The notes under the pieces were generated by a model. The model saw nothing but the letters and a program-made list of their open reading frames with translations. It made no database searches and had not been told where the DNA came from. From Pempheris klunzingeri (taxonomy: Eukaryota; Chordata; Actinopteri; Acropomatiformes; Pempheridae): 64,000 nucleotides of DNA. The position numbers were made by a program, and so were the translations under genes. Positions 1 through 64,000 of this stretch are shown piece by piece. The stretch is from the NCBI RefSeq assembly GCF_042242105.1, contig NC_092020.1, positions 3,275,001 through 3,339,000 on the forward strand. The letters run 5' to 3'. The first letter of the stretch is position 1; each line of letters starts with the position of its first letter.

Positions 1-259
1 AACTATAACTATGACGTACTGATGCAGCTCTGTACTACACCCAAAGTACATTTGGTTTATACATTTCTTTATTCAATCATTAATGATGACTATCCTATAA
101 TTAATCATTCACATTCACATATCACATACATAAGGCATGTGGTGGATATTTGTGTTGGTCTGTGGTGCCTGCTGAAATTCAACTTGGAAAAGTGGTTAAT
201 TATCCGTATGTTCTCGGGGCATGAAGCAATAAGCTATGAAAGTGATATGATATAAGTCA
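1..259. other. Noncoding, nothing recognised
   Basis: AT-rich sequence without recognisable exon, repeat or RNA gene. The short open frames show no family resemblance. Confidence 0.5.
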
Positions 260-1080
260 GTCATTAAGAAATGGCTGCTTCATGCAACCTATCTCCTTGG
301 TCTGCCCCCTCGGTGGTAATTTCCCCAGTCAAGGTCATGGCCATCAGCCATCAAGCAGCCATCAGTCATTTCCTGACAAAGTAATACATATGAGGGCTAA
401 TCATTAATTATCATCTCTTGACATGGCCTGCTTTTTATTATAATTTGTGACAAAGGAGAAATCAATGATTTTTTAATGAAATACATTGGGTGCTGTAGGT
501 ATAGTTGGCAGTTTGCTTGCACAAAGGGAAGCCACATCAAACTTAAAACTGGCTCTATTTATCTGCAGGCAGAGTGATTGAATATGATTTGCCCAATCTA
601 TCCCAGCGTTTTGCTGTTCTTTCACTTAATCCCTGGAGTGCAGATGTTGTCAACTCGATTACAACTCCTGGCATGAATGAATACACTTGGCATGGTGACA
701 TTTTTTAGATAAATATCTGTCTACTTGAGAAGACACTTTTAAGCCTGGAGCTCCAACAAGATTAAATGGCTGGGCAATTGTTTGTGAATCTGCAAATGAT
801 TTGAAACAAAAGCAGCAGTTGTTAAATATGTCCGTCCTTTCCTTGTCCTACCAAAGAGAGAGGTGGATTAATGCAGGGAAAGATTTGATCACGGTGCGCT
901 TCTTTAATATCTCTCAGAACATACAGCACATTTCATATTTCTGACAACTTAACAGAAATGTATTTCCTTAATTTGATGGCCAGTTATCTTTTCAGAGCTG
1001 CCCAAGGATTAAACACATTCAATGAGCAGGAATCTGTGGAATGACTGATGAGCTGACGTCAAACTCACTATCGCTTGCTG
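260..1080. other. Candidate conserved noncoding element block
   Basis: About 800 bp of complex AT-rich sequence with no microsatellite and no repeat signature. It contains several homeodomain-type ATTA/TAAT cores and one full palindromic CRE, TGACGTCA, at 1054-1061. The texture resembles the conserved noncoding elements of vertebrate gene deserts. This is inference from composition only; no alignment was possible. Confidence 0.3.
1054..1061. promoter_or_regulatory. Full palindromic CRE (TGACGTCA)
   Basis: Exact match to the cAMP response element bound by CREB/ATF factors. It is isolated, with no exon or TATA box nearby, so function is uncertain. An 8-mer occurs by chance about once or twice in a window of this size. 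Confidence 0.3.
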
Positions 1081-1299
1081 GGAAATAACGCAGGGAAAAA
1101 AGAATGTCCTGTGTCATCAGCCTCCCATTATTATTTTTTTCCCCCATCTAACGGCAACCTGATAATGCTCTTGTATGGATACTAATTATACCCTGCTGCA
1201 ATATGGAAATGCAATGAATGAAAAATAGGTGCAACAGGAAGCAAGTCGAGCTGCTTGTGCCTCGTCGCTAATGTGTGTGCATTTTATTTCATGTAGATG

Positions 1300-1665
1300 T
1301 GAAGGGAGAGGGGAGTTCGGTATCGATTAAAAATCCAGAACGAAAAGTGGCAGACAAGAGAAATGAGCATGAGGGACGGAGAAGAAAGAGGGAGTGAAGA
1401 CGAGATAATGGGTGTCCACCAAAAGTGAAATATTGGAGCCAGAGGAGGAAGAACTTGAGAAAGAGGGTGTGAGTGAGAGAGAGAGAGAGCAAAGAGGAGA
1501 GGCAGTGATGAGAGAGCATTAGTACGAGGAAGAGAGAGAGGAAGAGTGAGGAGCGATAGAGTCACAGAACAAAAGGAAGACAGAAAATGGGGAGGGAAAG
1601 CTGAGAAACAGAAGAGATGGGGAGACGAGAGCGACGGACGGCGGGGAAAGTGCTGGAGTGCCCCC
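1300..1665 (+). repeat. Long purine-rich tract
   Basis: The + strand is strongly biased to A and G for about 360 bp, made of irregular GA, GAA and GGA units. The bias creates a 190-residue open frame on the minus strand rich in Ser, Leu and Pro, which is an artefact. Such tracts can form triplex DNA. Confidence 0.65.
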
Positions 1666-4365
1666 CGCAGGCCTGCTGATGCACCTCCATAGCAACACAC
1701 ACTGATCCATGTATCATTGTAATGCATTGCCTGTGTAAATTGAAACATTACACAATGATCACCTGAACGGTTGCAGTCATTTCCTAATAAGATAATTGCA
1801 GTGAATGAAATGAATCCAATTTCTTTTTCTGACAGACTTGTTTTCTCATTACACAAACTATTTAGACTTCCTCAATTATGTATATATATATATATGCAAC
1901 CAGAGAAAATGAGCTCACACAAACGGTGACATCTGACGGGCTGCTATCACAAACAACAAAACTGTTGCCATGCAGACACCCGGTGACTTACCTTGCTGCT
2001 AAATTCATGTGGAAAAGGAAACTCCACACCCCCAAGGTCAATCAGCACATCACATCCTACTTGTGTTACCATGAGAACAAGAGGCCTAGCAGTCTCATTT
2101 ATATTCACAGTCACACAGATGTACATTTGCAATAGCAATTAAATGCCATTTTGCCTTTGTTGGCAGAAAAAACAGCGAGGGTGATTACAGAACCATAGCA
2201 ATGCATCTGCAGCAAATTGTGATTTCATTTTAACTTGACTTCTCATAGATTTCTCATGAAATCCCTGGGAAAAAGAACAACGCATTTGAGTTGTTGTGAT
2301 AAGATGCGAGGTTCATCATGGTCATTCATTTCCACCCAAAAATGTAGTCTCATTCAAATTGAAAGTGGGTGTTTAAATACCAAGAGCACATCTTAAATAA
2401 TTTTATGAGTGAACAGGATTTGAATCGACCTAAAAGCGAAGGAGGGTGCCTTTTGAGTGTGCGAGCTTTAAGTGCCCTTCGTCTTTGTTCCTTGACTGTG
2501 AAGTTGGCTCAGCACAATGGGGTCGCTGGAAAAAACTGAATATCTGGGATGGTAAGGTGTAAACCTGCGGGTTCAGTTTGTGGCAGAAACACAAAGACGC
2601 TCCTCTGTGTGTGCTGCAGTCTCGACTGGCAACTGTGAAGGAGCCGTGCCAGGAGCTGGAGGACCTTTAGGAAGGAAAAGGCACATTTAAAAGAGGCACA
2701 GGTGAAGAATACGATGAAAGGCTGATGAGAGATAAAGGTGAAGGTGGCAGGGACACATTTGCCTTTTTAAAATTTACATTTTTCTCAATCTCACATTTTA
2801 AAATTTCATTTGCCGTGTGCTGCAGCCGCTGCTGCTATGGAGGTCAAAAAAATTATGATACAAGCAAGTTTCCAATGTTCAACTCAGTGGGCTCTGATTT
2901 GAAGGGTCAGGTGTTTCATGACTAAACATGCTGAGGCTCTCTATAAATAGTGCCGAGCAAATGCTCATAATGGCCTTGGAGAGCTGGGGAAGCATGACTG
3001 ACATTTAGCATGTCCATATATAACAGAAAACTCCCAGACCTGCCTGTAAGTTGTCCCGCAGGTAACGTTTCAGAGTACTTATTGATCTGCAATTGCCTCA
3101 TCAAGGCATTTCTCAGCAAATAAGATACAAGGCGTAAATGGTCATGCATTTATTCATTCTACTCGTGGCCCAACTCGGCCAGCGAGGAGAGATGGAGGGC
3201 AAGCGATCTGAAAGAGAGTAGATAGAAATTTGTTAAGCATACTAAGTACACCTTGAGTAGTGCTTAAACATTTTCAATAATGTAACAAACCTCATCTGTA
3301 AGCTTTTAGTCTTCAGAGAATATTCAGGGGGACTCCAGACAGACTGCTACGACCTGCAAGTCAAGATTTATGTGACTGACAGGTGAGGCAGAGCTGGCAG
3401 TACATTTAGAGAGCTCTGCTAGCATCATCTCTGATGTCGGAAACTAGAAGGCACTGAAAAGTTCCGAATGGGTTCTTCATTGTGGCTTCCAAGTCTGACT
3501 AACTGCATGATCATTCACTAACGGGGTTGGTGTGTTTCTCTCATGATAATAGTGATGTTGGCATCGGTCAAATCTCAATTGGTTAAAATATAATTGAGGT
3601 TAGAGGAAAAAAATGAATGTTTCTCTTTCATTGCTGTAGAAAGTTTTTAAAGCACAGTCATGAGCTTCTTCGCTATTCTCCTTCTCTCCTACAGTACAAG
3701 TAGACAAGCTAGCAAGGCCACTAGGCCGTGTCTGTCGATCACATCATCCTCACTACGTAAGGTCAGGACAGTCCACCGTAAGTCCCATTAAAAAGCCTGT
3801 TATTGAGGACCATGTGTAATGTGCCAAATCAACAATGTTATTGTTTTTTTTTCTACAACGGCTGTGAGTTTGACAGATTAATATGATTGATAAGTGTGTG
3901 CAAGCATCGTTTAACATAAAGCGTCAATACATTAAAACGTCCAATCAATCATCAGTAATAATGAGTAGAAAAATAAATTGAGTTTCAAAGGAGCTGCTCC
4001 TTCACAACCCAGTGATTAACTCTGCAAAAATGGCACACCCATGCCTGCGCATCCGTTGCCCCACCAAGGACTTGACAACAATGGCCCACCTGGACTCTGC
4101 CGTTGCAGCTCAATGTAATCAAACGGTGTGTGCTCAGAAAATGCAGACATGTTAAAATCTGAAAGGATGACATTAAGGATGAGAGATGAACAGGATGACA
4201 GAGGGCTGCGTGAGACAATAAAATCAAGGCCATCCAAGAACCAAGATGGATTGATGAGTCCATTGAGTGGAGATGGCAGGCAGCCAGCTAGCACAGAGGT
4301 CAGTGCAGAAGGATATCTCTTGGAAGAAATGATGCATTTAAGAGGGCCAAGGCTGCCAGGGTGGG
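1666..4365. other. Intergenic, no gene recognised
   Basis: 2.7 kb without a recognisable exon or RNA gene. It contains a short (TA)n run at about 1879-1895. Open frames are short and without conserved motifs. Confidence 0.5.
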
Positions 4366-4625
4366 CTCACTGGCGGGGAGAGAAAGAGGGAGATATGAAG
4401 TGAGCGATGGATGAGGAGGTGGGAAGAGGAGGCTGGTATGTAGATGAAGTGGGGACGTGAGAAATATTTAAAATGAGAAGGAGAAATGATGGAGAGTGAA
4501 AGAAAGATCTATTAAGCAGGATACAGGTAAGTGGACAATGGGAAGGGAAGTATGGAAGCAGGAGTGAGAAAGAGTAACGACGGGCTAGAGTGGAAGACAA
4601 AAGGCGACAGGTGGAGAAAACATGA
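4366..4625 (+). repeat. Second purine-rich tract
   Basis: About 260 bp with a strong A+G excess on the + strand (GGGAGAG, GAAAGA and GAGGAGG units), similar in texture to the tract at 1300-1665. No coding signal. Confidence 0.55.
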
Positions 4626-6180
4626 TGTGACAAGCCTTGTTAATTTGAATTAGAGTTCTGAACATTAATGATAAATTTATCCCATTATCCGTAACAATGT
4701 TAGAGGATAAAAAAAAACAATAAGAATTCACCCAGCACGTGAACACATAGTGTACCGGGAGGCTCCCTCTTACTACAGAGACACTAGGCTCCATACCACA
4801 GCGTGAGCCAAAAACATTACGCCTAGGGAGACTAGTTTTATTAATCAAACTGATTATTCAATGAGTCAGGCACCCGCACAAACAAGGAAAAATAATGGGT
4901 TTGAGCCTAAGCCACCAAAAATGAAAAATATCACCCATCTGCCCATTGTGATTTGCTGCGATGGATTCCAGCTAAGTGTCTGCTAACACCCAGGCTGGCT
5001 AATTGAGTTAGGTTTATAACGGTGAGGTCCACAATGAAATTTATGGAAACCATCTGCCACATAAATAAACAATGCCAATGGAGATGAAGTGAATCAGTCA
5101 GAAGTTAACTGTCTGACTTTTCAAAAGGTCTCAGCTCTATTCACTATTTGGCATGCCGTCTCAAGACCCTCCACTCTCCGCTCTTTTCACATTCCCCCGT
5201 TGACTTTCCCCCTTTGCTTGAGGGCTGCAGAAATCCACGCTGTAATGTGTGCAGCAGAAAAGGTTGTCTCCCCTCATCATTTCTTTTCACTTTTCTGACA
5301 AGGAGATAAATGCTGCGCAAGTTATTAGTCAACTATGGCTGATTGATATCCTCAGTGGAGGACCAAAAATGCAACTCTTTGCCTCCTGTTACAATTCAAG
5401 GTTACCAGACTAATAAATGGGGGTGAAGCAAAGTGGAAAGCTTTCGTAGATGTCTGATAATAGTGATTTGATATTCTTGTTAAAGTGAAACATGAGATCT
5501 AAAGAAGCCAGAAAGATAATGCTGTCCCATCAAAATGTCGCATAAGTGAGTTCATTACAAACATTTCAACAAAACTTCAAATCAGAGAGGTAGACATAAA
5601 GAGCTTAACTGTTCTTTTAACTTGCCGTGATAATGCTTGATGTGTCAGCCCATTGCATTTCTCTCTATTTAGAAATGCAGTCAAAGAATGAAATGAATCC
5701 CCTTAAGATGTCCCCAAGGGAAGTTCTTCAGATTTTTTTTTCCTCCTCCATCTGTCAAAATCATACTTTCACTCTAATACACAGCCTGCGGAGTATATAA
5801 AAGGGGAAGGTTGTCGTAAATGTATATTAAGCTTTTTAGAAGCACAGTTGACAACTACCAAGGGCTAAATCGCTCAGTTGAAGCAGAACCTGTTCTCAGG
5901 CAAGTCGTAACATCCACATAATCCAGGTCATATATACAGAGCTTTCTAACCCACAGGAGCATCATGCATACATGCATGTGCACACTGCGTGCACATATTA
6001 GGAAAAGATAAAAAGGAATTTCCTCCTAGGCAAATAACTGGGTTGGCTAAACTGCAAATTATACTTTAAAAGATACAAATACCATTTCTACATTGAGGGA
6101 ATTCTTCTCCCTTACCAAGAAAATACAAACTGTACAAAATCCAGAACCTGTGGCACCATGAATGCTTTAAAATAGAGTGG
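4626..6180. other. Intergenic, no gene recognised
   Basis: No exon or repeat recognised. A good TATA-type string (TATATAAAAGGGG, 5794-5806) occurs here, but no plausible first exon, start codon context or donor follows it. Confidence 0.45.
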
Positions 6181-6184
6181 CAAT

Positions 6185-6459
6185 AATTACTCAATTCATC
6201 AGCGAGTCAATTGACAGAAAATCAACCAGAAACACTTTTTTAATGGTCATTTTTACATTTATTTTCTTGAGCAAAAAAGCTAAACAATCTGTTGCTACAG
6301 CCTATCCAATGCAAACATTTTCTATCTTTGGATTTTGGAGATAGTTGAGACATCACTTTGGACTCTATTGTTACTATTATCATACTCTGCTATTTTCCAA
6401 CTTTTTAGTCAATACAATATTTGGCAGTTCAATTGAAAACTTGTTAGTTGCAGCCCTGA
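6185..6459 (-). repeat. Decayed teleost dispersed repeat
   Basis: The right end reads, in reverse complement, ATCAGGGCTGCAACTAAC, the usual start of a very common fish repeat whose body is rich in GATTATTTT and ATCGATTAA. The left end holds the diverged partner end. Related fragments lie at about 37,105 and 40,246. Family name not assigned. Confidence 0.55.
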
Positions 6460-7579
6460 TTTGAAGTCTCCAACACACCAACAGTTATTTTCAACAGTGA
6501 TGAAGCTGCTCCACTGCCGGAGTATTGCTTACTTTTAGACTTACTTTCTGTTGCTGACCTTTTGTTACTGCAGGTGCTTAGATGTTCGCTGCAAGCCAGC
6601 AATGTCGTTTTTTATGACTCGCCAGGCAGGCAGAACTAGTAAGTTTAGGCAGCTGCTCCTCAGGTTGTTACTTCACCCTCCACTCATTGGCCACCCTCTC
6701 CATCTGCCCGGCCTGTGTCGACTTGGCAAATGTCCAACGAGCTGTGGGTAACCCCTCCTTTAGCTGCCGCTGCATCCACATTGGGAATGAAATACCTACA
6801 GTGGTGCTTTTATAGTTTTCTAAGGCGCTGAATACCCCAACTGGCTCTCTGGATGAGAGGTTATGAGTGTGGTGATGCACAAAGACCCAGCTTCCCTTGT
6901 ACTGAAATGTCGGACAAGTTAAACTCACCTCTTTTGACCATAGTAGCCTCTGTGCAGTCCTCAGCCCGCTTTCACTGTGACAGCTAAGTCCCATCCCAAT
7001 TGAGCTGACAGGCCTTGCTAGCATCAGGTTGTGATCCCTTTGACGAGGGAGCTTTAACCTACCTCGCTCAAAGACACGTCGGACTCCAGATAAGTTGCAG
7101 AAGGCAGCTCAGCCCCCATCTTTTTCATTGTGCTGCAGAGGTGTGAATTCCCTCAAGGTAGCTTGGACTGCTGCCCCATCCAGTACAGCAAGCACACTGA
7201 TTGTGCTTACTCCCAGCCCCTGTAGCTTCACTCTTTGTTGAACTCTGCAAAATTTCAACTTCACCCATAAGCGGAAACTACTGTTACTCCGAGTTCCAGC
7301 TATATTTCTTGCCCTTTCAATTCATGGAGTTGGATTTATTGGGTAGTCATTTTACAAAGCTGTCAAGTCACCCCCCCTGCTTTGCACACCGAGGGGAAGA
7401 TATATGCTACTTGCATAGACACCTGTGTGACTGAAGCGATCACAAGCATCTGATTTAATCTTCAAATGCACTGTATTTAAGATCGTTATATGTTGTCTGT
7501 GTCAAAACTTAATCTGAAAAGTGATGTAGTTGTCAGATCAATGCAGTGGAAATAGAAATTAGCATAATGTAGAAAAAAT
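6460..7579. other. Intergenic, no gene recognised
   Basis: 1.1 kb of complex sequence with no recognisable exon, RNA gene or repeat. Confidence 0.45.
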
Positions 7580-7645
7580 ACGCAAGTATTGTACAAGTAC
7601 CTAAAATTGTAACCCTAAGTACATGTACTTCATTACTTTCACTCG
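7580..7645 (-). repeat. Fragment of teleost TACTTAAGTA-type repeat
   Basis: On the minus strand the stretch resembles the common fish repeat built around AAGTACATTTACT and TTTTGAGGTACTTGTAC. Only about 65 bp are recognisable. Identification rests on remembered consensus and is tentative. Confidence 0.4.
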
Positions 7646-10600
7646 CTTATTTGATAGTTTTATGATACTGAATTTACACGATATCATGTATCAAATGTTC
7701 TGCAGAACTATTCAAATCTTATTGCCAACACAAATTAATATATATTGTATTAAAAGCAAGATTTCAAAACAGGGCAAGACATTCAGCAGAAACCATTTAT
7801 AGAAATATTAAGTCCCAGATAAGTTCAAATTGATCTAATTTGTTATGATCCATTATTATAATCTTTTTTTAGCTTATCTATATTTTTAATTACTATTCCC
7901 TGTAAGGCTATGCCTGACTACTACTGTAGCACCAACCACTTGCCTATTAAATTCCAAACAACAGGGCTATAATTTGCCCACTTGTTTACATACAATTACT
8001 AACTTTATATCAGTGAATAATTGATCTAAAGTTATGCTTCCCGGGCCTTGTCCTATCTGCCATCACAGTTTATTCAGCTGCTGTCTGTGTTTACTTCATT
8101 GGTATTGATGGATTGTCACCCAGGGCACACCCTGGATGAAAGACACACATTGGTCGACACCAGTTCACTGTTATCATACTCTCTTGGGATCTGTCCTTAT
8201 TGGTAGATGCACAATATGAGCCCCTTTTTGAACTGCTTGATTCAGCAGGTCTGTTCGTGGTATCTTAAACTGACTTCTGACTGTTCTTGGCTCTGCTTTG
8301 CCAAGATACTATTTGACTTTCATGCACTGTCGGCTCGTGCCTTCTGTACCAGAGCACAGCCAGAGTAACTGTTACACTATATCCTATAATTTGTGTGTAC
8401 TCATCAGGCTCTTAGCTTGTCTTAAAAAGCTGTTGCTTTTGATTTGGATGTCTTTTTCTCCTCCTGCGTTTGAAAAGAGCAAAGGAGACCGACTGCCTTG
8501 TGCATACATGACACATATTTGAGGCACATACTGGCCCTTAGCTCATGCAATCAGCTGTTTGCTTGCTTTGTAAATCCAGCTCAGGGCAAACACAGTTGGA
8601 AACGCTCTTTGTCCCTTTGGAGCGTGCATATTATTACCACTGCCTTCACTGCTAGGGGGGCTGATTGCCTGGCAGCTCTCACATTCACTCTCACACAAGT
8701 AAAAGCGCATCTTGGAATTATTTAAATGACTTTCATTGAGAGATGCCATTGATGATAACTGTGTTTCACCTTAACACATTAATTAGCTACTAGCATGTGA
8801 GTGTGAGAGGTTTCCATTAACCTTCCTTCTTCTCTTTGCTGAGCTGCCAGGGTTTGTCAGAGTATTATACCCTTTTATATCCTTCACACAATCACTGTTA
8901 CACCGAATGAACTGACCAAAGTGGAACGCGAGCTTATCTACATAACCCCACTTTCTGGAGAGAGAGAAGTGAGACGCAACAGTTGGCCCTCCAATAGCCC
9001 TCAGGACTTGGTGAAGTGCAGAAATAAACTCTGAAAGTAGGCAAGTTACATGAAATAATGATTCACAGCAAAAAAGGCAGGACCTTCTGCTGACACTCAA
9101 GTACTTATCGGTCCTTAGGATGCACCCTCACCCACACTGAACTTAAATCATCTGGAACACAAAAACCCCAGATGATTTAACTTGCAGCTGTCCTACAGCA
9201 AGCTGGTGCTGTGCTACTTTATGCTGTAAATAACCTCATGGTATTTATGTAGTTACAGTAAAAGAAAGATATCTTGTACAAGCAAGAATGTAAAATGATA
9301 GATGAATTGCGTCAAAGTAGCTCTGTAACATAAAATAGATAAAACCATAAGGTAGTTTCTGGCCCATTCCAAAGCATTTATTTGGCACTGAAGCACAGTA
9401 GTCAGGTTGTCCCAGGTTTCAAGGATTATTAGGTGAGTTTGTGCTGTCAGGGACGGCCTGTACTAAGGCTGTTATAAATGGTGTGTTTCACTCAGGGACC
9501 TGTATCCTATCAATCTAACACTTTAGAGTATCATCAGTACTTTAGACCTTGGTGTGCTCTGCAGCTCACAAGAATTGGCTTTCTTTTCCACAAGCTAAAT
9601 CATAATAATGCGTCTCGTTTTTTATTACTTCACCATCAGTTAAATGTATTTCGGACCCTGTGCTGTGTTGCTTTCTCGTGTGTTTTCCCGTCCCACTGCA
9701 GCCACTGCTGAATACCTCTAATTTTACACCAGCACAATGCTTAATATCTTCATTTATGCTTGGTGATATCTGTGTTGCTGTTCAGAGAAACTAAACATGC
9801 GTGCTTACTGCTGTAGAATCTGTTTAGTGTTGCATCTCAAAATAAATATTTCCTTTGAAATGCAAATCATGGCATGCACAAAAGATTAAAAAAAAACATG
9901 TATGACTGTGTTTTATGCTACTCCCTGTTGTGCGTACCCTGATCTTGAACACGGGTTGGTGAGGATGCTGTTATCATTTATGATGTCAGGCTGCTTGCGA
10001 GTGGGAAATGCTATCTGAAAGAGTATCTAATGAATTTGTCCAGCATTTGTCTGACCACTACCTCAAAAAGCAGCATTTGCATCATTATTGCAAGTGTGAA
10101 TAATGAATATATTATGCTCAGTGGTACAGTAAACAAATGCAAAAGTGTGTTTATAGTTGTATAAAATGGGTCCAGAGTGGCCCCTGCATTGATTTATTTA
10201 TTTATTTATATTATTGAGACTTCTGATCTTCCAGCTGAGCTTTGCGGTAGTACCTCTTTGTACAATGACACTTCAGAAACTATTCATCCTCTCTGCCAGC
10301 AGTTTCTGATGCTTTTTTGAGTATTATAGAAGATGTCCTTTAAGCGTTAATCAGAGGAGCAACTGATCAATTGTGAGAGATGTGTTATAAAACATATATA
10401 AATGTGGTAAGAGGGTCCTCACATTGGCTGCTGCACTTTTGCACCTCCCCTCTGATTGATTTCTGTGCTGAGCGGCAGCGGAGTCACCTAAATATGTAAT
10501 AGGCTGGCTATCTTCACAAGCTCAGGAAATTACAAATGGATATTTAATGAACTGCTTGGACTTCGATATATCACTTCAACATGTGCACATATGTGGGAGG

Positions 10601-13600
10601 AAGAAATGGATGTAGAAGGCAAATCCTGTTGGTCAAGAAATTAATGTGCTTTATCTCATCATCCAGGTCTTAAATTAGACTATTGAGTCTATAATGTCAA
10701 CTCCTACGAAAGAATTTTATGCAAACTCTAAGTACTTTACGTTTTATCAAGCATTACCATGGAGGGTGAAATCAATGCGATGGTACTGCAAGTATCCAGA
10801 GATACAACGATAAGATTGCTCTACTTATTGTGGAATATTAGTCGTGTATGTGCTCTAAATGGTATTAGTCTGAAAATATTAAAGAAACAACCCATTTAAA
10901 CCCATTTTTCACATACTGCAGCCTAAATTTAGATATCTCTAGTTGTAGCTTGAGGCAAAAGAGTTGAGATTCTCTTGAAAATGTCAGTAAGACAACTCTG
11001 AGGACTGCTAGCAACAGTGACAGCTGATAATGAATGGGTGGCTGACATTGTGCACAAACACCAGTATCACATATTGTGGTGATGCAAAATGAAATAAAGA
11101 AACTATGATTCATCACCGTAAATCTCCATTTCACTGGTTAGTGCTCTAATTTTGTCTCCCAGTGATGTGGCACATCAGCGCCTCGAGGTTTTAGTGTCTT
11201 GCAGCACGTTCATACACATGCTGATTTCTTGTTTGAGATTACAGCTACAACACATTTTTTGCTTTAGCACAGCAATAAGTTAAGCTGCATTACTGTAGTT
11301 GAATGGATGGTAAAATTAGGGGTGTTGAAAGCAAGTCTATGTTAAGGAATGACATCAAACAAGCACCACTTTGCCAGGACGGAGGATTGATGCTTCTGGC
11401 TCATGTACATATAATGTACATTTCACTCAGTGCTGGACATGAAGAAAATATCCTGCTTTACGTAACACTAAGCCTGATTGATTTTGTCATATGATGCCCC
11501 CAGATGCTGTAACTCCCCATAGATGCACTTCTGCTATAATCACGACGGTCCGTGGACTGCACTCCTTTACTGGCAGGGGTGCAATAGAAAACAAAAATAT
11601 CAAAGACAGACCGAGGCGTTTTGTGAATTCCTCCTCCACACTCAAGTGCTTTCCCTTGTTGCTGAATAGAAATGCTTTTGATCTCAAACTTGAGGCCTTT
11701 GTGTTCTCAGATGACAATGAATATTACATGGAAACAGCCTTGAGATGCAATTTGGCTTCCTGTCCTCTGCAATGATGTAGCGTTTGTCAACAGGAGCCTA
11801 GACCACAAGCAGGACCGGAGAAAAAAAAAAAAAGCCAGAGACTCTCTGCAGACTTAAACAGGATTAGTATCGCAAATAGTTTAACTAGCCTTCGTGACAG
11901 CTGCTGTCAGCTAATTGAATTCTGTAATTCATCATTCATTCGTGTTTACTGCCAGCACAACAGGTGACAGGCTGATGAGACATCTCCGAAGAATTAAATG
12001 ATGAATGAAACCTACTGCTACTCACAGTGTGTGTCGAGGGCTCCCCACCTACCAAACGACAGGATGTCTGTGTATTCGGTTACATCAAAGTCAAAAAGCT
12101 GGATTCAGGTAAAATTACACACATCTTCTGAACCTGGTAAACACCCTATCATTCGCTTTCTCTGCAGACCTCCATTTTCTGCTGTGTGGCAAAAGAAAAG
12201 GGGAAGGAGGAAGAAAAAAACATTATGAAATGCAATTACAAGTTGCTCAGGGGTCCGAACACCCACGTTGTGCATCACGTTGGGCCAAATTTTCTTTAGC
12301 CACGGTGAGTGGCTGCTCATACATATTGCACTAAGGAGAGATTATGTCACTTTACTTCCACAAGGCTTTGACATCGTTTCGCAGCAAAAACTGATGCATC
12401 TGGATTTCAGCCAAATCCCAAAAGGAAAAAAGAATTCAAACAATAACTTAATAGTTCAGGATTTCCTTTGAGTTCATCTTAACATTTAAGCAATAATACA
12501 TGAGAGGGAGTGTTGTACATAATGTTTTCACAGAGAAGTACAAAGCTATGAAGCTGGTAAGTTTGTGTTGCCTAGCTGCCAGCTGTTGATTGGTTGCTAG
12601 GTTACAGATACGGATAAGTTGGAGTGACACTTATGCATCACTGTATATTGGCACTTATTCAAAGGGCTGTGACAGATGGGCCCGCTGTGCTGTGATCAGT
12701 CTTTTAAGGAACAATGACAGCATGAGTAGTTGTAAACAATGTATCTAAGGGCTGAATTTCCACCTTAGATTCTCAACCCAGTCTCACCATTAACATCCAC
12801 CCTGTTCGGGCTTTCTATCTGTTTTTCTCTAAAGCTAGGAAGATACAGTTCCAGCATCTTGAAAGTGTCTGCAGATGCAGTGGCACCTGATTACTTTCAT
12901 CAGCTCTTCATTAGTTATGCCTTAATCACAGATCATAGCAGCTGAGGCACCTGGGAGTGAAATGGTCTTAATATGGCTGCTGGCAGAGATGAGCTCTCCA
13001 GCTGTTTGCTGCCCTCCAAAGCTGTCAGCCCTCATTTGAGCCAATTGCCCTGTGGAACTCAATAATCAAACCTGTAATAACCTCACACAACCTCGAATGC
13101 ACCGGTGTGCAGGGACAGCCGCTGCACATTCCATTTCTCTCTCCTCCTCTCTCTGTTGCTTCTTTGGCCCAAATCTGACTGTTTTGCAGGTCTGTGTGCA
13201 AATGGCAAACCGAGTATGATTAATTTCAGACTTTTGGGCTTCCGAATATGCCCAACTGAGACTACATTTTTCAAGTTAGTTCACATGGCTTGGCATGTAG
13301 TGGAGTGTGTCTTTCCGTGTCTTAGAATTAAGCGAACACGAACACTCCTAGACGGTTTGAATTTTTGTTTCATCTCAGGCCAGTTACCCTTTAGCTAACT
13401 CGCTTTGGTGGATAATAAATAAATTATTTTGAAAAAAAATTTAACATTAACTTGGATCTTAAACACTGGCGTTATTTACAACGGCAGTGAGAGAGCGGAA
13501 CTCTTTTGTATGCTGACTTGCATGCCTGTACTGAAAATACCTTTTGTAAATCGAGCATTAAAGACGTTTGATTATGTTCGGAATGGTTTTCCAGTAAAAC

Positions 13601-15443
13601 TTTACCCATCAGCCTCAGAGCAGATGTTTTAACGGGTGTTTTTTCAAGCAATAAATTTGACTGGTTCGTCTGTCAGTGATGTGAGCTGTAAAAAAAAAAC
13701 GAACAAAGCATTTTCCTTGGATAAGAATGAGAGTTTACTACTCTGGAGGAATAAAATGTCATAGTGTGGAAGGGAGGTGTCGTGCAGGGACTGTTTTGAA
13801 AAGTGTTTACTTAATTACATCCAACATAGAAGAGTCTGACTTTGAAGATCCCACATCTCATTATATCTAAAGGATACAGTCATTAATGCACCCGACCTTT
13901 GTGTCACTTTAATGCAACGGTAGTCTACTTCAAATACGAGCATTTCACAGGGGTATTGCTTTAGATGCCTATTGTGGTTAATATGTTTCATCCTTGATGA
14001 GTGCATATTATAATGCAGTCGGTTGCTTTCAGAGAGCCGCGGTCTCCTTCGTCACATGACTTTACAACACGGAGGCGCCGCCTGCCTTGTCCTGTAGTGT
14101 TCTTAATGAAAAGAGTTTAATGCTTGAACTTTTCTGGACAGCTTCCCTTTTCTACTTTGCCTAACAAGGTAGGTATTCCATTTCGCTTGGGAGCTTTCAG
14201 ATACGTTTTAGTCTCCGTGGTGTGATGAGGTGCCAAAACTACCGGGGGAAGGCAACTCTGTGAAGAGTCTGTCAGTGTGCTAAGGATCAAAGCCATTTGC
14301 AAAGAGCACACACACATCAAACATCGCCGTGCAACGTGTTACCTAGCAACCTCAGACCAGGTGTTGCAGAGAGTAGGAAATATTAAAGCCCACATTCTTC
14401 CTGTTTTCTGCAAATACAATTTTAAAGGAAATCGATAAAGCCGTGAATGTGTACTGCATGCGAGAGAAGTGGAGGGGCTTTTTTTCTTTTTTTTCTTCTG
14501 CACTACGGCAGACAACAGGGGTGCCAAGAAGATAAGAGTGTAATATCAAAACCTGAGGCGGGAGGAAAGAAAATATGAAAGAGTGACGCATATCCTCTGA
14601 TGGATCACACAAATAATGCCCATATCCTGTCCATATAAGGAAATGCACTCTGAAGTGAGCACCAAGAAATCGTGACAGACACACACACCTCACCAAAGAC
14701 AGGAGTGTCATATGTGAAGCTAGAAAGGCTCAATTCCACTGAGTGGCCATGTCAGAATGGAGTTAGGCAATTATGTGTGATGCAGCAGAGTACTGAAAGG
14801 GAGCGACGCTTTGAGCGCTAAGGTGAGGCCGCTGGGTCCTTATGCATCACAGGCAGCCCTTTATCATGATTAGAACACAGCTGTCATATTAGTAGGAAAT
14901 TAAGCAGTGCTTTAGTCCTACAGTTGAACAAGGCTGAGCAGCGGGCATCCATGCCTGCTGTTACTGGCAACAACTGTATCAAACCTCTGGCAGTGTATGA
15001 AGTCAAGTCAACCATAAGGGATGACAAAGCCGTAATGTTGTTTGAAATGCACCACTACCGCCGAGATGCAGGTGAACGTTGCATCAATAACGGCCGCGTC
15101 CTCGTTTGTTTGCTCCTGGTCACGCCGGGGCAAGTTAGCTCTGTTTACCCATAAATGGTGATGGTCATTGCGGGGAGCTAATATGATAAGCATCAGGAAC
15201 AATATGTGTGTGTAGCCCCCTTAGGAACACTTGAGAGCGCAGAGAGTGATGTGGTGCCGCAGCCGTCCCAGCTTGTCTGTCTTAGCCAGCGGAAACAGGT
15301 GTAAGCTGTGAAAGTGCTTGATGAATGTTCTCTTTAGTGCCGGTGACTGACTGCCCTTATTCAAACAGCAGACAGCTCCTCTGGCTAAGTACTCTGTGAG
15401 CAGATACTGTACATGGCTCACACAGGCAGATAGTGCAACCAGG
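7646..15443. other. Intergenic, no gene recognised
   Basis: 7.8 kb without a recognisable coding exon or RNA gene. Contains short A-runs (11,820; 13,690) and many complex AT-rich stretches. Weak open frames of 60-119 residues have no family motif and no neighbouring splice pattern. Confidence 0.45.
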
Positions 15444-15471
15444 CACACACACACACACACACACACACACA
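15444..15471. repeat. (CA)n microsatellite
   Basis: Perfect CA dinucleotide run of 28 bp. Confidence 0.95.
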
Positions 15472-18415
15472 GATACGTGAACATGCGTGTAATTATAGAC
15501 ATTTGTAGCATGCTTTAATATCACACAACGCCCAGTTCTGCTCCACTTTTAGAAGAGGACACTCACTAGGAACGACATCTCTGATTGATTTTGTTTGTTG
15601 ATGATAAGAGACACGAGCACCCCACCTGTAGCCTCCCCCGGGGGGGTGTATGTGGCTGTGTGTGTATGAGATGCCTCCATTATGATAATTATTACACTGC
15701 AAGGATGAATAAGCTGCGAGAGGATAAAGCTGTGCACATGACAACTTAATCAAGCCGCACAAGGACAAAAATAGGATTAAAGAGGGAGAGAGGAATGTGA
15801 ACGACGTCTCTCTCTTCATGATCTATGAATAGAGTCTGAAACAAAAGGACAGCAGTGGATGGAAGGCCTGCGTGATGAAGACAGACGGTTCCCCTCTGGG
15901 CTCAAGGGATGACTGACAGAAGCACGGGGTCGAGATCTGACTCCAACCCCCCCCCCACCGCCCCCCCACCCCCGACAAAGGAAATAAAGAGTCACATTTA
16001 TACAAAGAGCTCGTCATCCAAACTTAGCTTTCATCTCGTTCGCTCTGACTATGAGACGCATGAAAGGAAAATATGCACACACAGATGCACCAAAAGAACA
16101 GGCAGGCAAATCAACAAACACCCACTTTTAGAACAGTGCGTCCTTTATTACGTTTGGGTTATTGCTTTTTCTTTTCTTAGCTGGCCTCTGACCCCCCCCC
16201 CCACTCCCCCCTCTGCACTGAACATTTATTCAGTTTCCTTTTCATCATTTTTTTTAGGCAGCATGCAATTATATCAAATGTAGAAGCTAAAAGCAAGGGG
16301 ACGTTTCTGCAAGTATTTCTCTGCCAGGCTACCTGTACTCACGGAGATAGTAACAGCAAACATGATGTGCATGGTAGATGATGAGGGGTTCTTAAAAATG
16401 CTCATTGCTGTGGGGAGCTGCATGTCTGATGGCTCTTGTAACCTTTCTGTTGACACCCTGCCACATGTCCCAAAGAAACCAATTACTCCCTTGTCTGACG
16501 CTTTTCCGCATCTCCATATGCCAACTTTTATCCAAGCACGCTTTGGTCCAGGGCAGTAGTTATTCATTATTTAAAAATGTATTGCGTTTTTTCTTTTCTT
16601 TAGTCTTACGCAGTTTGGTTGCACATACATAACAAAAACAATGTTGTGTTGCCAACTTTTGTGCTTACAAATGATAAAAAAAAAATAAATCCTTTCAAGC
16701 ACAATTGAGTTCATGAAAATAATAGGCAATTAGGAAACACTGAAAGGGTTTGTCAAGTGCAGTAATGTGAACGTAATGTGAATTTGTGTTTGTGTTTGCT
16801 TCACTGCCCCAAACAACTAACATGGTAACTGGATCACTTGTTCCAGCAGGACAGCCGTCATGCACCACGGACAGGAGACTACCTACAGTACAGTATCGTC
16901 CTGGATACAGTAAATACAGGCCACATTCTCACGCTATGTGTATTCATGCATCATGTTATATAATGCAGTGCAACTGCACTTCATTAATCGCAGTTACACC
17001 AATTTCAGTCTTGATACAAAGAAAAGGAGTTTGTTGTGTAGGTTGGAATGGAAGAATAGTAGTAGTAGTAGTATTTTACACCAAATAAAGAGTTGCATAT
17101 CACAAAAAGAACACTATACACACTAACTTTTCTTTCTTTCAAAAGCTTCTTGGGGTCTGCAGCATGAAAGCTTTTGAGAAAAAGATTCTTCTTGATCTAA
17201 CTTGATGCAACCGAGCTTTGCACTGGGGGAAAACTGCACGCGTATGTAGCTTTGGTTGTCACAAATTTCTGGCAGGATGGTCTCAGTAGTGTGTGGATGA
17301 TTAGGGTTCTTTTCTTATTCTATCTTCTTAGCTTAAATATTAATTATATTAAGTAACTGGTGTTTAAAAGAGTTAAAATAGTCGTTGTTATGGCCCACTT
17401 GAACGCAGCTTGGCAGAATCTGTATGAGACGATGGGTATATCCTTGTCCGAAATACGAGTGGACGATGCAAATGTAACTGTATATTATTAGAAAATTGTA
17501 ATTTAATGTGACCTCGTGGTAAACCAGCAAAGTCAAGACTGTCTATTAATGTCGTTTGAATGGAAAGAGAGAAAAGTACATACGCTGATCGTCATACTAC
17601 CGTGATTCAACTTGTTGAGCCCTCTCATTTCATGTTCTTTCACTCTCTTTCATACCTCTCTTTTCTGAAGCGTTCTTCAAAGATCCTCACCTCAAGTACG
17701 GCATGATTGAAAGCATTTAAGCTAATTCTCAGATTTGCAGAATTAAACCTGCCTCTTATTCGCATGCCTTCTGCTTCTTTTCAGGCCACTGCATGATATT
17801 AATTCACTTGAAAGTGATTTTCTACATGCCCTGTATTTAAAATGCAAGTTTGTAATACAACATACCCTGCTGTCATGTGTGTCACTTGCACCAACTAAGC
17901 GTGTATGTATGTTTCAAACAACTAAAAATACTTCGGCTTTGGCAGAGTAACCAGTTCAATGACCCCAAAACAACATTTCTATCTGTGAGCAGACGCATGC
18001 TTCATCAAACTTTAATCACTCCCAAGTGGTGTCCTCCTCTAATCGAACGCTCTCAGGCCTCTGCCCAGTTTGTCACAGAGCATGTTGCTAAAGCAGAAAT
18101 GTTATGGTTTGCCCTTTTTAAAATGAAACATTATATGTATTGCAAATGGTTGAAAAGATATGACAGGATCAGTCAATTCTCTTATGGCGCTTTTGTCATT
18201 AACTGCGGCTATTACACGTCCAAGGTAGAAGATCCACCTGGGAAAAAACAACCAAGGCTGATGATGCTATTTTTATAGATGGGATTACATTGTTTTTTAA
18301 TACGTTTAGTATCTTGTAGTGATGAAATTTTGTGCATTCTTCATCTGCGTTTCCTTCTGTCCACAAACATGTGGGTCTTGTGAATTGGAAACTTGATTTC
18401 CTGTAGTGGGTGTGA
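15472..18415. other. Intergenic, no gene recognised
   Basis: No recognisable exon. Contains two C-rich runs on the + strand (about 15,945-15,975 and 16,192-16,210) and a short (AGT)n run near 17,056-17,070. Confidence 0.45.
15945..15975 (-). repeat. C-rich/G-rich tract
   Basis: Interrupted cytosine runs on the + strand, so four or more G-runs on the minus strand. It fits a G-quadruplex or i-motif pattern. No gene nearby gives it a clear role. Confidence 0.6.
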
Positions 18416-18565
18416 AAGTGAGTGTGAATGTGTTTGTCTATATGTGTTGTGATAGCCCTGTGATAGACTGGTGACCTGTGCAGAGTTCACATCACCTATT
18501 GGCTGCAGCTCCCAGAGACTCTGAACAGGATAAGCGGATACAGAAGATGGACTGATTGATGTTAC
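18416..18565 (+). repeat. Decayed 3' end of a teleost dispersed retroelement
   Basis: Contains, in order, the phrases of a very common fish repeat tail: GTGTGAATGTGTTTGTCTAT, then a degenerate GACTGGTGACCTGT, then GAACAGGATAAGCGG followed by ACAGAAGATGGA. The order and spacing match the family, with substitutions. No open reading frame remains. Confidence 0.6.
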
Positions 18566-19780
18566 ATGTCAATGTGTATTGATTTGATTCGTATCAATGG
18601 GAGGCTGAGGAAGTGTCGGGGCTTAAGTGTCACATCACTCAGACGTGTCACATAAAAGCACAGTGTCATTTGTGAGAGCGTTAAAGGTAGAGGTAGAGAA
18701 CAAATATTTTGTTTTTCTAACAAATACTGCTGAAATAATCAGATATGAATGTTATGGTATTTTAAGTATTTTAGTTTTATCAAAATTTTGATTTTTTAAA
18801 ATCTTTTTTTACATGTAAAATGTTTAACTTGTATTTGTATTTGTTTGCCAAAGAATGATGTGCACAACATAATTGAATTTTGGGAAGTTGGCCTCTATCA
18901 ACATTAGCCTAGAAGTTTTAGATTTGGATGAAATGTCACACAGGGAAATTAATCAAAAATGTAATTTTGGTACCAAAGCAACTTCAAATTTGTTGGAAGG
19001 AGTTGTATGGTTTCGTTTTAATACTCAGACCTCTTTGAAAAATCAAAGATCCAAAGTCCAAGATTTTAAGTGAGCTTAAGTGCAGAAAACTGGCTGATTT
19101 GAATTGCAGCTGTATGCGACCACAGCGCGGTCAGTGAGTGTCCTGTCATTGCTGCATCTAGAATGGCAGTGTAATCTCTCAGGGTGGCGATTAATTGTGT
19201 TTTGGTCTGAAATGCAAGCGGATAAGTGCTTAGGACACAAATGGCACATGTGCCTCAGCCAAACCAAGAAAGCCCCACTTCCTGCCACTCAGGCTACACC
19301 AAGGAAAATAAACCAAATGGCCACTTGTGACCATGTAGCGGCATCATACAATGTCAACAATCACGTCTGCATTATGCAGAAAGTGGGTAAACAACAGACT
19401 GAGGGACACAAATTGGCTCAACACCAGCTGTCTAATTAGCTTTGTGCTGCTCTTGAAAAGCAAACAAACAGTGAAAGCGGGACGGTCTGAAAGCCGGCCA
19501 GGCATTCGGTTCTAAGTGTTCTGTTCCCCCAAAATCATATGGGGCGCTCCAATTCTGCTTGCACAGAGAGAGAGGGAGGTTTCAAATAAGACACACAGAT
19601 TAGATCATACGTTAAGTCCCCAGAAGGCCTTCGCTCGGTTATTTTGGAGGCACTGTAAAGACTCACAAGAGGCTCGGGTAGAATTTACATTTTAATGAAG
19701 CCTTAGCTGATTGCTATTACGTGGAGTTCCCTGCAACTGCCTAGTTTAAGCTTATGTGAAGCACACAAGAAAGCATATAT
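18566..19780. other. Intergenic, no gene recognised
   Basis: 1.2 kb of complex AT-rich sequence with no recognisable exon or repeat. Confidence 0.4.
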
Positions 19781-19784
19781 GCAC

Positions 19785-19826
<42 letters not shown>

Positions 19827-19838
19827 ACACACACACAT
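19781..19838. repeat. (CA)n microsatellite
   Basis: Slightly interrupted CA run of about 58 bp. Confidence 0.95.
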
Positions 19839-20166
19839 ACAGCCTGATTCACATGTGTGTGCACAGGCTGCAGAGATACACATGCCCCACTAATTTAACA
19901 CACTCCTGCTGAGAGGTTGTTGCAGAAACAAATTGTCCTGTAAACATAGGGAGAGAGCAGAGAGGACACCCAGGGGTGCATTACATGGGAAAAACACATT
20001 CTCTCCAAGCACAATGTGGCCGGGAAAAACATTTGCAACAATTTTTCTGCATTAGAAAATGTACAAATAAAGGCTTTTAATATTATATAGGACATGGGGC
20101 GATCCAGTGAGAAATATTTGGGGGATCAGGGAATGGGGTCGTCTTTTTCTGTTGTAGCATCACAGT

Positions 20167-20275
20167 GACAGGCACAGTGATGAGTGGCACAGTGACGAGT
20201 GTTACTGACGAATTTTGCCCGGCGAAAGACGACATGTATCATGTCAGAATCGTCGGGACTCATCACTTCACTGTC
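20167..20275. repeat. Short tandem copy with inverted partner (potential hairpin)
   Basis: A 15-bp unit, GGCACAGTGATGAGT, is followed at once by a copy with one change (20,171-20,200). An inverted copy of GTGATGAGT lies at about 20,258-20,275. Between them sits a small inverted repeat, GACATG-TAT-CATGTC. No family is recognised; it could be a remnant of a small mobile element. Confidence 0.4.
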
Positions 20276-23200
20276 ATTTAGCAACAGCCTGTGTGGGAGT
20301 CAAGACAAATCCACAGTCCTGCGTCGTTATCAGGCACGCCGCAGTCGGAGGCGCGAGTAATGATTAGTCACGTACAGTGGTGGCTGCTATTCACCAGTCA
20401 TCACTAAAAAACATCAATGGCAACTTGAAATTCGTGCCGTTAATGACATTTCTGGTGAGTGGCATCAAACACAACAAAGGCAGCTTCGTGCTGTGAAAAA
20501 CAAATCCAGTTTTGTGCTGCGGGATGCGGTGAACCAGAGTCCTGGCAGTCCTAACACTTCTTTAAAAATGATCAGTTCCTGCCTTGTAAATGGCAGCGGC
20601 TCCTGGCTCATCCAGAGTAGGAGACATCTTATCTGCAGCACCCCTCTTATCGCTCAGCCCCAGTGGAAACTATTGCCAGGTAGCAGGTTGTCATATGACA
20701 CACAGCGCTGCCACACAAGCCACAGCTCAGCATAGTTTCCCACACCACTGGCAGCTCCCCTTTGATAATACATAACACAACAGTGCGGCGGGGTCTCAGA
20801 TAGCGTCGAGGGGAAATATGAACCCAGTGGTGATTTATATCTGCCTTATTAAAGAGCTGACCTTGACCATGGGGAAAACTGAATTAGTCAGATTTTTTAA
20901 CAAAGACATGGGATGACGTTATACTGTTGCAACAAGGAGCCTCTTCCCCTTCACGCTCTCTATTCTTTCGCCTCACTTTCTCTGTCTTGCATTTACTAGC
21001 ATCCAGCATTCATTGTCCTGTTAAACAAAAGGAAAGGCTGATGCAACAGTCTGTGGCCAGGCGTCTCTCCCTGGCAGCAGACACTGACTCGGCACTCGCT
21101 GTGGGGTAACACTGCTTGAGCAAACACAACACACACGTGCCAGCCGTGCTACCTCGCTCGTAGAGACGAAACCTGATGGAAGGATCCTGGAGGTGATTGA
21201 AGGGATGAGTAAATGCTGCACACTGCAGCTCATGTGAGGTATACAGCCTTTCTTTTTCTCAGCCAGAAATGCATGAGCACATCAGTTTTCACTTTTACAA
21301 GACATTTGCGAGAGCGCTTTTGCTCCAAGACTGTAATCGTTTTTGGATAGACCCACATTTCCCTACTGCTACAGGCACTTTTAAACAGAATTACACTTGG
21401 GTAAAAGAACCTTTAATCTAAGCTTATTTCTGACACATTACAAAGTATACAAAGAGTGATTTGTCGAGCAGAAAGACAAACCCTTACCAGCAGCAACCTT
21501 GGTGATGTTGAGTTTGGTTAAAATCCATTTTGAACACTAGTAATTGTAGAATGATTCTCACAAGGCCAGTTCTTGAATAAATTAATCAAAATGTATTTAC
21601 ATCAGTCGGGGACATTGAGTTGACCTTACATATTATAGGGTCATTTCTCTCCTTTGTCCTCTCCTGCATGGAACATTAGCACTCCTTTTCTTTCATCCTC
21701 TTCATCTCCTCCACTTCCCTTTCTCATTTTCTCCTCTGCTCTGTGCACGGCTGGCTCCTTTTCCCTTACCGTTAGACGTTATCTCAAAGACCACATCACC
21801 ATGGCAACAATTAGTCACATCGTCATCACCCACACTTGTATTTGATGGCTGTTTTTATTTTGGAGGGGTTTTTTTTTTTCGATGCACCCGTACCTCAGTG
21901 GCAGATCGCCAAGTAACCTGCTCTGGTGCTGGAGGAACAATGTTGCCATCTGTTGGATCCATGTGTTTGCACACGATGACTGACATTGAAAAACATCCAG
22001 CATTCCTGTGATGACTCATGACAGGCAATCACATGCCAATTAAGACCTTCGGCTCCAACCGAGAGCTGTATGGCTCAATCGTATTTCACAAGTTTGAAAC
22101 ACATCTAAGCCACAGAGGTTCCTTTTTGGAAAGGTCAACACGCTCCAAGGCATTTCTTCCCCCATGACAGTAACAGAAATGGAAAACAAAGATGCAGTCT
22201 TCCTCTAGTTTCTGAGATAAAGTGCAGCCATACACACAAAATGTTGGTATGATACAAGCCTGACTCAGGTAAAAGTAGAGTATGAGCAGCACGAAGGTAG
22301 CTTGGTTAATTAAGCATGGAAAACATTTGGGCTTACGACCAGGACTTACATTTATCCATCAGCGCCTATCATATTGTATATCTCCAAATGAAAAGAGAGC
22401 TCTCTTGCAGCAGGGTACCGACTAATGTGAGAGATAATATATTGGCTGAGATTTTGGCTGAGTGTTACCCTTGAAATCTTGGATCTGTTTCTGCTCTCTG
22501 GAGGCGCTAATTAAGTTTTTTTTTTTCCCTAAGTCTTACCGTTAAGTGATGTAATACTTCATAGTCACAAATAATTTTCCATGTGGGACAGATCATTGCT
22601 CTTTTTATTTATTCTGCTCACTCGCATCCTTGCCAAGAAAAGGGTGTTAAAATGTTTACCTACATTATCAGAATTTCTCCCTCAGATAGTGCTAAGAAAG
22701 ATATTCCTCAGCACCGAAGCACAGGAGCAAAGCTGGTTGTTCAGAGAGACATAATGCAATATTTTAGGTAAATGAGCCCAGTTCTGCTGGGGGCATTTCT
22801 GCACCAACACCATAGGTGGGGACCCCTGCTAAGACATAAGCCCAGGGCTACATGTTAATTATTCTGCAGAGCTGTGTAACAAAAGATCTAATTCAACATC
22901 TTTATAGCCAGATTTACAATATGGCTTGTCCTCTAAAGATAAATGACCATGTCGCAGCGACCAGTCACTGGCACACGACTGTGTTTGCTTTCAGGTCTCC
23001 ACCAAGAAAAGACAGCAGCTTCCCAGTTTTGGACCGTAAACCTCTGCTATGGCTTGCCAGACACTGGGATATAAAAGAGACAATTGGTCTGCAGATGCTC
23101 AGTGGTCTCGTGTAAATTGAGTGAGTACAGTCTTCATCAGCTCTGCAGCAGCGGAGGAGCCCCAGAAGAATTTCATTAAAACTGTCATGTGTAAGCGTGA

Positions 23201-24239
23201 TGGTGTTACAGGTTAAAATGTGTATCTAATGTCGACAGGGAATAAAGGTAAGATAAGAGGCACAGATGGGGAGTGAAATGCACATGTTTGTTAAATATGC
23301 ATGAATTAAATGGCTTTTAGATCCTGTGTCGTTCAGTTTAACACATACTCAGCTATTCCTCCCGGTTCCTTTTCATTCGGCATCAGCTCTTGAAAAATAA
23401 AAAGGTTGTATAATGTTTTCCATTTCATTTACTGTCAACTACGCTGCATTTTTAAAGTTTCCTCACCAAAGTGGTGCTATATTTGGCTGCGTAGTGTAAC
23501 ACCCTGCCGTGAGGTGAATGATCCCCCAAAAAACCTTGGCTTAAAACTCTGAAATTTTCTGCGTTTTCTGCTTTGCAAATTAATGCAAGCACCTCGTTTC
23601 CTTTCATTATTTATTCATTGGGAGCAAATGTTTTTCTCTGTACCCATGCGAAGGCTTTTCCCCCTTCAGAGGAGAGGGAGATACAGTAACCCAGGTGTTT
23701 AGAAGAATAAAAAAAAAAACTCTTAAAAAAGCAAAACTTTTTCATGTTTGCACACCATCTACCCTCCGTATAAATACCAGATTGAAAACATTATCTTGAC
23801 ATAGAGGGGTAAAAATAGTTTCTGACTTGTTTTTCAATTATTGCTGAGTTTTCTGTGTGAGGCAAAAAGCCTATCGCTTTTTTCCAGGCAGATTTGCATT
23901 AAGTTTTATGGAGATTACCAGTACAAAAATGCTTCGACTGTTGATCCCTTGCCAGTCAGTGTTATTTAGGGATCAGGCTCAGATATCTTCAAATATCCTG
24001 AATATCACTACAACATTATATAACCACATCAAGACAGCTTTGAGTTTAATCTGCTTTAGGACCCCATAGGTTGCAGACATTCATTATAGTGCCTGTTTTT
24101 CAGAGAGTCTTGAACCGACGCTGATCTTTAGGAATACACTTTCAAAACTCTGTAGAGGCTGTTGTTTGTGTGCTCTTAGCGAGCTCTTGGTTAGATTTGC
24201 ATTCTTTAGAACACTTGCTTTCACCAATTATCTTCAGTA
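20276..24239. other. Intergenic, no gene recognised
   Basis: 4 kb without a recognisable exon or RNA gene. Pyrimidine-rich near 21,650-21,740. No clear mobile element. Confidence 0.4.
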
Positions 24240-24960
24240 ACTCATCACACCAGTCACCAGACCTTGCACAACCCCATTTAATTAAGCTAGATCGAGATCC
24301 TAACATAGACAGACTGCACTCATTGTTAAAGCCTTTCCCGAACCTTTAAATGTCTGTTGTACTAGACGTCCTCAAGACTGCATTGATCCTCTCGGGTACA
24401 TTAACCTATCAATGCAGTCGGCACTGTGCATTATGATTAAGCACATGGAAAACATCCACGTTCCTCACTCAGAGGTCAGGGAGAGGCAGCTACAGTAAAC
24501 CACAAAGCACAGCGTGGAGTGAAGTCCTCACATTAATATTGATGTGATGGAGTTCATGCAATGCCATATCTATCATGGAGCAAAGATTCTCTGATTAAGT
24601 GTGGTCTGCAGTGTCATGGGGGATATTAAGCCTATGGCACGCCTGTACTGTAATATAGCTGGATTCGAGGTATTGATAGGGACACATGGTTATATAAGGG
24701 AGGCGACGGGACAAGGAAATAGCCAGCCATTGAGGTGCCGTGTAATTAAAGTGCAGTGGGCGCTTGTGGCGCTGGCGGGCTCCTTGCCACGTTTCCCATT
24801 GACTTTCAACTGGACGAGGAAGGTCACCAGCAAGGTGTTTAGAGCAATCTCCACAAATTGTTGGACTGAGGCTTGATAATCTCCAAGGCTTTAATGGATC
24901 TCAGATCTGTTTACCAAGTGAGTGCACCTTACAAAGTCATTTGGCAATTGTTTTACCCTC
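24240..24960. other. Second candidate conserved noncoding block
   Basis: About 700 bp of complex sequence with few simple repeats, containing TAATTAA and other homeodomain cores. A 91-residue open frame crosses it but resembles no known protein. The call rests on texture only and needs comparison with other fish. Confidence 0.25.
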
Positions 24961-25390
24961 TAACACAATAATAGAACTGGAATTGGCTTTTTGATCAATG
25001 ACATCAGTGGTTAAGTTGATATATTCAATAAGCACGACAACCTTGAGCCTCATAGAATTACTGTGTGTGTTTATGCGTGCGTGTGTCTGCGATTTACAGA
25101 GCGAGATGTGTGGTCTGTTTGTACTGTACCAAACTGTACGGAGGAGTTCTTATGTTTCTACAGGGCGCATTTGTTTTCATTTTCTCTTCAGTATCTCATT
25201 ACGTTGTTTTTAGGGCGTCTCTCCTCAGTCGTTTGACCTGTAGAATATTTGTGAGAAAACAGCTATTTACATACATAACAAAGCGCATTGCTGAAGGTTT
25301 TTCCCAAACTCCCCGGACAGCTGACTATTACATCGTAATTAGCTATAATTAAAACCCTAAACTGCTGAGTGTACAGTAGTATAAAATGGT

Positions 25391-25427
25391 GAGGAGGAGG
25401 AGGAGGAGGAGGAGGAGGAGGAGGAGG
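25391..25427 (+). repeat. (GAG)n trinucleotide microsatellite
   Basis: Perfect GAG run of 37 bp, noncoding here. Confidence 0.95.
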
Positions 25428-25810
25428 TTACGCAGAATGTTCTGTGCTGTCCTGTCATGTGTAAGAATTATTGAATTTTTGCTAAGAATGTGCAAAGGAA
25501 AGGAGTGAGTATGAGGAGGAAAGGGACCCTGGTCACTCTGCTTCAGAGTTGATCTGAGGGCTGCAATGTTTCCTCTGGTCTAGTCTCAGGCATTAATGGT
25601 TGAATGGATAGGATTGGACATGCCCGAAGACCCAACCAGCCTCTAGATTCGCTCCCAGTCAATCTCAACAGCCTGCATCTTAAGCTCAAATAAGCACTGT
25701 GGTCACTGCCCTCCCAATAATTTCAACAACTCCCAAGTGTAAAAATCCCTTTCTCATTTGTAGCTCATTTATCAGATAGTTATGCGGTTTGCTTAGACAG
25801 AGACACAACA

Positions 25811-25843
<33 letters not shown>
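25811..25843 (+). repeat. (GA)n microsatellite
   Basis: GA run of about 33 bp with one interruption. Confidence 0.9.
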
Positions 25844-27663
25844 AGCAGGGAGGGAGAGGACTGCCACACAACCAGCCTTAAATAATCTCACTTCTACAGC
25901 AACAGCTCTGACAGGAAAAAGGACATTCTAATATACACATTATTTGAAGAGCCAATAGCTAATAGTTACAGATGGTTATTGCCTATAGAATTGCAGGCGT
26001 TCAGTCTCTCAGGCTGACACAAGGAGACGGGGAAGAAGGAATGTGCAATATGGTTTCATAAGTCTTTAACAAGAACTACTTATGACTTGTTACGCCGCAT
26101 TGCAGCTCAGATGCAGTTGTGAAATATCCACCCTTTGGAGAAGAACCCTTTAAGACAGGATTCTTTTTTTCTGCCATTTCTTTGTCATCTTAATTTCACT
26201 GCAGCAATATCCATAATTCACAGTGATTTTCCCGTCCTCCTTGTCTTTCCCATGTGAAAAAGTTTGGAGATGGATTCCCCCCTAAGTTTCATAAAAAAAA
26301 AAAAAAAAGTGTCAGATTCTCAGGCGAACAATGAGAACACTATTACAAGACTTGGCACAGAAAAGCCTCAAAGGCCTTGGCACAAAAGCCTGTACAAATT
26401 GAGAAGATAGAAGTGCAAACTCATTAGCTTACCAGGTTTCCAATCACAGCATTTTTTATATGCTGGATGTCTCAGTCTGCAGAGCTCTCATCTGATGAGA
26501 GCCATTTTGCACGACTTCAAAGGGTGCAGTTCTGCCTTAGAACTTGTGGCTCATGTTTCCAGCGCTGATACTTTTTGTCAGAACATATATGGCGAGATGT
26601 GTTTCACCTTAAAAACTCCTCAGTTCTTGTTAATAAATGTGGCCCATTACCTTCATCGCCAGAGCATGTCATCCTGCCTTCTCCTACCATTTCCGCGAGC
26701 CCAGAAAATGCTGCATTGTCCTATACAGTATACAGCCGCTGTTCTGAGCCTGTTTGGTGCTTTTGCTGTAGTGTGACAAAGTTCCTCCACCACACTTTCC
26801 CCAAGCACTTTCGAGAGTGTGAATCTATCTGCCCCCATCCAATATAGAGCTAAAAGACGACCAAGATATTTCCCAAATGGCATTCGGTACAACACAGAAA
26901 CAGTACTTGACTTTGTGTTTAGGGGCAGAGACAATTGGAAACTCGGATGAATCAGTCAGTTTGATCTGGCTTCATCATGCACTTGCAGCGTGGAAAATTT
27001 GAAAAGGCCAAATCTGAAATAGCAAAGTGTGTCAGCCTTGTAACAGGTAGAGAGTGCGTTATATTTGACATGAGAATACTTTTGATATCACCTGCCAGCA
27101 CGGTGCACAACAAAGCAATGTTTGATGACACACAAATCACAAATCTGCTGCTGTAAAAAATGCTCTTTTTGATGCAAATGAAGCCCTTGTAAAAAGATTT
27201 TTTTTGGCTTATCACGTGTTAGCACATTTGATATTTGCTTTGCTCCATATTTGCTTTCTGTTAACCCAGCTGAATGTCTTTGCCCCTGCTGTATCAAGTA
27301 TTTAATCTGCAGTTTGAATATTATGATTGCACTCAATCCTGGATTCATTTACGTAAGTGACTGGATTCAAAACTGCAGCCATACGCACATACATTCATTG
27401 CACCCCAGCTATCAATGTGCTCCACTTTTAATCGTCCCCTTGGGTACACCATATGGGAGATGTTGAAAGATATACTGCTGTCATTCATGATTCTGTCTTT
27501 TTTTTTTAAATGTGCTGCCTTGCACAATGATGGTGTAGGTAAGATATTACCCTATTATCCCATTAAGGTTCGTACCTCAGAATCTGCAGCGTTCATTTTC
27601 AGACAGCTCGTCTCCTGCACCATTTTCATCCTGTTCTGAGCGATGCTCCTCTGCGATGCTGCA

Positions 27664-27677
27664 CTACCATCTGCTGG
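27664..27677 (-). promoter_or_regulatory. CTCF-like motif
   Basis: Minus-strand sequence CCAGCAGATGGTAG fits 13 of 14 positions of the CTCF core CCASYAGRKGGCRS. About one such match is expected by chance in the window, so this is a weak call. Confidence 0.3.
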
Positions 27678-27726
27678 GGAACCAACAGGCAGAGCCAGTC
27701 GCAGCAAATGCTCCACTCTCCTTCGT

Positions 27727-27729
<3 letters not shown>

Positions 27730-27768
<39 letters not shown>

Positions 27769-27782
27769 CCTCTCTCTCTCTT
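27730..27782 (+). repeat. (CT)n microsatellite
   Basis: CT run of about 53 bp with a short C interruption. Confidence 0.95.
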
Positions 27783-29127
27783 TCTATAACAGAGATTGAT
27801 TTCTCTGTCTGTCACTGATGACATTGTACGACTGCTGTGTTTAAATTAGCTGCAGTCTGATAAAAGAATATAAATGAATGAAATCTCACTGGACTTAAAA
27901 TCTTATAATTCATTGACAAAACACATTAAAGTGCTGTAGCGGTTACAAAAGCCCCATTGATATGGCTTAAAATTGACAATGACCTGTGACAGCTCCCATT
28001 TATGATTAGGCTGTTGTCTGGCAATGTGCTAGAGGAGAGTGCTTGACTCTGTGCACAGCCAATAGCCACAGCTGTTTGACTCCTCTAAAAGACAGCACAA
28101 CACATTATGTAATGCAATTATGCATCAACATTAATAGCAGGCAATTGTGCAGGCAACCAGCCAGCTGGGATGGGATGGGTTTATGTAACTGCCAAAAATT
28201 TACAAATCAAAGAAAAATGGGCAACCTTTTCCTGTAAGGAGCAGATTCACAGACAAACACACACATGCAGGCACACAAAAACCATAAGTTATCCCTCTGT
28301 TCATGCAGCCAGCCTTGAGACAGTTTAACAAATTGCTATGACATAATTGTAATATTGCTTCCAGTATGTCACGTTGTTAATCTGTATAGCTTGGCTTACA
28401 TTCAGGTGCTGTATATTGAGTTCAACCACTGGTGAAAGTGCTCTCACAGAGATTCGTTGAATTAAGCCTGCATGCATAAAGAAGATGGAGAATAGCTTTG
28501 AGCACTTTGTATGTACAATTAACATAATGCCTTTAATTTTAGCATATCCATTATTATACCCAAAGGATAGTTCGATCAGCAGACTGCACACATACCCACA
28601 GTGTGTATAATGCATACAGTGGATCACTAAAACAAATATGTTAACAACAAATGTTACATAAATTAACACACATTATCCAAAGCGTCTGTGTATTCTTCAG
28701 AGATGTGGAGAGGTCACAGCGACGTTCTCTATGACAAATACAGACGTGTGCAGTAAACAAAGCACCAGCCCTCTGCAGCTGTAAACCGAGCACACCATGA
28801 CATCCGCAGCGTGTGTTGAAAACCCACATTTTGCTCTTCCACCAGAGTTCATCTCGAGCCATATTTGGGTGTCGATGCAAAACTTGCTGGTCGCACACGT
28901 GCACAGAGACGCATAGACTGTTCAAGGTGATGACAGCGGCGTCCAGCTACATCTAATAACAGCTGCACTTCATCCCCGGAGGATGTCATACACAAGTAAA
29001 TATTTCATTCTGTGCAACCGTGGGTATACATTAAACTGAATCGATTCATGTGTGTCTTGGGTTGATATGTACCCTGGTTAGTGCTGTGAATAGTAATCAC
29101 ACCCCTTCAGAGGAGGCGCAGTCTCTG

Positions 29128-29141
29128 CTGCCACCTAGAGG
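29128..29141 (-). promoter_or_regulatory. CTCF-like motif
   Basis: Minus-strand CCTCTAGGTGGCAG fits 13 of 14 positions of the CTCF core. Weak when taken alone. Confidence 0.3.
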
Positions 29142-31870
29142 TGCTGAGGGCTGCTTTACTTTGCTGGTTTATTCATCATTCTTAAAAACGCCAGGCATGT
29201 TTTCTACTCAAAGACCTGCAGCAAGCACTACCCCTCCTGTTTTTTCCCCTACAGTTTATGGCAGACTAAAGAATATTAATGCAATCTGATGCGGTAAATG
29301 TACCCAATCATTTGTGATTGCTTCAAAGAGGGAGTAAAACTCAGATTTGAGGTCTCTTACAGGCAGGGTTTTATTTTCACTCAGCTCCAGAAGGTGGACG
29401 CAGTGTGTGTGCTCATGCCACGGGGAAATGACTTGCAATCCAAACAGCTGTAAATTTCAGCTGTAGAGCGGCCTGGGCCCATGTCAAGATTTTATAACTC
29501 AGATTGATTGGAATTATATAATGTTTGGCATGACTGACTGACTCCACTGAATGGATCTGTAAAAGGAAAAGCATCGTGCAGGAGCTCGGCTCATAAAGAA
29601 GCCATGATAGATAAAGGCGGGGTCACCGGGGGCTGGAAGGACCGCTGCCGGCTGAGGGCTGAGAAATCTGACTGTGCCAGCGATTTTTGGAGCTGCACAC
29701 TGGGAACGTTTTAGTTCAGAATTTATTTCCCGGATTAGAACACATGGTGATCTCCTTTATTTTTGGCCTGCTGGGTCTGTGGAACTGGTCTGCTTCTATT
29801 GTGCTCTGCTTCTCATTCCCACTTTTAACCACCCGCACCAACATGAGCAGCAACAATCTTCTGCTGTGGACCACTGAGCATACCTCCTGCAAAAACTGGA
29901 GGTTAAGAAGCCAATTTTATTCAATTTTCAGGATTTTGATTTCAAATGTACCATGGCTCATGACAAGTTGGGTTTTCAAGGTGTTGTGCAAGTTAATGTA
30001 GTGTAATAAAAAGGTATTTGTTAAATGGTTTGGAAAACCAAGTCCTCAAAGGCTCAACGCCAGACCCTTATATAGCAAACAGCAGGCTCCTCTAATTCAA
30101 ATAAGGTAAACCTGCTGAGAGAAGGCTTCACAAGGTGCTGCTCATTAAAATGCTGGTAACTGGAAAGATTAGGAATTCTTCACAGAGGGGAGCCAATCAG
30201 AATCAAGTCCAGCTGCGATGTGTTAACTGGAACTAGTCCAATAAATCTGAACTGTTTTTAAAGAAACTATAACCATTAAAACTTGATGATGCTTAATTGT
30301 GTATTGTTATGTTATGTATATAACAGCATTTACAAGCGTTATCTTTAAAAGGCCCTAAAGGTAATGACGGTTTTAGGGATGCAGCTCTTCAGCCGCCGCA
30401 CAAAGGCGTGTGTCAGACACCTGGGAAAGAGTGGGATAAAAGGGGCAAGTCTTTGAAGTAGTGAAAGAGTGGAAGAACATTGTAAATTCACGCAATCAAT
30501 TTCATGAAATCAATCAATGAAACTGGCTAAGATTTGTCAGTTTAGTAGCCAATTCAGCACGGCTAGTGATCAGTTAAGTATTTGTTCAACTCGTTATTTC
30601 ATTTACAAGATTTGAACCATTATTTTTACTTTTACTTTACTTTTACTATTAGAAGTTCTGAGATTGTGAAAGCTACAAAATACACTTGCCTTGAGAATGA
30701 CAAACTTAACTTATATTATTATATGATTACGTTAGCATTTGTTAACTTTGTAGGATGCTCTTACATGACATGGCATTCATTTGGCAAGTGCTTTTGTCCA
30801 GTATTCCCAGCATGCATTGCATGTGAGTTAACCTTCCAGAATCCTACTTTACCTTGAATTTAAATGAAGTTACATGATGGAGACTTGCGTGTCTTTTCAT
30901 GTATGTTGCTGAGTCACTGGTATCATCTTCCGTATTCATTATCAGTATTCATGTTATCACTTACCCCCACAGTCATTAGTCACCTCTGCTGCACATGTGA
31001 AGTCTGTGTTACTAATGCTGGTCTGAATGATGAGGGGGTGTGTGGTATGATAAACTGAACCTGAACATCCATCATGAGAGAATGATTGCAATTGGGAACC
31101 AATCTGACAAGTCAGTCCGACATAACAGCTGTTAGCAGAAGTATCTATGCAGAGGATGTTGAACCTGGTAGATGGACTTGGCGAGTAACTTTAAAGTGCT
31201 GGAGAGTTCATGTTTTTACTGAGTAAGTGACTGGCACATATTATTAAAAACTGCACGCGCAACCCAGTGGAGCGGACTTGAAACCCTGCCAACTTGTACA
31301 TTTTAGCAACAGTGTCTACTAGATTTGGCAACAGGTTTGGTTTCAGATCCCTTTAGCGACTTCAAAAAGAAGCTTGGCGACAATCTAGCAGCTTTTTGGC
31401 CATATAATGAATACTCTCCTTTGAGGAGAGCAGCCTAGTGCTCGATGAATCTGCAGACCTCCTGCTGGTTGTGGCTGAGGCTCAGCAGCGTCCTGTGATT
31501 GTGAACCACATAAAGTACGCTCGCCTAGTTTTGTTTTTAGATGAAAGAGTGTTTCGGCTTCTTTTGTGTTTTCACTGTGAATTTCTATTTGAACGGCGCC
31601 TCACCACAATTGTCACTCTGCTGTAGCTTTCATTTCATCAGTGTGTTTTAATTATTAGAATTCACTGTCGAAATTGTAAATTACGACCATGACTCATTGA
31701 AAATGTTCCACCCTCTCAGCTCTACAAAGCTGTCAGCTTATCTTGATAAAACAGTTGCAGGGGAGAGTAAGTGGGGCTACTGAAATAGTGGCATACTTCA
31801 GGGATGAAAACATTGGTTATTCCTTGAGCAGTGGGCTTGGTTGATGAAACAGCTCACCAGGCATGTTTAT

Positions 31871-32064
31871 TTAACCCTAGAACAGTTAATAACACCATCA
31901 CTAATGTCGGGTATATATTACAGTACAACAATACTATATAAAGGCTCTAAAATCAGTGAAAAATTAGGGAATCCTTAACGAAAAATTCCTTAAAAAGAAA
32001 AAAAAAAACACACAATGAAAATCGCGTTGGGGAAAATCACCCGACGTTAGTGTTCTGGGGTTAA
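31871..32064. mobile_element. piggyBac-type miniature element (MITE) with TTAA duplications
   Basis: A 186-bp element (31,875-32,060) is flanked on both sides by TTAA, the target site duplicated by piggyBac transposases. The left end reads CCCTAGAACA and the right end, reverse complemented, CCCCAGAACA. Both then share CTAAtGTCGGGT / CTAAcGTCGGGT; the left copy carries a 16-bp insertion between the two blocks. There is no coding capacity, so it must have been moved in trans. Confidence 0.75.
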
Positions 32065-32401
32065 AGGCAAACTCAGTGTGCATTACATTAAAATACACGT
32101 GCACACATCCATTCACTCATTTTGACCACGAACTCTACCTGAATTGGGTTTAATTTGACATTAATGTTGTTGGTGTTGATGAATTTAGTAATACTCCTTT
32201 GGATATTCTTCATTTTCACCTAAAGCTGCCAAGATAGAAATAGAAATAGATAGAAATACTACAGTAACCAGTTACAGAGAGTCCCTGTTACTATAAGAGC
32301 ACGATGACGTGGTCTCACAAGCAGCTCTTGCGTTTGATATTCTCATTTCGGCAAAGGATGCTGTAAATGCAAAATGGTCATCATGCTATCATCACGGAGG
32401 A

Positions 32402-32415
32402 CCACAAGAGGGCAG
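32402..32415 (+). promoter_or_regulatory. CTCF-like motif
   Basis: CCACAAGAGGGCAG fits 13 of 14 positions of the CTCF core CCASYAGRKGGCRS. It lies about 140 bp before the RE1 pair. Its forward orientation is opposite to the CTCF-like motifs on both sides. Confidence 0.35.
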
Positions 32416-32543
32416 ATGCGGCTCACAAGTAAAAACAGTCTGTGAGGAAACCAAGATACTAAATTCATCTGCTGCACCTGTGGGCTGAAAGCAGCTTGGA
32501 TCCAGACAGCTGGACTAGGAGTGTGTAGCGTTGGCTGTAGCAG

Positions 32544-32564
32544 ATCAGCACCACGGACAGAGAC
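32544..32564 (+). promoter_or_regulatory. RE1/NRSE site (REST binding), copy 1
   Basis: Contains TCAGCACC, a 2-bp spacer (AC) and GGACAG in the canonical arrangement of the 21-bp neuron-restrictive silencer element. 16 of the 19 informative positions match; the deviations are the first base and two in the final CGCC-type block. REST represses neuronal genes outside neurons. The nearest downstream gene is sncb, whose predicted first exon lies about 1.9 kb away. Confidence 0.65.
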
Positions 32565-32572
32565 ACACTCAT

Positions 32573-32593
32573 TTCAGGACCTTGGACAGCACC
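32573..32593 (+). promoter_or_regulatory. RE1/NRSE site (REST binding), copy 2
   Basis: TTCAGGACC, a 2-bp spacer (TT) and GGACAGCACC match the RE1 consensus at 17 of 19 informative positions; the ending CACC is a common natural variant. The start lies 29 bp after that of copy 1, on the same strand. A close pair in one orientation is unlikely by chance. Confidence 0.7.
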
Positions 32594-32631
32594 TGAGTGC
32601 TGCTGTGTGGAGGAGGAACTGGTGTTTATAC

Positions 32632-32873
32632 ACACTGTTGCCCATAAAGTTGGAATAAAATGTTTTTTTACCTCTTCTCATGAAATGATTGTGACAATGT
32701 GATTTATTCTTGATGATAAATAAAGTGTTTATCTTCTCAACTTTATTGATCAAACTCTTCCGAACATATCACAGTGAAACTTAAACCACAATGAACCTTT
32801 GCAAACTGTGGATTCAGGCTTTAACAAAATTGGGGGTGTTGAACAATTATTCCAACTTTATGGGCAACAGTGT
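32632..32873. mobile_element. Tc1/mariner-type miniature element (MITE)
   Basis: Perfect 26-bp terminal inverted repeats, 32,632-32,657 and 32,848-32,873, begin ACACTGTTGCCCATAAAG. The right end is flanked by TA; the left equivalent is CA, probably a mutated TA target. The 240-bp interior has no transposase frame. Identical ends suggest a fairly recent insertion. It starts 39 bp after the second RE1 site. Confidence 0.75.
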
Positions 32874-34429
32874 AGTAAGTTATTCACAGGGTGAAACACA
32901 AGATCATGATGATTATCTGATTCTATGTTTCCCTATAAATAGACAAAATCCATAGGAAGAAAACGTGTATTTCCTCTCCTGCCGTACTAACGCATGGGAT
33001 GTGGGTGTTATAGTTTAGCTGCTAAACTTGCTGCTTGTCTTTGAGGGACACTGTGGCACATAATGGGGGGCCACAGCCACAGCACTGCCTACTCATGTTC
33101 ACTAGGCCCAGATGAGACAGGACAGGACAGGACAATCCAAGGAGATGCTGCTGTCTGGGATTTCCTCAAACAGGAGGGGAGAGGGTGGGGGGAGAAGGAG
33201 GGGGAGGATTTCGCAATCACTCGCCCACTACAACGAGGATGGCGTCACTACACGTACGTCAGAAAGGGGGTAAAAAAAAAAAAAAAAAAAAAGAAAGCAG
33301 GGGGGGGGTATTTAACCACCGCTGGGGCTGCGAGCTGACTCAGTGGAACGAGTGGTGTCCAGCGGCAGCAGCATTAGCCCGGTTTAGCGCGCACTGCTCC
33401 TCCCCGGTCCTCCCTGCTGTGACCCTGCAGACAGCATCATGACGTGATGGAGTGTTCGATACTCCACAGATTCGATCTGATGTCATCCTGCGCTCTGATT
33501 GGCTGAGGCGCGTTCCCTTCAGGCGTAACGCGGCACACGACACTCACGAGCTCCAGACTGCATGGCGTTCAATTTCAATTAAATATCCATCACCTCGTGA
33601 CGTTTTTAAGAGTGGAAAATATAAAATGTTTAAAAAAAAATCCTTTGGTTGGTGGAATTATTTAATTAAAATAACCATCACGCGTGACTTTGTGTGTGTT
33701 TTTCTTTTTAAAGGATCGATTAACTTCTCCAGCTGGTCCAAAAAGATCAATGCACTGCCTTTAATACCCCCCCCCCCCTCCCTCCCTCTCTCTGTAACAC
33801 AAAATGGTATCACTCTCAGATCAATGCCGGTCTACGCATGTCAGCATTGGTCTCCACATGGAGTGAGATGATTGGTTTTAAACGTGTCCCACCTCACCAC
33901 AGCCCACAGTTTACTGTGTAGGGCTCTAAATGAGCTGATTAGCTAATTGGGGCAGTTAAAAATAAACTATATGACATTACACTTTTATAGGGTGCTGGTT
34001 ACACCTCAGAATGGGAGACGGTTCAACCTGCACCAGCTTTCTTCGCATTGTTCAGTGCAAGTTAAACCCAAAATGGACTCAGCCAGATCCACTGGGTGAA
34101 GTGGGTCAAGTGGGCTGGAGGAAAAGTTAGTGGTGGTGTTATTTAGGAGGTGATAACTGCACCCACGCTGTCAAACAGACAGTAAAGACTCCATCTTATT
34201 GTACTAAACTGAGTTAATATAGTATAATATTCACATCACAGCCACGGGGCTTCTGCTACAGGAGCTCCTCTGGGCTCATCTTCCGTCCTGTGCCAGCTGA
34301 CATCTGAGGGTGATCAATAGTGGAGGGAGCCAGTGATGGAGGAGGGAGGGAGGGAGGGAGGGAGGGGAGTGAGGGAGGGAGGGGTGGCGGGGGGACGTGA
34401 TAGTCTCAGCCGCACCGTGAAGGGGGCCG
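32874..34429. other. Region upstream of sncb, possible distal promoter
   Basis: The GC content rises between 33,050 and 33,560, with several CpGs. A TATA-like TATTTAA lies at about 33,309. An A-run (about 33,271-33,292) and a G-run (33,301-33,309) precede it. No coding exon is recognised; an alternative noncoding first exon of sncb is possible but unproven. Confidence 0.35.
34338..34395 (+). repeat. (GGGA)n G-rich tract upstream of sncb exon 1
   Basis: Many GGGAGGG units followed by a run of six G give more than the four G-triplets needed for a G-quadruplex. It ends about 170 bp before the donor site of the predicted noncoding first exon, so it probably lies in the core promoter. Confidence 0.75.
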
Positions 34430-34563
34430 TCCCTGTTGGTGGAGATCAGCCCGAGGAAGGCCCACCTAGTGATCACTTGAAAATATCTCCCGTTTAGACG
34501 ATAGTAGGTCTCGACTGTGCGCCTGAACCATAAGGGGACGAGTTGAAGACTATTTGTAAATAG
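34430..34563 (+). other. sncb: sncb predicted noncoding exon 1 (5' UTR)
   Basis: A strong donor, AAATAG|GTAAGG, ends the exon at 34,563. Vertebrate SNCB has a noncoding first exon followed by a coding exon that starts a few bases after its acceptor, and that layout fits here (acceptor ending at 35,589). The transcription start is not visible; the left boundary is a guess. Confidence 0.45.
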
Positions 34564-35595
34564 GTAAGGATTCCTTTTTTATTCTGGTGCTCCTTTATTA
34601 TTGTCATTTTTTTGAGCTTATAGAGGTCACCACCGTTTGAGGACCATGCATGTGAGCGTCGTCATTGCGAGGCACAGGTTTGCACCGTGATATTCCCGCT
34701 GTCCGTGTCCGATTATTCCTCATTTGAGTGTGAGAGGCGAACAGATGCAGCCTGGCTCGGATGGCAGAGTGAGAAATGGTCGGCGTCGTGAATTGTACAT
34801 GTAGTAACCAAAGGCTTGACCTGTTAACATCCAGGATGGGGCTGTGAATGGCTCTGTCTGATCTAACAATATAATTCGCGCTGTTATCCCGCAGCCTTGT
34901 CTGTTATTGTTGTTGTTTTTTGTTTTTTTTGTTTAGTTTTTTTTATTAAAATGTCCCCCTGAGTGTGACCGGACAAGCTCACGTTGCATCCACATGATTC
35001 TACGTTAAAAGCGCGATGCGTGCAGATATGATAGTGGGAGTCGTGCCTCCCTTCCCCCAGCAAGTGTAGCTCTTGCAAATACATCCACCACCTTCCAGTA
35101 TGATGTGCTGCACGGTCCGCTGAAAAGGCCTGCGCTTTTTTTTTTTTTTCCACATTTGCAGCACTGTCACCTCGCTGCCACCGAGAGTAGCATTACAGCC
35201 GAGCAATAATTAATGAGCGCCTCAGCAATTAACCATTTCATTGAAATCTTTTTGCCTTTGAATATTTCATGCTTTGATGAGGATGTGAAAAGGGGGTTGA
35301 ACGCATGAGTGAACAGAGGGTTTTTACTACAGCCTGATGGCTGGACTGCAGCTGTCAGGATCTACCACAGGAGGCGGTGCCGCCTTCTCTTACCACCACC
35401 TAAAGTCCTCTCATAGACTGGTGGCCATAGAGGTTTGTGGAATTACATGGGAGTGTAATGAGTACAGCTGCTCATTAATAATAGGAGATATCACATGCCA
35501 TCCATGCATATCAATAAGATAAGAACTCACAAGCACCCAGTGACAGCAGCGATGGTGACTGACAGCAGGTGTGGTCCGTCTCTCCACAGGCCAAG

Positions 35596-35716
35596 ATGGA
35601 TGTGTTTATGAAGGGTTTGTCTAAAGCGAAAGAGGGGATGGCTGTGGCCGCGGAGAAGACCAAGGAAGGAGTTGCGGTCGCGGCTGAAAAGACTAAAGAA
35701 GGCGTCATGTTTGTAG
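35596..35716 (+). CDS. sncb: sncb coding exon 1
   Basis: Residues 1-40 plus the first base of codon 41. The acceptor AG ends at 35,589 and ATG follows six bases later in the context CCAAGATGG. Donor G|GTAAGA, phase 1. Confidence 0.95.
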
Positions 35717-38700
35717 GTAAGACGATCACATGCGTCTGTTTGCGGGTTTATTACACATGCAGATCAGACACAGGCCCCATTGAGGCTGCTAACGGTCCTG
35801 CTGGGTGCAGGGAGAGAGAATATCTCATGATTTAGCTCCTGCAGCATTCCCACACGTCCTGGAACAAATGGTTAAATTATACAACAACTTCCTTCACTGG
35901 CGATAAAGAGCAGAATCCTGCCTCCCTCATACATGGAAGAAGCCAGCAGACTCTGTGTGCTGCTTAGTTTATAACCTATAATACACCATTGTAACACAGT
36001 TAGGTGACAATAACACACTGTTATGGTTTCCTCTGTATGACAGATGCAGATGTTTTATTGTCCTCAGTGTGTGGAGAAAGTTAAAATGTCTGATATTTCA
36101 CAGTGCACGGCGTGATGAGTCAAACTGAATGTGCTCCCTTGGTAAATGTAGAGGAGCATATTATAGCAGTGGTTATTTCATAAATTGGTTAGTCTGACAG
36201 TTGATCAATTTGATCCTCATTTTACTTATGCAGGCTGATGCAGTATTAAAATAATTGAGTGTTTACTCCAGTATGAGTAGTTTTAAAAAAGATACACTGG
36301 AACACGTAGTTATTTTGACGGACATGATGTGATATGAGGCTCTGAATGTCCTTATGCCCTCTCGCCTGACTTGACTGGGCTACAGGCAGGAGATGGGAGC
36401 AGGGGTGGGGGTGGGGCAGCAGGATGGTGGGAGCAGCTCTTGCCACATGTCCCTGCATTGGACGGCAGCAGATTGTAAAACAGTCTCAGCCCGCGGTCAC
36501 CTCCTGCACACAAGCAGACTAAAGGCCTCTTCTTTTGTCCTTTACAGTGCAGCTTAATTTGTAATGGACACCATTACAGGTATCTGCACAGGTCGGTGCC
36601 TCCCTCCCCCCCTCTTGTGATTTTAAAGTGCAGTTGGCAAGTACTGTATGTGCATTATGTTATAAGGCCAGTCTATTTCACTTGATTTAGGTCATTGTTT
36701 CAATAAACACGTGACATGGAGGTAGAGGGACACCTGGAAAAGGTTAGCGAGCAGCTGGGCAAAGGTACAATAAATAGAAACTGACAAAAACATCGTCTGA
36801 GTCTCTTTGATCATCTTGTGTTCAGAGCTAAACGTGAAAAAAGACCAACTCATATTCACTCGTGAAGGCAGTACCATGCATAATTTAATTATCTTTGTTG
36901 CTGGGCAATAATTCAGGGTTATTCTTTAATGGTGTCAAATCATTGTGAAATAATGAAATTTTAATGTCATTATAACCAATGCTAACCAGTTCTATTGTCT
37001 AAATAATTAATATCAAGCCTCATAAATTCAAATGTTGAACAAAATGACACCTGCTATGTTCTAGAGAAAACAATGTGAGGTATTATGTTTTGGTTTTAAT
37101 GTATCTCAGGCTCAGCCGATGATTATTTTCATCATTGGTTAATCTAAATACTGAAACGCTGTTTTCTGTATTATTCAGTTAATCATTTGATCTATAAACT
37201 AAACACTTTTCCCTAAGAGTGACATCTTCAGATTGTTCCTCACCAGTTACATGTACATGTACATGGTTACATAAGATAAAGAAAAACAAACTTTTCTCAC
37301 CATTGAGACGCTGTAATGTTTGGAGATTTTGCTTTGAAAATGTCTAATTTACCACACGTTTATTGTAATGAGCATAATTTATAATGTGATTTCATATATT
37401 TTACCAACTGTGTACCTATACTGACAAACATCCCCTTTTTTGTGATACATCTTGTCTTCCACACTGGCCAGCTCTGCTTGTTGGCCCACAGTTGGTCTGT
37501 ACGGGGTGAGTGGGGAGGCGGGGGTAGTTGCGTCAGGGGACTCAGAGCTGGGCACAGGCCCTGGAACCTGCCAGCCATTACAGATATGTATTTTGTCAGT
37601 TGTCAGAGGGCCCAAACTTCCTGTGACACCCCTGCTGGTAGGACTACAGTCCCCAGCTCGGACTGCTGATCTGGTGACGCTCTGATTTCTTGGGGTATTC
37701 CAGGAGAAGCTGTCAGATGTGTGTGTCTGCATTTGGATGGAATCCAATTAGCCCACATATTTAGCACCATGGCTCTGTCACTCATCACGACAGTCAAACA
37801 TGTCAGTCAAAACATGTGCAGGCTCATTTTCATCGTCTCCATGCTTTGTCTTATCTTGCCTTTTGCCTGTCGTACGCAGAAAGCGAAACGAGAAGAGTTT
37901 CTGTGACATCTCTGTGCTTCTGTGTGTCGCGTGTTGAGCATGGTGGTGCCCTAGAAAGCTGCGTATGATTTGCTTGAAGGCCCCTCTTGGAGGAGGGGTA
38001 AGAGTGATCTGATAGGTCTGTGGCCCACCTTTTGACAGCTGCTGCTGCTGCAGACCGCCCACCCAGCTGAGCTGAGCAGTCAGCCTGAGTAAGGCAAGAA
38101 GGGGAGGAGGAAACCAGAAAGCCCTGCTGTACTAGCTGCCATTCAATCTCACAACGAGCAGTCTCATTCATAGAGCATCCACTGTATGAACCCCATTCTG
38201 ACATGGTGGAGTATTTATAGTGCTGCTTTAAAACTAATGTTACTCATTTTATGAACCCTTACGCCGTAGCAGCCAGAGTTTAATTCAATACAACACAATT
38301 ACAGCTGTTTCTAACATTTGCTAAACCATTGCTGTAGCCTTAAACAGCATTACAAAATAACAACAGTCTTATCATCAATATGATGCTAATGTGTAGGTGT
38401 TCATAATGTATTTAATGTAGAAATTAAACTTTATTTTTTATGTTTTGTGTGTATCAAATGTCTTCATTCCATAAACATCAGGTTCTAGCTGAGAAAAGAA
38501 TCTGATCTGAGAAATGAGAAAAAAATTCTAGTAGGTATTCGTCTGGGTATTTTATAACCACTAAGAAGTCTTAAATCTTTCTTCCCCTTCAACATATTTT
38601 TTCTTATTTTCCAGTAAACACTTAATTGGCTCGAAACACGTTTCTCAAAAGACATCGTTAAAGCTGTTGTCATTAAAGGAATTTGGTCATTTGGTCCTAA

Positions 38701-41700
38701 GGGTTTTTTCCTTGAGAATAGTAAGTGTTAAAATAGCAGAAGTAACTTGTAACTATTATTATTTCTCATTTTCACCCAGAGCTAGCATCCATTTGTGTCA
38801 CTGTAGCTCAGTAGCTGCACTTCACCAAAGCTGATGCTTAAATGGATGCATCTCTTAGATGTATGTTTTGCTTTGAGGCCAGCCTTTTGTAGTGAGGGTT
38901 CTGTACTTCATCATGATTTCGGTTCTCCTCGGCTGGCTTTTAGAGGCCCTCGGGGACCAATAAAGCATGTGACTGCTGCACAGTAAAGAGGATGACAAGG
39001 CTTGAGTGATCAGGACCAGTGGGCACGCAGTAGATTGCCCAAATAGCTCGCTGGAGCCCTGTGTGGATGGATGACATCTGCCAAAGGTCAGAGAATTGAA
39101 CAATGCAGTGGTCTTGTTTTAAACGAGCTGCGAAGTTTAATAACTCTTGACAATGAAAGTACCAAGAAACCACAAAGTGTTGCAGCCGTGATTGTCCCCT
39201 AGTACCTCTGCAGCAGTGACAAACGGTGAATAAAATCAAATTGGCATTGGCACTTATATGAAAACCAAGTGGTTGTTTCAAATTCACAAATTTAAGCTCA
39301 CAGTTTGTTTTGAACAGCCAGGAGCAGGATGCTGCAGAGCTCAATCTGTGAATTAATACTGTTCTTCTTCATGTCACGTGTTTCTTCACTGTGGCATCGA
39401 GGTGTCATGAATCATGTGTCAGGTCGATGACACTTCATGACCTGCCAAAGTGTTAAGTCGCTCAGAAATTGTGCATTTTAAAAAAGTACAAGTCAGGTTA
39501 AAATGCAGACTGCTCTGACTTTTGTTAATTTTACTGTGAATGAATGGTAGTTGTACCTCAGTGGTTAGTTTCAGGCAAATGTTAAGTTCCCGTATCTGCA
39601 CACTCATAAAACAAAATTAGTCTTGAAATGCGAAGCGTCAAGCGATCCCTGAGCGAGCCGAGAGCTTTTCTAACAGAGTTCTTTTTTTGTTTATTCAGGT
39701 AACAAGGCCAAAGACAGCGTGGGCACAGGTGAGTTTTCTGTCTGTTACTTAAACCTAAACGTCATTACTGCAGCTTAGTTTCATTACAGTGAAGGGACAC
39801 ATGAGTGGGTGAGCGTATGTGGTTATTACGTACAATAATCAATAAAGAAACAGAAGAGGGCTAACATCATGCATTTAATTTGCCTGCTGAATGAGATATT
39901 GTTACATGTGTGTGTACATGATGTGTGTGTGTCTCTGCAGTGGCTGAGAAGACCACTGGGGCCGTTGGGAACATCGTAGCAGCGACTGGCCTGGTGAAAA
40001 AGGACGAGTTTCCTACTGACATGAATGTACGTACACCGTTACAGTCACCGTCAGCTCCCTCCTAACACACACCGGTTTAGTGTCCTCACTGTGCTCCTGT
40101 TATATGTGACAAAGTATTGCAGTGTGTTCACATCCTGTAGAGGAGATCACATCAGAGGTGACACAGACGTATATACATATATAAAAGTATTGTCAGTGGT
40201 GGTCAGTGTTGCATTTCTTTGATCCTATTTTTAAGTATATACAACCAGGGCTGCAACCATCTATGATTTCTATATGAATCTATGCGCTTTCGTCAAACAT
40301 CTATTTTTTATGATTGAATCTATACATAAAAAATTCAGATGATTCAATGATGTTGTCAAATTGCTTCCCACAGTCCAAAACTTAAAGCTATTACATAAAA
40401 TAATAAAAGAAAACACTGGAAAAAATACTTACTAATTAGTGGATCGACTAATCACTGAGTAATTGTTTGCATCTTTTCCCTGGTCCCTTATTCTGTACAT
40501 ATAATATATACAATATACTGATGTAGTAGAGCTGCAAATATAGTCAATACAACTTCAAAATGCATTTAAAGTCATGAAAAACTTCCACCAGATTTAGGGA
40601 CTCGCAGGACACAGATTTAAAAAAGACCCTGATGACATCAGTGAATTGCCCCTTTAACTGCACATTTATAATGAACTGACTGCAAAGCCTGTGTTGAACA
40701 TGCATGGTAACAGTGCTTATCATCTTACTGGTATTCTTGATTGAGCCTTTGAGCGTCTGTGCACATGTGCCTGAGAGCAAGAGAAAGAGAGAGAAACCTC
40801 AGCTTCAGAGCCAAGACTCACTTACAGTTGGCATCCGGCTGTAAGTTGTGATCATTAAAGTTTGGACGGGATTGTTGTTGTAGCAGAGCCAGATTTATGC
40901 AGAAGGAATAAACACAGTTAGAGTTAGTGGTCCACATTTCATCTGACCTGTTCCTCTGCTATCAGCAAAGACACTTACTGTACTTAAGTTTCTCTTTTTA
41001 CCAGAGGAGGTTTGTTAGACATTTGTATATTAAAGTTAAAAGTTGCACACTCTTAGCCACGGTGTAAGAAAATTTATTGAAATACATCTTGGGATATTAA
41101 GGGACACAACGGCGAAAACCACATCAGAGAAGCACGATAAGCTTGATCAAACGCTTAAGTTACCACAGCGCGTTAGACAGCAACACCTCCATGTTGTATT
41201 TCCTGTATAGTGTTTGCTGCCGTGTCCCTCGTTACCCCGAGGAAGGCTCTCGTGCTGAAATGTCGGTACACTTAAAATCAATTTTCATGCGTTGTGGCTA
41301 CGAGTGTGCGACTTCCCATCTCCCACATGTGTATTTTCATCGTGGTCAGCACGTCTCCAACACCAAGTTAAAAGCATGTTTCTCAACCCTGGGAAGAATA
41401 AAACAGAACCCTCCACAGCATTATTCTGCACCGAACTGCTGATTGATAGATTATATACAGCCAAAATAGGGGGGAAATTGCAGTAAGCTTTGTTTAACAG
41501 TGGTTTTATTTGAGGAAGCTTTAGGGTTTCTGGGGATGAATTGTTGTTCCACAGTCTGTTCTACACACAGAGCTGCCTTCAGTCTATAATATAGCCTCAG
41601 TTCACAACCTATTTCACTCCTCAGGTGCTTTAAATAACTTGAGCCGTCTCTCTGTGGGACTATCATCTCGCCTCAACACACAACTTTTCCATTACTGTAC

Positions 41701-44700
41701 TCTGATCCCCTGCAGGCCTCTGCTAATGTCACAGCCTCCTGTCAGTTCATCCACACTGCGATCTTTGAGATGCAAAGAAAGAGGTGGAACAGATTTGACT
41801 TTCCACAAACATAAATCAGGCAAAAATCAACTTATGACCAAGGAAATTTGACGCATTTTATTCACAGACTGTTTTTTGCTTGTGTTCGGGTCTTACGCTG
41901 TCAGCATGTTGAAATGTCATCTATCTCTGTCAGACTGTCAGTGTAACAGGGAGGTCCTCGTCCTGTCCTAAGCCGTCATCCCTCAGAGTTGGACCCTCTC
42001 CACTGACTCGCTAATCTACTCAATCTGACAGCCTGCTCTAATAGGCTTCTCAGAGGCACTATCTGAGTGATAAAACTCCTCATTTCTACACCCTGTGTAG
42101 ACCTTCACCACACTGTTAACCTGTTCATATTGTTAGCACATGTGCAGCTCCACTCTTTGTTCAGTTCCAGCTTGTCCTGGGCTGCATATCCACCCTGTAT
42201 TTCTTCATTTTAAAGGAAAAATAGGTGTTATTTTGCACTCAGACATCCAATCAAAGACTTCTTTTACAATATTTTAAAAATGTAATTTAACATTATCTTT
42301 TGAAGGTGAGGCTTGTGCTGCATGGCCTGAACATGAGGCTTCTCTTGTGCTTAAGTCTCGGCTGAATTCAAACGTGTGACCAATTAGACTCAAAACTTAT
42401 CTTTCTCCTCTGTTATAATCACATAAACAGCCTTTTCTTGTTCATTTTTTCCCAGGCAATGATCCGCATGATTAGGTGTGTCTTTGTGGTGATTTGCTAT
42501 TGTGCAGAATTTAAGGCCATGCTAATCATATTGGTGGGCTTAAAGCAATAACAGCAGCTTGATACAGTACAAAGGATTATGGTCTGTTCTTTTCTGACCT
42601 AATTGACTTGATTAGTGCTGGGTTTAAAAATAAATGTGTGGTGACCCACTAGCTTTGTTTTCAGGGCTCATAGTAGCAGGTGCAGGAATGATGGAGCGCT
42701 GTCTGCTTCAGGAAGCTCTCAGAAGGAGATGGAGTTTATTTACACCCACTGTGGTCAAGTTATTAGATTTTTTTATTAAAAGATAAGGCTGGTGATATTC
42801 TATGTTTTTCATATAGTCCATGAAACCCATGAAGACCAAAACCAACCATGAACAAATATTGTCTTTATGTCTTTTTCCTCTGTAGTCCAAACATGATTTA
42901 AAACACACCATTTAGCCACATCATTGCATTTGGTAACACATTCCTTCACAACAATTAACACAGACCACTAAAGTTTATTTACATACATACATACATTGTC
43001 CTGTCCCTGTAAAAACTCTCTAGAGCATCAAATATGTATTAGTCCACAGCTGAAAATAGACCCCAATAAAAGTATATCTTTCTCCTGTTTGTGTAACACG
43101 GTGCCCGGCTGCATCAGGAAATGATTTATCCTTTTTTGAAACTATATATTTGTCTTCAGGTAAAACCAGCTGACTGACAGGAGAGAGTGATGCTGAGAAA
43201 CTAATGCGTTGTTGGTTTCGGTCGTTTCTAGGCCAAGTTATTGTCTCTCATCTGCTACTGTACCGTTACACTGAAGTCGTAAGGCTATGCTAGCGGCTCT
43301 GTGAGGCCGAGCTAAGGCACAGCTGTGTGTGCATGTCAGCTAAATGTCAACATCACGTGCATGCTAACTTGCTCACAATGACCGTGCTAACTCATTAGCA
43401 GGTGTAATGTTAACCACGTTTGCCTTCTTAGTTTAGCATGTTAGCATGCTAACATTTGCTACTTAGTGCTTAACACAAAATAGGCTAAATCTGACTCATC
43501 CAGAAAGGGACATTAATGAATTTTGTGCACAAATTCATGGCATCCGATATCTGTTCAGATATGTAAATCTGTATCAAAGTGGTGGACGGACTGTTGGACA
43601 GACTGACACTGCCATCCCTTTAGGCAAGCTGTTAGCATGGCTAAAAACCCACAAGGACATTTAACAACACTTAGTGCTGTTCTGAAGGTATTTCCAGGGG
43701 CCTCTTCTTACCATCTGGGTGAAGGAACATTTTGTCCAAGACACAGTAAAAAAAACAAACATTTTTATTGTGATTCAAGATGGTAGCTGGAAAAAATGAC
43801 AGATGTCCTGGCTCAACTTCAAGATTTCTATCACTTATATTTGTGCATAATGAAATACATACATACATACTACATACATACATTCCCAGCTACCTGGAAT
43901 AGGAACTACCATCTCCACTAAAGAAATAGTTCTAAAAAAATCTTTTTTTATTGTGCAACAGACAAAATATTTTTTCCTGCAAATGTCTTTGAGAGTCTTA
44001 AGGGATTCTGGAAAGAGTTCCTGAACAGATGTTTTTGCTCAACCACATCAGGTATTCATTTCTGAAAATCAGACGCTTAGCTCGTGATTTGAATGCAATG
44101 AAAATGTACGAGAGGCACGAAGGAAAATATGGAGTAATGCCGGCATTATCCTTTATGTTCTACGGACATGTGTGGTTGCTTCTGTTACTGTAGATCTTTT
44201 CATCCTTCATCTCTCTCTATCTCCTCTCTGTCTCTGCAGCCTGAGGAGTACGGGCAAGAGGCCATGGAGGGCCAGGGAGAGGCAATGCTGGAGCCAGAAG
44301 GGGAGACATATGATGAGACCCAGCAGGTAATCAGCCTACATGACACAAAGCTCATGCATGTCTCTGCTGTAAGTGGACGTACCTCATGTCTCTGCGTTTG
44401 AATAAAACTACATGGTTTGATTGTAAAACGCTTTGTATGAAAAAATGAAGCTGCGGACTGTCGTCCATTCACTTACAGTAGATAGAGGCTCATCGGTATT
44501 CACCCAGCTCTGCATGGTTACACGTTTTAGCTGTATTGCATTTCAATAGCACTCCACACTTGCCCTCCACTTGTGTCCCACACAAACACTACAGCTCACG
44601 CCGAAGTAATTCTTCTTTTCTCTGCAAATGAAAACAGAGGGCTTAACAAGCCAATTGCCACATAGCGAGTACAGTGAATATAGCACCACCTACCTACACT

Positions 44701-45882
44701 GAGCGTTGGGTGTGTGTCGGTGTGTGTGTGGGGGAAGGATGCGAGTCTGACACAGATGGTTATTTTTGGAATTTGGCTGTCAGGGCCAAGACGAACTGTG
44801 CAGAACCTCTTGCTTTGAAAACAGATTTTTAAATAGCTAAGAGTAAATAAAAATATCACACAATGTACATAATGTTAAAAAGATCAGTACATGCACCTGT
44901 TATGTTTTGAGCCAGAAACCTTTATATTCTATATTCTCACAGAATAATAATATATTCAGAAGATTTATTGTGAGATGTAGCGCAATCTACATCTAAATCG
45001 AATTATGTTAAATTTATTCAGTGCATGTGGTCGGATTTTCTTTTCATTTCGTCTTACAGCCTCCCATCAGCAGATTATTGTATTAATCACTTAAAGGAAT
45101 AGAATGGAGATTTTCCCTGAGATGCAAATTAAAAGTGAATTTCTCAGAGGCAGTAGCTTGTATCATCCATGTCCTCCTGCATCTCTCTCTCTCTCTCTCT
45201 CTGTCCTACTCCTCCGCATCTCTTTCCCCTCCCCCATCGACTGCTATACCAGCGACGTGCGAGCTCTGTCTGAATGGGTGTGGTGATGACGCTCTCTGCC
45301 TCTGTGCATTGTGGGTAATGTCAGGGTCTCCCTGCATTGCTGTAAATATGGAGTCTAAGTGCTGCAGAGTGAACCAAGCCCTATTAGGGCGGATTTGGAG
45401 ATAAAAATCCCATCTCATCCGGTATCAGTCTTGCTTTTGTGAATACATCAGATGACCTAAGACTGTTGAACATTCCTCGAGGCTGTGATATTTATTTATT
45501 TATTTTATCATGATGTGTGCGGAGGAGGCGTGTGCAGGGTTACAAGGATGTTAGGAATGTGCTCACGACGCGTCCTTGAAGCTGGTGTAGGCTCGTGCTG
45601 CCCTCTGCAGGCTGGAGTGAGACACTGACGCAGCACAGGAGCTCACAGCTGTGATGGAGTGACATCATTGCCTTCAGCAGACAGCGATCAGAGGCTACCA
45701 TGAGCCCTCTGTCATACATAGCCGACTTAAACTGATTTAAGTTCAATATCATGTGATTAAGTTTTTAATCAAAGTCTTGAATTCAACGCTGAGCTTCTCT
45801 GTGCTGCAGATTTGATCTGCCTGTCACTAAAAATGGCTTTTTCTTTTTCCAGGAGAGCCAGGACTACGAGCCAGAGGCGTAA
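35596..45882 (+). CDS. sncb: Beta-synuclein (spliced, five coding exons)
   Basis: Presynaptic, membrane-binding, intrinsically disordered protein. Five coding exons join in frame to 117 residues. The start [14 protein letters not shown] and three KTKEGV-type repeats (residues 21-55) are the synuclein amphipathic helix; [19 protein letters not shown] and the end YEPEA mark the acidic tail. FPTD and PEE are beta-synuclein features rather than gamma. Human beta-synuclein has 134 residues; about 15 of the 17 missing ones fall between the VG at 40-41 and AATGLV. All introns are GT-AG. The neighbours gprin1 and cdhr2 match the human SNCB locus. Likely neuron-restricted, in view of the RE1 pair upstream. 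Alpha- or gamma-synuclein is much less likely on tail and synteny. Confidence 0.95.
37105..37200 (+). repeat. Fragment of teleost dispersed repeat
   Basis: GATGATTATTTTCATCATTGGTTAATC and GTTAATCATTTGATCTATAA correspond to the body of the GGGCTGCAACTAACG-type fish repeat also seen at 6,185 and 40,246. It lies in sncb intron 1 of the coding part. Confidence 0.5.
39699..39728 (+). CDS. sncb: sncb coding exon 2
   Basis: A 30-bp exon encoding NKAKDSVGT between split codons, phase 1 at both ends. Acceptor TTATTCAG, donor GTGAGT. The human counterpart is 42 bp. Confidence 0.92.
39941..40026 (+). CDS. sncb: sncb coding exon 3
   Basis: Encodes [19 protein letters not shown] and the start of the tail, [10 protein letters not shown]. 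Acceptor TCTCTGCAG, donor GTACGT, ends in phase 0. Confidence 0.95.
40246..40465 (+). repeat. Decayed teleost dispersed repeat
   Basis: Starts with CAGGGCTGCAACCAT and ends with TGGATCGACTAATCACTGAG, both diverged ends of the same fish repeat family as at 6,185. It lies in the large intron of sncb. Confidence 0.5.
43281..43648 (-). repeat. Teleost dispersed repeat with TAGCATGGCTAAAA end
   Basis: The ends are imperfect inverted copies: GGCTATGCTAGCGGC on the left, GCTGTTAGCATGGCTAAAAA on the right. The interior holds repeated TTAGCATGCTAAC units and the phrase AAAGTGGTGGACGGACTG, typical of a common fish element. It lies in the large intron of sncb. Likely a nonautonomous DNA element. Confidence 0.6.
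43856..43881 (+). repeat. (CATA)n microsatellite
   Basis: Short tetranucleotide run with an interruption; a similar one lies at about 42,980-42,996. Confidence 0.75.
44240..44326 (+). CDS. sncb: sncb coding exon 4
   Basis: 29 codons of the acidic tail, starting [11 protein letters not shown]. Acceptor TCTCTGCAG, donor GTAATC, phase 0 at both ends. Confidence 0.93.
45181..45202 (+). repeat. (CT)n microsatellite
   Basis: CT run of about 22 bp in the last intron of sncb. Confidence 0.85.
45598..45611 (-). promoter_or_regulatory. CTCF-like motif
   Basis: Minus-strand CCTGCAGAGGGCAG fits 13 of 14 core positions. It lies in the last sncb intron and faces the forward motif at 32,402. Confidence 0.35.
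45853..45882 (+). CDS. sncb: sncb coding exon 5 (last)
   Basis: ESQDYEPEA and a TAA stop. Acceptor TTTTTCCAG. The C-terminal YEPEA is shared by alpha- and beta-synucleins. Confidence 0.95.
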   Translation, partial: ESQDYEPEA

Positions 45883-46655
45883 AAGCATCAGTCCAAGCCA
45901 CCACCCAACCAGCAGCACAATAATATTTCTAATAATAAAAAGGACAAATGCTGAAACTATTCCAATTATACCCCTGTTGCAAAAAAACACAAAAAAGAGA
46001 AGCATTCCCACTGCAAAATGTTCTTCCTTCAAAACAAATCTTTTATTATTATATATTGTAAATGTCATGTTATTAATGTAATGTGTTGGGTGTAGGTATT
46101 TATTGAGGTGTAGGGTTTGTCCTCTCTATCTCATTTCCTTGATTCCCTCCCAATGAAATGAGACCAGAGCCGGGGCTTGTGACTTTGTACCTGTGTGTAT
46201 CTGTATTTAGAAATGTGCAATAGATGTTCATCATCTTCCAATGAGACATTGGGAGTGGAAAAAATAAATATGTCCGGTCGCAAGCAGATATGATAACAAT
46301 AATATCCTCTTAAGTGTCGACAATGCCTGTTTGTGGGTTCTTTCTTTTTGCATTTCTTTGGAAATTTGTTTGAACATTTTTGAAGTAAGAGTTTTTTACA
46401 TTGTATCTTTATAGTTGCTTGTGAAACCATTCCAGTAAACTATCTGTTAGAAATGGACAGAGTATACATGTTTGTGTGTGCGTGTGTTTGTGTGTACTGA
46501 AGATTTTAACAAGTTAAAGTCAATATATTATGTCTTGAGATCATAATGGTTGTCATATCAATATGTGCTTTAAATTGCAGGACTTGTCAATATAAAGGTT
46601 TATGTGTTAAGCCAGACATACATTCCTCTGTAAATAAAAAGTAAAAAAGAAACCA
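45883..46655 (+). other. sncb: sncb 3' UTR with poly(A) signal
   Basis: AT-rich sequence after the stop, with AATAAA at 46,633-46,638 as the most likely poly(A) signal. An earlier AATAAA-type run near 46,262 could give a shorter transcript. Confidence 0.6.
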
Positions 46656-46978
46656 TTTGTTACTGTTGTTTGATGATGTTTAAACTCTCTTTTGATCACG
46701 CTTTACATTTTAAAGCTCTTGTGACCTCTTTTTTTTTCTGCCTGATGGTCTAAATGAGGATCTATTATGCATCGTACTCACGTGTCTCCGTTTTTTGCTC
46801 ACTCTTGTCTGGTGGGGTTTGATTCCAGGATGTGTAAAATCTGCTGAGCGGGCTCTGGCCCTGGCAGGACGCTGCCATAGCTGGAATGCCAGTCTGATCG
46901 GGTCGCTTTGGACGGGTTTTGTTTGTGTTAATCCGGCTGGAACGTGCGGGCTCGGTGGTGTCGGGCTCAAACAGAGGG

Positions 46979-46985
46979 TATTAAA
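46979..46985 (+). promoter_or_regulatory. TATA-like box of the adirf-like gene
   Basis: TATTAAA in a GC-rich setting, 66 bp before the predicted start codon. That leaves room for a transcription start near 47,010. It lies about 330 bp after the sncb poly(A) site, so the two genes are tightly packed. Confidence 0.4.
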
Positions 46986-47050
46986 CAGCCGCTCCCTTCG
47001 CTCTGGGCCCAGACGGATGTGTGGACCCTGCGGGGACAAATACAGGAGCC

Positions 47051-47129
47051 ATGGCCTCGTTCAAGAAGTCCTTTGAGAGCCTGAAAGGCACGACCCACTC
47101 TGCCGCGAAAGGAGTCACAGACACTGCAG
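47051..47129 (+). CDS. adirf: adirf-like exon 1
   Basis: Residues 1-26 plus one base, beginning MASFKKSFESLKG. Donor GCAG|GTAGAG, phase 1. Confidence 0.75.
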
Positions 47130-48057
47130 GTAGAGAACCACAGCTGTACGGGCTTCTGTCCTAACAGTGCTTTGTTTTTCTGTGTTGCCAAAAGAAACAA
47201 CTAGATAGATAAAACTACTAAATCATTTTATTTTTTATCTTTCACATGTTTTAAATTGTCTTTTCCATGTAAAGGTTAATGCATGTAGGGAGCTTTTACT
47301 ATGAGATAAAGTCCTCAAAGGCTAAATCTGCAACTGCAATAGTTTTTTCCTCCTGAGGTCGGTCACTTAAAGTCCCTGTGATGTGTTTCCAGTGCAGGCA
47401 GCTCAGGAGGCTGTGCAGCAGGTGGCAGACTCCTCCAAAGAAACAGCCAACACAGGTAAAGTGTGTAAACTCTCCTCTGCCTGTGAAGCTTCACCATGTG
47501 ACGATGTAGCTCATATTTTGGGCAGACAAGTGCTAAAGTGACTCAAGCTGTCAGAGGATGAAAAAACGTCGCTCCCTCAATTAAATGTTTAATGGTGGAT
47601 GGCAGATAAGACGTGAAAAATTACTCTGTCTAAAAACTCCATTCATCTCTGAGAGCTGTAAAGAAATGAAAGTAGACTTAAAATGTTAATGATATTATTA
47701 TAACCATATTATTTGAGTTGCGTAACACTGTGATAGAGATACTGTAGAAACACAAATTCTCTCAAATTTGACTTGGCTGTCAGTGGGTTTGGAGCGTGAG
47801 TCCTCGTAATGTTACATGAATAGAATGAGATGAGAATGAGAGTGATGCTTACACTCACAGGTGTGCATGTGATAGTCCCAAACTTCCTTCAGCCTAATGG
47901 TGATGATTAACTCCCCGAATGTTTCTCCTCTGCTTCACTCTGACTCTTTGAAGCTACTCAAGAAGCTGGCAGACAGACTCAGGCAGCCATAGGAAAAGCT
48001 GCGGACAGAGCCACGGACACCATCAAGGTGATCGGACAGAGACTGGAGACCAAATGA
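47051..48057 (+). CDS. adirf: Adipogenesis regulatory factor-like small protein (three exons)
   Basis: Three exons join in frame to 81 residues, close to human ADIRF (76). Like ADIRF it is rich in A, Q, T and K without cysteine, has the AQEAV / QQVADSSKETAN / GKAADRATDTI pattern, and ends in a short basic tail. Residues 27-81 fall into five 11-residue steps, suggesting an amphipathic helix that could bind lipid. Mammalian ADIRF is linked to adipogenic transcription; the molecular role is poorly known. ATG is in a good context (GAGCCATGG). Both introns are GT-AG, phase 1. In human, ADIRF lies beside SNCG; here it lies beside sncb. Identification rests on remembered similarity and synteny and could be wrong in name. 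Confidence 0.75.
47393..47455 (+). CDS. adirf: adirf-like exon 2
   Basis: 63 bp, phase 1 at both ends, encoding QAAQEAVQQVADSSKETANT between split codons. Acceptor TTTCCAG, donor GTAAAG. Confidence 0.8.
47954..48057 (+). CDS. adirf: adirf-like exon 3 (last)
   Basis: Encodes the end TQEAGRQTQAAIGKAADRAT through LETK and a TGA stop. Acceptor CTTTGAAG. A 3' UTR follows, with AATAAA at 48,312-48,317. Confidence 0.8.
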
Positions 48058-48335
48058 TGCCTAAGAAATGAACAATTCCAGCTGAAACGCCGGAGCCAAC
48101 TTGTCTGATCAGCCCTAAGTTTTAGACAAGTAATGAAGTATTTTGGCATCAGAAAACCTGACAAAAAAAGATGTATGCATCATATATTTATACATATATC
48201 TCCACACAGCTAACATTCCAAAGGAAATCTTCATGAATTGTCTTTTTTTCTTATCTTCCATTTGTACTCCTTGCTTTCTAATAGATTACATTACATGTGA
48301 CTATTTTGGGAAATAAAAACAGATACCAACTTGCT
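48058..48335 (+). other. adirf: adirf-like 3' UTR
   Basis: AT-rich sequence from the stop to just after AATAAA (48,312-48,317). Confidence 0.5.
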
Positions 48336-48409
48336 TCTCAGGCATTTTAAAATGTGATATCCTGCCACACACAACAGAGATAACAGTGTCACCAGCTGTA
48401 GCAGCACTT

Positions 48410-48421
48410 TGTCTGTCTGTC

Positions 48422-48482
<61 letters not shown>
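48410..48482 (+). repeat. (GTCT)n-(GT)n compound microsatellite
   Basis: About 17 bp of GTCT units run directly into about 56 bp of GT units. Confidence 0.95.
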
Positions 48483-48483
<1 letters not shown>

Positions 48484-48922
48484 GCGGAGAGCTCTCATCA
48501 CCGCTGTCATTATCACCAACATGTTGCAGAGAAGATGGCCTTTGGCAGGCTGTGAGCTCCTGATGAGAGTATGATCAGAGATGTCTACCTTGGCCCTCAG
48601 CAGCACACCTCCCTCCGTCACACTACGCGGTTGCCAGGCAACAGATCTCTGTGGCGGGCGGTGATTGGTGGAGGCCTCTGAATTAATGGTGAGGATACCT
48701 CCGTCAGTACACCGTGTTCTGGCCAAGCTGCAGTACAACCAGGGAAGGGGGAGATTCTCCAAAAAGAAAAAAGAAAAAAACACGAGAGAAACACTTATAA
48801 TTATATCTTCTGTCCCACTCAATTACTCGAGGCGGGCAGAATTACTGAGGCTCTGGAGAAATGGCTGTGGCAAAGCGGAGGGGTCGGATGGAGGGATGAA
48901 TGTGAGACGTGGTGGTTTACAA

Positions 48923-48933
48923 GTGTTTGTGTT

Positions 48934-48985
<52 letters not shown>
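48923..48985 (+). repeat. (GT)n microsatellite
   Basis: GTTTGTGTTT prelude followed by a GT run to 48,985. Confidence 0.95.
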
Positions 48986-48988
<3 letters not shown>

Positions 48989-49240
48989 CGCAGCTCTGCT
49001 CCCTCAGGGCTCCTTCAGCTGATATCCCCTGCTCTCCTTCATACTCTTTCACTGCTGCAGCAGAACTCACTTTTAGTAATGTTTGACACATTTGCTCCAT
49101 AAGACTTGAGTTTATTTTATTTTATTTATTTTTTTTGTGCATTGCTTTTCTGGTCCTGTAATGAGCCAGTGATGATCTGCCTCCGCACAAGTGCCTTTTT
49201 GATCTTTTTATGGACACAGAGTGGTCAAATACACGGGGCC

Positions 49241-49242
<2 letters not shown>

Positions 49243-49279
<37 letters not shown>
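49243..49279 (+). repeat. (CA)n microsatellite
   Basis: CA run of about 37 bp at the edge of a dispersed repeat. Confidence 0.95.
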
Positions 49280-49281
<2 letters not shown>

Positions 49282-49450
49282 ATTGACGTAATGCACTCCC
49301 TACCTTAACCATCACACCTAAGTGCCTAACCCTAATCCTAACCTTATCCCTGAAACCAAGTCTTACCCCTCAAATGGCCCTTTCAAGTTGTGAGGATCGG
49401 GCAAAATGTCCTCACAACTATGGTGTAAAGCCAAAATGAGTTCTCCTAAC
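49280..49450 (+). repeat. Teleost dispersed repeat with CCTAACCCTAA stretch
   Basis: TACCTTAACCATCACACCTA, then CTAACCCTAATCCTAACC, then TTTCAAGTTGTGAGGA and AAAATGTCCTCACAACTA follow in the order of a common fish interspersed repeat usually attached to a CA run. The telomere-like part is internal to this repeat and is not an interstitial telomere. Confidence 0.6.
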
Positions 49451-49879
49451 TATCCAGAGAAATGCGCACACTGCTGCCTTACTTCAAAGTGGTGATCCAT
49501 TAAGTAGAAGAATCCCTCTTCCCTCCAGCGGCCCTCACACTGATCATCTCCGCTGACACGGAGGCGTTTATCTCCAATGATAGATGATTTCTCTTTACAC
49601 TTCCCAGAAAATCCAACCTCACCATCTCACAGGTTCATCAGTCCGCGCACACTTGCCATTGTGTTGCTATGAGAACCTGGAGTTAATTACTATGATTTAG
49701 TGATGATTAGAGAGCTGAGCAGAGATTTTGTCATTACATTACCACACACTGCCAGAGCTCTGGCCGTGGTTTCCAGGGAAACTGGAAATGTGAAGCTTTT
49801 CAATAGACAGAGCCACAGCTTAAAGAGCGAGGATTGCCTAAGATAGATTCTTCTAGAGACAAACCTGTAGCCACTGCGA

Positions 49880-50006
49880 TCACCATCAATCAGCAGCAGA
49901 GACGCACGGACAGATGTGGGGCTCGATCCGCGCTCACATCTGCGATGTTTGACCCAAATCTGACAGGGAGCTGTGGAGAGACTTCAGTCTGACATGGACT
50001 GCTGAG
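49880..50006 (+). other. gprin1: gprin1 predicted noncoding exon 1 (5' UTR)
   Basis: A good donor, GCTGAG|GTATGT, ends the exon at 50,006. The next acceptor (CTCGCAG, ending at 50,414) lies 25 bp before the gprin1 ATG. The left boundary is uncertain. Confidence 0.45.
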
Positions 50007-50439
50007 GTATGTCTGCTCCTACTATTTCTCTCTCTGTTTGTTGACTCTGGATTTCTGTGCATGGCCGTTTTTTTTTTTATGTGATGCATTGAAACAGAAC
50101 TTGGACATGAACTATGTGGATGTGATTTTAGGATAGAAAGGCTCAATTTGAGATGGGATCAAATATTCTTTAAAGATGCAGTTTCTTAAGCATGTGTTTC
50201 ACACTCAGAATGATCCCAGATTACAGTATGATGATACTGAACAAGCCCGTGAATCATTTCCATCAAATAGTTACTATGATGTAACTTGTCAGTGTTTGGA
50301 TCCTCGACATCGATGTGACAGAATATTTTCCTCCCCTCATGCTGGGGCTTGTTCTTATAGTCACTGATTACAAATTGCACAAACAGTGTGTCAGTGCTGT
50401 GTTGTGCCTCGCAGGTGCTTCGTTTAACGCAGAGACAAA

Positions 50440-52084
50440 ATGGGGAGCCTGAAGGACGACATGAGAGGTCTCAGGGAAGACCACAAGCCTTGCGAGAAGA
50501 CGGATGATGGAGAGCGTCCAGGCGGCTCAGCTGGCAGCCCGCAGCCCGAGGGAGCTCAGACAAACACGAGTCAGGAGTCAACAAGTCAGGAGGACCATCA
50601 GCCAAACGCTCACGTGAATGACGACGGGCCAGCATCCAAAGATCAAGTGGTGTCAGGAGGGCTCGGTGGCTCTGGAGAGTCTAAAGAGGAGAAGGACTCA
50701 GCACAGACTGCCGCCATCCCTCTGATACAGCAGTCTGAAGCCGGTGAGACAGACACACATAACGACACCACAGTCTCCAGTAAGCTCCAGGGCGATGGAG
50801 GTGGAGGTGGAGGTGGAGCAACGTCTGAGGTTGAAAGCATGGGTCATGAGGGAGAAAAAGAGGCAGCAAGTGGGAATATCTCCGTGCCTGTGCCATCAAC
50901 TCCGGGCCCCTCCGACCCACGCTCCCCAGCCCCTGTTGGCCAGCACCACATGCGCACGCAGGTGAGCCTGGAGGTGGTCCAGTGCCGCTCCGCAGCCACC
51001 AGCCCCATGACGCCTCCGGAGGGCGCACACTCCTTCATCTTCCCGAGCTCCATTGGGAGATCCGTGGGCGCCGACACTAAGGATGCTGAGCTACAGGTGG
51101 GTCGGCGTGTGGAGTTGTGCTCCGTTGCCACGTCCCCCATGACCCCAAAAACGCCCTCCACCTCAGCTTTCCCGGAGCTGGTCGGGAGAGAGACGGTGCA
51201 GAGGGAGGAGAGAGTGCCAGGGGGTGAGGGGCAGAGGGAGAGTGGTGAACAGGAGAGTCTCCCGGGAAGGAAAAGTCCAGCAGAGGTTCAGTCACAGATG
51301 ACTGGAGTTTTGAAATTCAACACACCAAAGGAGCTGAGTGAAGGCTTCAGCTCAAATGCATCTCCAGAGAGCTGCTCCGCTGCTGCTGCTGCTGAGGATG
51401 GAGGTTCACAAGTAACTCTGGAGGATCGTAAGCAGCTGAGGATGGGAAGTATGGATCAAGACATCACAATCCTGGTGACCCACCATGGCAACAATGAGGA
51501 GGAGGAAGAGGAGTCGTCTTTTCATCCCATCGAGCCAGAGATGGTCAAAATAGACGAACACGAGGAGCTCAGAGAAAACAGCAGTGATGTTCAGGACGCA
51601 AACACCCCCGAAGACCCCTCTGTGTCTGCCATTGATGGAGCAAAAGCAGATGTCAAATGTGAAAACAAAGGTGCATGTGAAGAGGTCTCTGTGGCAAAGC
51701 CGACTGTCCCCGAATCTCCAGCCCCCTTCGGCTGCCACAACATCCGCACCCAGGTAAGCCTGGAGGTGGTGCAGTGTCAGTCTGTGGCCACCAGCCCCAT
51801 GACCCCTCCTGAGGGAGAGCAGGCCTTCTACTTCCCCAGCACCCTCGGGACGTGTGTGGGTGTGGCTGCAGAGACTAAAGACGCTGAGATGCAGGTCGGT
51901 CAGCAGGTGGAGTTTCGCTCCGTCGCTACAGCACCCATGACCCCCAGAACACCCACCATCCCAGCCTTTCCTGAGGTCAGGAGGGAAGCAAGCATAGAGG
52001 GGAAGATAGTGGAGGAGGAGGAAGAGGAGGAGGAGGAGGAGGTGGAGGATACAAAAGAGCAGGTGGTGGAGGACAAAGAGGAAA

Positions 52085-52115
<31 letters not shown>

Positions 52116-52563
52116 GGAGGAGGAGGAGGAGGAGGAGGAGGCAGCTGACAAGCAAAAGGTGGCTGATGAGGACGCAAAGGAGGCAAGAAATTGTAAGGAG
52201 AAATGTGAGGAGCCGGTGCAGGAGGTGAGCTGGGACGAAAAGGGGATGACATGGGAGGTGTACGGGGCGGTGGTGGAGGTGACCGTGCTGGGCTCAGCCA
52301 TCCAGAAACACCTGGAGAAACAGGTGAAGAAGCAGAAGAGGCAGCCCTCCATGCCTCCCCCTCCGCCGCTCAACCCCTCAGCCATGCCCCTCTCCTCAGA
52401 GTCAGCCCAGGAGGGTCCGGGCGTAGGTTCGGGTAAGGCCCGGGCGGGGAAGAGGGGAGAGCGGGATGGGGAGGTGTCCCGCCGCAGAAGAAACCCTTTC
52501 CGTCTGATGATGGAGAACATGCAGCAGCCACACTGCTGCTCCAGAGCTCACACCACTGAGTGA
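50440..52563 (+). CDS. gprin1: G protein-regulated inducer of neurite outgrowth 1
   Basis: One uninterrupted coding exon of 707 residues. GPRIN1 binds activated G-alpha o/i/z subunits and promotes neurite growth at the membrane. The C-terminal GPRIN domain is clear: [36 protein letters not shown] (about 593-630), a proline-rich stretch, then [20 protein letters not shown]. Cysteines 699-700 fit a palmitoylation site. The rest is acidic and disordered. Residues 162-251 and 426-516 are two copies of one module. A run of 17 Glu occupies 551-567. Human GPRIN1 is about 1,000 residues. ATG lies 25 bp after an acceptor, so the 5' UTR is spliced. Position next to sncb and tail to tail with cdhr2 supports GPRIN1 over GPRIN2/3. 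Confidence 0.93.
50923..51192 (+). repeat. gprin1: gprin1 internal module, copy 1
   Basis: Encodes residues 162-251: [54 protein letters not shown] and AFPELVGRE in this order. Confidence 0.9.
51715..51987 (+). repeat. gprin1: gprin1 internal module, copy 2
   Basis: Encodes residues 426-516 with the same landmarks in the same order: [54 protein letters not shown] and AFPEVRRE. Confidence 0.9.
52090..52140 (+). repeat. gprin1: Coding (GAG)17 repeat in gprin1
   Basis: 17 consecutive pure GAG codons encode a Glu run (residues 551-567), preceded by a shorter Glu cluster at about 523-534. The antisense frames produce spurious poly-Leu, poly-Ser and poly-Pro open frames. Confidence 0.95.
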
Positions 52564-53840
52564 CACAAGAGTAAACAAAACAGCTGGTCGGAGGATAAAA
52601 CCTGAGCTCGGATCACTGATTCACACATTGTCTTTGAACGTGTGAGCAGCAAATCAGCCGCTCACGTGAGACAGAAAAAGCACAAAAGCATTTGATAGAT
52701 GACTTCTATCAAGGAGCATCGATCACTGAGAATCAGCCATACAAGATGAGGGTTATTTTTTGTTGTCATTTTTTTTCTTGGAGTTCCCTGTCTCCATCTT
52801 TGGAAAAATGAGGGTTATATATCAGTGCCGTTGTTAGCTCATCTCCTTTAATGTTCCTCACGCAGACCATTCACTTGTCCACTGAGTCATTTTAGCTGTG
52901 GAGGCTTTTTTAAACGCACCTCAGACAATGTGAAGCCTTGGCAATCCTCCTCCTGGCTGCTCGCAGGCTGAGCGTAGGTCCGCCTGGCAGAGTGATGACG
53001 GCAGACAGCTTCTGAATGTGGTTTATCACCTGGAGGCCATTTTGTTTCGAATGTTTGGAAACTAAAATTGACCTAAACGTTGCCTTGGTCTGCGTGTGAG
53101 AGGAGCCCCACCATTAGTGCAGGCTTTTGTATGTCTTATATTCTGCTTTTAGACTTGGCACAACATTTTAACTTGTTTTTATGGTGAAAAGTATAAAAAT
53201 GTACTAATAATGAGCACAATCAAGATCAATCGAGGAAAATGATGACTCCTGACATGAGGGTATTTTTAGTCACCTACTTACTGTATTTTAATGCCATTGT
53301 TAGTGATTCAGTTGTAAATGATGTGATGACGCTTATTTTCAATGTGTTTTGATTCAAAAGTTGCCGCAGTGTCAGTGATGTCGTGTGTTCATACATTAAC
53401 TTAATGAAAGTGGGATCAAATCCACATTTGGAGAAATTGATTTTATTCACAGATTGCCCTTGTGATACATTCATTTAGATGTCAGTAAACAGTGTAATGT
53501 TTTCGATCTGCTGCTTGTAGGAAGTCATCATGACACACTGCATGACGTTTTATTTTAGCAACAAGTATCTCAAATGCAAAGCAAACTCACTGACTAAATT
53601 ACACACACGTAAGGTTAAACCTTTGCGCTGGCGTATGGTCATAAATACGGATACACATTGACATTATGCAATATTTTCCTCTTTCCTTTTTTTTGGATTT
53701 TATTTTGTAGCATTAGCTGCAACAAAAATTAGCATTGTGTGTTGACATAACTTATAATACAGTTTATTTCAAAGCGAACCAAAACATTTTTAAATCGTCG
53801 CTTACTATATTAACAAAAATAAAGTGATTCACATGTGCAA
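52564..53840 (+). other. gprin1: gprin1 3' UTR
   Basis: AT-rich sequence after the stop; AATAAA at 53,818-53,823 is the best poly(A) signal. No other gene recognised in it. Confidence 0.55.
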
Positions 53841-53883
53841 CAAACTATTGTTTTGTTTGCTTTACCCACTGCTTTTGTCCATT

Positions 53884-53889
53884 TTTATT
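53884..53889 (-). promoter_or_regulatory. cdhr2: Possible cdhr2 poly(A) signal
   Basis: AATAAA on the minus strand, about 420 bp after the cdhr2 stop and only about 60 bp from the gprin1 signal on the other strand. Tentative. Confidence 0.35.
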
Positions 53890-53929
53890 ATTTGTCCAGA
53901 CGAGGATTATGTAAAGACCCTTTTAAAGG

Positions 53930-54058
53930 AAGGTTTGGGAAATACACATGCTGAGATTTAGCTCTTCTCTAAATGTAAAGCCAGCAGCCAATTAGCGTAC
54001 TTTAGCAATAAGACCGAAGAAACAGGGGGAGACAGGCTCTGTCCTAAAGTGTCAAACT
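53930..54058 (+). repeat. Decayed teleost dispersed repeat
   Basis: GCCAGCAGCCAATTAGCGTA, then AGCAATAAGACCGAAGAAACAGGGGGA and CAGGCTCTGTCC follow the order of a common fish interspersed repeat. It sits between the convergent ends of gprin1 and cdhr2. Confidence 0.6.
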
Positions 54059-54307
54059 ATTCTTTTACTACGTAAACAAAACACTTATCATATATCATAT
54101 ATTGTTATTATGTTATATCACTTTAGATGCCATGAATTTTGCGTGTAATATCAGTTATACATTACTATTGGTCAGAGCAGAAGGCTGTTTAAAGACCTTC
54201 AGGGACAATACCATCAATACTTTTCACTGGCAGTTTTGGTCAGCCTGATTACAGAGATGCAACGTACAGTCAGTCCGTCTGAGGCCTCTGGTCAGTGTCT
54301 CTCCCTT

Positions 54308-54493
54308 TCACAGGTCTGTAGTGCTGAATGCAGGGTTATCAAAACCCACATGATGATTGTTGGGGCCTTTCTTCTGGCCCCGCTGGGCCAGCGCTGCACC
54401 CAGAGGCTCAATGTACTCTGGTGGCCCGTCGTCCTCCTCCTCCTCCTCTTCTTCTCGGATCATCTGCTGATGAGGGTTTGAAATTAGACCGTA
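54308..54493 (-). CDS. cdhr2: cdhr2 last exon
   Basis: YGLISNPHQQMIREEEEEEE, PPEYIEPLG, then HHVGFDNPAFSTTDL and a TGA stop. The last residues form a class I PDZ ligand. Confidence 0.92.
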   Translation of the reverse strand, partial: YGLISNPHQQMIREEEEEEEDDGPPEYIEPLGAALAQRGQKKGPNNHHVGFDNPAFSTTDL

Positions 54494-57111
54494 CTCTAAT
54501 GAGTGCAAATGAAGATGGACTTTGAAATGTAAACTCACCATTCCAAGTTTTGAATCCTTTTCAGGAATGCTCATGTCATCACTGTAGTCCAGGGAGTTGA
54601 GGCTTTAGTGGAGACAGAAAAGCAAAAGGGGCAATTGATATCTTCACAAACACATTTCACAAATTAGTGTTCAGGTTTTTTATGTAAATAAAGGTCGCAC
54701 ACCAACGCCGGGAGCCAAAAGCCAGTGCTCCATCATAACCTGCTGCAGTGAGCACACTGGGACAAAATGTTTGCCTGGAAACAGTCACAGCCTGTTACCC
54801 AGCACTGCCACAGAGTGGAGAGCGAGGTCGTGTGTCACTGCAAGCCACCGCCTCGTCAGCCTGCGGTGATCGAGATAATAACTGCCATCAACAGATGGAC
54901 AAGACGCTCACAGAGAGCTTTTCTTTACCTGACTTTGTCCACGTCTGAGCTCTCCTCGCCCAGGGCCATGGCGGAGTCGATGTTGAGGTTAAGGACGGGA
55001 TTAGCCCTGTTAGCGAATGACGGCAAGCACGTAGAGACAAAGACAGTCAGAGATGTGGTGGTGATGGTGATGATTTATTCATTCATTTGCCCTGCTGTCT
55101 GCTCACCCCTCCACGGTGTACTTGTTGGTTCCAGGAACCACAGGACCACTTTTCTGCTTGTCAGAAGTCACCATGGATGCAGAGTTCATAGCTTTTGCTG
55201 CCCTCAGCTTCCTCCTGTAGCTGTAGTGTGAAATGAGTCGATGAGTAGACACACACAGTAACTCTTACAGATCAATGCTCCTTTACTGCAATAAACTGTT
55301 TGGTTGATAGTTAATTGTCCTGTCCAATCGTGTCCCTAACTTTATTAAAATCCCTCTTCTTACTTTCTGCGAGTGCACATCAGGGAAGTGATGAGGACAG
55401 TCAGCACGATGACGAGGCCTCCAACAATCCCCATCAGGATGTACTTCATAGGGTCTATGTCTGGTTCGATCGCAGGAGTCTTCCCCTGAAACACAAGTAA
55501 GAAGTCTGTCTTCAGTATATCGATCTCTGTGGTTTCATTACAAGGTTTCATTCACACTACATAGTGTAATATATAGATCCGGCACATTATGCGAGTATTA
55601 TCTATAAATTACACTGAAATGTAAGAAACAACAAAAACATATACTATAGTAATATAAGAATTTGTTGTATCTTTAGCTGTTTTATGAGCATTTTGATTAT
55701 TTATTCTGCAATAAACTCATCTGTCATTAAACATAGACTTTTTGTAAATTAAAATTATAGTAATGATTGATGGAAAACCCTGAAATCCATCCCCCTGGCT
55801 GCATCTTTGTTCCTGATTAACAGTCCGTTTAGCTAAACAGATCCCAGAGCCAAATTAAAGTACAATTATCATTGTAATCTTAATTTTAGTGTTCTTGGGC
55901 AGTTAATATGACTAGGCAGCAAAGTCTAATGACATTGTCATTACTGTAGCTTCTAATGAGTCTCAATATGTTGCAGTTTTGCCTAATATGTTTGTCATCA
56001 ACAGATTTCCCTCCTTTTGTGTCCTGCAGCAAATGGTCAGGCTTCTTCAGTGATTTTTTTACGTATGACAGTTTCTCCTCAGAGTTGTAATTTAGACACA
56101 ATAAGACCAAAAAAGCCCTGTGGCAATTTTAATACTACTGTAGAAGAAAATCTCTCCCAGCACAGTGGAAAATGCTGCATCAACAGCAGTGGGAGAAGAA
56201 ATGATGGAAAACTATGGGGCATGTGAAGCTGCTGTAATGAGTCTGATGATGTAACCTGAAGAAAGTCTAACGTGACATAAAAGAGACTCTTTCAGAGAGT
56301 AAAGCTTAAGCTCTAAAACTGCTCGTACTTACAATGTTCTTGAGGCCAAGCTGCGTCAGTGCAAGATAATGTTCAGGATCAGAGAGCATTGCGTCCACTT
56401 CATTTGAGGTAAGAGCCGTCCCATTGGTGTAGACAAAATATGCCACTACGATAGTGCTACTCTGGTCCCTGAGAGGACAATAGAACTCACTTACACACTC
56501 AGAATAATGAACATTTCAGTTGTTTTCAATCTAAAATCAAAATCTTTATCTGTTGCTGTCTACACTTATCAGCAAATCATTTATTATCAACAGCATGATT
56601 GTTTACAGGCACACTAGCACCACCTAGTGGACAAAAGTCTGTGCATGCAAGTGAAAAGCAGAAGATTATTTAGAGGAGTTCCTAAATGATCTTCAGCCAG
56701 TGAGCCAGCCGGTAATTTTATTATCACTATTTGTATTCACTGTGTGTGCTATTCATTTTGATGTATGATGTGGGGCGATGAGAAAGGGAACTTGCCTGGT
56801 TTCTGTAGCACCCCCGATTGAAGCAATTTCAACAGCAGCCTTGGTGGCAGCAGTAAGTGCCCTGGAAGTGTAGGCATCAGAGAAGATATCAAATCCCAGA
56901 TGAAAAACAGGGCAGGTTTAAATGTTGACTAAACACAAAAATATAAAAATTGAAGCGCTACTAAAACACAGCGCTGCACGTACTTGATGATGTTATCGAG
57001 ATTTTTTTCAACTTCAGCTTTGGAAGATGTGAATTCAAGTTCAACCTTAAATGATTCATCAACTATGAAAATCTGCAAATAAAAAGAGCCGAAGTATTAA
57101 CAGGGGCTGAA

Positions 57112-57145
<34 letters not shown>

Positions 57146-60100
57146 ACACTGACAGGATTGTGCTTCACTACAGGTCAGGTCAGTCATTTACCTCCAGTAC
57201 GGTGCTGCTGGAGAGGTCGCCGGTGTCAGTTGCAGTTACTCTTACCAAATACTTCCCCTTCAGTTTCATATCAAGAACCTCTGTGGTTCTGTGGAAAGAG
57301 GTGAAAGTCATGAGTGCAGCCATAAACAGATTGTGAGGCCCCTGGGCACAGACATGTGTCAGTCCACCCCAATCCACCCTCCTAAACAGGACCAGGGCAC
57401 CCAGACAGAGAGGGTGAGACATTTTGTCTCTTTTGTGTTGGTTTTGTGTCTCCTTGAAGTCATTTTGTGAGTCCCTTGCATCTCTTTATGGTTGTGTTAC
57501 ATCTCTTTGTAGTTCACAAAGCTCTTTTCAGCTGTTTTGCATCTTCTTGTGGTCATTTTACATCTCTTTGTAGTTGTTGGATTGACTTTGCCAGTAAGAC
57601 ATATTACAGTAACAGTCACCTCAAGCAGAGGCTCTGGTCCAGGGAGCCCCCCCTATCGATCCCCCTGGGCCTGTGCCCGGTAGGCTCGTTCAAAAATCCA
57701 CCCATGAGTGCAGCAGCTGTGGGGAATTTTAATACTACTTTTAATCACTACTTATAAAAAGGCCAAATATATAATACTGTGTGCCTTAAACTTGTACTAA
57801 CAACACTGTATGTAAAACTAATTACCGAACACTGGATTTGAATTAGCAATAATAACTGTATGACACACCTTAAAACACCTTAAATGAGAGAAGTTGCCTG
57901 TCCTTCATCGAAAAAAACGAACACGCGACACAGCAAACACCAAAGTGTCGTGTTGCGCGAACAAAAAAACACATGTTTAGGGCACAATGAGATCTGGCAG
58001 CATGATGCTGATGGATGACTTTGTACTCACTGAATAATTCCAACATAAATGTCCTTCTGCTGTGTGGTGACAGCCTCAAACAGTACCCTCCAGTTCTCTG
58101 TATGATTGTTGGTGTCTTCAAAGTGGACCGTTACAACTTTAAACTTAATCTCACTGTTTACTCCGGTGTCACGGTCTGTAGCCTGAGAACAGCAAGAGAT
58201 ACAAGAGAGAAGGTCTACAAATCATGTCACGAATGAGCTAAAATCATGTCAGTTATTTGTTTTTTATTTGTACTCACAGTGACTCCTGCAACTGATGTCC
58301 CCTTACTCGCACTTTCAGACACCACAACTAAAAACCAAAGAGAGAAATCAGTGTTAATCTTTATACTGTTGACAAAACAGGAAATCTTTACTGAACAAAA
58401 TATTATTTAAGTTAAATGTGAAAACACAGCCTTTGGTCTAACTGGTCATAAACGTAGGTCATGAGTAGACAGGCTTCAGCTCAAGGGATCACAAGCCAAT
58501 AAAATGCCTTTTTAGAAACATTTTGCTTACAGTCATACAATCTCAGATATAAACTCACCAAATACAGACTCCGGATCAGAGTGAATGAACTTTGGAGCAT
58601 TGTCGTTGATGTCTTCAATGTCGATCACCATTTCTCCTGAAGTAAAGTGACAGGAGAAGTTTGTGCTTTTACTCATTTCATTTCTTTTCTTTTAAAAGAT
58701 TTTTTTTTACTGTAAATGACCCAGTGCTGACCTGTTGTGACACTGTTGTTCTCTCCTTTCTCTGTGTACTCGTCCACCACCTGAGCCTCTATCACCACCT
58801 GGTCACATTCTTCATAATCCAACGTGGTCTCCGGGTTCAGCCTGACTTCCCCCGTTGGATCCAGGATGAAGCTGCTGCAGGCTGTCAGAGAGCCGTTGCA
58901 TCTGCATTTCATGGACTCCAGCTCGTAGATCAGAGAGTGGTTTCCGTCTTTGTCCTGCCCCATAAAATTCCCAACAGTCCCGTTGATGATGGTGTTCTCC
59001 TTCACTGTCACGGATTCCATCGGCTTGAACTCGGGCCTCTCATCATTCACGTCAATCACCTCCACCTCCACCATCACTTCGGCTTTCTTCTGTTCCAGAT
59101 CTGTTGCTTCCACCCGCAGCTTGAATTGCTTGCGAGTACTCTCATAGTCCAGCTCAATGTCGGGGTCCACGGTGATATTTCCACGATATCCATGCTTGTC
59201 TTTAAAAGTGCGAATGATGAAGCTGCCAAAGCTTCCATCAATGATGCTGAAAGATATGCGGTTAAATTCTGTCGTTTGGTCCAAATCCTCAGCATAAACA
59301 GAGCCCACATATGCACCTGATTGGAGGGGAAAATCAAGTTTTTTTCAATCTTTTTAACTTTAATCCAGCCACAAAGTTATGAACACTTCAAAGTGCTTTG
59401 CAAAGATAAATACTGACCTTTCTCCCCTTCTTTGACCGAGAACTTGTAATGTGACTCTTGAAATTGTGGTGTGTTGTCGTTACTATCCTGGGATGCATCA
59501 AAAGAAGACATTGACAGTTTTCATCCTCACCAGCAGCGGCAGCATCAGTAGCAACACAGCACCAGTATTTTGCTACAAACCACTACAGACTCACCTCTAC
59601 ATTGATGATAACTGTGACTGTGGCGGACAACGGGTCAGCACCCTTGTCAGTGGCAGTTACGTTGAGCTCGATTTTCCCATTCAGCCTCGGGTCCAGGGCC
59701 TCACGATCAATCTCACCTCTGTTTCTTAACACACCCGTGTCGGGGTCGATAGTGAAGTTATCACTGTATGTGCTTGGATCGATTTGATACACTATTTGGC
59801 TGTTTGGCTCATTGGCGTCATCAGCATCAGTAGCCTGTCCAAAAGAGAGACGTTAGAAGATTAAATATTGCAAGTACACCGCATTGTCAAATGTATGTGA
59901 AGAACAACCATATGTGACGTCCTAAACTATGGTCATGCTTTATAGCTTCTACGCTTCCTTGAAGGCTTTCCACAATATTCTGGCGTTAAGTCAGTGTTCC
60001 TGTTTATCCCAAAGATCTGAGGTCAAGTCAAGTTCTTTCACACCAAACTGAGGAAACCATTTCTTTATGGCCCTGTCTTTGTGCATTGTCATGTTGATAG

Positions 60101-60709
60101 ACAGTGCACAAAGTCGATGCAATGCTGTTGTCAGCGTTATAGAGTAAACCGATAGAGCACACATTTAAGGCATCTCTTAATTGGAAATAGGAGTATAAAG
60201 CCCAATTCATGAAAATCACTGCCAGACTGAAAGGAAATGAAAACATGTGGACAAAAGCGTCCATATCCTCCACCCATACAATTGTGAAAATAAATCTTAC
60301 TATTTCTATCTTCTAAAGTTAAGATGCACATATAAAGTATTTCTATTTTTCATTAACATAACAAAACCTGTGAGATTTAGATATTTAGTCATACCAAGAA
60401 TCGAAGAAATCAGAAATCCTGTTAAGAGCAGCATCAACACCGATGAGCTGTAAACATGTACCTCTATTTTGACTTCAAGCTGTCCACCCTCTGGAACAAA
60501 CACCACGTAAGAGTCTCTGTTGATGACTGGAGGCTGGTCGTTGATATCCGTCAAAGTGATCTCCAGCACTGTGGTGCCGGGCTTGCCGTCCGTGTCTCTG
60601 GCCTGCAGAGTCGCTGAATACAGAGATCTGACCTCGCGATCCAATAGAGTTTTGTTTTTCACGTAAACGGTGCCAGTATGTTGCTCCACATCAAAATACA
60701 GGAGTCTGG

Positions 60710-60746
<37 letters not shown>

Positions 60747-63266
60747 TGCTTAGTGGTGTTGACAGTGGCTGCATTCAAATAACCAAAATAAGTGGATGAC
60801 GTGCAGACATACATGCTGTCTGGAAGAAGTCTGTAGGTGATGTTTTGATCCATCGTGTCAGGATCCTCTGCCTAGAAAAAAAAAACATCTTACATGCGAG
60901 CTCAAAGTGAGAGGAAGAATCCGGATAGTGAAGGACTTACAGTGATGTTGGCCACTATTGTCCCAGCAGGAGAGTGCTCAGCCACCTTCAGCTTATACGT
61001 GTCCTGTTTGAACTTGGGGGTGTTGTCATTGGTGTCCATGATGTTAATGGTAACTGTGGCCATGGAGCTGAAGCTGGTTTCTTGATCTTTGGCAATCACC
61101 TGCACCACACCATGAGCGCAGGAGACACATCAGACTGGTACTGGTAAAACTAATATTATTATCACAGACTCATGGCCTGTTTGTAACTTTTCTTACCCGC
61201 AGAACTATTTGCTGTTTTTCCTCAAAATCCAGGTTTTGGGGCTGCTTGACCAGAAGCTGGACAACGCTGTCTGAGATGGTAAATTTAGGCTCCACAGAAA
61301 AAATGTCCTTGTCCTCTCCCTCCAGGCTTAGTTCAGTTTTGGAAACCTGTGAAAAACCCCATAAAAAAACAAATCTAGATTCACTCTTGATTAAAGTAAT
61401 CACTTACACATGCATTACAAGAAAGCCTTACCTTATCCAGATCTTTGACCGTCATGTTGATGGAAATGGAGCCAAACGAGTGCTCGGAGACCTCTCCTGT
61501 GAAGTGACTCGCCTCCACACAGGAGAGCTCGTCTTCTGAGCCTCCACACTTGTAAAACTTTGGCTTGTTGTCATTGACGTCGATTATGTTGATCTGTACG
61601 CTTGCTGTGGCGCTGGCATAGACCCCATGGATGTTCTGTTTAGACTCTCTGGCCTAAAATCAAACAAAATAGAGTAATTTGCCAAAATAACTGTTCTGAA
61701 TTAGATAAGATTCTCAAGACTGAAAAAGGAAGTCGGACTTGTTTTTTGTCCTCAGCGTCAGTTTTGAGTTTGTCTTGAGAGAAATCTGTCAAATGCACTA
61801 TGTACATCAGGCTAAAGAATGGTAAGTGATCTTTAAGAGACTGTATATAACATTAGTATTAGCTAAAGGGAGTTTGTTCCTTCTTTCCCATCCATAAGAG
61901 GCTTTTTTTCCTGCATGTTTTGGGATACTCTGAGTGAAAATGAGCAACTAATTTAAATGCATAATTGTATAGAATCACACCTTATTTGTTGTTCAGTTTC
62001 ACACACTAACGCAGGTGGTTTGGTTTGGTGTTCACGGGCAAATTCCTGTGTGCCTGTACAAGTGTCTCTAACCGTGTCCTCACAACCCACACTACCTTCA
62101 TCGCCTGCTTCTCTCTCATTAGAGGAGCCACAGGAGGGACAGTGAAGCTACTAGCTTATCAAGACGCCGCCCCCATGCCGAGCCTCACTCCCTGGGTTCC
62201 TTGCCACCTCCTCCTCCACCTCCCTTCGACCTGTGTTCATCTCTTCATGCTCAAACCCCTTTTCATAAGAGAAGCAGACAGAAGACCACCCCTTCTGTCT
62301 CTTGACACATTCTCCAAGGTGAGAGGAAAATATTTCTACTCTGCCAAACAAAGCTGTCGATATATTAGTCTCCATTTTCCTTTTCCATCTCACAGGTGTA
62401 GCTCAACACGTTTGAGAAATGCACTGAGAAGTGGCTTGTTGTTCTTGTTTTTTTTTGTTATTTTATAGGAATTTATGATGTATTACTTGAAAAACAACTC
62501 GTACCTTTACAATGAGTGTGACAGTGTCACCAACAACTTCTCTGTCAATTAATGATAACACAGATATGACGCCATCATCTCCAGAGATTTGAAACAGGCC
62601 ATCTACGGTGGAATCTGTCAAACAATGTGGAAAAACACAAAAAGGCACTCAGTGCAAACAACAAATTGATTTAACTTTGTTTTTCTTTTTAAGTTGATGA
62701 GGCTCACTTTCAATGCTATAGATGATATCATCATTGACTTCTGTGTCCTGGTCCATAGCAGTCACTTTGAACACAGACTGGTCCTGTCAAAGGAAAAAAG
62801 ATTTTCTGAAACAAGAAGATGAAACTCGCCTCATTTACTCAAAGCAGGCTGACTGCATGTAGATTTGTGTCATATCACACCACGATTGGCAGCAGCCTTC
62901 TCACACAAAATGGCCAAAAATATACACACATACTGGGCTTGCACAGGAGCTACATGTACAGTCCATCAGAGTTAACACAAAGAAATGTGAGTATGCGTCA
63001 TTTGTTTTTTAACTGATGGGGAAATACACTGGATGAAATATTATATCTTTCACTCATATGATCTTTTTCAATTACATATTATTAGTCATATTCCTATTAT
63101 CGGTACTATAGTTGCTGTTTATATCTGATGCTGCTCATGTGGGGATTCTTGAATCCTTAATGTTGAATTCCTGAATCGTTGGGTCTCTCTCTTAATTAAA
63201 GAGTTTGGTCTAGACCTGCTCTTTATGGAAAGCGTCTTGAGATAACGCTGTTATGAATTGGTGCTA

Positions 63267-63298
<32 letters not shown>

Positions 63299-63944
63299 AT
63301 ATTGAGCGCTAGTTATTTTCCATTTCATTCCCTTCTTGAAAATTAACATCAGCCCAGTTAACCCTTTGAGGGTCTTCAGCACTTTCTAGTGTGTTATGAT
63401 TTTTATTTTTAGCATATTTTATCAGTTTTTCATGCATATTGCTTATAATTTTGCAAGATGGTGAATTTTTCAGAGTTCTCAATTTTTTTCATGTATTTTT
63501 TGTGTATTTTAGACCATAAAATGATGATGAAATGATGACAAAAACATGGCAATTTAAGGGTTAATTTTTTAAAAAACTAATTAAAATTTGATATGTATGA
63601 TTAGGGCTGATGCTGGTCTAAAAAACTATTTAAAAAAAATTTTAAAAAAAGAAAGATTTTTAACATTTTTATGGCTTGTTTTTATGCATACACATTTATG
63701 TGTGTAAGGATCTTTAACGTGATTATTTCTGAGGACCTTCAAGGGGTTAAGCACATTTTCTAGTACAGCAGTCTGAATAAAATGCATCAGCACTCACCGC
63801 AGGCGAATTCTCTTCAACTTTCCCCACATAGGGAAGGCCAGTGAACACTGGATCGAGGTCTGGGACGTCCTTGACCGTGATGAAGGAAAAGACATCACTT
63901 GAGAAATACGTGATGTTGTCATAATAACAGCGGCCTCCACCATC
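54308..63944 (-). CDS. cdhr2: Cadherin-related family member 2, partial (C-terminal 23 exons)
   Basis: Brush-border cadherin of the intermicrovillar adhesion complex. The 23 exons join in frame to 1,097 residues plus stop; human CDHR2 has about 1,310, so the N-terminal 200 or so lie beyond the window. Seven complete cadherin repeats and part of one more are seen, marked by ENSPA-type starts and linkers DVPDLDPVF, DVNDNKPKF, DTNDNTPKF, DINDQPPVI, DSNDNTPQF, DVNDERPEF and DINDNAPKF. A non-cadherin segment (about 830-910) fits the membrane-adjacent domain. One membrane helix spans about 925-947. The cytoplasmic tail has GANPVLNL, an acidic run and the end TTDL, a class I PDZ ligand suited to harmonin. 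Tail to tail with gprin1, as in human. Confidence 0.92.
54539..54602 (-). CDS. cdhr2: cdhr2 exon v
   Basis: SLNSLDYSDDMSIPEKDSKL, cytoplasmic. Ends in phase 0; the donor is GTGAGT. Confidence 0.87.
54929..55006 (-). CDS. cdhr2: cdhr2 exon u
   Basis: GANPVLNLNIDSAMALGEES and SDVDKV, cytoplasmic. Ends in phase 2. Confidence 0.88.
55107..55220 (-). CDS. cdhr2: cdhr2 exon t
   Basis: YRRKLRAAKAMNSASMVTSD and VVPGTNKYTVE, cytoplasmic. Two acceptor AGs lie six bases apart (CTACAG repeated); the upstream one is chosen because it keeps NYRRKL. Confidence 0.87.
55364..55485 (-). CDS. cdhr2: cdhr2 exon s (membrane helix)
   Basis: Short juxtamembrane stretch, then a hydrophobic helix from about YILMGIVGG to LITSLM, followed by CTRRK as the stop-transfer signal. 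Ends in phase 2. Confidence 0.93.
56333..56468 (-). CDS. cdhr2: cdhr2 exon r
   Basis: DQSSTIVVAYFVYTNGTAL through LTQLGLKNI, end of the ectodomain. Ends in phase 0. Confidence 0.9.
56617..56630 (-). promoter_or_regulatory. CTCF-like motif
   Basis: Minus-strand CCACTAGGTGGTGC fits 13 of 14 core positions. It lies in the GC-AG intron of cdhr2. It may belong to a repeat, so confidence is low. Confidence 0.25.
56796..56861 (-). CDS. cdhr2: cdhr2 exon q (GC donor)
   Basis: ALTAATKAAVEIASIGGATE; ends in phase 2. The donor reads CCAG|GCAAGT, the consensus of the rare GC-AG intron class. The frame is kept only if this GC donor is used. Confidence 0.85.
56984..57072 (-). CDS. cdhr2: cdhr2 exon p
   Basis: IFIVDESFKVELEFTSSKAE and VEKNLDNIIK: start of the membrane-adjacent segment. 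Ends in phase 2; the donor is GTACGT. Confidence 0.88.
57113..57145 (+). repeat. (GTCT)n microsatellite
   Basis: Tetranucleotide run of about 33 bp in a short cdhr2 intron. Confidence 0.9.
57192..57288 (-). CDS. cdhr2: cdhr2 exon o
   Basis: TTEVLDMKLKGKYLVRVTA and TDTGDLSSSTVLE, end of the last repeat. Ends in phase 0. Confidence 0.9.
57335..57690. repeat. Dispersed repeat with internal CATCTCTTTGTAG-type units
   Basis: The interior has degenerate units of about 24-50 bp around CATCTCTTTGTAGTT and GTCATTTTG. The ends carry CCCCTGGGCACAG and CCTGGGCCTGTGCCCGG, partly inverted copies of each other. This is the layout of a common fish interspersed repeat, here in an intron of cdhr2. Confidence 0.5.
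58031..58182 (-). CDS. cdhr2: cdhr2 exon n
   Basis: Begins ATDRDTGVNSEIKFKVV and continues to YVGIIQ. Ends in phase 2. Confidence 0.9.
58278..58327 (-). CDS. cdhr2: cdhr2 exon m
   Basis: VVVSESASKGTSVAGVT, start of the last cadherin repeat. Ends in phase 0. Confidence 0.88.
58559..58636 (-). CDS. cdhr2: cdhr2 exon l
   Basis: Linker DINDNAPKF with flanks. Phase 1 at both ends. Confidence 0.92.
58732..59316 (-). CDS. cdhr2: cdhr2 exon k
   Basis: Largest exon, 585 bp: a whole repeat, linker DVNDERPEF, MGQDKDGNHS, a cysteine-rich insert (MKCRCNGSLTAC) and TLDYEECDQVVIEAQVVDE. Phase 1 at both ends. Confidence 0.93.
59418..59487 (-). CDS. cdhr2: cdhr2 exon j
   Basis: Linker DSNDNTPQF and start of the next repeat (KFSVKEGEK). 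Ends in phase 1. Confidence 0.9.
59595..59834 (-). CDS. cdhr2: cdhr2 exon i
   Basis: 80 codons: ATDADDANEPN, IDPDTGVLRN, EIDREALD, TATDKGADPLSATV. Phase 0 at both ends. Confidence 0.93.
60462..60705 (-). CDS. cdhr2: cdhr2 exon h
   Basis: LDREVRSLYSATL, linker DINDQPPVI and VFVPEGGQLEV. Its acceptor is preceded by a long TG run instead of a normal pyrimidine tract. Confidence 0.9.
60711..60743 (-). repeat. cdhr2: (TG)n run at the cdhr2 exon h acceptor
   Basis: 33 bp of TG units on the coding strand, ending five bases before the exon (TTCCAG follows). It occupies the polypyrimidine-tract position. Confidence 0.9.
60813..60871 (-). CDS. cdhr2: cdhr2 exon g
   Basis: AEDPDTMDQNITYRLLPDS; ends in phase 2. 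Short but in frame with both neighbours. Confidence 0.85.
60941..61099 (-). CDS. cdhr2: cdhr2 exon f
   Basis: 53 codons with linker DTNDNTPKF and next-repeat start KVAEHSPAGT. Phase 0 at both ends. Confidence 0.92.
61197..61346 (-). CDS. cdhr2: cdhr2 exon e
   Basis: 50 codons within one cadherin repeat, with LDFEEKQQIVLR. Phase 0 at both ends. Confidence 0.9.
61432..61653 (-). CDS. cdhr2: cdhr2 exon d
   Basis: 74 codons: linker DVNDNKPKF, then a two-cysteine insert (YKCGGSEDELSCVE), then EVSEHSFGSI and TVKDLDK. Phase 0 at both ends; the donor is GTAAGG. Confidence 0.92.
61654..62504. other. cdhr2: cdhr2 intron, nothing recognised
   Basis: 850 bp of intron. A 147-residue open frame on the + strand (62,025-62,468) has no family motif and is judged fortuitous. 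Confidence 0.6.
62505..62614 (-). CDS. cdhr2: cdhr2 exon c
   Basis: Contains DGLFQISGDDGVISVLSLID and the DRE-type motif IDREVVGD. Starts in phase 1, ends in phase 0. Confidence 0.9.
62708..62783 (-). CDS. cdhr2: cdhr2 exon b
   Basis: DQSVFKVTAMDQDTEVNDD: the DxD calcium-binding motif of a repeat. Starts in phase 0, ends in phase 1. Confidence 0.9.
63150..63300 (+). repeat. 3' tail of a teleost retroelement
   Basis: TTGGTCTAGACCTGCTCTTTATGGAAAGCG, then CTTGAGATAACGCTGTTATGAATTGG, then GCTATATAAATAAAGATTGA and a short (ATTG)n tail follow the order of a very common fish retroelement end. It lies in a cdhr2 intron. Confidence 0.7.
63358..63750. mobile_element. Second TTAA-flanked piggyBac-type MITE
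   Basis: A 385-bp element (63,362-63,746) flanked by TTAA on both sides. The left end reads CCCTTTGAGGGTCTTCAG and the right end, reverse complemented, CCCCTTGAAGGTCCTCAG: inverted repeats with a few mismatches. The interior is AT-rich with no coding frame. The ends differ from those of the element at 31,871, so it is a separate family. It ends 48 bp before cdhr2 exon a. Confidence 0.7.
63798..63944 (-). CDS. cdhr2: cdhr2 exon a (first in window)
   Basis: 49 codons, phase 0 at both ends. End of one cadherin repeat (DVPDLDPVF) and start of the next (KVEENSPA). Confidence 0.9.
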
Positions 63945-64000
63945 CTGTACAGGACACACAAAGATGTAGAGACAGACAGATGAAGAAACATAGTATAGTA

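What the first reader, a model, noticed from the sequence alone, without database searches (positions are those of the whole stretch)
32544..32593. Tandem pair of REST/NRSF (RE1) sites upstream of beta-synuclein
Two matches to the 21-bp RE1, both on the + strand and 29 bp apart, at 16 and 17 of 19 informative positions. The half-sites have the canonical 2-bp spacing. REST silences neuronal genes in other tissues. A double site about 1.9 kb before the predicted first exon of sncb (and upstream of the neuronal gene gprin1) would be a natural switch for the cluster. It may also act on a gene left of the window.
Basis: partly seen in the sequence, partly recalled or inferred. Interest (0 to 1): 0.78.

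Follow-up and report, generated by a model that had tools for sequence, protein, structure and literature searches.

The report
Tandem REST silencer sites beside beta-synuclein
Two adjacent, strong matches to the binding site of the neuronal-gene silencer REST lie about 3 kb before the protein-coding start of a fish beta-synuclein gene and probably help keep that gene off outside the nervous system; this is a good example of a known kind of control element.

Summary
Site 1 (32544-32564, +) matches the RE1 consensus at 16 of 19 informative positions and site 2 (32573-32593, +) at 17 of 19; the next best in the window is 14. Chance expectation in the window is 0.007 for >=16 and 0.0004 for >=17. 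In the 645.9-Mb genome a strict RE1 pattern that site 2 fits has 191 matches, its reversed control 0. The 16-bp core of site 1 is letter for letter an element that restricted transgenes to brain in zebrafish (PMC3531662). The pair is single copy. Direct RE1 pairs are rare: 17 independent ones at 19-111 bp spacing, 16 of them at 28-54 bp, none closer. This pair has 29 bp. The nearest recognised gene is sncb (first coding exon 35596); no Pfam domain was found in the 40 kb scanned to the left. The three other synuclein genes have no RE1 >=14/19 within 5 kb upstream. Conservation in other fish and REST occupancy could not be tested, and the sncb start site is unsettled. Best reading: a tandem REST silencer of sncb, a new member of a known kind.

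The parts
32544..32564 (+). RE1/NRSE site 1 (ATCAGCACCACGGACAGAGAC), 16 of 19 informative positions; core 32545-32560 identical to the zebrafish REx1 element
32565..32572 (.). 8-bp spacer between the two 21-bp sites (29 bp start to start)
   Evidence: compared with genome-wide pairs
32573..32593 (+). RE1/NRSE site 2 (TTCAGGACCTTGGACAGCACC), 17 of 19 informative positions; one of 191 strict RE1 matches in the genome
32633..32872 (.). Repeat with 26-bp terminal inverted repeats, a MITE-like insertion that begins 39 bp after site 2; its left part has at least 39 other close copies in the genome. Not part of the RE1 pair.
   Evidence: 40 matches scored of 1305 candidates, one being the window itself; ends read by eye
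35590..35727 (+). First coding exon of sncb (acceptor at 35589, ATG at 35596), the likely target gene; 3' end as matched by Pfam
39931..40005 (+). Part of a later coding exon of sncb (68% over 25 aa to the C19 synuclein exon, E 1e-7)
50440..52563 (+). gprin1 (GRIN_C, 3e-35), second possible neuronal target, about 17.8 kb downstream

Best explanation
The pair is a tandem RE1 silencer. In non-neuronal cells and neural progenitors one REST molecule binds each 21-bp site through its zinc fingers (two molecules side by side, 8 bp of free DNA between the sites) and recruits CoREST/HDAC and related corepressors, which holds the downstream sncb promoter closed. When REST falls in differentiating neurons, sncb is released. 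Shown here: two sites far beyond chance, single copy, in the direct-repeat arrangement and spacing range that this genome's RE1 pairs use, nearest to sncb. Inferred: that REST binds them in this fish, that both are filled together, and that sncb is the target.
For: Match counts and chance expectation. Genome-wide excess over reversed controls (191 v 0; 1727 v 87). The site 1 core equals REx1, which gave brain-only expression in transgenic zebrafish; the two-site REx2 construct gave the highest brain-only share (26.4%), and Rest knock-down de-repressed non-neuronal expression in REx2 lines (PMC3531662: passages incl. part of the abstract, and one section). The same paper reports, citing Bruce et al. 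[quoted passage not shown] Direct pairs exceed chance: 16 independent at 28-54 bp spacing v about 0.06 expected. sncb is the nearest recognised gene. Zebrafish sncb is expressed mainly in the nervous system (brain, spinal cord, retina) and has a noncoding first exon (PMC4663547, passages).
Against: No occupancy, expression or conservation data for this species. Zebrafish sncga is also neuronal, yet the three other synuclein genes here have no RE1 >=14/19 within 5 kb upstream, so RE1 seems not to be needed for neuronal expression in this family. RT-PCR found zebrafish sncb transcript already at 4 hpf, which argues against complete silencing in early embryos. REx2 did not suppress muscle expression from the hsp70 promoter, and four sites (REx4) also suppressed brain. 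Four literature searches showed no report of SNCB as an RE1/NRSF target, though one listed paper was not opened. The promoter position is unsettled.
Confidence: 0.72

Rival explanations
1. REST binds the pair, but the main target is another gene (gprin1 downstream, or a gene more than 42 kb to the left) or a distal regulatory element, not sncb.
For: RE1s can act at a distance (general knowledge). gprin1 is also a neuronal gene (recalled) and lies in the same orientation 17.8 kb downstream. The left flank is a long stretch without Pfam domains, where distal elements are usual.
Against: sncb is the nearest recognised gene, 3.0 kb to the coding start, and is itself neuronal in zebrafish.
Confidence: 0.15
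2. Only one site matters; the other is a redundant or weak copy, and the pair works as an ordinary single RE1.
For: In zebrafish a single core (REx1) also gave brain-only expression in at least 10% of embryos. Site 1 departs from the consensus at positions 1, 18 and 20, site 2 at 6 and 19.
Against: Each site is far beyond chance, and direct RE1 pairs at 28-54 bp are strongly over-represented.
Confidence: 0.25
3. Chance or repeat-borne sequence without function.
For: A MITE-like repeat begins 39 bp away, and repeats elsewhere in the genome carry RE1 arrays (C17:21.33 Mb, C24:9.77 Mb).
Against: Window 32380-32615, which holds both sites, has only its own match in the genome; chance expectation is below 0.01 for either site. 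The two sites differ in sequence, so the pair is not a fresh duplication.
Confidence: 0.03

Closest known systems
REx2 element of zebrafish transgenics (two NRSEs, PMC3531662)
   Same: Two different direct RE1 cores side by side; one core identical to site 1 here; same proposed action (silencing outside the nervous system)
   Different: Artificial, 27-bp spacer between 16-bp cores (here 13 bp), placed at a basal promoter rather than kilobases upstream of a coding start
Tandem canonical RE1 motifs within 1 kb of mouse Snap25 and 'Cels3r' (PMC2573930, a REST ChIP-PET study; passages seen)
   Same: Tandem canonical RE1s close to a neuronal gene
   Different: Other genes; their exact spacing was not seen here
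Ordinary single RE1/NRSE sites (1727 with <=1 mismatch to the 16-bp core in this genome)
   Same: Same 21-bp motif and canonical half-site spacing
   Different: Two copies 29 bp apart; of the first 30 of 191 strict sites, read with their flanks, 0 had a second site >=15/19 within 60 bp (one at 64 bp)

Membership tests
RE1/NRSE (REST binding element) | Match to the 21-bp consensus, both half-sites | tested here: met
   16/19 and 17/19; chance 0.007 and 0.0004 per window. Consensus recalled; its 16-bp core is confirmed by PMC3531662. No published weight matrix was available.
RE1/NRSE (REST binding element) | Canonical 2-bp spacer between half-sites | tested here: met
RE1/NRSE (REST binding element) | REST occupancy in cells | not testable with these tools
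   no ChIP data held
RE1/NRSE (REST binding element) | Near a neuronally expressed gene | tested here: met
   sncb and gprin1 by Pfam; neuronal expression of zebrafish sncb from PMC4663547 (passages), not measured in this species
RE1/NRSE (REST binding element) | Conservation in related fish | not testable with these tools
   only the window's own genome is held; 'It has no relatives here'
Tandem RE1 (two sites in one element) | Two direct RE1s at a spacing shared with other pairs of the same genome | tested here: met
   29 bp; 16 of 17 independent pairs lie at 28-54 bp

The most novel reading that the evidence does not exclude
The pair is an instance of a fixed 'double RE1' grammar: close REST pairs in this genome are mostly direct repeats at 28-54 bp, with a hard lower limit of 28-29 bp (two REST molecules packed against each other) and perhaps helical steps near 29, 38 and 47, so that two REST complexes cooperate on DNA. 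Pairs would then be a distinct, stronger class of silencer.
Probability: 0.3. Interest if true: 0.55.

Novelty: new member of a known kind. Interest (0 to 1): 0.36.

Why it matters
It offers a direct candidate for the element that confines beta-synuclein expression to neurons in a fish, for which four literature searches showed no REST-linked report. The spacing counts found on the way give a testable rule for how two REST molecules share DNA.

Tried and rejected
Looked for RE1s at the other three synuclein genes (5 kb upstream each, plus about 1.5 kb each side of the exons that one search found): none >=14/19. Looked for a gene to the left by six-frame Pfam scans of window 1-30002 and the next 10 kb: none at E <= 0.001. 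A gene without a Pfam domain or with short divergent exons would be missed, and window 30001-35595 was read in two + frames only, no minus frame. A search for an expected left neighbour (UNC5 family) did not complete.

A looser pair pattern (110 matches, reversed control 27) was swamped by repeat arrays and was not used for statistics; only its first places were listed. Dropped from the pair counts: of 37 matches belong to the C17:21.33 Mb minisatellite, 10 to the C24:9.77 Mb array, and 1 is the second copy of a duplicated C11 locus (82% identical over 528 bp); 17 remain. Flanks were compared only for the loci; short flank repeats are shared by L046, L063 and L064 but do not cover the pairs. 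The four pairs kept were not checked for shared flanks.

Helical phasing of the 16 spacings is weak (permutation p 0.046) and was tested after seeing the data. Enrichment at exactly 29 bp, leaving this pair out, is 2 of 12 (p 0.055). The lower limit and the 28-54 range were also noticed after the counts. The direct-over-inverted figure used 14 of 17; the right count is 13 of 16 (p 0.011), with gap ranges of 3-33 (direct) and 0-30 (inverted) that differ slightly.

A strong splice donor for the noncoding sncb exon 1 was not found, so the start site stays open. Literature: SNCB with RE1 or NRSF gave three papers; two were opened at passages and show no SNCB-REST link, the third (PMC9606821) was seen only as a listing; two searches gave nothing. 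Searches listed further papers, of which only PMC3531662, PMC2573930, PMC4004051 and PMC4663547 were opened. In PMC4004051 the REST entry is the ordinary monomer motif split in two. PMC4227642 mentions a 'double RE1' once and was not opened.

Full report
What is there. The window lies in a 645.9-Mb genome at G000:C9:3275001-3339000. Two RE1 sites stand on the + strand at 32544-32564 (ATCAGCACCACGGACAGAGAC) and 32573-32593 (TTCAGGACCTTGGACAGCACC), 29 bp start to start, with 8 bp between the 21-bp sites. Against the recalled consensus they score 16 and 17 of 19 informative positions; the next best places in the window reach 14. Under a first-order Markov model of the window, 0.0069 places at >=16 and 0.00036 at >=17 are expected over both strands. 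Both have the canonical 2-bp half-site spacer.

Genome background. A strict pattern (TTCAGNACCNNGGACAGNNCC) occurs 191 times in the genome and its reversed control 0 times; site 2 is one of the 191. The 16-bp core TCAGCACCNNGGACAG with up to one mismatch occurs 1727 times against 87 for the reversed control; PMC3531662 reports 1102 such sites in zebrafish (section read). The sequence around the pair (32380-32615) has no second copy, so there is no sign that a repeat brought the sites in, although a repeat with terminal inverted repeats (32633-32872) begins 39 bp downstream.

Pairs. Direct pairs of TCAGNACCNNGGACAG were counted at start-to-start spacings of 19-49 bp (20 matches), 50-80 bp (10) and 81-111 bp (7); reversed controls gave 0 in all three. 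After removal of two repeat arrays (C17:21.33 Mb, 9 matches; C24:9.77 Mb, 10 matches) and one copy of a duplicated C11 locus, 17 pairs remain: spacings 28, 29, 29, 29, 37, 38, 39, 41, 45, 46, 47, 48, 49, 50, 51, 54 and 100. So 0 of 17 lie at 19-27, 16 of 17 at 28-54, 0 at 55-80 and 1 at 81-111. Chance would give about 0.06 pairs at 28-54 (from at most 1727 sites). Inverted pairs with 0-30 bp between cores are fewer: 0 convergent and 3 divergent, against 13 direct with 3-33 bp between (p 0.011 for 13 of 16). The present pair is therefore one of a small set with a shared arrangement and sits at the short end. Weak signs of helical phasing (p 0.046) and of a preference for exactly 29 bp (2 of the 12 other pairs at 19-49 bp, p 0.055) were looked for after the data were seen and are only leads.

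Neighbouring genes. The first coding exon of a synuclein starts at 35590 (acceptor 35589, ATG 35596); part of a later exon is at 39931-40005. A GRIN_C gene (gprin1) follows at 50440-52563, and cadherin-domain exons lie on the minus strand at 58673-59344 and 60306-60749. This order agrees with what I recall for human SNCB, GPRIN1 and CDHR2, so I name the gene sncb. Leftwards, no Pfam domain was found in window 1-30002 or in the next 10 kb, while the same method recovers sncb; window 30001-35595 was scanned in two + frames only. sncb is thus the nearest recognised gene, 3.0 kb from site 2 to the coding ATG. The noncoding first exon could not be fixed: no donor of >=8/9 consensus positions in 32.6-35.6 kb; the windows with the highest CpG ratio are 33301-33600 and 34501-34800, and a TATTTAA and a TACGTCA lie near 33.3 kb.

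Paralogues. The other three synuclein genes (C12, C19, C20) have no RE1 >=14/19 in 5 kb upstream or in the roughly 3-kb stretches read round their exons. RE1 control near the gene would then be particular to sncb among the four. Zebrafish sncga is also neuronal (PMC4663547, passages), so this family can be neuronal without a nearby RE1, if the same holds in zebrafish.

Mechanism. The 16-bp core of site 1 is identical to REx1, which by itself gave brain-only reporter expression in at least 10% of zebrafish embryos; two different cores (REx2) did best at 26.4%, and Rest knock-down released non-neuronal expression in REx2 lines (PMC3531662, passages and one section). Against a simple dose rule, REx4 also suppressed brain expression, and REx2 did not suppress muscle with the hsp70 promoter. 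The paper states, citing Bruce et al. [quoted passage not shown] Zebrafish sncb is expressed mainly in brain, spinal cord and retina, though RT-PCR found its transcript by 4 hpf. The best reading is a two-REST silencer that keeps sncb off outside neurons. Binding, double occupancy and target are inferred.

Verdict. Real, well above chance, and of a known kind: tandem canonical RE1s are reported within 1 kb of mouse Snap25 and 'Cels3r' (PMC2573930, passages). New is the locus and, as a lead, the narrow spacing range of RE1 pairs in this genome. Conservation and occupancy remain untested.

Noticed in passing
G000:C17:21334638-21334928 (L058-L062): A minisatellite with 46-bp units that carry a perfect RE1 core (TCAGCACCGCGGACAG in at least six units in a row): a natural REST-site array.
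   Followed up: no
G000:C24:9772927-9773638 (L065): RE1 cores alternating with CA-repeat stretches, a second natural array of such sites.
   Followed up: no
L038 262-1311 (G000:C4, about 2.432 Mb): 23 RE1-like copies (15-16 of 19, mostly AACAGCACCATGGACAGCACC) on one strand, all at distances that are multiples of three, perhaps a coding repeat that mimics RE1.
   Followed up: no
L053/L054 (G000:C11:1099905 and C11:26048291): A duplicated locus (82% over 528 bp) in which both copies keep a double RE1 at exactly 29 bp; L053 also carries repeated left half-sites (GGTGCTGAACGGTTCCT).
   Followed up: partly
window 32633-32872: MITE-like element with 26-bp terminal inverted repeats; at least 39 other close copies of its left part.
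   Followed up: partly
tandem RE1 pairs (L047, L048, L049, L052, L063): Five second sites have the rarer CAGGACC form (as site 2 here), which looks more frequent than among the listed single strict sites; numbers are small and were not tested.
   Followed up: no
window 29115, minus strand: A possible RE1 with a 15-bp half-site spacer (8 of 9 and 8 of 10 positions), the only other gapped hit at that threshold in the window; probably chance.
   Followed up: no
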